Shown: positions 1-26,117 of the stretch, one piece after another
Position numbering within the stretch: the first letter of the stretch is position 1
How the letters are laid out: every line of letters begins with the position of its first letter
Source of the DNA: a virus
Reading direction: 5' to 3' (one strand)
IMG/VR virus record: IMGVR_UViG_3300034375_003172
Span: 1 to 26,117 of that record
Length of the DNA: 26,117 bases
Made by a program: the position numbers and the translations under genes
The notes under the pieces: generated by a model
Seen by the model: the letters and a program-made list of their open reading frames with translations, nothing else
What the model was told of the DNA's origin: nothing
Databases searched by the model: none

Positions 1-436
1 ATGGGAAAAGTTGCGCAAAGGAAACCCAATCAGCAAACATGAGGCCAAGAACATGATTGGCTATCTGAATGCGAACATCAAGCTCCCTGTGAAGGATCAA
101 TACTATGTCACAGACTTGGGGTTGCCAGACGAGGCCAGATCATTTGACTGGATGCAGATGTTGCGTGGAATCCCTGCTGATGAGCGTGAATATCTCAGAG
201 CCTGCATGCGCAATGGGGAGAAGTTCAGCGACAAACCAAGAATCAACATAAGTACAATCCACCAGTCCAAAGGTGGTGAGGCAGACAATGTCGTCCTGCT
301 GACAGACATGGGCAGGTTGAGTTGGGAGAACAGCCATTCAGACGAAGAAAACAGGGTCTGGTATGTGGCTCTGACACGTGCAAGAAAGAACTTGTTTTTG
401 GTCAGACCTCGTGGTTTACGATATTACAACTTGTAA
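1..436 (+). CDS. UvrD/Rep-like DNA helicase, C-terminal part (5' end outside window)
   Basis: The reading frame is open to the left edge (codons from base 2), so this is the tail of a larger superfamily 1 helicase. Two hallmarks are visible: motif V (TIHQSKGGEADNVVLL) and motif VI (ENRVWYVALTRARKNLFLV), with the two arginines that contact ATP in the family. SF1 helicases of this type unwind DNA 3'-5' during replication or repair. The Walker A and B motifs must lie upstream of the window. The TTG at 11 could be read as a start, but a protein beginning there would lack every ATP-binding motif, so I treat the gene as cut by the window edge. It is followed by about 100 bp holding promoter P1. Confidence 0.85.
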   Translation, partial: WEKLRKGNPISKHEAKNMIGYLNANIKLPVKDQYYVTDLGLPDEARSFDWMQMLRGIPADEREYLRACMRNGEKFSDKPRINISTIHQSKGGEADNVVLLTDMGRLSWENSHSDEENRVWYVALTRARKNLFLVRPRGLRYYNL

Positions 437-485
437 GTGTTTGATTTCATTGTTGAAAAAAGATGAAAAAATTGTCAAAAAAGTG

Positions 486-533
486 TTGCTTTTTGTACCA
501 GAAACAACGATAATAACTGTATTGAGAAAGGAG
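486..533 (+). promoter_or_regulatory. Promoter P1 (class A) with conserved leader
   Basis: -35 TTGCTT (486-491), a 17-bp spacer and -10 GATAAT (509-514), followed by the leader AACTGTATTGAGAAAGGAG, which includes the Shine-Dalgarno of the gene at 541. Spacer length and leader recur at four other places in the window. The -35 is preceded by A-rich DNA containing TTGTCAAAAAAG, which could act as an UP element. A weak TTTCA/TGAAA inverted repeat (445-458) lies roughly where P3 and P5 have a perfect palindrome. Confidence 0.8.
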
Positions 534-540
534 CTAGTAA

Positions 541-777
541 ATGAAATACGCAATTGACTTTTTGAGTGCACAAGACGGAGCCATCATCGCATCAACTGAA
601 GGTGGCAAGGATCTGGTTTTGAAAAATGCTGATGACGTTGCAGACGCTATCAAAACTCATGGCCTAGCTGGAAAAGTTTATGCATCGTCTTCAATGGACA
701 ATGCTGATGAGTATGGCTTTGCAGGCTTCTGTGATGCATGGGACATGTGGCAAAACGGCAAAAATCTGGCAAAATAA
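541..777 (+). CDS. Small hypothetical phage protein (78 aa)
   Basis: I do not recognise this protein. It is the first gene behind promoter P1 and starts 7 nt after the SD AAAGGAG. The sequence looks like one compact alpha/beta fold: an N-terminal beta-strand (KYAIDFL), a central helix rich in Ala/Asp (NADDVADAIKTHG) and an aromatic, Gly-rich C-terminus (EYGFAGFCDAWDMWQNG). It is mildly acidic, with no signal peptide or membrane segment. Its own promoter, and a second promoter immediately after it, suggest an early, strongly expressed accessory protein. That role is inferred only from position. Confidence 0.7.
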   Translation: MKYAIDFLSAQDGAIIASTEGGKDLVLKNADDVADAIKTHGLAGKVYASSSMDNADEYGFAGFCDAWDMWQNGKNLAK

Positions 778-780
778 TTG

Positions 781-828
781 TTGACTATTTAGTCAGTTTG
801 TAAGATAATAACTGTATTGAGAAAGGAG
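781..828 (+). promoter_or_regulatory. Promoter P2 (class B) with conserved leader
   Basis: -35 TTGACT (781-786), a 17-bp spacer and -10 GATAAT (804-809), then AACTGTATTGAGAAAGGAG. From -35 through -10 it is almost identical to P4 (9345-9373), with one difference in 29 bases. It lies within a few bases of the stop of the preceding gene. The SD at the end of the leader sits 6 nt before the ATG at 835. Confidence 0.85.
782..795. promoter_or_regulatory. Candidate operator on P2: TGACTA-TT-TAGTCA
   Basis: A perfect inverted repeat with 6-bp arms and a TT centre covers most of the -35 box and the first part of the spacer. P4 carries the same site with 5-bp arms (TGACT-TTTT-AGTCA) at the identical position. 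P1, P3 and P5 lack it. A dimeric repressor bound here would block RNA polymerase; that function is inferred. Confidence 0.55.
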
Positions 829-834
829 AGTGAA

Positions 835-1056
835 ATGACAAATTTAGAGAACGACCCAAGAATGCCTTGGAACCAACGTACTTGGGTTGACACATTTGTC
901 CCCAACAAGGCTTTCGTGAAGCATGGGGTTAGCCTCATCCTTGCAATGGACGAGATCCGCAAGGAGAAAGAGGCAGCAAAGCAAAAGATTATGGACGATG
1001 CTGTTCAATTGGTGAACACATATCGTTTTCTGACTGGTAAGAAAGGAGCACAGTAA
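835..1056 (+). CDS. Small hypothetical phage protein (73 aa)
   Basis: Not recognised. The ATG at 835 is chosen because the SD AAAGGAG lies just upstream; a TTG at 817 in the same frame is part of the conserved leader and is not the start. The N-terminal half is Trp/Pro-rich (MPWNQRTWVDTF). The C-terminal half is a charged helix (EIRKEKEAAKQKIMDDAVQL) that may dimerise. It ends in TAATG, overlapping the next start by one base, so the two are probably translated together. There is no membrane segment or enzyme motif. Confidence 0.7.
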   Translation: MTNLENDPRMPWNQRTWVDTFVPNKAFVKHGVSLILAMDEIRKEKEAAKQKIMDDAVQLVNTYRFLTGKKGAQ

Positions 1057-1661
1057 TGACACACTTCGTAATCGACATCCCTAATGAAGCGATCAAGGGA
1101 GCATTCCACAAGTGGGATGACGCAGCAAAGCATCTTGACAAAGCCAACATGGTCTTTGTCATCAAGCGGCAGGAGGATCTGATCCCTCTGTTACACCCAA
1201 AGAAGTTGACAAGCAAACGCATCGTCAACATGTACAACAACATCACTCGTAAAACTGTGAAGCGCATGGCCGATACTGACACTGCTGTCGTTCGTCTGTG
1301 GAAAGCAATGCAGACTATCGAGGTTGAAGGAGAAAAGCCTGTGAAGACACCTCAAGTTCCGCCATTGGATGGAATGACACCTCTTGGCATTCAGCCACTA
1401 ACAGAAGAGGACGTTGCGTTCTTAGAGTCAACAGATCGTGAGGAGACTCGTGGTCGCAAGGCCAAATGGTCTGACAACACCAAGATCACTGCGATCGTTG
1501 CAGAGAATCCTCGTCGTAAAGACACTCATGGCTACAAGTCCATGCAGATCATTATGGAGTCTCAGGACAAGACAATCACCTATGGTGCCTACATTCAGGC
1601 TGGTGGTCGTCGCCAAGACCTGTCTTGGGATCTTGACAAAGGTCATGTGGTGGTAGAATGA
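1056..1661 (+). CDS. Hypothetical protein with basic RGRK linker, possible DNA-binding (201 aa)
   Basis: Begins at the TAATG overlap with the preceding gene, with the SD AGAAAGGAG just upstream. Residues about 45-90 contain SKRIVNMYNNITRKTVKRM followed by DTDTAVVRLWKAM. This resembles a short motif (VKRF-D-TAV-R-WKAL) found in small proteobacterial and phage proteins of the DUF3489 kind; the resemblance is from memory and is weak. A basic patch (ETRGRKAKW, about 130-138) looks like an AT-hook-type linker and leads into a conserved-looking C-terminal domain that ends in DLSWDLDKGHVVV. DNA binding is only a guess. The stop overlaps the next gene as ATGA. Confidence 0.65.
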   Translation: MTHFVIDIPNEAIKGAFHKWDDAAKHLDKANMVFVIKRQEDLIPLLHPKKLTSKRIVNMYNNITRKTVKRMADTDTAVVRLWKAMQTIEVEGEKPVKTPQVPPLDGMTPLGIQPLTEEDVAFLESTDREETRGRKAKWSDNTKITAIVAENPRRKDTHGYKSMQIIMESQDKTITYGAYIQAGGRRQDLSWDLDKGHVVVE

Positions 1662-2626
1662 TAGCAATATATGGTGCTGGGCTTGCAGGTCTGCTAGCAG
1701 GGAACATGCTACGTTCCCTCAGACCTCATGTCTGGGAAGCGCAAGAAGAGTTGCCGAACAATCACAGCGCACTGCTTCGGTTCCGGACAGACAAGGTTGG
1801 GACAGCATGTGCGATCCCATTCAAGAAAGTTCGTGTTCAGAAAGCAATATGGTATGACGGCAAATTACATACACAGCCTAACCTGATGCTGAGCAATCTG
1901 TATTCACAAAAGGTGACGGATGCAATCTTGAACAGATCAATCAATAACCTTGATCCTGTTGAGCGATACATCGCACCACTTGATGTGATCAGCCAGATGG
2001 CAGGGAACTGTGACATAACTTATGGCTCTGCTCTTGATATGGATCGCATTGAGCAGTTGACTTCCGAGACTTGGAGTTCAGACATACCAGCGATCGTCAG
2101 CACCATACCGATGCCTGTGTTAATGAAGATATTGGGTTGGCAAGATATACCAGAGTTCCCGTCTCAACAGATATGGACTTTGAAAGCTACGATCGATGAG
2201 CCAGACTGTGATGTGTATCAGACGATTTATTACCCAGACCCAACGTCTGATGTCTATCGTATATCAATCATTGGGAATGTGGTGATATCTGAGTTCATCA
2301 GGAAGCCTCAAGCCAACATTGGTCCGCACATCTCTGAAGCTCTGCGAGAGCACTTTGGCATCAAGCCAAAAAGACTCGTTGATCTGAAAGAGTCGCATCA
2401 ATACTATGGCAAGATCCGGCCAATCGATGAAGAGCTCCGCAAAGAGTTCATCTTCGAGGCCACATCGAAATACAACATCTACTCTGTCGGCAGATTTGCT
2501 ACATGGAGGCAGTTGTTGCTAGATGACGTTGTTGAAGATATTCAGCACGTTGAAAAATTCATCCGGACAAGATCAAACTACTCTCGGATGCTACATGTTC
2601 AGAAAGGAGCAGATAATGAAAGTTGA
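1658..2626 (+). CDS. FAD-dependent oxidoreductase (amine-oxidase/FAD-binding superfamily)
   Basis: The N-terminus is a classical Rossmann dinucleotide-binding loop, G6-A-G8-LA-G11, followed at E27 by the acidic residue that binds the FAD ribose. Near the C-terminus, YSVGRFATWRQLLLDDVVED (about 275-295) matches the second FAD-binding segment of the amine oxidase/UDP-galactopyranose mutase group, where a VGRFA-W sequence contacts the flavin. At 322 aa it is shorter than most relatives (400-500 aa), suggesting a reduced substrate domain. It overlaps the upstream gene (ATGA) and the downstream thyX-like gene by 11 bp, so it is co-translated with a second flavoenzyme. The substrate is unknown; it might modify a nucleotide or a host metabolite. 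Confidence 0.75.
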   Translation: MIAIYGAGLAGLLAGNMLRSLRPHVWEAQEELPNNHSALLRFRTDKVGTACAIPFKKVRVQKAIWYDGKLHTQPNLMLSNLYSQKVTDAILNRSINNLDPVERYIAPLDVISQMAGNCDITYGSALDMDRIEQLTSETWSSDIPAIVSTIPMPVLMKILGWQDIPEFPSQQIWTLKATIDEPDCDVYQTIYYPDPTSDVYRISIIGNVVISEFIRKPQANIGPHISEALREHFGIKPKRLVDLKESHQYYGKIRPIDEELRKEFIFEATSKYNIYSVGRFATWRQLLLDDVVEDIQHVEKFIRTRSNYSRMLHVQKGADNES

Positions 2627-3260
2627 GCTAATATCGTTTACAGATGACGCTGTCAATCTGTTGTTGTTTACCAAGAACACTCGTCTGATGGACGACGACA
2701 ATGCCTACAGCAAGATTGCTGAATGGCCTTGGGATAAAAAGCAGGACGAGCTAGATTACATGTTGAAGACAATCAGATCCTCTTGGGAGTTCATTGATTA
2801 CACCTTCAACATCCGTGATGTGACTCGTGCATTCACTCATCAGTTTGTAAGGACTCGTGCAGGATCATATGCCCAACAGTCTCAGCGGACTGTTGACATG
2901 TCTGGATTTGATTACTACACACCGCCAAAGATTGATGACAATCCAGAGGCAAAGGCTCTGTACGATCAATGCATGACAGCAATCAATAGCTTTTATCAGG
3001 AGCTGAGGCAACATGTCCCAGCAGAAGATGCTCGTGGAGTTCTGCCAACGAACATTCACACGAACATTGTAGCAAAATTCAATCTGCGCACATTGAGTGA
3101 GATGGCGAAGTCTCGCCTGTCACCAAGGGCACAGGGAGAATACCAAGAGGTGTTCAAACTCATGGTTGATGAAGTGGTATCAGTCCATCCTTGGGCAGAG
3201 CCATTCCTGACCCCAACAGAGTGGGCTGCACCATCAATGGCTAAAGCACTGAACCCATAG
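2616..3260 (+). CDS. thyX: Flavin-dependent thymidylate synthase ThyX, variant signature
   Basis: ThyX makes dTMP from dUMP using FAD, NADPH and methylene-tetrahydrofolate. The protein (214 aa, normal length) has FTHQFVRTRAGSYAQQSQR at 73-91: the family signature RHRx7S appears here as R79-T80-R81-x7-S89. The serine near the dUMP site and both arginines are kept, but the His is Thr. The other FAD-contacting His, in the usual EH pair, is also replaced (E58-F59). The C-terminal dUMP/folate region NLRTLSEMAKSRLSPRAQGEYQ (156-177) is typical. The start at 2616 is set by the SD AGAAAGGAG at 2601-2609; an upstream in-frame ATG at 2523 lies within the oxidoreductase gene. Confidence 0.85.
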   Translation: MKVELISFTDDAVNLLLFTKNTRLMDDDNAYSKIAEWPWDKKQDELDYMLKTIRSSWEFIDYTFNIRDVTRAFTHQFVRTRAGSYAQQSQRTVDMSGFDYYTPPKIDDNPEAKALYDQCMTAINSFYQELRQHVPAEDARGVLPTNIHTNIVAKFNLRTLSEMAKSRLSPRAQGEYQEVFKLMVDEVVSVHPWAEPFLTPTEWAAPSMAKALNP

Positions 3261-3269
3261 GAGATGAAT

Positions 3270-3527
3270 ATGTCAAAGTACAGTGATAAGTTAGTATCAG
3301 AAGTCATAGAGCTGAAAAATTCAGGCTTCACAGTAACTGAGATAACAGAAATCAAGAGATTGACCAGAAATCAAATTCAATACATTCTTTATCAGTTAAA
3401 ACGGGATTTGAAGGCCAAAGAGCCTGATAAGAAATTTGATCTTGATGCCATTGACCGAGAGAAAGAGCCGAAGAACCTTCATGTTCTTTCTTTCCTGCAA
3501 AGGCTGAAGAAATGTTTGTTTGGTTGA
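3270..3527 (+). CDS. Small helix-turn-helix protein (85 aa)
   Basis: Residues about 6-44 (DKLVSEVIELKNSGFTVTEI and RLTRNQIQYILYQLKRDL) read as a helix-turn-helix of the homeodomain-like/sigma region 4-like type, with the turn around NSGFT and a recognition helix RNQIQYILY. The C-terminus is charged and probably flexible. The start is ATG 3270, 6 nt after SD AGGAG (3259-3263); ATG 3264 would leave no spacing. It follows thyX by 9 bp and precedes a hairpin. It is a candidate for the regulator that binds one of the phage operators in this window, on position and fold only. Confidence 0.65.
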   Translation: MSKYSDKLVSEVIELKNSGFTVTEITEIKRLTRNQIQYILYQLKRDLKAKEPDKKFDLDAIDREKEPKNLHVLSFLQRLKKCLFG

Positions 3528-3534
3528 AATTTAT

Positions 3535-3560
3535 CCCTTTCCTATTGAGTTAGGAAAGGG
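3535..3560. other. Perfect stem-loop CCCTTTCCTA-TTGAGT-TAGGAAAGGG
   Basis: A 10-bp perfect inverted repeat with a 6-nt loop sits 8 bp after the stop of the HTH gene and 30 bp before the next start. No T-tract follows on either strand (TAAAATAAAG on +), so it is not a standard intrinsic terminator. It could stabilise or process mRNA, or be a protein-binding site. It stands where the other modules carry their -35 region. Confidence 0.7.
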
Positions 3561-3590
3561 TAAAATAAAGGCTTGAGAAAGGATCATAGT

Positions 3591-4085
3591 ATGAACATAT
3601 TTTATTTATCTGAAGACCCAGTGACTGCTGCACGTTATCATTGCGACAAGCACGTCGTCAAGATGATACTGGAAACAGCACAGCTCCTCTGCACTGCACA
3701 TCGTGTTCTCGATGGCGACGATTATGCAGACCTTGAAGGCTTGTACAAAGCTGCATTCAAGAATCACCCTTGTGCTGTCTGGGTCAGGGAATCAAAGAGC
3801 AACTACATGTATGCCTACGAGCTTTTTGTCGCGTTGCTGACAGAGTACAAGCTCCGCTACGGCAAGATTCATGCTTGTGACAAGTTTGTGGACTCTTTGT
3901 CTTACACTCCTGTTAACACTGAGGGCTTATTCTTGACACCACCTGCTCAATGTATGCCGGACGAGTATAAACACAGCGACCCTGTCATCGCATACAGGCA
4001 ATACTACTGTGGCGAGAAAGCTAGGTTCGCAAAGTGGAAAAATGGAGGTGTGCCGTCATGGTTCTCAAATCTTATAGCCGCATAG
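3591..4085 (+). CDS. Conserved phage protein, weak T4 endonuclease V (DenV)-like layout
   Basis: 164 aa starting MNIFYLSEDPVTAARYHCDK. The start is ATG 3591, 7 nt after SD GAAAGGAT; the TTG at 3573 belongs to the leader. I recognise a family conserved in marine and T4-like phages but know no proven function. Its order of elements recalls T4 pyrimidine-dimer glycosylase: an N-terminal His/charged helix (HCDKHVVKMILE, 18-29), a central helix (YMYAYELFVALLTEY..RYG) and a C-terminal P-(D)EY-H...VPSWF stretch, compared with P-DYIPHE...PTWY in DenV. The catalytic N-terminal Thr of DenV is not present. The last 28 bp overlap a 3'-phosphatase gene, which fits a DNA-end role. The function remains uncertain. 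Confidence 0.6.
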   Translation: MNIFYLSEDPVTAARYHCDKHVVKMILETAQLLCTAHRVLDGDDYADLEGLYKAAFKNHPCAVWVRESKSNYMYAYELFVALLTEYKLRYGKIHACDKFVDSLSYTPVNTEGLFLTPPAQCMPDEYKHSDPVIAYRQYYCGEKARFAKWKNGGVPSWFSNLIAA

Positions 4086-4501
4086 TCATTGCTGACCTAG
4101 ATGGTACGCTTGGAGATTACGGCCACAGGGTAAAGCTCTGGAAAGAGCGCAAATATCACGAGTTCAATCGTGCAGGAAAAGACGACAAGCCAATTCAGCC
4201 AATCGTTGATATATTGTCGTGTTTGCCGAGAGATACAGCTGTCGTGGTTTTGACTGCTCGTAGTGATGATAATCGAGAGATGACTATCAAGTGGCTCATG
4301 GACAACGACATCAGGTTTGATGTTTTGCTGATGCGAGAGGATGGCGACATGAGGAGTGATGCCAAAATCAAGCAAGAGCTTTTTGAAAAATGGATTGATG
4401 AGGACAAGGTCTGGTTTGTTCTCGAGGATCGCAACATTTGCGTTGACATGTGGCGTGGTCTTGGGCTGACATGCCTTCAAGTTGCTCCAGGAGATTTTTG
4501 A
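4058..4501 (+). CDS. HAD-superfamily polynucleotide 3'-phosphatase (T4 PseT C-terminal-like)
   Basis: 147 aa covering just the phosphatase half of T4 polynucleotide kinase/phosphatase, with no kinase P-loop. HAD motifs are complete: I, D13-L-D15-G-T17; II, T66 in VVVLTARS; III, K103; IV, E123-D124 in WFVLEDRNICVDMW. The C-terminus LGLTCLQVAPGDF closely mirrors the end of T4 PseT (GVECWQVASGDF, from memory). It likely removes 3'-phosphates from nicked nucleic acid so that polymerase or ligase can act. The start at 4058 is backed by SD GGAGG at 4044-4048 and gives a 28-bp overlap with the preceding gene. Confidence 0.75.
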   Translation: MVLKSYSRIVIADLDGTLGDYGHRVKLWKERKYHEFNRAGKDDKPIQPIVDILSCLPRDTAVVVLTARSDDNREMTIKWLMDNDIRFDVLLMREDGDMRSDAKIKQELFEKWIDEDKVWFVLEDRNICVDMWRGLGLTCLQVAPGDF

Positions 4502-4502
4502 T

Positions 4503-4712
4503 ATGTTGAGGATTGTCGGTTATGACATCGAGTTCAAAGAGCAAAAAATCGGACGACTGTTTGACCTGCCAACCGGACTACGAGCAGAGGTTGGAGAATT
4601 TGTTGATGGCTATGGACAGGGCTATGAAAGGGTCAGGGAACAAGCCTACGAAAAAGGATACGCAGATGCAGAACAAGAAATCGCCAGACGAGTGCATGGC
4701 TCAGGCTCTTGA
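4503..4712 (+). CDS. Small hypothetical protein with GY-repeat helix (69 aa)
   Basis: Not recognised. The ATG at 4503 lies 1 nt after the phosphatase stop, with SD AGGAG (4489-4493) 9 nt upstream. After a short alpha/beta N-terminus, residues about 42-62 carry spaced Gly-Tyr pairs (DGYGQGYERVREQAYEKGY), a pattern of amphipathic helices in small phage proteins. Its last 47 bp overlap the next gene in another frame. No function can be inferred. Confidence 0.55.
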   Translation: MLRIVGYDIEFKEQKIGRLFDLPTGLRAEVGEFVDGYGQGYERVREQAYEKGYADAEQEIARRVHGSGS

Positions 4713-4965
4713 TACACTCAAGGAAAAGCGAAAGGAATATGGCGACTCATATTTGAAGTATGGGCAAGTCATGATGGCTCTTTTCCCAAATGGGATAACA
4801 GTCTATGATGCTGAAGACTTCAATCGCCTTGGGTTGCTGAATATGATCGTTCATAAGTTGGTTCGTTATGCGAATCAGTGGGAAAACAAGCATCAGGATT
4901 CAATTCATGATCTTGGTGTTTACGCATTCATGTTGGAGGCTTTGGACACACATGATTCTGTTTGA
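4666..4965 (+). CDS. MazG-like / DUF1599-DUF6378-type nucleotide-metabolism protein
   Basis: The core YGDSYLKYGQVMMALFPNG, then LLNMIVHKLVRYAN and HQDSIHDLGVYAFMLEAL, matches the pattern of DUF1599/DUF6378 phage proteins (R-YG, K-R, D-DLxxYA), which are thought to act on nucleotides in a MazG-like manner. I chose ATG 4666 because AAAAAGGA lies 7 nt before it and the conserved part begins there (99 aa). ATG 4522 would add 48 low-complexity Lys/Ser-rich residues that read through the preceding gene in another frame. Its end overlaps the exonuclease start by 14 bp. The position between thyX and polymerase fits a nucleotide-pool role. Confidence 0.65.
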   Translation: MQNKKSPDECMAQALDTLKEKRKEYGDSYLKYGQVMMALFPNGITVYDAEDFNRLGLLNMIVHKLVRYANQWENKHQDSIHDLGVYAFMLEALDTHDSV

Positions 4966-5488
4966 TACTGAAACAACAGGGTTGCCGAAGGCTGAGGGAT
5001 CAGACCTAGACATTCAACCAAGCATCATAGAATTTGGCGCGATCAAATATGATGACGACATGAACGAGATTGATCGGATTGAGTTCTTTTGCAATCCTGG
5101 GCACGACCTTGACCCACAGATCGTAAAGATCACAGGGATCAATGATTCGATGCTTGCTGGCGAGCACCCATTTGTAGCGCACTACAACAATTTGTGCGAG
5201 TTCTTTCTTGGAGAGAAAACGCTGGTTGCTCATAATCTGCCATTTGACAGAAAGATTCTTAAGTTCGACCTTGAGAGGATAGATAAACTGCTGATGTTCC
5301 CGTGGCCACCAGAGCACGTGTGCACAGTCGAAATTGGAGAAAGGGTATGGGGAAAGAAACGAAAACTTGGAGAGATTTACCAAGAAGTTACAGGCCAAGA
5401 GCACAAGAACGCACACAGAGCAGTGCAGGATGTCTTGGCTATGGCAGAGGTGGTGAAGTGGTACAAAATGAACGGACATATGTCTTAA
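4952..5488 (+). CDS. DEDDh 3'-5' exonuclease (DnaQ/epsilon-like)
   Basis: 178 aa with all three exonuclease motifs: ExoI LFDTETTGLP (D5, E7), ExoII LVAHNLPFD (D99) and ExoIII HRAVQD (H155, D160). ITGINDSML at 60-68 is typical of the epsilon family. It probably supplies proofreading for the C-family polymerase encoded 250 bp downstream, whose own PHP domain looks inactive. The start is ATG 4952 with GGAGG 12 nt upstream, inside the end of the previous gene. No clear clamp-binding motif was noticed. It could alternatively act alone in DNA degradation, but the neighbourhood favours proofreading. Confidence 0.9.
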   Translation: MILFDTETTGLPKAEGSDLDIQPSIIEFGAIKYDDDMNEIDRIEFFCNPGHDLDPQIVKITGINDSMLAGEHPFVAHYNNLCEFFLGEKTLVAHNLPFDRKILKFDLERIDKLLMFPWPPEHVCTVEIGERVWGKKRKLGEIYQEVTGQEHKNAHRAVQDVLAMAEVVKWYKMNGHMS

Positions 5489-5709
5489 GGCTTGAAAAAG
5501 AAGTACACAAGCAAAAGACAAAAGCTCATTTGTTTGAGGAAAAGTACAAAGCATGCAAGGCAATGCTAGAAGAAATCCAGTACCGAAACGAAGTGGCCTT
5601 CCACCGTTTGGAAGAGATCAGCACACCAGACGAGCTCTTCACAAGAAGAGTCGAAGATTGCAAAATGATACTAAAAGGAGACCTATCAAAATGGATCCGA
5701 CAGTCGTAG
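5458..5709 (+). CDS. Coiled-coil hypothetical protein (83 aa, GTG start)
   Basis: Highly charged and helical: VLRLEKEVHKQKTKAHLFEE and KACKAMLEEIQYRNEVAF form heptad-like repeats, so a dimeric coiled coil is likely. No ATG lies near the beginning of the frame; GTG 5458 with GAGG 7 nt upstream is the best start and overlaps the exonuclease by 31 bp. The next ATG, around 5562, would give only half the coiled coil. It sits between the proofreading exonuclease and the polymerase, so it may be a small replication scaffold. That role is inferred from place only. Confidence 0.5.
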   Translation: MVQNERTYVLRLEKEVHKQKTKAHLFEEKYKACKAMLEEIQYRNEVAFHRLEEISTPDELFTRRVEDCKMILKGDLSKWIRQS

Positions 5710-5753
5710 GAACAATCGTGGGAATCATAGTGACATTGTTATGCTCAATATAA
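5691..5753 (+). CDS. 20-residue hydrophobic micro-peptide
   Basis: ATG 5691 is preceded by a strong SD (AAAAGGAG, 5673-5680; 10 nt spacing) that serves no other start. The peptide is MDPTVVG followed by an uninterrupted hydrophobic stretch (TIVGIIVTLL) and ends CSI, long enough for one short membrane helix with a GxxxG motif. It overlaps the end of the coiled-coil gene and the first 13 bp of the polymerase gene. It may be a true membrane peptide, or a translational-coupling leader that feeds ribosomes to the polymerase start, which has only a weak SD of its own. Confidence 0.5.
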   Translation: MDPTVVGTIVGIIVTLLCSI

Positions 5754-8551
5754 AAGTGAGGACGGAATACTCTTTCCGGAAAGCATATGGATCAGTACAA
5801 AAAGTCATTCAGACTTCAGGCGATGCTATTGGGATTTGTGATACTGGCACTTGGGGTCATGTCCCCTTCAGCAGTGCATGCAGAAAAGCAGGAAAGAAAC
5901 CCCTGCTCGGTGTCGAGATTGGAGTTGTCGCAGAGCCAACAGAGCGGACAAAGCAAGCTACAAATTTCATGTCATTCATCGCAAGAACAAACGCAGGATT
6001 GCAAGAGCTCTACGAGCTCGTGTCAAAAAGCACCAGCAATGACAACTTTTACTACTTCAATCGTTTGGGCTACTCTGACCTTTTTGATATCAGCGATGAT
6101 ATTCTGATCTTGACTGGGACTAACCCAGATTGGGGTCTGTTGCCATCGATAAAGAAAGACACGATGTTTGTTGAGCTCAACCCTATGAGTTCACCAAAAG
6201 CACTGGAGATGGCCAATAAAAAAGGTTTACGAGTTGTAGCCACTAGTGACAACTATTTCCCATCAGTAAAAGACAGGAAGGCATATGAGGTTTTGGTTGG
6301 CCGCAACAGGACAGACCGAACAGCTCCGATGCACATAATGAATGAGTGGGAGTGGAAGTCTGCGTTGCCTTGGGCACCACAAGAGGCCATTGACAATACC
6401 TATGTTGTTGCTGAGATGTGTAACGCAAACCTGCCGACAGCACAGATGGTTTCTTTTGATGCTCAAAAGACACTGCGTGAGATGTGTCAAGAAGGTGCTC
6501 CCCCAAGAGGTGTTGATCTGTCTGATCCAGAATACTCAGCTCGCCTAGACAGAGAGCTGCAACTGATTGCTGAGAAAAAGTTTGAGGATTACTTCTATGT
6601 AATCGCTGACATGATCAACTACGCAAAAGAGCACATGCTTGTTGGACCAGCACGAGGATCATCTGCTGGCTCTTTGGTTTGCTACTTGATAGGCATCACA
6701 GACATTGACCCGATCAAGCATGACCTACTGTTTGAACGATTCATTGACATCACTCGTGAGGATCTTCCGGACATCGACATCGACTTTCAGGACGACCGCA
6801 GAGAAATGGTGTTCGAATATCTCAGGCAAAAGTACGGAGCAGAGAAGGTTGCTCACCTTGGGACTGTGTCTCGCTACAAAGCCAAGAGCACTATCGCAGA
6901 GGTTGCCAAAGAGCTAGGCATCCCTGCTTGGGAAGTGAATGATCTGAAAGGAGCAATCATTGAGCGCAGCACAGGCGACTCTCGTGCAGCATTCTGTATC
7001 CTTGATACATTCAACGAGCTTGATGTTGGTCGGCAGGTTCTTGAAAAGTACCCACAAATGAAGATTGCCGCAGATATGGAAAATCATGCTCGGCACTCTG
7101 GGGTTCATGCGGCAGGGATTCTCGTCACAGAAGAGCCAGTCAGCAAGTATTGTTCTGTCAACTCTCAGACTGGTGCAGCACAGATAGACAAGAAAGATGC
7201 AGAATCGCTAAATTTGCTCAAAATCGATGCTCTTGGGCTCAGAACCTTGTCAGTACTGCAGGATGTCCTGGATCAAGTTGGTTGGACGAGGGATCAGATC
7301 GTCAACTACCAACTGGAAGACCCAGAGGCTTTTGCTATCCTTAATGATGAGAAATACGCTGGGATATTTCAGTTTGAGGGCTACGCACTTCAATCTGTGA
7401 CCCGTCAGATGAAGGTGCACAAGTTTGAGGACATCGCAGCAATCACTGCGTTGGCTCGTCCTGGACCACTCAACTCAGGAGGCACGACAGAGTACATCAA
7501 ACGCCACACAGGTGCAGCTCCTGTTCAGTACTTGCACCCTTTGACAGAAGGCATCACCAAAGTGACCAATGGTGTTGTGGTTTATCAAGAGCAGGTCATG
7601 ACTATCGGTCGTGATGTCGGCAAGCTCTCTTGGGAGGACGTTTCGACGTTACGGAAGGCCATGAGTAAGTCTCTCGGAAAAGAGTTCTTTGACACTTTTT
7701 GGGAGAAGTTCAAGGTTGGTGCTGCAGAGAATGGCATTGAAGAAGATCAAGCACAGCGCATCTGGGATAACATCAACACAATGGGGTCTTGGGCATTCAA
7801 CAGATCTCATGCGATTGCGTACGGATTGTTGAGCTACTGGTGCTGTGTTCTCAAGGCAAAGTTCCCTCTCGAGTTTGCAGCTGCATGTTTGCGCAATGTG
7901 AAGGACGACGAGCAGGGAATCAGGCTTTTGCGGGAAGTTGTCAAGGAAGGCTTGAGCTACAAGCCATATGACAAGTTCAAGTCAACACAGAACTGGTCTG
8001 TTCAAGATGGCGAGTTGATCGGTGGCCTGATCGGAATCAAGGGCATTGGTCCTAAAATGGCCGAGGACATCGTTTTCCGCAGGGAGATGTGCCAACCCCT
8101 GACCCCAAGACAAAACAAGCTCCTGGACGAAGGGGAGACGCCATACGACGATATTTTTGAGTGCGAGCGCAGATTCGGACACATAAAGGCCAATCCACAA
8201 GACCATAACATCGTTTCTCCGATCACAGACATTGTCGATCTGGATGGGGACAATCCAGGAATGTTCGTGTTCTTCGGCAAGCTCAAAGAGAAGAACTTGC
8301 GAGACATGAACGAGACAGTCAACCTAGCCAAGCGTGGCGGACGCAGAGTTGATCGCAACAACCTGTGGCTGAACGTCACTTTTGAAGATGACACTGGACC
8401 AATCATTTGCACCATTGATCGCTTCAAATATGACAAGATGGGCAAGCCCATTGTTGAGGACGGCAGATTGGGTGATTGGTATCTGATAAAAGGCCAAATC
8501 AAGGCTGGCTTCAGAAAAATTTATGTCGACAAATGGCGTAAGCTCACATAA
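5741..8551 (+). CDS. dnaE: C-family DNA polymerase (DNA polymerase III alpha/DnaE-like)
   Basis: The main replicase, 936 aa compared with about 1160 in E. coli DnaE. The order is: N-terminal PHP domain (1 to about 210); palm with GPARGSSAGSL (302-312), PDIDIDF with D344/D346/D348 holding the catalytic aspartates, and KIDALGLRTL with D496 as the third; thumb/fingers with VVYQEQVMTI and GLLSYWCCVLKAKFP; helix-hairpin-helix IGGLIGIKGIGPKMAE; and a shortened OB-like C-terminus. The PHP metal-binding His positions seem lost (TEYSFRKA for HxH, ICDTGTWG for TDH, ATSDNYFP near the third site). Proofreading therefore probably comes from the DEDDh exonuclease just upstream. The start at 5741 lies inside the micro-peptide gene. 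Confidence 0.95.
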   Translation: MLNIKVRTEYSFRKAYGSVQKVIQTSGDAIGICDTGTWGHVPFSSACRKAGKKPLLGVEIGVVAEPTERTKQATNFMSFIARTNAGLQELYELVSKSTSNDNFYYFNRLGYSDLFDISDDILILTGTNPDWGLLPSIKKDTMFVELNPMSSPKALEMANKKGLRVVATSDNYFPSVKDRKAYEVLVGRNRTDRTAPMHIMNEWEWKSALPWAPQEAIDNTYVVAEMCNANLPTAQMVSFDAQKTLREMCQEGAPPRGVDLSDPEYSARLDRELQLIAEKKFEDYFYVIADMINYAKEHMLVGPARGSSAGSLVCYLIGITDIDPIKHDLLFERFIDITREDLPDIDIDFQDDRREMVFEYLRQKYGAEKVAHLGTVSRYKAKSTIAEVAKELGIPAWEVNDLKGAIIERSTGDSRAAFCILDTFNELDVGRQVLEKYPQMKIAADMENHARHSGVHAAGILVTEEPVSKYCSVNSQTGAAQIDKKDAESLNLLKIDALGLRTLSVLQDVLDQVGWTRDQIVNYQLEDPEAFAILNDEKYAGIFQFEGYALQSVTRQMKVHKFEDIAAITALARPGPLNSGGTTEYIKRHTGAAPVQYLHPLTEGITKVTNGVVVYQEQVMTIGRDVGKLSWEDVSTLRKAMSKSLGKEFFDTFWEKFKVGAAENGIEEDQAQRIWDNINTMGSWAFNRSHAIAYGLLSYWCCVLKAKFPLEFAAACLRNVKDDEQGIRLLREVVKEGLSYKPYDKFKSTQNWSVQDGELIGGLIGIKGIGPKMAEDIVFRREMCQPLTPRQNKLLDEGETPYDDIFECERRFGHIKANPQDHNIVSPITDIVDLDGDNPGMFVFFGKLKEKNLRDMNETVNLAKRGGRRVDRNNLWLNVTFEDDTGPIICTIDRFKYDKMGKPIVEDGRLGDWYLIKGQIKAGFRKIYVDKWRKLT

Positions 8552-8557
8552 GTCTTT

Positions 8558-8573
8558 GTTTTTGATCAAAAAC
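8558..8573. promoter_or_regulatory. Palindrome GTTTTTGATCAAAAAC upstream of P3
   Basis: A perfect 16-bp palindrome beginning 7 bp after the polymerase stop. Its centre is 35.5 bp before the first base of the P3 -35 box, exactly the distance of the TTATTGATCAATAA palindrome from P5. Both share the core TTGATCAA. The stem is too AT-rich for a good terminator, so an activator or repressor site is more likely. Confidence 0.55.
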
Positions 8574-8600
8574 TATTTTTAATTATTTTTGACAAAATTG

Positions 8601-8648
8601 TTGCTTTTTTAGTTGAGATCACCGATAATAACTGTATTGAGAAAGGAG
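8601..8648 (+). promoter_or_regulatory. Promoter P3 (class A) with conserved leader
   Basis: -35 TTGCTT (8601-8606), a 17-bp spacer and -10 GATAAT (8624-8629), then AACTGTATTGAGAAAGGAG. Upstream TTTTTGACAAAATTG is the same as at P5. It drives the gene at 8655 after the polymerase. Confidence 0.85.
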
Positions 8649-8654
8649 CACATT

Positions 8655-9053
8655 ATGTCAGAACTGTTGAAGCACATCGAATCTTTAAATGCCCATGCTG
8701 ATCTTATGATGGAGCAGGAGCCAGGACTTTGGATGTCAAAGTGGACGGACGACTTGTCACATTGGAATGACATGGGTATTTTCACTGTTGAGGACTTTGA
8801 GCGCAACTCGTTGATCAACAACATCAGCGATGCTTCCAAAGAGCTGTATGGTTGCCGTCTTCGCCTTGAGTGGGATGAAATGTCAATTGAGCGTATGAAG
8901 GAAATGTATGCGAACATTTGCCATCAGCTCAACGAGCAGTATGAGGCAGAGAAAGAAGCTGAAGCTCTTGCTGCCGAGTGGAAGAAAGGTCTTCCTGATG
9001 ACTGTGAGCCTCTTCCTTACGAAGAGTATGCGTACCTAGAGGCTCAATGTTGA
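8655..9053 (+). CDS. Conserved hypothetical phage protein (132 aa)
   Basis: Starts at ATG 8655 behind P3, 6 nt after GGAG. The sequence is helical and acidic. WTDDLSHWNDMGIFTVEDFE and DASKELYGCRLRLEWDEMSI resemble a small domain common in phage genomes (D-hW-GI-T-eDFE followed by K-lYG-R-R), of unknown function. A Glu-rich helix (EQYEAEKEAEALAAEW) follows. The stop codon lies inside a 10-bp hairpin. It was placed first after a strong promoter, so it is probably abundant early in infection, but nothing shows what it does. Confidence 0.75.
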   Translation: MSELLKHIESLNAHADLMMEQEPGLWMSKWTDDLSHWNDMGIFTVEDFERNSLINNISDASKELYGCRLRLEWDEMSIERMKEMYANICHQLNEQYEAEKEAEALAAEWKKGLPDDCEPLPYEEYAYLEAQC

Positions 9054-9062
9054 GCCTCTTTT
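9038..9062 (+). terminator. Stem-loop at stop codon, possible leaky terminator
   Basis: AGAGGCTCAA-TG-TTGAGCCTCT is a perfect 10-bp inverted repeat followed by a short T run (TTTT, 9059-9062). The TGA stop (9051-9053) is inside the stem. The next gene starts 18 bp later with no promoter visible, so any termination must be partial; it may set the ratio of the two proteins or be an RNA-processing site. Confidence 0.6.
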
Positions 9063-9080
9063 GAGAGAAAGGAAATTATC

Positions 9081-9317
9081 ATGAGCAACGAAGTTTATTG
9101 GGCATTATTCATCGACGACGATTTCGATGGCTATTTCGAATCTGTTGAAGAGGCTAACAAGAAAGGCGAAGAGTCTGGCATGGATTTCTACGTCGAAGAG
9201 CGCGTTGACGAGCCTGACCAGTTTAACAGTGATGCTGAGGCTGATGCCGATGCGCTTGCGTCAGCAGGTTGGGGAACTGATGAAGACTATGGCTACTATG
9301 GCGGGGAGGACTACTGA
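9081..9317 (+). CDS. Very acidic small protein (78 aa), possible DNA mimic
   Basis: By my count 25 of 78 residues are Asp/Glu and only 3 are Lys/Arg, a net charge near -22. The protein opens with a beta-strand (EVYWALFIDDDFDGYF) and ends in an aromatic, Gly/Asp-rich tail (GTDEDYGYYGGEDY). The SD is AGAAAGGA before ATG 9081. Phage proteins this acidic sometimes imitate DNA to block restriction or other DNA-binding enzymes (Ocr of T7 is the known case); there is no sequence similarity to Ocr that I can see. A simple unknown acidic protein is equally possible. Confidence 0.7.
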   Translation: MSNEVYWALFIDDDFDGYFESVEEANKKGEESGMDFYVEERVDEPDQFNSDAEADADALASAGWGTDEDYGYYGGEDY

Positions 9318-9344
9318 TGTATCGTTTTAATTTGAAAATAGTTG

Positions 9345-9391
9345 TTGACTTTTTAGTCAGTTTGTAAGATAATATACATATTGAGAAAGGA
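9345..9391 (+). promoter_or_regulatory. Promoter P4 (class B) with conserved leader
   Basis: -35 TTGACT (9345-9350), a 17-bp spacer and -10 GATAAT (9368-9373), then ATACATATTGAGAAAGGAG. It is a near copy of P2 8.5 kb away and drives the candidate protease at 9399. Confidence 0.85.
9346..9359. promoter_or_regulatory. Candidate operator on P4: TGACT-TTTT-AGTCA
   Basis: An inverted repeat with 5-bp arms sits on the -35 box, in the same position as TGACTA-TT-TAGTCA on P2. Keeping the arms while the centre changed suggests selection on a dimer-binding site; this is inference. Confidence 0.5.
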
Positions 9392-9398
9392 GCACATT

Positions 9399-9893
9399 AT
9401 GAAACATACACCATCCCGTCGCCAAGTAACTGATCGTCTCGGAAACCTCCGTAAGACGTGGTGTGGCCCATATGCCTTGGCAGTTGTTGCAGGCAAGACC
9501 TACGAGTTTGCCTACCAGATGCTGAAGCAGATCCGTGGCAAGCGTCATGCTTGTGGTGTCTACAACACCAACATGGATAAGGCTTTTGGCTTCTGTGGCC
9601 TCAAGGCTGAGTTTGTCAAGGCTGAGAAGCGTTGCAATCTTCGCAAGTACATTGATGAGTACTTGGCTCCCAACAAGCTGTACATCATCAACATCACTCG
9701 CCACTATGTGGTAGTTGATACCCGCGATCATACCACGATCGACAACCAGAACCCTGAGTGGGTTCCTACCGAGAACAGCAAGCACCTCCGCTGTCTCGTA
9801 CAGTGTGTTGCTGAGATCAAGAATCCAGCAATCGAGCCTCTGCACCAGAACGCAGAGTTCGACTTCGGATTGACCAACTGGAAGAGCGCGTAA
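9399..9893 (+). CDS. Papain/C39-like cysteine peptidase-fold protein
   Basis: 164 aa; start ATG 9399 behind P4. WCGPYALAVVAG (21-32) has the Cys at the head of a hydrophobic helix, as in C39/papain-type peptidases. RHYVVVDTRDHTTIDNQ (101-117) supplies the matching His (H102) and Asp (D115) in paired strands. The triad C22-H102-D115 is therefore complete in order and spacing, though no database check was possible. There is no transporter domain and no signal peptide, so it would act in the host cytoplasm. It has its own promoter and is far from the virion genes, which suggests a host-takeover or regulatory role rather than head maturation. It ends in TAATG. Confidence 0.6.
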   Translation: MKHTPSRRQVTDRLGNLRKTWCGPYALAVVAGKTYEFAYQMLKQIRGKRHACGVYNTNMDKAFGFCGLKAEFVKAEKRCNLRKYIDEYLAPNKLYIINITRHYVVVDTRDHTTIDNQNPEWVPTENSKHLRCLVQCVAEIKNPAIEPLHQNAEFDFGLTNWKSA

Positions 9894-10204
9894 TGCGCTC
9901 GACCATTCCTCTGGTAGAGGATTTCGTGATTGAAGACATGACCCACTGGCCAGAATATGACTGTGGGTTTTCCATTTTGGCTCGCATGGAAAATGGCGAT
10001 ATCTGGATCAGCAACTGGCTGTTGGCAGATTGGGAAGAAGCATTCAAGCACATGGAGATAATATCTAGCATTCACAAAAAGCAGTATGAAAACAAGCCTG
10101 ATGGAATCCTTCACCACTTCAAGTTCAATGGTTGGACAAAAGCAAAGCACAAATGGATTCGTCTTGATGAGATGAACATTCCAACGTTCGGAAGAGCTAA
10201 GTAG
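9893..10204 (+). CDS. Hypothetical protein (103 aa)
   Basis: Not recognised. It starts in the TAATG overlap with the candidate peptidase, so it is co-translated and may be its partner. It is rich in Trp (six by count) and His, with FSILARMENGDIWISNWLLADWEEAFKH style alternating strands and helices that suggest one compact domain. No known motif, membrane segment or signal peptide was found. It ends just before a palindrome and promoter P5. Confidence 0.65.
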   Translation: MRSTIPLVEDFVIEDMTHWPEYDCGFSILARMENGDIWISNWLLADWEEAFKHMEIISSIHKKQYENKPDGILHHFKFNGWTKAKHKWIRLDEMNIPTFGRAK

Positions 10205-10207
10205 CTG

Positions 10208-10221
10208 TTATTGATCAATAA
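10208..10221. promoter_or_regulatory. Palindrome TTATTGATCAATAA upstream of P5
   Basis: A perfect 14-bp palindrome 3 bp after the previous stop. It shares the core TTGATCAA with the site before P3, and its centre is again 35.5 bp before the first base of the -35 box. Confidence 0.55.
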
Positions 10222-10249
10222 AAAAGTTTATTTATTTTTGACAAAATTG

Positions 10250-10297
10250 TTGCTTTTTGTCACAAGATCAACGATAATAATACTATTGAGAAAGGAG
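10250..10297 (+). promoter_or_regulatory. Promoter P5 (class A) with conserved leader
   Basis: -35 TTGCTT (10250-10255), a 17-bp spacer and -10 GATAAT (10273-10278), then AATACTATTGAGAAAGGAG. Upstream TTTTTGACAAAATTG equals that of P3. It drives the three-gene unit OB-fold protein, SNF2 helicase and nuclease. Confidence 0.85.
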
Positions 10298-10303
10298 ATT
10301 ACC

Positions 10304-11143
10304 ATGGCACGATATGTTTACTACACACTTCAGACTGGGGCTAAAGACGCGATGTTCGGTATGTGGCGTATGCATTATAGTCAAGACGACAACTTCTGCA
10401 CTTACCCTAGCTATGTGCAAAACATTGCTGCGCACCCTGATGAGGCCAATGCCAAAGCTCAGGCTTTCATTGATGCCAAGAACGCCAAGGATAATACTTG
10501 GGAGCACGTTCTGGTTGAGCCAGCTGAGTTCGAGCGTAACAAAATTGACTATGGCCCAATTGCCATCAAGAATCAGGAGCTTGTTAACAGCCTCCGTATT
10601 GACGGCAAGATTCCTTTCGGAAAGCACGTCAACAAGCCTATCGTTGATCTTGCCAAAGAGAATGTTGGCTATTTGCTTTGGGTGATCAACACCTTCAATG
10701 AAAAGTGGGCTGACTACTTTTCTGACTCAACCTCTGTGAACCCAACAGATGTCCTTGATGTTGCTTGCAAAACCAGCACCAAGCTGACAGTGCTTGAAGC
10801 TCTTGCGATTGTTCTGGTCGAGATGGATCAGGATGGCTTGATTGAGCTTGCTGTTGAAGCTAACAGCGATGCTCCTCGCAGTGAGCACATTGGCTCTATC
10901 GGTGATAAAATCACTGTGGTCGTTACTGTCAACTCAATTCAAGAGAAAGGCACAGACTACGGTTGGACTTACTCTTACAAGTGCACTGACACTAACAGCA
11001 ACTATGTCGGTTTCAAAACAGTTGCCAAGTCTTTCTCTGAAGTCAAGGTTGGTGATCAAATCACTGTTGAGGGAACTGTCAGCTATCATGGCGAGTATCA
11101 CCGCCAGAAGCGCACCTACCTCAAGAGGGTCAAGTGCCTATGA
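10304..11143 (+). CDS. DUF3820-like plus OB-fold protein, likely DNA-binding replication/recombination factor
   Basis: 279 aa; ATG 10304 follows the P5 leader. Around residues 103-130, IPFGKHVNKPIVDLAKENVG and YLLWVI match the (M/I)PFGKhkgkpi--p-dYLlWl motif of the DUF3820/exonuclease X C-terminal module, seen in many DNA-metabolism proteins. Residues about 200-279 look like an OB fold (IGDKITVVVTVNSI, then VGDQITVEGTVSYHGEY and a basic end RQKRTYLKRVKC), which would suit single-strand DNA or nucleic-acid binding. No nuclease active site is evident. The stop overlaps the SNF2 gene start (ATGA), so the two are made together. Confidence 0.65.
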   Translation: MARYVYYTLQTGAKDAMFGMWRMHYSQDDNFCTYPSYVQNIAAHPDEANAKAQAFIDAKNAKDNTWEHVLVEPAEFERNKIDYGPIAIKNQELVNSLRIDGKIPFGKHVNKPIVDLAKENVGYLLWVINTFNEKWADYFSDSTSVNPTDVLDVACKTSTKLTVLEALAIVLVEMDQDGLIELAVEANSDAPRSEHIGSIGDKITVVVTVNSIQEKGTDYGWTYSYKCTDTNSNYVGFKTVAKSFSEVKVGDQITVEGTVSYHGEYHRQKRTYLKRVKCL

Positions 11144-12837
11144 TCATAACGAAGGCTCATGGCAAACTGTGTCTGGCTCGCGTGAAGCTGGACACAAGTT
11201 CAATCAATGTTTTGTCGAGCCTTCCAGGATTCAAAAAGTGGGTTGGTCGTGACCTGCTTTTTGCCCCGACTGGAGCTAACCTAAAGATCCTCTGCAAACA
11301 TTGGCCAGATGCTGAGTGGGATGAAGAATCAAAGCGCATACTTGATGATTACATCACCTCCTTGAAGGAAGCCGAAAAGACTCGCAAAGATCGCGAAGAG
11401 TTTGAGCCTCCTAATGAGGACGATTTCAAATTCAAGACCAGACCTTTTGATCATCAGCGCAAAGCATTCTACATGAGTCGTGACAAAAAGAACTTTGCTC
11501 TGCTCATGGAGCAAGGGACTGGCAAAACAAAAGTCATCATTGATACTGCTGCATATCTCTACGCCAACAACAAAATTACAGCCTTAGTTGTTATCGCTCC
11601 CAATGGCGTTCACCGTAACTGGTTGAACAAAGAAATTCCAGAGCATCTTCCGGAGTGGTGTCCTCATGAGTCAATCTACTACTATTCCGGAATGAACAAA
11701 ACTCATATGAAAAAGTTTGACGATGTTCTTGGCTGTTCTGAGAAGCTAAAAATATTCAGCTTCAATGTTGAAGGATTCGTCAGCACCACAGCTGTCAAAT
11801 TTATTGAGAGAGCTTTGGTCAGCAACAAAACTCTTCTTGTCATTGATGAGAGCTCTCGGATAAAACGTCCAGGAGCAAAGCGAACAAAGACCATAACCAA
11901 GTTTGCTAAGTTCGCTGAATACCGCAGGATCATGACTGGGACTCCTGTAACAAAAGGACCAGAGGATGTCTACAGCCAGTTCAGGTTCCTTGACGACAAG
12001 ATTCTCGGATACGACAGCTTTTACTCTTTTAGAGCTCGCTATTGCATCATGGGTGGTTTTGAGAACAAACAGATCGTCTCTTATCAGAATCTCCCAGAGC
12101 TGACAAACAATATTGAAGGACATTCATTCAGAGTTCTCAAGAAAGATTGTCTGGATCTCCCAGATAAAATTTACCAGCGACACTACGTTGACCTCTCCCC
12201 AAAACAAAAGAAACTCTACGATCAGTTGCGTAAAGAGTTCATCGTTGAGATGGAAGGCAAAGAAATATCAGCCCCAGAGACAATCACAAGATTGCTCAGA
12301 CTTCAGCAGATAGTCTGTGGTTGGTTCCCTCAAGAAGATGGTACGATAGCTATTGATGAGAAAAATCCAAGAATGGAAGCTCTAAAAGAGATTTTGGAGA
12401 ACATTGAGCAGAAGGTCATCATATGGGCACGCTTTAAGGCTGATTTAAGAGCCATAGAGAGGCTGTTAGGAGACAAGGCTGTTGCTTACCATGGGGATGT
12501 GTCAAACGACGCCAGAGAGGACGCTGTAAAGCGTTTCCAGAACGACGATTCAATCCGTTACTTTATCGGACAGCCTCAGTCTGGTGGCATTGGCTTGACA
12601 TTGACTGCGGCAGAATATGCAATCTACTACTCTAACAGCTTTGATCTTGAGACTAGGCTGCAGTCTGAGGACAGATGTCACCGCATCGGGACAAAGAACA
12701 ACATAACATACATTGACATTGAAGCAAGCAAGACGATTGATACTAAAATCATCAAAGCATTGCGTGGGAAGAAAAACCTAGCTGATGTCGTTAACAATGA
12801 TCCTGTGTCATTATTCTTAGAGGTGAAGGATGAGTGA
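11140..12837 (+). CDS. SNF2-family DNA translocase/helicase
   Basis: 565 aa, two RecA-like domains. Walker A is GTGKTK (G126-K131), motif II is DESS (236-239), motif III is MTGTPVT, and domain 2 has VIIWARFKADLRAIE, QSGGIGLTL and QSEDRCHRIG (508-517) with the arginine fingers. A 100-residue N-terminal extension precedes the helicase core. SNF2 proteins move along duplex DNA; phage versions probably remodel replication or recombination intermediates or clear proteins from DNA. ATG 11140 is chosen because it overlaps the previous stop as ATGA; GTG 11134 is possible but less likely. It ends 8 bp inside the nuclease gene. Confidence 0.9.
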   Translation: MIITKAHGKLCLARVKLDTSSINVLSSLPGFKKWVGRDLLFAPTGANLKILCKHWPDAEWDEESKRILDDYITSLKEAEKTRKDREEFEPPNEDDFKFKTRPFDHQRKAFYMSRDKKNFALLMEQGTGKTKVIIDTAAYLYANNKITALVVIAPNGVHRNWLNKEIPEHLPEWCPHESIYYYSGMNKTHMKKFDDVLGCSEKLKIFSFNVEGFVSTTAVKFIERALVSNKTLLVIDESSRIKRPGAKRTKTITKFAKFAEYRRIMTGTPVTKGPEDVYSQFRFLDDKILGYDSFYSFRARYCIMGGFENKQIVSYQNLPELTNNIEGHSFRVLKKDCLDLPDKIYQRHYVDLSPKQKKLYDQLRKEFIVEMEGKEISAPETITRLLRLQQIVCGWFPQEDGTIAIDEKNPRMEALKEILENIEQKVIIWARFKADLRAIERLLGDKAVAYHGDVSNDAREDAVKRFQNDDSIRYFIGQPQSGGIGLTLTAAEYAIYYSNSFDLETRLQSEDRCHRIGTKNNITYIDIEASKTIDTKIIKALRGKKNLADVVNNDPVSLFLEVKDE

Positions 12838-13246
12838 GAAAAATTTCTGGACTCTGGTGCGCAAATCACTGCCGCTCAAAATGTATCGGGTTGAGAATCG
12901 GGTTGCCAAAGGTATGCCCGATGTTCATTATTTGAAGGACGGCAACTCTGGTTGGGTTGAATTAAAATACTTGAAACAATGGCCAAAGACTCGTATTTCT
13001 GTCGGGTTGCGTCAAAACCAATACATATGGCACAAGCAATACAGAGCCGAAAATGGTAAATGTTGGGTTTTGATCAGGATTGGCAGAGATTTCACTGCGT
13101 TGTTTGACGGATTGGTTTCTCAAGAACTTTTCAAAAGACCAGCTCGTAAAGATTTCGTTGAAATGGCTTCTTGGTGTAAGTTTGGCAATTTGACCAAAGA
13201 AGACTGGGAAGAACTTGCTGGGATTCTGACTAAGGAAGAACTTTAG
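12830..13246 (+). CDS. VRR-NUC/PD-(D/E)XK nuclease
   Basis: 138 aa. The nuclease core is visible: MPD (D31), VELK (E44, K46) and LRQNQ (Q62), the D-ExK-Q pattern of VRR-NUC and related Holliday-junction or structure-specific nucleases; an N-terminal helix with E22 precedes it. The gene overlaps the SNF2 helicase by 8 bp, and a SNF2 protein with a VRR-NUC partner is a frequent pair in phages, so the two probably act as one machine on branched or damaged DNA. About 50 C-terminal residues are unassigned. The stop codon abuts the opposing late operon. Confidence 0.8.
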   Translation: MSEKNFWTLVRKSLPLKMYRVENRVAKGMPDVHYLKDGNSGWVELKYLKQWPKTRISVGLRQNQYIWHKQYRAENGKCWVLIRIGRDFTALFDGLVSQELFKRPARKDFVEMASWCKFGNLTKEDWEELAGILTKEEL

Positions 13247-13696
13247 CTATTTGCTCTTAAGACTAACAAGAAACAGTAGTAAGGCCACAGCCCCGCCAAC
13301 CAAACCGAGAGTGAAAATGCCCACAGCACCATAAGTAAGTGCAGTCTTGATGGCTTTCTTCTTAGCCAGTCTTTTAGCTTGTTCACGCTCAATAGCCTTG
13401 CGTTTAAGTTCCTTACGGTTAGTCATGAATTTTTGGTAGTCGTCCCAAAGTCCTGCTCGACCTTGGTAGATAAAAATTTGTTTTATTTCAGCTTCGTGAT
13501 TTTTAATTTTTTCGAGTTCAAAGAAAGCCTGCATATCACCTTGTTTAGCATCTTCCTCTAACTGTTCTTTTGCGTCTGAAAGTTTTACGAGGTGCGGACC
13601 CATTTCTCCTACAGAAGTTATGTGCCCACAAAGTTCTTTGACTGCGCCAATCGCCTCATTTGCGATTTTAATCGCGGCTATGGCTTCAAAGATCAT
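13247..13696 (-). CDS. Membrane-anchored helical protein, last gene of the late operon (149 aa)
   Basis: The N-terminal helix has small hydrophobic residues (FEAIAAIKIANEAIGAVKEL), then a glycine-bearing turn, a charged region ending in a Lys/Arg run (ERERAKRL-like, about 105-118), and one strong C-terminal membrane helix (VGIFTLGLVGGAVALLLFLV). The pattern (AI-AIK--GK, M-P-L-KL-DAKE) resembles a small protein often found at the end of structural blocks in marine phages; its function is not known. It overlaps the preceding gene by 4 bp, and its stop directly touches the stop of the opposing nuclease gene. Confidence 0.7.
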   Translation of the reverse strand: MIFEAIAAIKIANEAIGAVKELCGHITSVGEMGPHLVKLSDAKEQLEEDAKQGDMQAFFELEKIKNHEAEIKQIFIYQGRAGLWDDYQKFMTNRKELKRKAIEREQAKRLAKKKAIKTALTYGAVGIFTLGLVGGAVALLLFLVSLKSK

Positions 13697-15957
13697 TGCT
13701 GTGTCGCTTGCAAAATCTGCTCTCTGGCTGTTGGCGACAAACCTTCAACTACATTCTTAACAGCGGGAGGAGTTTCTTCCATGTCTTCCGTAGTCAGCTC
13801 TGGCCTCAGAGAAGCAGCAACTGTTGAAGTTAGTAGCGGTTGTTGAGTTCTTGCTGTGTATTGACGGACAGCATCACGAGCTTGACCTGCTGCAGCCATG
13901 CCCTCTCCAGCCTCAATCGCTTCCCTTACGAATGGTATGAATTTGCCGTATTGAAGTATCCCTGCACGAGCCATTCCTGAAAGAATCGTGTAGCCTGATC
14001 CCGATGGGTTGAGTTTGATCTCCGCCCAAAGTGTTGGCATCACATTCTTTCGGAACTCGGCAATCCTAGCGAGCTCGTCCGGAGTGAATACTTGTTCCAT
14101 CAATTTTTTATTTTTTACGAACACATCGTCGTAGCTATTGACGATCGCTGTCCTAGTTATGCCACCTGCTCTTCCGCCAGTGAAGGCTTTCTCAAGTATG
14201 CCGTCTTTGAGCAAAGCGACAACTTCTGCATACTGCTCTGCTGGCATGTTCTGCTCGAGCTTTTTGAGCGCAAGACCTATCGCTTGATTTGGTGCGAACT
14301 TGGCGTGACCGAACAAAATATTGGCGACTTGAAGTGGCGTGTACTCTGGGTTGCTAAGAGTCTCTAGAATCTTGTTTGCAGCTTTCTGCGGAGAAGTTGC
14401 TGCAGTTCCTTTCCCAGTCATCCCGATGTATTGCTTGTAGAGGCCTGTTGCTTCTTTGAGTTGATCAATGACTACTTGATCGCCTGTTATCAAACCTTTT
14501 TCAATGCCATCAAAAACAGTCTCATCAACAACAGCTTTGATCCTGCCTAAAGCAAGAGCCTCTGGAGTTCCAGGAGTTGCCTGTCTTGATGCGGCATTCA
14601 GTGATTTCTGATAAGCGTGCAGCTGAGTCAGATTTATGCCTTCAAGAGTCCCTTCCTCTGCAGCCTTCAATAGTTGCTGGAGATATTTGACCTCACCACT
14701 CAGAATTGGCATTTGAGCTAGCAATCTTTCTTCAATGCCTAGGTCGTCAACAACAGACAAAGCATTGTTAGCCATAGTAACACGACCTTCAGTTGTAAGC
14801 AGTGGCTGATCAACAGCCTCTTTTACAGCTTCATAGCCTTCTTTTGCAGCTTGTTTAGTTTGCGTAGCTTGTTTCTGAACAACTCCTGCAGCAGTTTCTG
14901 CAGCAGCTAACGGGACGCTCTCCGCCCCAGTCACAGCTTTAGAGCCTGACCCAAACTCATCCTGAAGAGCACGAGCATCAGCTCGAATGGCTTCAATCTG
15001 TGTGTCATCAAAGCCACGCAAAATCGATTGAGCAGTCGGGTCGGTGCTAGGAGCACGACGCATGACATCTTCAGCTTCCAACTGCTCTGTAACTTTTTCT
15101 GTCGGTGTGGATCTATCTGGCAGTGGGGCTGTCCTCTGGCCAGACGTCAATGGGTATTTTGATTCCTGCTGAGCACCGCCACCAGCACGTTGTGCTAATG
15201 ACTCAAGAACTGGAGTTATGCGAGGAGCTGTAGCTCTTACAACTTCTGTCGCACCTTCAACCACAGGCTTTGCAACAGCTCCAACACCTTTACTGATGCC
15301 TTTGACCAAAGGTGGCAATAGTACATCTGCACCAACGCCAACCCCAGTCGCAATTGCAACGTCTTTTGCCAGATCACCAACACCCTCTTTTTTCTGTGCT
15401 GTTGTTTCTGGTGTGAGAGAAGCCTCAATGCCTTTCCCACCAAGCTCTGTTGTTGAGTAGGCTGGCAAGCCCCTCATGATAGTTTGGCCAGTAGTTTTAG
15501 CACCGCTAACAAGTTTGGTTGCTGGCAGGTACTTGTAGATTTCACCAGTCAATGTCCCGATATCTTGCTCTGAGATTCCTGGCTTGTTGACGTAGTATGG
15601 CTTGTCGTTCCAGATGATCATCGGGTGATTGAACTCGTCGGAGTAGACGCCACCAAAACGCTCGTCACCTTTGAACTGATTCTTGATTACTTCAGCCTTG
15701 CCCCAATCATCACGAGTGAACATCAATCGCACATTGGTCCCGAAAGCATCCCAAAAGCCAACGTCTGGGATATCTGTTGCTTCTGGCACAGTTGGGTATT
15801 CTAGCTCTACGCCATGGCCTGTTGCTGCTTGATACAAGCCTTTGACAACATCTGCAGCTTGATCAGAGAGTGAGACTTCTTCTGTTTCAGTCTGTTCGTC
15901 AAGAATCGGACCACTACCACCAACTGTACCTGCACCTGCAGGGACTTGTAAACCCAT
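13693..15957 (-). CDS. Large helical virion protein, candidate ejection protein (754 aa)
   Basis: I chose ATG 15957 (TAATG overlap with the gene before, GGGGAG 9 nt upstream) over ATG 15972, which has no SD spacing. The N-terminus is Gly-rich; a small globular part follows (about 80-140, with YSDEFNHPMIIWNDKPYYVN). About residues 190-240 are a hydrophobic Gly/Val/Ala segment (VAIATGVGVGADVLLPPLV) that could enter a membrane. The remainder is a long Ala/Glu/Lys helical region. Length, helicity and place at the end of the structural run recall the largest internal/ejection proteins of podoviruses. No lytic transglycosylase motif was seen. The role is inferred, not recognised. Confidence 0.6.
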   Translation of the reverse strand: MGLQVPAGAGTVGGSGPILDEQTETEEVSLSDQAADVVKGLYQAATGHGVELEYPTVPEATDIPDVGFWDAFGTNVRLMFTRDDWGKAEVIKNQFKGDERFGGVYSDEFNHPMIIWNDKPYYVNKPGISEQDIGTLTGEIYKYLPATKLVSGAKTTGQTIMRGLPAYSTTELGGKGIEASLTPETTAQKKEGVGDLAKDVAIATGVGVGADVLLPPLVKGISKGVGAVAKPVVEGATEVVRATAPRITPVLESLAQRAGGGAQQESKYPLTSGQRTAPLPDRSTPTEKVTEQLEAEDVMRRAPSTDPTAQSILRGFDDTQIEAIRADARALQDEFGSGSKAVTGAESVPLAAAETAAGVVQKQATQTKQAAKEGYEAVKEAVDQPLLTTEGRVTMANNALSVVDDLGIEERLLAQMPILSGEVKYLQQLLKAAEEGTLEGINLTQLHAYQKSLNAASRQATPGTPEALALGRIKAVVDETVFDGIEKGLITGDQVVIDQLKEATGLYKQYIGMTGKGTAATSPQKAANKILETLSNPEYTPLQVANILFGHAKFAPNQAIGLALKKLEQNMPAEQYAEVVALLKDGILEKAFTGGRAGGITRTAIVNSYDDVFVKNKKLMEQVFTPDELARIAEFRKNVMPTLWAEIKLNPSGSGYTILSGMARAGILQYGKFIPFVREAIEAGEGMAAAGQARDAVRQYTARTQQPLLTSTVAASLRPELTTEDMEETPPAVKNVVEGLSPTAREQILQATQQ

Positions 15958-17513
15958 TATTGTGCTCCCCATCCTTTGATGATATACGGAGACATGCTGT
16001 CAAAAATACCATTGTTAATGACGACAGCACCATTAGGCAATGCATTGTAAAAAGCATCAAACTCTTCCTGATTGTTAGGATCGCCTGTGTATTTCTCAAA
16101 TATTCCTTTGTCAACTTTGCGCAACTCTTGGTTGATCTCTTTGGTTGTTGCACCTTGTTCAAGCATTTCAATCTCTGTGTCATTCATCCACATTCCATTT
16201 TCTGCCATCTTTTTGAAAGCATACAAAGAAATGTAGTTGGCTTCTGGGGTGTTGCCCATGCTGACAGATGCTTTTTGATATGCTGCAAATTCAATGTCAG
16301 AAGTCGAGCCAGAGCCTGAAGGACGCATCTTCGGAGCCAAGAAATAAGAAACTTGCTCAAGTGTTTCGAATCCGACAATCTGTGGATCTTTCACACCGAA
16401 CGTCTGTGAGAAAATTTGTTTGAATGGCTGAAGGACTTGAGCCAGCCTTCCAGTTTCGACGTTACCAGACAGCAACAAATCCATTGCTTCGTTGACTTTC
16501 GGTATGACAGTCGCAGCTTTATCAACGTACTCTGTTTTAATGTCAGCGAGTGCTTCACTACGCTTCTTTTGAAAAGTAGCACTAGGTGGCGGTTGCCCAC
16601 CTTGAGCAACGCCAAGGTTAATGCCTATAATTTCTCCATCTCTGACTTGAGCTGTTAACTCTTGATAATTGTTCCCGAGAACGATAGCCTTGCCTATTTT
16701 ATCATCTTCATCTGTAGCTATTTTTTCAAATATTGAAACGTAGTTAGGATCGCCTTCTTTCAAACCATTGCGCTCAAGGAATGTTTTAGCATTCTCTGGC
16801 GACATATAAACTGCAGAACCGAGGCTCATAGATTTCAGAGTCGTTTTACTAGGCTTGTCTGTCAGGGTGAATCCTTCAGCTTTAGCTTTTTCATAGTCTT
16901 GCGAGCCGAAGACCACTGGTAAACTCTTTTGACCAGCGTCGTTATAAAGTGTGATTGGCTTCATGCTTGCCATTGCAGTTGTATCTGGGCCAGTGAATGC
17001 TGCGCCAATTTGATTGCCAGCTGCATCTTGTTTGATGTAATGATACATAGGTGCGCCATCGGCACTTCTCATCACTTTATTATCAGAGCCCATAACAGGA
17101 TCAAGTTTTACAAGTTTGATTCCTTTGCCAGTTCCCTTTGGATTAATCAATGTCGCTAACTGAACTGCTGTTGTTGGGAGAGTTGCCTCTTCTTTCCTTC
17201 GCAGCTGTGCGTCTTGTATCAAGTACTGTGCAGGTGACATTGCTGCTGTTCCAGCTGCACCCAATGCTGTGGCTCCTGGCTTGCTAGCCTCTGCTGCCAT
17301 CTGGCTAAAGAACATCAAGGAAAGCAATGCAGGATCAACTGGCTCTCTCTGTGGGTACAGACTTCTTGCCAAGTTCATAGCAGACTCAAGATTTTGATTG
17401 CCAAGAACACCAGCCAAAGCACCTTGTGGGAGTGTGCTAACATCAGTTGATGAAGCTCCCAAGACCTGACTTGGTTGTGCTGTTACTCTTGGCGTTGCGG
17501 TTCTTTCAACCAT
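15957..17513 (-). CDS. Virion protein, candidate internal/ejection protein (518 aa)
   Basis: Pro/Thr/Ala-rich start followed by hydrophobic-Ala helices (ALLSLMFFSQMAAEASKPGA). The central part (about 105-250) is predicted beta-rich with short repeats; the C-terminal half is helical (IKTEYVDKAATVIPKVNEAM). SD GAGGT lies 8 nt before ATG 17513. It overlaps the 754-aa gene by one base. I know similar proteins only as unnamed structural proteins of marine phages. Its place between two other large helical proteins suggests it enters the cell with the DNA or lines the portal/tail, but no motif proves it. Confidence 0.55.
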   Translation of the reverse strand: MVERTATPRVTAQPSQVLGASSTDVSTLPQGALAGVLGNQNLESAMNLARSLYPQREPVDPALLSLMFFSQMAAEASKPGATALGAAGTAAMSPAQYLIQDAQLRRKEEATLPTTAVQLATLINPKGTGKGIKLVKLDPVMGSDNKVMRSADGAPMYHYIKQDAAGNQIGAAFTGPDTTAMASMKPITLYNDAGQKSLPVVFGSQDYEKAKAEGFTLTDKPSKTTLKSMSLGSAVYMSPENAKTFLERNGLKEGDPNYVSIFEKIATDEDDKIGKAIVLGNNYQELTAQVRDGEIIGINLGVAQGGQPPPSATFQKKRSEALADIKTEYVDKAATVIPKVNEAMDLLLSGNVETGRLAQVLQPFKQIFSQTFGVKDPQIVGFETLEQVSYFLAPKMRPSGSGSTSDIEFAAYQKASVSMGNTPEANYISLYAFKKMAENGMWMNDTEIEMLEQGATTKEINQELRKVDKGIFEKYTGDPNNQEEFDAFYNALPNGAVVINNGIFDSMSPYIIKGWGAQ

Positions 17514-17524
17514 TATAAATTACC

Positions 17525-18514
17525 TCAGGTTGAAGCGAGCTTGTATGCACTTGCCAGTGCACCTAGCCCACCCATTGTCTGCCCATAAACACTTGGCGAT
17601 TGTAAATACTGGTTGCCTTGTGTTAAGCTGTACTGAGTCGTTTCGTACGGGACACCTTTCAAAGCACCTAGTGCAAAATTGAGCATCTGGAATGGGAACT
17701 CACGTTGCTCAACATAATCTGCATATGCTAGGTCAAGAGCCATCTGATCAAGCCTTCTCCTAGCCTCACCAGCAGTCAACAAGCCTGCAGCAGTTTGCTC
17801 TTCAATGCCTTGGACAAGAGGAGCCATCTCTGTGAGCCTCTCTGCTTGGCGCAGGCGAGAAGCTTCTTCAGTTTCATAAGCAGAACGCAATGAATCTTCC
17901 GCCCCGAATCTTGCTTCACGCTCTCTGTCAAATCTTTGTCCTGCAAACTCAAGACCTCTGGCTGCAGCCTCAGCACGGATATCGCCTATGGCTTTGGCAC
18001 CTTCTGTCGCAGTTAAAACGTCTTGAATTGCAGAACGAGAACCACCAAATGCTCCTGCTCTTGCAGCCTGTGCTGCTTGCGCTCTCTTTTCTAGTTCAAT
18101 CTGCTCTTGTGCTGCACGGACTGCTGGGTCTGCAGCTTGCTGATAAATATCCAAGAAAGGCTGTGCAGAGGTCATGCTGAACTGATCGCCCAACAACTGC
18201 TCTCTTGTTGCAGCATCGTAACCTTGACCTAATGCTTCTGTCGCTGTTTGTGCACGAGTAAGAAGAGGATCTACTTTGGCACCAACTCCTTCAAGGATCC
18301 TGAATGCCTCTTGTTCTTCTGGCGTCAGTTTAGATCCATCGTAAGTTGCAACACGAGGAGCATCAAAAGAAGGAAATTCAGAAGCAGCTAACTCACGAGC
18401 CTGATCATAAAGTTCACGGCCACCAGCAGAAACCCATTCAGGGATGTCTGTTCCCTGAAGGACATTGGAATAGCTCGGTAATTCTTCAACACTTGTTGAG
18501 CAGAAACCACCCAT
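17525..18514 (-). CDS. Helical virion protein, candidate ejection/DNA-transfer protein (329 aa)
   Basis: Almost wholly helical and Ala/Glu/Gln/Arg-rich. The segment EKRAQAAQAARAGAFGGSRS (about 142-161) followed by long helices (RAEAAARGLEFAGQRFDREREAR) is familiar from phage proteins encoded beside internal virion proteins. It starts MGGFCSTS, with the SD GGAGAG upstream, and begins 1 nt after the GNAT gene's stop. Compare P22 gp7/gp20 and T7 gp14, which are small helical ejection proteins; the similarity is in character and context, not sequence. Confidence 0.6.
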   Translation of the reverse strand: MGGFCSTSVEELPSYSNVLQGTDIPEWVSAGGRELYDQARELAASEFPSFDAPRVATYDGSKLTPEEQEAFRILEGVGAKVDPLLTRAQTATEALGQGYDAATREQLLGDQFSMTSAQPFLDIYQQAADPAVRAAQEQIELEKRAQAAQAARAGAFGGSRSAIQDVLTATEGAKAIGDIRAEAAARGLEFAGQRFDREREARFGAEDSLRSAYETEEASRLRQAERLTEMAPLVQGIEEQTAAGLLTAGEARRRLDQMALDLAYADYVEQREFPFQMLNFALGALKGVPYETTQYSLTQGNQYLQSPSVYGQTMGGLGALASAYKLAST

Positions 18515-18515
18515 A

Positions 18516-18956
18516 TCAACTCTCCACGTACACTATCCCAGCTTTTATCAGGCCGAGCTTTGTATAAAATTTATCTTTCCGTTCTAGGTCTCCGGAGAAG
18601 ATGTGACCAAGCCTAAGTGGAATTTTAGCCTCTTTAGCCACATTCATAAACTCTTTTATCAAAAGATACCCTGCTCTTGACTTCCTGTTCTCTGGATGAA
18701 CATAGAACCAGTTGTCTGCTAGGAACTTCTCTTCCGACCACCAATCGGAGCCAACATGGCCTCCGATAGAACCTATTATGCCATTTTCATCAGTTGTCGC
18801 TACGAAAACAACACCCCGATGAACTGCCTCGCTGATTTTGTTTATCAGCTTTTCAGAACTGATTTTTGGCGTGTTCAGCTCTGTTTGATTATGCATGTCA
18901 ACCAACATCATCGCCAAAGCAGAGATGTCAAATATGGTTGCTCTGCGAATATTCAT
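18516..18956 (-). CDS. GNAT-family N-acetyltransferase
   Basis: 146 aa. It begins with the usual first strand and helix (MNIRRATIFDISALAMMLVD) and contains the beta4-motif A region LADNWFYVHPENRKSRAGYLLIKEF (about 80-104), where NRKSRAGYLL corresponds to the R/Q-x-x-G-x-G/A acetyl-CoA pyrophosphate loop, slightly degenerate. The C-terminus (IFSGDLERKDKFYTKLGLIKAG) is the GNAT motif B with the tyrosine. It would transfer an acetyl group to an amine on an unknown target. It lies inside the virion gene run with a 4-bp overlap, so it is made late; it may modify a structural protein or a host protein. Confidence 0.8.
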   Translation of the reverse strand: MNIRRATIFDISALAMMLVDMHNQTELNTPKISSEKLINKISEAVHRGVVFVATTDENGIIGSIGGHVGSDWWSEEKFLADNWFYVHPENRKSRAGYLLIKEFMNVAKEAKIPLRLGHIFSGDLERKDKFYTKLGLIKAGIVYVES

Positions 18957-19276
18957 CGAATACCGCCAAGAGCTCCCATGTCACCACCTTGCTGCATCGG
19001 TTGTTGACCGCCACCTTGTTGCTGCATGACAGCATCAATGAGCTTTTGAAGTTCTGGTAACAGCTTCATCAAAACTCTAGCGACTTCTGGTGTGATGACA
19101 GAATCAAGCATTTTTAGCTCTTCTGGAGACATATTAGCCAGACGAGACATCAAAACAGCCGCAATGCTGTCAGATGGCTTCATGAGATTCTCACGAGCTT
19201 CTGGTGGCATTGCTGAAAGTGGATTCTGATTAGCACCTTGTTGCATGCGCATCATTTCTTCTTGACTACGAGCCAT
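18953..19276 (-). CDS. Small Gln/Gly/Met-rich virion-associated protein (107 aa)
   Basis: The N-terminus is Met/Gln-rich (MARSQEEMMRMQQG). A central helical part (SPEELKMLDSVITPEVARVL) is followed by a low-complexity Gln/Gly tail (VMQQQGGGQQPMQQGG). No enzyme motif. It starts 1 nt after the 431-aa gene and overlaps the GNAT gene by 4 bp. The short size, disordered tail and place suggest a structural or assembly factor (for example a scaffold or adaptor), but this is unproven. Confidence 0.65.
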   Translation of the reverse strand: MARSQEEMMRMQQGANQNPLSAMPPEARENLMKPSDSIAAVLMSRLANMSPEELKMLDSVITPEVARVLMKLLPELQKLIDAVMQQQGGGQQPMQQGGDMGALGGIR

Positions 19277-19277
19277 A

Positions 19278-20573
19278 TTAGCACTCCTTGGTTTCGTATA
19301 ATACAGACCAGTCGGACTGAGAGCAGAATGCTCCGATCAACCAGCATGTTGGTTCTAAGATCTTCCTGTAGATCTTTCCGAGCAGATCTCCTTTATCACG
19401 AAGACCGTAAATGTATTCAATCTCGTTTGCTCTGTGCGTAGCGATGTGTTTCCACAACTTAACACCCTTACCCTTCCGCATGTTGCGAACGACGCTTACA
19501 GCCCAGATATGATAGCCATTCACATGCTGAGGTGTTAGGTAATCGCGAGTGAATCTGTAATCTAACACAACTTGTTTTCTCGTCATAAATCCTTGACGAC
19601 ACAACTCGTTGCAAATGACTCGTCCACCAAGGATTCCGCCAAGCGTTCCGCCAATGACGCCACCGAGTCCAGGGAGCAACGCATTTCCTAGTGCTGTACC
19701 GATGGCAGAAGCCCCAGCAGATTTTGCAGCTTTCTCTGGATCTTTGCCCATCGCAAGTTGAACACCAAAGTTGAAAACGCCACCCATGCCTGCAGAAGAC
19801 CAGTTCTGTTTAGCACCTTCGCCATATAGCCTGTTGCCAACTCCCTCTAAATAACTTGGCTGAGGCAATGCTGGGTTGATGTCTGCTGCTGGTAAGCTCC
19901 CACCAACTTCTTTGATAGCTTCTCTTACAGCATCTTCTGAGTAAACTGTTGGACCTTTTAATCCACCAATTTTCGATGCACCTTCAGTCCCTTTCAATTT
20001 GTTATAAAGATCTAGGTTGCCTGTTGCTTCTGCTGTTGCCCTGTCTGCGATATCAGGATAGTAAATTTTTCCTTTAGGTATTGCATCGAGCTTCAAAAGT
20101 TGTTGGCCTCTTGATGCAGAAGCTGCAGCAGATTCTGAGGCTGTATCAAAACCAATAGAGGATGCTAGTCCTTTGCCTGTTTTCTCAAGAGTCCCAAGGT
20201 TCATATAATAAGGATCTGTTAGTGCAGCTCCAACGTTCGTTCCAACATAGGTCGCGGCAGATGATGCAACGTCACCTATTGCTTGTTTCCGGATTTCTTC
20301 AGGAGTCATATATCCTGGAGGAGTCTGATCACCAACTGTTTCTTGATACCTGTTGAGCATCTCTTGATCAACTGGGTTGCTCGGAGTATATGTCCTTTCG
20401 CCTGTTTGAATCGTACGAACCCATTGGAAAACTGGCATTGATTCTGTGCCATATATGTCCTGCAGTTGAGTAAGATCCATGTCAGGTGCGGCTGACTCTG
20501 TTTGATAAACATTGTATGTATAAGTCTGAGGATCTTCGTTTGTCAATCCCGAGAGTGCTCCTGGTTCTGCCAT
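19278..20573 (-). CDS. Virion protein with Gly-zipper segment and Cys-containing C-terminal domain (431 aa)
   Basis: Residues 1-270 are mixed and partly disordered. About residues 280-317 form a Gly/Ala/Leu stretch (ALLPGLGGVIGGTLGGILGG) that looks like a glycine-zipper membrane-inserting element. Then a conserved-looking domain starts RVICNELCRQGFM and continues with D-RFTRDYLTPQHVNGYHIWA and a basic helix; I have seen this RVICTEL/GY--WA pattern at the C-termini of several phage proteins of unknown function. SD AGGAG lies 10 nt before ATG 20573. It is a candidate ejection or tail-tip protein that breaches the host membrane. The role is inferred. Confidence 0.6.
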   Translation of the reverse strand: MAEPGALSGLTNEDPQTYTYNVYQTESAAPDMDLTQLQDIYGTESMPVFQWVRTIQTGERTYTPSNPVDQEMLNRYQETVGDQTPPGYMTPEEIRKQAIGDVASSAATYVGTNVGAALTDPYYMNLGTLEKTGKGLASSIGFDTASESAAASASRGQQLLKLDAIPKGKIYYPDIADRATAEATGNLDLYNKLKGTEGASKIGGLKGPTVYSEDAVREAIKEVGGSLPAADINPALPQPSYLEGVGNRLYGEGAKQNWSSAGMGGVFNFGVQLAMGKDPEKAAKSAGASAIGTALGNALLPGLGGVIGGTLGGILGGRVICNELCRQGFMTRKQVVLDYRFTRDYLTPQHVNGYHIWAVSVVRNMRKGKGVKLWKHIATHRANEIEYIYGLRDKGDLLGKIYRKILEPTCWLIGAFCSQSDWSVLYETKEC

Positions 20574-20821
20574 TAGCTGATCACTCCTTTAGCTTTAAGA
20601 TCGGTTATTAAAGTCCCCAGAACATCTGCGACTTCTGCTAAAGTCGTAGAGTCTGCATCAAGAACTCTGTCTGTTGTAACATTGCTCATTTGATATGGCT
20701 CTACGGAAGCAGAGCTCTGCAAAGAACGTATCTGGAGTTCCAGTGTGTTGACTAATCTGTCACCCCAACCTTTTTGATATTCTGCTGGTGCTGCTGGTAG
20801 TCTTGGGTTTATCCTACTCAT
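20573..20821 (-). CDS. Small conserved structural-region protein (82 aa)
   Basis: MSRINPRLPAAPAEYQKGWG, then a helix (RLVNTLELQIRSLQSS), then TTDRVLDADSTTLAEVADVL and GTLITDLKAKG. The last part is a pattern I have met repeatedly in marine phage virion blocks (TDRtfDADSTTLdElADVLGTLI), always without assigned function. It overlaps the large tail protein gene by 4 bp and the next gene by 1 bp. It may be a tail-fibre attachment or neck component; this is position-based only. Confidence 0.7.
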   Translation of the reverse strand: MSRINPRLPAAPAEYQKGWGDRLVNTLELQIRSLQSSASVEPYQMSNVTTDRVLDADSTTLAEVADVLGTLITDLKAKGVIS

Positions 20822-22701
20822 CGCATTCCATCCGTTCTAGTGTTCACTCGGAAATCACCAAATGACCATGAATCTCCGAGATCGTCACTTTCAACTTTAA
20901 ATTTCATCTGACGGCCTCGAGCTCTCATGCTGATTTTAGTCGTTGTTGGTGTAATAGTAAATGGTCCTTTGGTTATTCCTGTGTCTGAAGGGTATTTTCT
21001 TGTTGTCACAGTAACGTCAGCAGAGCCGGAGAGAGTCAAGTTGGGAATGATTTTGTCCACCATCATCAGAGTTTCACCAGTCATGTCTATTTCCATAGGC
21101 GAACTCTCTATGTAGGCTGTCATAGCAGAACCATTATCATCAGTTCCCGTTTCGTGATTGTACATTTCCCCATTTACATCAAAAGCGAATGGGACTGTCC
21201 TTGAACCAAAAGCATCTGACCAGCATGTTCTGTCTAATGTACCAATGCTCCAAGCATCTTCCCTGTAATTATAAGTCACGTAAGAATCTGGCTCTGGGTC
21301 ATTAATGTCTGTGTTGTCTGTGCTAACGTAAAACCAAGATATTTCGTCAAACTGATTGTTGTGTGCCACAAATGCTTTATCAAACTGGCTCTTATTCAGC
21401 CTGTCGTAAACGAAATACTGAACAGGGCAATTCATTTCGCGCAACGCACCATCGTACATGAAGAAATTGTTTTCTCCCATCCAGAAAACTCTGCTGTCTA
21501 TGTTAAACATTACATTTTTGCCAGCAGCACCACAAGCCGTTCCAAGCAATCGGAAAGAGAATGTGAATGGAGGACCAACAAATGTCATGCCGTAAACAGC
21601 TTCGTCTGTTGATATAAACATCTCATCACGGGTTGGTAGCAAAGAAACAACTCTAGTTCCAACCTCAAGCCTTTGATCCCCTGCTGTGTTTGTGGCAGTA
21701 GGAGCCCAATCGGCAAAATCTTCTTGATCTGACCACCTGACCTGCATTGGATCTATATCAGAACCTCCATACGGCACAGTTCCTGCAGCAATCCAGTGAC
21801 GATCTGGGAAAGATATTTGAGTTAATCTTGTATTGGTCGGGACAGAGGTTGCACCTCCTAAGCTAGAGACGAGGACGGCACGAGTATTTGTTCCACCACT
21901 TAAATCCCAGTAATACATCGCATTGTTACGAACTGTTGCCAGAACATCTTCGCCCCAAAGATTGATGGACCATTGAGAAATTTCAGTTATTAAACCACCA
22001 CTAACTGTCCTTGGTGTGTCCCAAGTCTCTGCACCCCAAGCCCCTGAACTCCATCCAGACGCTGGAGCTGCAGTTACTGTTCCAAGGCCAGACAACAAAC
22101 CTATTAAATAATTAGCATTAGTAGATCCACCACCTGTTGCTGTTGAAGTTGCCGCAGTCGGGGATTGTATCGTGTAAGTATTGGCATCAACATAAGTTAT
22201 TTGATAGCCTCTTTTGCGATTTAGAGTATCTGCTGGTATCCCGCCAACTGCGGTAGCACTATCAAATACAACGTAGTCTCCATCTTCAGCACCGTGACTT
22301 GCATCTGTGACTGTTACAGTCGTTGTCCCATCTGTCGCAAATGGATCTGTCAATGCTGCGGTAGCTCTTAAAGGAGTTATGTCGTAAACAACTTCATTCT
22401 TTATGACGTAAAGGTGAGAAGACGTACCGACAGCAATGTAATCTTCTTGATCTGTTATAGCTCGCCAACTTACGACTCTTCTTGATATCCCTTGAAGAGT
22501 TTCTTCTGTGTTATAATCTGTTTCATCGGATGGTGTTACTGAGTAAAGCTCTTCTTTTTCCCAGCCACCTATTTTAGTTGGATAACCATTCCGGAAACGA
22601 ACTTTGTCACAATCAATCCAATATGGACCATTTTTGCCAGCACTGTACTCTGTGATGTCTTTAACGATTCCTGGTTTGAATTGAAGCAAACGTAACGGCA
22701 T
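20818..22701 (-). CDS. Large tail/connector protein (627 aa), beta-propeller-like
   Basis: It begins MPLRLLQFKPGIVKDITEYS, then WIDCDKVRFRNGYPTKIGGWE, a signature of a large marine-phage family (PGI-k--T-ys, w-d-dkVRFr-G-PeKIGGW). The rest is beta-rich, with WRAI-D---AVGTSSHLYVI, SWRAI- and WSDQ/W-type repeats spaced along the protein that suggest propeller blades. In podoviruses such proteins build the tail nozzle/stopper (T7 gp12- or P22 gp10-type). A Gly/Thr/Ala spacer region occurs at about 130-190. SD GAGGA lies 7 nt before the start. Tail nozzle is my best guess; a tail-fibre platform is the alternative. Confidence 0.6.
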   Translation of the reverse strand: MPLRLLQFKPGIVKDITEYSAGKNGPYWIDCDKVRFRNGYPTKIGGWEKEELYSVTPSDETDYNTEETLQGISRRVVSWRAITDQEDYIAVGTSSHLYVIKNEVVYDITPLRATAALTDPFATDGTTTVTVTDASHGAEDGDYVVFDSATAVGGIPADTLNRKRGYQITYVDANTYTIQSPTAATSTATGGGSTNANYLIGLLSGLGTVTAAPASGWSSGAWGAETWDTPRTVSGGLITEISQWSINLWGEDVLATVRNNAMYYWDLSGGTNTRAVLVSSLGGATSVPTNTRLTQISFPDRHWIAAGTVPYGGSDIDPMQVRWSDQEDFADWAPTATNTAGDQRLEVGTRVVSLLPTRDEMFISTDEAVYGMTFVGPPFTFSFRLLGTACGAAGKNVMFNIDSRVFWMGENNFFMYDGALREMNCPVQYFVYDRLNKSQFDKAFVAHNNQFDEISWFYVSTDNTDINDPEPDSYVTYNYREDAWSIGTLDRTCWSDAFGSRTVPFAFDVNGEMYNHETGTDDNGSAMTAYIESSPMEIDMTGETLMMVDKIIPNLTLSGSADVTVTTRKYPSDTGITKGPFTITPTTTKISMRARGRQMKFKVESDDLGDSWSFGDFRVNTRTDGMR

Positions 22702-23147
22702 CAGACATTCCTCATGCGCTCAACAAGACGCTTGGCTCTGTTTGGAACTTGCTCGTACCACTTTGAATCCATCATTTGATCCGCAGCCTCTTGCCATTCT
22801 CTGTTGTCAACAGCCTCTTTCATCTTCTTGAACTTGCTCAACCTAGGTCTCCCTAAATTAAACATCATGTTTGCGATGATTAGCTGGACTTCCTCCGGAA
22901 GGTCATCATAATCCGGGTAGAGTCTTATGCACTCGTTATACGTCGTTTCCACATCTTGTTCAAATACTTCTTGAACTCGCTCTGGTGCAACTGGAGTCCC
23001 GACTTCGCAACCATGCTCTTCATCGTTTTCTGTGATCAAGTGGCCTATGCCGAATGTCGGGTAACCAAGGTGATCAAGGTAAATTTTGTATTCACAACCT
23101 TCATCATACTCTAGTTCAAGCCTAAGTTGTTCTCTGTTCATCATCAT
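22701..23147 (-). CDS. Endolysin, T4-type lysozyme (GH24 muramidase)
   Basis: 148 aa, cleaving the glycan strands of peptidoglycan. The catalytic triad of T4 lysozyme is present with exact spacing: E16-x8-D25-x5-T31 in DEGCEYKIYLDHLGYPT, followed by FGIGHLIT. The C-terminal lobe has MMFNLGRPRLSKFKKM and WQEAADQMMDSKWYEQVPNR, matching the helical lobe of the family (mvFNmG--Lg-F, W--aa--m--S-w--Q---Ra). There is no signal peptide, so it needs the holin encoded immediately before it (4-bp overlap). Three ATGs stand in a row; the first is placed 8 nt from AAGGA. Confidence 0.93.
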   Translation of the reverse strand: MMMNREQLRLELEYDEGCEYKIYLDHLGYPTFGIGHLITENDEEHGCEVGTPVAPERVQEVFEQDVETTYNECIRLYPDYDDLPEEVQLIIANMMFNLGRPRLSKFKKMKEAVDNREWQEAADQMMDSKWYEQVPNRAKRLVERMRNV

Positions 23148-23539
23148 TTGGTCAATCCTTTGGCTTTTTCAAACGTGCGCATGCCACCCAAGCCTAACAT
23201 GCCGAGCAGAACTGTCATGAGCGAGTCCATATCGAACGCAGGGATTTGAGGTATCTCTGCCCCATACCACGCAACTCCAAATACAATGAGTGGAGCAAGC
23301 ACAAAGTGATATGCCAACGCGACTCCGCATGTCCATCCGATGAATGGCCTCCATCCTGCGACAAAGATTGATCTGTGCTTTGCTTCTTCTCTGTTTGTGA
23401 GGACTTGTGCCATCGCAGCTTCATGAGCTTGCTTTTCAGCCATAGTCGCGATTTCATGAGCCAAGGCATTCTTTTGATCCTTATCCTCTATAAATTTATC
23501 AAGTAATCCTGTGACTGGTCCAATCAATGCTTGTAACAT
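23144..23539 (-). CDS. Holin, 3TM PF11351-type
   Basis: 131 aa. A charged helical N-terminal half (DQKNALAHEIATMAEKQAHE) is followed by HRSIFVAGWRPFIGWTCGVA, the family hallmark, and hydrophobic segments at about 62-75, 78-95 and 105-120 (MTVLLGMLGLGGMRTFEK). Holins of this type open the inner membrane at a set time and release the endolysin. SD AGGAG lies 6 nt before ATG 23539. Directly before it lies a 25-residue membrane peptide that may modulate it. Confidence 0.85.
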   Translation of the reverse strand: MLQALIGPVTGLLDKFIEDKDQKNALAHEIATMAEKQAHEAAMAQVLTNREEAKHRSIFVAGWRPFIGWTCGVALAYHFVLAPLIVFGVAWYGAEIPQIPAFDMDSLMTVLLGMLGLGGMRTFEKAKGLTK

Positions 23540-23548
23540 AACAGACTC

Positions 23549-23626
23549 CTAGCCAAGAATGCATCCTAGCGAAAATGCGACTGCAGCGGCAACGACTATG
23601 ATTTGAACATCAAATAACGTCATCAT
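23549..23626 (-). CDS. 25-residue membrane micro-protein in the lysis cassette
   Basis: Reading from ATG 23626: MMTLFDVQIIVVAAAVAFSL, then GCILG and TAG. A single membrane helix with a Cys and a small-residue end. The ATG overlaps the stop of the preceding gene (ATGATG), and GGAG lies 9 nt upstream inside that gene. It ends 9 bp before the holin ATG. Coupling on both sides makes chance unlikely. It might be an antiholin, pinholin-like helper or lipid-modified anchor; none is shown. Confidence 0.65.
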   Translation of the reverse strand: MMTLFDVQIIVVAAAVAFSLGCILG

Positions 23627-23826
23627 CTTAATATCTCCACAGAACCTTTTTTAACCATTTTAGGGACGCAGTAAGCATCAACCTTCCTTTTAGTCCAATA
23701 ATTATATCGCCATTTGCCTGTTCTCTCTGCAAAATAGTTGCAGCGATCAATGCTATACCAGTAGGACATATCTTTTGGTTGTGGTTCTCCATCAAGCACG
23801 ACGATCAATGCGAAAACCAGAATCAT
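23623..23826 (-). CDS. Small protein with N-terminal signal/TM and two cysteines (67 aa)
   Basis: MILVFALIVVLDGEPQPKDM is a short hydrophobic export-type N-terminus, followed by a polar, aromatic and basic region with C29 and C53 (SIDRCNYFAERTGKW and VDAYCVPK) that could form a disulfide in the periplasm. This type of protein is common in the lysis region of marine phages, unnamed. There is no clear lipobox. A spanin component is possible by position, but the length and lack of a coiled coil argue against it. Confidence 0.65.
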   Translation of the reverse strand: MILVFALIVVLDGEPQPKDMSYWYSIDRCNYFAERTGKWRYNYWTKRKVDAYCVPKMVKKGSVEILR

Positions 23827-23834
23827 AATAATAC

Positions 23835-24149
23835 CTACTTTTTGGCCATATACGCGGTAGCTCCAAAATACATGCCGACAATCGACGCTTGAGATAAGAA
23901 CAACATGTCCGACAAGGATGCGAGGGTTGAAAGCCTAGATTCAGGCACAAACGGCAATATCGGAAGTATAGCGAAGCCGACCATTGAAGCCATAGCAACG
24001 ATAGCCAGTTGACGCTGTGATTTTGCTTTTTCTTCTCGTAACTCGAGTTCCATGATTTCTCTGGCATGTGCTAGCTCCTCATCAGATATGATGCCATCGC
24101 CATCCTCATCAAACCGCTCATATTTAGAGCCTGACTCAAAGTTCTTCAA
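23835..24149 (-). CDS. EF-hand membrane protein (104 aa)
   Basis: Starts at TTG 24149 (overlapping the previous TGA); no in-frame ATG is available and GGAAAGG lies 10 nt upstream. Residues 14-25, DEDGDGIISDEE, are a textbook EF-hand loop (D14, D16, D18, G19, I21, E25), with flanking helices; calcium binding is very likely from the pattern. A charged helix follows, then two membrane segments (about 48-68, IVAMASMVGFAILPILPFV; and 82-102, MLFLSQASIVGMYFGATAY). It sits in the lysis cassette, so it may be a holin-type or regulatory membrane protein that senses divalent cations. One EF-hand alone is unusual, as they normally pair, so it may dimerise. Confidence 0.75.
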   Translation of the reverse strand: MKNFESGSKYERFDEDGDGIISDEELAHAREIMELELREEKAKSQRQLAIVAMASMVGFAILPILPFVPESRLSTLASLSDMLFLSQASIVGMYFGATAYMAKK

Positions 24150-24382
24150 CCTTTGTCTGCCTTTCCATCCAACTTGTCGAATATAGCGTGCAGTATGTTT
24201 TTTATTTCTTGCATGTCCTCTCTGTAATCATCCCTGCGGACATAATGATCATTGATTCTTAGCTCTACTTGATGCAACTCATTCTTAAGACGCTGAACTG
24301 TGTCATACATAGTTCTGATAAACCAACTCACACCTGCGACTGCAGCTGCTATGCCGACATTGTACAGTTCTTGCATTTCCAT
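24146..24382 (-). CDS. Membrane-anchored coiled-coil protein (78 aa)
   Basis: One N-terminal membrane helix (VGIAAAVAGVSWFI, about 9-22) and then a charged coiled coil (MYDTVQRLKNELHQVELRI and YREDMQEIKNILHAIFDKL). It ends DGKADKG. The architecture matches XhlA-like or holin-accessory small proteins; I have met the VRRDDYR-DM-EIK-mL sequence style in many phage lysis cassettes. It could be an inner-membrane spanin-like or holin-associated protein, with its C-terminus on the periplasmic or cytoplasmic side (undetermined). It overlaps neighbours by 1 and 4 bp. Confidence 0.7.
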   Translation of the reverse strand: MEMQELYNVGIAAAVAGVSWFIRTMYDTVQRLKNELHQVELRINDHYVRRDDYREDMQEIKNILHAIFDKLDGKADKG

Positions 24383-24933
24383 TAGATTTCATCCGGCCAA
24401 TCGTTAATTGGTGCGTTTCCGGTAGGATTACCGTCAGCATCTACTGGCGCATTATACAACGCCATAAACGCTGTGTGGTCAGCCGCGCCTGTGATCGCAG
24501 TTTCGATGGTATTGCTCGCTGTACGCACTGCCGCACGATAGGTTGTGACTTCAGCAGGGACAGTGTATCCAGATACCTCAGCCGCCTTGATGACCATCCA
24601 ATCAGTCTGAGCAAGCAAGCCGCTAGCAGTCAATTTCGTCTGTGCAATGGCATTGCTCTTGAGTCCTTTGGTGACGATCTGAACACCGTCTTCATCCAGT
24701 ACAGGATTACCGTCCTCGTCTACTGCGTTGACATCATCCAGTGCCTTTGGAATTCCTGCACTCCAGTAGAAGCGATTGTCGAACGGTACAGGCTGTAAGT
24801 CCTGATTCCACACCAGACCTTTAGCGGCCTTCTCCTCGTCTGTCCAACGATTCCACTGAGCAGGATGTTGTGTACCTTCAGCGTCAGTCCACGCCCTGCC
24901 TTGCTTGATGACTCTACCTAAGTAAGTCCACAT
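24382..24933 (-). CDS. Tail-fibre assembly-like protein (183 aa)
   Basis: The N-terminal part is Trp-rich (MWTYLGRVIKQGRAWTDAEG, EWNRWTDEEKAAKGLVW). The middle has two Asp/Gly-rich turns (VDEDGNPVLDEDGVQ). The C-terminal part LLAQTDWMVIKAAEVSGYTV followed by a helix (TTYRAAVRTASNTIETAI) matches the LLaxTDW-vir-aE---ip-e---yR-alR signature of phage tail-fibre assembly/chaperone-type proteins. SD AGGAG lies 8 nt before ATG 24933. It sits just after a tail receptor-type gene, fitting a role in building that structure. Confidence 0.65.
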   Translation of the reverse strand: MWTYLGRVIKQGRAWTDAEGTQHPAQWNRWTDEEKAAKGLVWNQDLQPVPFDNRFYWSAGIPKALDDVNAVDEDGNPVLDEDGVQIVTKGLKSNAIAQTKLTASGLLAQTDWMVIKAAEVSGYTVPAEVTTYRAAVRTASNTIETAITGAADHTAFMALYNAPVDADGNPTGNAPINDWPDEI

Positions 24934-24948
24934 TGTTTCTATCTCCTA

Positions 24949-26013
24949 TCAGCGAGCATTGCTGTACTTAAATGGGTTTTCGGCAAAGGCCATGTAGATG
25001 TATGTCTGTCCACTAGCATTGACTTGTGCGCTACTTGTCTGATGAATTTTGAATCCATTAGATAGGAATGTCATCCTTTGAATAGAAGTGTTTTCTGCCT
25101 TGCTATCATCGGCCTCTAATTGCCAATTATCTAAATTGTATCCATCTCGTTTTGAGTCCCATAAGTTCCAAGCAGTACCTGATCCTGATGATTGCTTAAT
25201 TAAGACCCATGCGGGGCGAAAACCTAAATAAACAAAAGGCGAATCTGTTGCACTACCATTGCCAGCGTATGAGCCAATCTTTGAGTAGCCTTCGACACTG
25301 TGGAATGCATAAAACACATGAGATTTTGTATTGTTGTTTGCAAGATTGGAACTACCTAAAGTGAATACAGAAGTAGTCGGTGCTGTGTTGTTCCATATTG
25401 TAGATTCAGTGAATGCCGCATTAGTTGAATTTAATTTTATAGTTTGTGAAGGCGAAATACTTGTATGGTAGACAGGCCAATCATTAACAGTCGGACGGTC
25501 TTTGATGATAATCATCTCAGGTGCTTGTGATAAGCCGTGACCTACGGTTGCTCCTGCCGTTTGATTTCCAACGAATGTCCCAATACTAAACCCAGACTCC
25601 GTATTCACACTTACTGTTGAAGGGATAGAGCCATCTGTGTTGGATACACCAGAGCCGTTGGCTTTCCACGCCCAGATTACATATGGGGCAAGACTAAACA
25701 TTGAACCGCCATAATCAAACCCATCACTATTAAATGCAGTAATCAGATTGGCATTAGTGTTTTCCACGCTAGTTGAGTTTGATACCAACTCTTTGTCACC
25801 GCCACGAACAGCATCATATAAACCGTGATTTTGTGAAGCATCTCTGCGTTTTCTCCAGACCCAATCAGGTTGGAAGTTGTAACCACTAATGCTTCCAGTG
25901 GCAGATGAAATAGTTGTCGTCACAACACCAAAGTAATCCTGTGGACTGCTTCCCTGTGCAGGGTCTATCGCAGGATCGGGTAGGTTGGCTGTGCTGAGTG
26001 GTAAATATGCCAT
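24949..26013 (-). CDS. DUF7483-type tail/receptor protein with three internal repeats (354 aa)
   Basis: Beta-rich and Ser/Thr/Asn-rich, with no Cys. Three related units are visible, each with a (F/L)-x-P-x-(W/M)-(V/I)-x-x-K strand: FQPDWVWRK at 47, LSQAPEMIIIK at 161, FRPAWVLIK at 265. Each unit ends in a Y/F-rich strand (YVIWAWKANG, HVFYAFHSV, YIYMAFAEN). This is the layout of DUF7483 phage proteins that are thought to form sugar-binding jelly-roll domains on tail tips. It ends NPFKYSNAR, related to the QPFKYDPPA end of the upstream protein. SD TAGGAA overlaps that gene's stop. The role in host recognition is inferred. Confidence 0.75.
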   Translation of the reverse strand: MAYLPLSTANLPDPAIDPAQGSSPQDYFGVVTTTISSATGSISGYNFQPDWVWRKRRDASQNHGLYDAVRGGDKELVSNSTSVENTNANLITAFNSDGFDYGGSMFSLAPYVIWAWKANGSGVSNTDGSIPSTVSVNTESGFSIGTFVGNQTAGATVGHGLSQAPEMIIIKDRPTVNDWPVYHTSISPSQTIKLNSTNAAFTESTIWNNTAPTTSVFTLGSSNLANNNTKSHVFYAFHSVEGYSKIGSYAGNGSATDSPFVYLGFRPAWVLIKQSSGSGTAWNLWDSKRDGYNLDNWQLEADDSKAENTSIQRMTFLSNGFKIHQTSSAQVNASGQTYIYMAFAENPFKYSNAR

Positions 26014-26022
26014 GTCTAGTTC

Positions 26023-26117
26023 CTACGCAGGTGGATCGTATTTGAATGGCTGTTGGCCAAAGTTGAAATCAACTACTGACTTTGATGCTCCTGATCCATT
26101 TGTAACAAACGGGAAAT
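26023..26117 (-). CDS. Large tail protein, C-terminal fragment (5' end outside window)
   Basis: The frame is open to the right edge; only about 31 C-terminal residues are seen (FPFVTNGSGASKSVVDFNFG, then QQPFKYDPPA). The FNFGQ-PFKY-PP ending is typical of large phage structural proteins with SPRY-like or lectin-like domains. It lies 9 bp before the DUF7483-type gene, whose SD overlaps this stop. The domain content outside the window is unknown. Confidence 0.7.
   Translation of the reverse strand, partial: FPFVTNGSGASKSVVDFNFGQQPFKYDPPA

Follow-up and report, generated by a model that had tools for sequence, protein, structure and literature searches.

Upstream boxes of the IHF type in stepped distances from sigma-70 promoters: a candidate architecture of environmental phage promoters

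Genes and promoters of the window

The DNA analysed here (the window) comprises 26,117 bases of an IMG/VR virus record and is a fragment of a dsDNA marine phage. A near-identity search of the named phages with the window gave no match, and the closest named records for its Pol III alpha were Vibrio phage VA-RY-3 and Cronobacter phage Ss1 with about 43% protein identity (tblastn). Five promoters are present, each composed of a -35 element, a 17-bp spacer, the -10 element GATAAT and the ribosome site TTGAGAAAGGAG. Their -35 elements start at 486 (P1), 781 (P2), 8601 (P3), 9345 (P4) and 10250 (P5) and fall into two classes, with TTGCTT in P1, P3 and P5 and TTGACT in P2 and P4. The features referred to in the following are:

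434-446, plus strand: IHF-type core of P1, TAAGTGTTTGATT (9/9 to YAANNNNYTGATW; A-tract AAAAAA at 456-461)
486-514, plus strand: P1 (-35 TTGCTT 486-491, 17-bp spacer, -10 GATAAT 509-514)
3264-3527, plus strand: 87-aa HTH protein with weak family matches only, proposed earlier as binder
5741-8551: Pol III alpha gene (DnaE-type DNA polymerase III alpha)
8549-8561, plus strand: IHF-type core of P3, TAAGTCTTTGTTT (8/9; overlaps the Pol III alpha stop codon)
8558-8573, no strand: perfect palindrome GTTTTTGATCAAAAAC at P3, with TTGATCAA at 8562-8569
8589-8609, plus strand: TTGACAAAATTGTTGCTTTTT, 21/21 identical in P5 (10238-10258), a sign of paralogous promoters
8601-8629, plus strand: P3 (-35 TTGCTT 8601-8606, -10 GATAAT 8624-8629; ribosome site TATTGAGAAAGGAG at 8635-8648)
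10198-10210, plus strand: IHF-type core of P5, TAAGTAGCTGTTA (8/9; A-tract AAAAAA at 10220-10225)
10208-10221, no strand: perfect palindrome TTATTGATCAATAA at P5
10250-10278, plus strand: P5 (-35 TTGCTT 10250-10255, -10 GATAAT 10273-10278; ribosome site at 10284-10297)

From the box described below through the ribosome site, P3 and P5 are identical in 80 of 100 bp, and the first 52 bp alone comprise 42 identical positions, compared to a maximum of 34 among shuffles. Judged by this similarity of sequence, the two are paralogous promoters and not independent cases.

The second promoter class, P2 and P4, lacks the arrangement of box and palindrome seen in the first. Both of its members carry an inverted repeat overlapping the -35 element (P2: 783-794, GACTATTTAGTC; P4: 9347-9358, GACTTTTTAGTC) and nearly identical spacers, and these repeats are possible repressor operators of this class. 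A strong hairpin, CCCTTTCCTATTGAGTTAGGAAAGGG, at 3535-3560 immediately precedes TAAAAT and the gene at 3591; the relative L005 has another sequence in its place.

The conserved box and its distance to the -35 element

Since the window is a fragment, an alignment of the promoters of the complete genome was replaced by an alignment in relatives. With the Pol III alpha gene, 67 related loci were retrieved from IMG/VR, and 16 of the relatives' records (23-56 kb each) were examined at full length. In this material 68 promoter clusters were detected from the ribosome site, the -10 and the -35 element alone, without presupposing any upstream box; the loci and promoters compared share ancestry, and the sequences are not fully independent.

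The element that is kept in the relatives overlies the palindromes and reads TAAGTCnTTG(A/T)TW-N8-A/T-tract. It is present in P1, P3 and P5, always with its first base exactly 52 bp ahead of the -35 element (434 to 486, 8549 to 8601 and 10198 to 10250). P1 had been credited with a mere weak inverted repeat in this region; its TAAGTGTTTGATT starts 52 bp before the -35 element, just as TAAGT does in P3 and P5, and P1 had been overlooked since it is not the palindrome that is conserved. Immediately after the stop codon of Pol III alpha, relatives down to 70% protein identity show TAAGTCnTTGnTTTnATTGAAAA and similar sequences, none of them with TTGATCAA, and the box was also observed ahead of other promoters in the same genomes.

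In the dyad count, TAA-N4-TTG occurred in 27 of the 68 promoter clusters compared to 4.1 expected, while a YAA-N4-TTG box was missing in 39. The distances from its first base to the -35 element are not continuous, but cluster at 31-32, 41 and 51-52 bp and are rarely 45 or 55-56 bp; by single offsets, 10 boxes were counted at 32 bp, 3 at 41 bp, 12 at 51-52 bp and few at others. The same holds true if IHF cores with at most one mismatch to YAANNNNYTGATW are counted: 27 were located at five in-phase offsets versus 5 at the other 58 offsets, and a Markov null gave 0.8 in-phase cores with a maximum of 5 in 300 runs. The box always has one orientation relative to the promoter, and cores in reversed orientation numbered only 6, at scattered offsets. 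In the window as a whole, IHF cores occur at chance frequency (61 vs 58). Single genomes mix the spacing classes (41 and 51 bp in G004, 32 and 51 bp in G011), and for the homologous promoter behind Pol III alpha at least eight changes of class were counted on the protein tree, the backbone of which is weakly supported. The clustering of the distances supports the earlier proposal of an upstream protein bound in fixed helical phase.

Two further observations were made on the box in relatives. Behind Pol III alpha in L111-L112 (G006) and L121-L122 (G016), it is replaced by TAAAACTTTTTTTAAAAAGGTTGGTTTTATAGGCATTTGC, and the promoter is normal. Furthermore, pairs of TAAGTC-like boxes flank about 85-95 bp near a strand switch, together with repeats of the GGGAAAC/GAAACCAG type, in L102-L103 (G002, minus strand near 27437-27534) and L119 (G015, minus strand 13974-14059); a replication origin or control region is possible for these regions.

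Occurrence in other environmental phages

For a survey of 2.9 million viral contigs in IMG/VR, TAAGTCNTTG followed by TTTACT and ATAAT was searched with any gap of 11-41. Box and promoter were found together in 119 stretches, the majority with a distance of 30-32 or 40-42 bp, whereas 18 stretches were obtained with a scrambled box and, as judged by match lengths, not one of them at these distances. A second scan with TTGCYT added the class of 51-52 bp among the matches listed. In-phase matches were intergenic in 75 of 90 cases, out-of-phase matches in 12 of 35. Some of the contigs bearing the box resemble T4-like phages, and the architecture therefore extends beyond the clade of the window. 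The box was not found in the examined stretches of Vibrio phage VA-RY-3 and Cronobacter phage Ss1, nor phased boxes in Methylophilales phage Melnitz, and a literature search for the box strings found no paper containing them in a relevant context.

Likeness of the box to IHF sites

The published consensus for IHF is WATCARNNNNTTR; the opposite arm of the site often bears an A-tract, and IHF introduces two kinks into the DNA that are 9 bp apart (PMC8421141). Read in reverse, this consensus is matched by the boxes of P1, P3 and P5 to the extent listed above; at box position 11, many sites including P3 and P5 carry T instead of A. Both in the family and in the IMG/VR sites, an A/T-tract occupies positions 22-28 on the arm opposite the core, as in IHF sites. 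P1 and P5 have AAAAAA at positions 23-28, and P3 is less clear (A20-24, T28-32). Of the steps that vary, the pyrimidine-purine ones peak at 6/7 and 15/16, that is 9 bp apart, with varying bases across the box sites, and in P1, P3 and P5 themselves the step is kept at 15/16 only. These steps presumably coincide with the kink positions of IHF, which we place here according to the 1IHF complex.

The N4 of the box is strongly GT(C/T)A, although it is free in IHF sites. This preference exceeds the known need of IHF and is the main doubt on the assignment, as the binder could thus be a more selective one. Accordingly, a sequence-specific activator other than IHF, of host or phage origin, which recognises TAAGTCnTTGAT and touches RNA polymerase from the same helical face, has to be considered, and the evidence from phasing would be identical for such a protein. 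Nonetheless, we regard it as unlikely: in combination, the YAA-N4-TTGATW core, the steps 9 bp apart and an A/T-tract with the correct arm and distance fit IHF. Moreover, the box is common to unrelated phages, so that these would need to have any phage-encoded binder in common as well, and the lone HTH candidate tested is not universal.

The palindromes of P3 and P5

In the sequence-only reading, the palindromes themselves were the binding sites. The described geometry is exact in both cases: the centres of TTGATCAA lie at 8565.5 (P3) and 10214.5 (P5) and TTGCTT starts at 8601 and 10250, which results in a distance of 35.5 bp twice. In the window, TTGATCAA occurs 5 times compared to 1.3 expected. 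Taken at face value, TTGATCAA could be the operator of a dimeric transcription factor centred near -71, possibly the HTH protein at 3264. In favour of this, no other perfect palindrome of the window reaches 14 bp, both have this one offset, and their flanks differ by one symmetrical change (T to A, A to T). However, P3 and P5 are paralogous, and because of their 80% identity over 100 bp the shared core can be a matter of descent. The relatives keep the promoter and the wider box without TTGATCAA or its symmetry, the dyad symmetry of their linker being at chance level (2 of 28 sites at p<0.05). Such a loss of the palindrome next to a retained promoter is what the sequence-only reading had itself named as refuting it. 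Even in L439, with 99% protein identity, the arms of the P5 palindrome are broken to TTATTGATCAAGAA (L439:889), while the TAAGT box and the promoter are retained. Outside the species cluster of the window, TTGATCAA was found 39 bp before TTGCYT in 11 IMG/VR contigs; almost all of these occurrences fall within long open frames and lack a box, which points to occurrence at this offset only by chance. On account of lost symmetry, chance-only matches and the broken arms in L439, the palindrome was rejected as a conserved operator. Altogether, it is probably not the functional unit, and the operator reading is rather improbable.

The same holds true for the HTH protein, which had been named as the candidate binder. 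Its place adjoins thyX and is taken by other HTH proteins in several relatives, but G010, G012 and G013 carry the box with no HTH protein at the syntenic place. This makes it an unlikely binder and speaks against it as a necessary one for the box as a whole; the protein may have another target.

TTGATCAA of P3 and P5 fills positions 14-21 of the box, the linker between the IHF-type core and the A/T-tract, and keeps the 15/16 step. If the box is an IHF site, the two palindromes are to be seen as a lineage-specific variant of this linker, inherited by duplication.

Descent and transcript ends as explanations

Boxes and spacing classes might also stem from the descent of one copied promoter cassette with no bound protein, the A/T-rich DNA acting as an intrinsically curved or UP-like element. 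The promoters are related, the upstream DNA is A/T-rich and P3 and P5 are duplicated. However, curvature does not need a strict TAA-N4-TTG with internal G/C, jumps of about 10 bp occur inside one genome and at one homologous place, and equal steps are found in unrelated phages. Pure descent is slightly less credible still than the palindromic operator.

That the palindromes are transcript ends, i.e. intrinsic terminators of the upstream genes, can practically be dismissed: although they lie just behind stop codons and T-rich DNA follows the one at P3, their folding is weak (-2.9 and -2.2 kcal/mol) and, with z of -0.45 and +0.42, no better than that of shuffles, the palindromes are absent from the terminator list, and relatives have neither hairpin nor T-run. 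The rejection was based on RNA folding at shuffle level and agrees with the sequence-only reading, in which leftover terminators had been discounted.

Proposed stimulation by host IHF

In our assessment, P1, P3 and P5 are probably promoters for the host's sigma-70, and upstream of each of them host IHF would bind and bend the DNA in helical register to stimulate transcription (probability roughly 0.7). The site would consist of TAAGTCnTTG(A/T)TW, 8 bp and the A/T-tract. Host IHF, binding there, would wrap about 35 bp and, by a bend of about 160 degrees, direct the upstream DNA back toward the promoter-bound RNA polymerase, and this fold would raise initiation at the downstream gene. With the -35 element starting near -35, the centre of the IHF core would lie near -77 if the spacing is 52 bp; spacings of 41 and 32 bp would bring it closer by about one and two turns. 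The distance would change only by steps of about one turn because the bend must face the right side of the helix. The host would have to possess IHF. None of the 17 phage records examined contains a gene of the HU/IHF family. A search of bacterial genomes with Pol III alpha for the host retrieved cellular Pol III genes only.

Beyond the window, we consider it an even chance that promoters of environmental phages commonly follow this plan, which has not been described so far: an oriented IHF-type box (TAAGTCATTGATT-N9-T/A-tract) would lie about 31-32, 41 or 51-52 bp from the -35 element, and host IHF would activate the expression of phage genes in general, at least in the Pol-III-alpha phages of this window and the T4-like contigs. 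If true, the positioning of an architectural protein at promoters in phase with the helix, which is known from insertions engineered in E. coli, would have a natural counterpart in a rule of evolution that holds for many phages. Phage promoters in metagenomes could further be searched by this signature, a dependence of these phages on host IHF would be predicted, and natural variants differing by 10 bp in their spacing would be at hand as promoters for tests.

Comparison with known systems

The early promoter Pe of phage Mu likewise has an IHF site in its upstream region. There, a single promoter in another sequence context is concerned, and we know of no stepped spacing across a clade for it. 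A further resemblance exists to the lambda PL promoter, which is stimulated by IHF (Giladi et al. 1998, as cited in PMC2753651 and PMC1784095). There, the site for host IHF lies upstream of a phage promoter of the sigma-70 type and has been proposed to bring the DNA ahead of the promoter to RNA polymerase. In contrast to this single promoter, the box described here is present in multiple copies and at stepped distances, ahead of several promoters and in many phages, and IHF is its putative binder. For the dependence on phase, the closest parallel is glpFK, where an IHF site derived from IS5 works upstream with an insertion of 10 bp, but not of 5 bp (PMC2753651). That system differs in the origin of the site from an insertion sequence, in the bacterial promoter and in the greater distance, the phase having been tested by insertions at -117.5. 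What it has in common with the putative IHF sites described here are the A-tracts, and activation at glpFK depends on helical phase.
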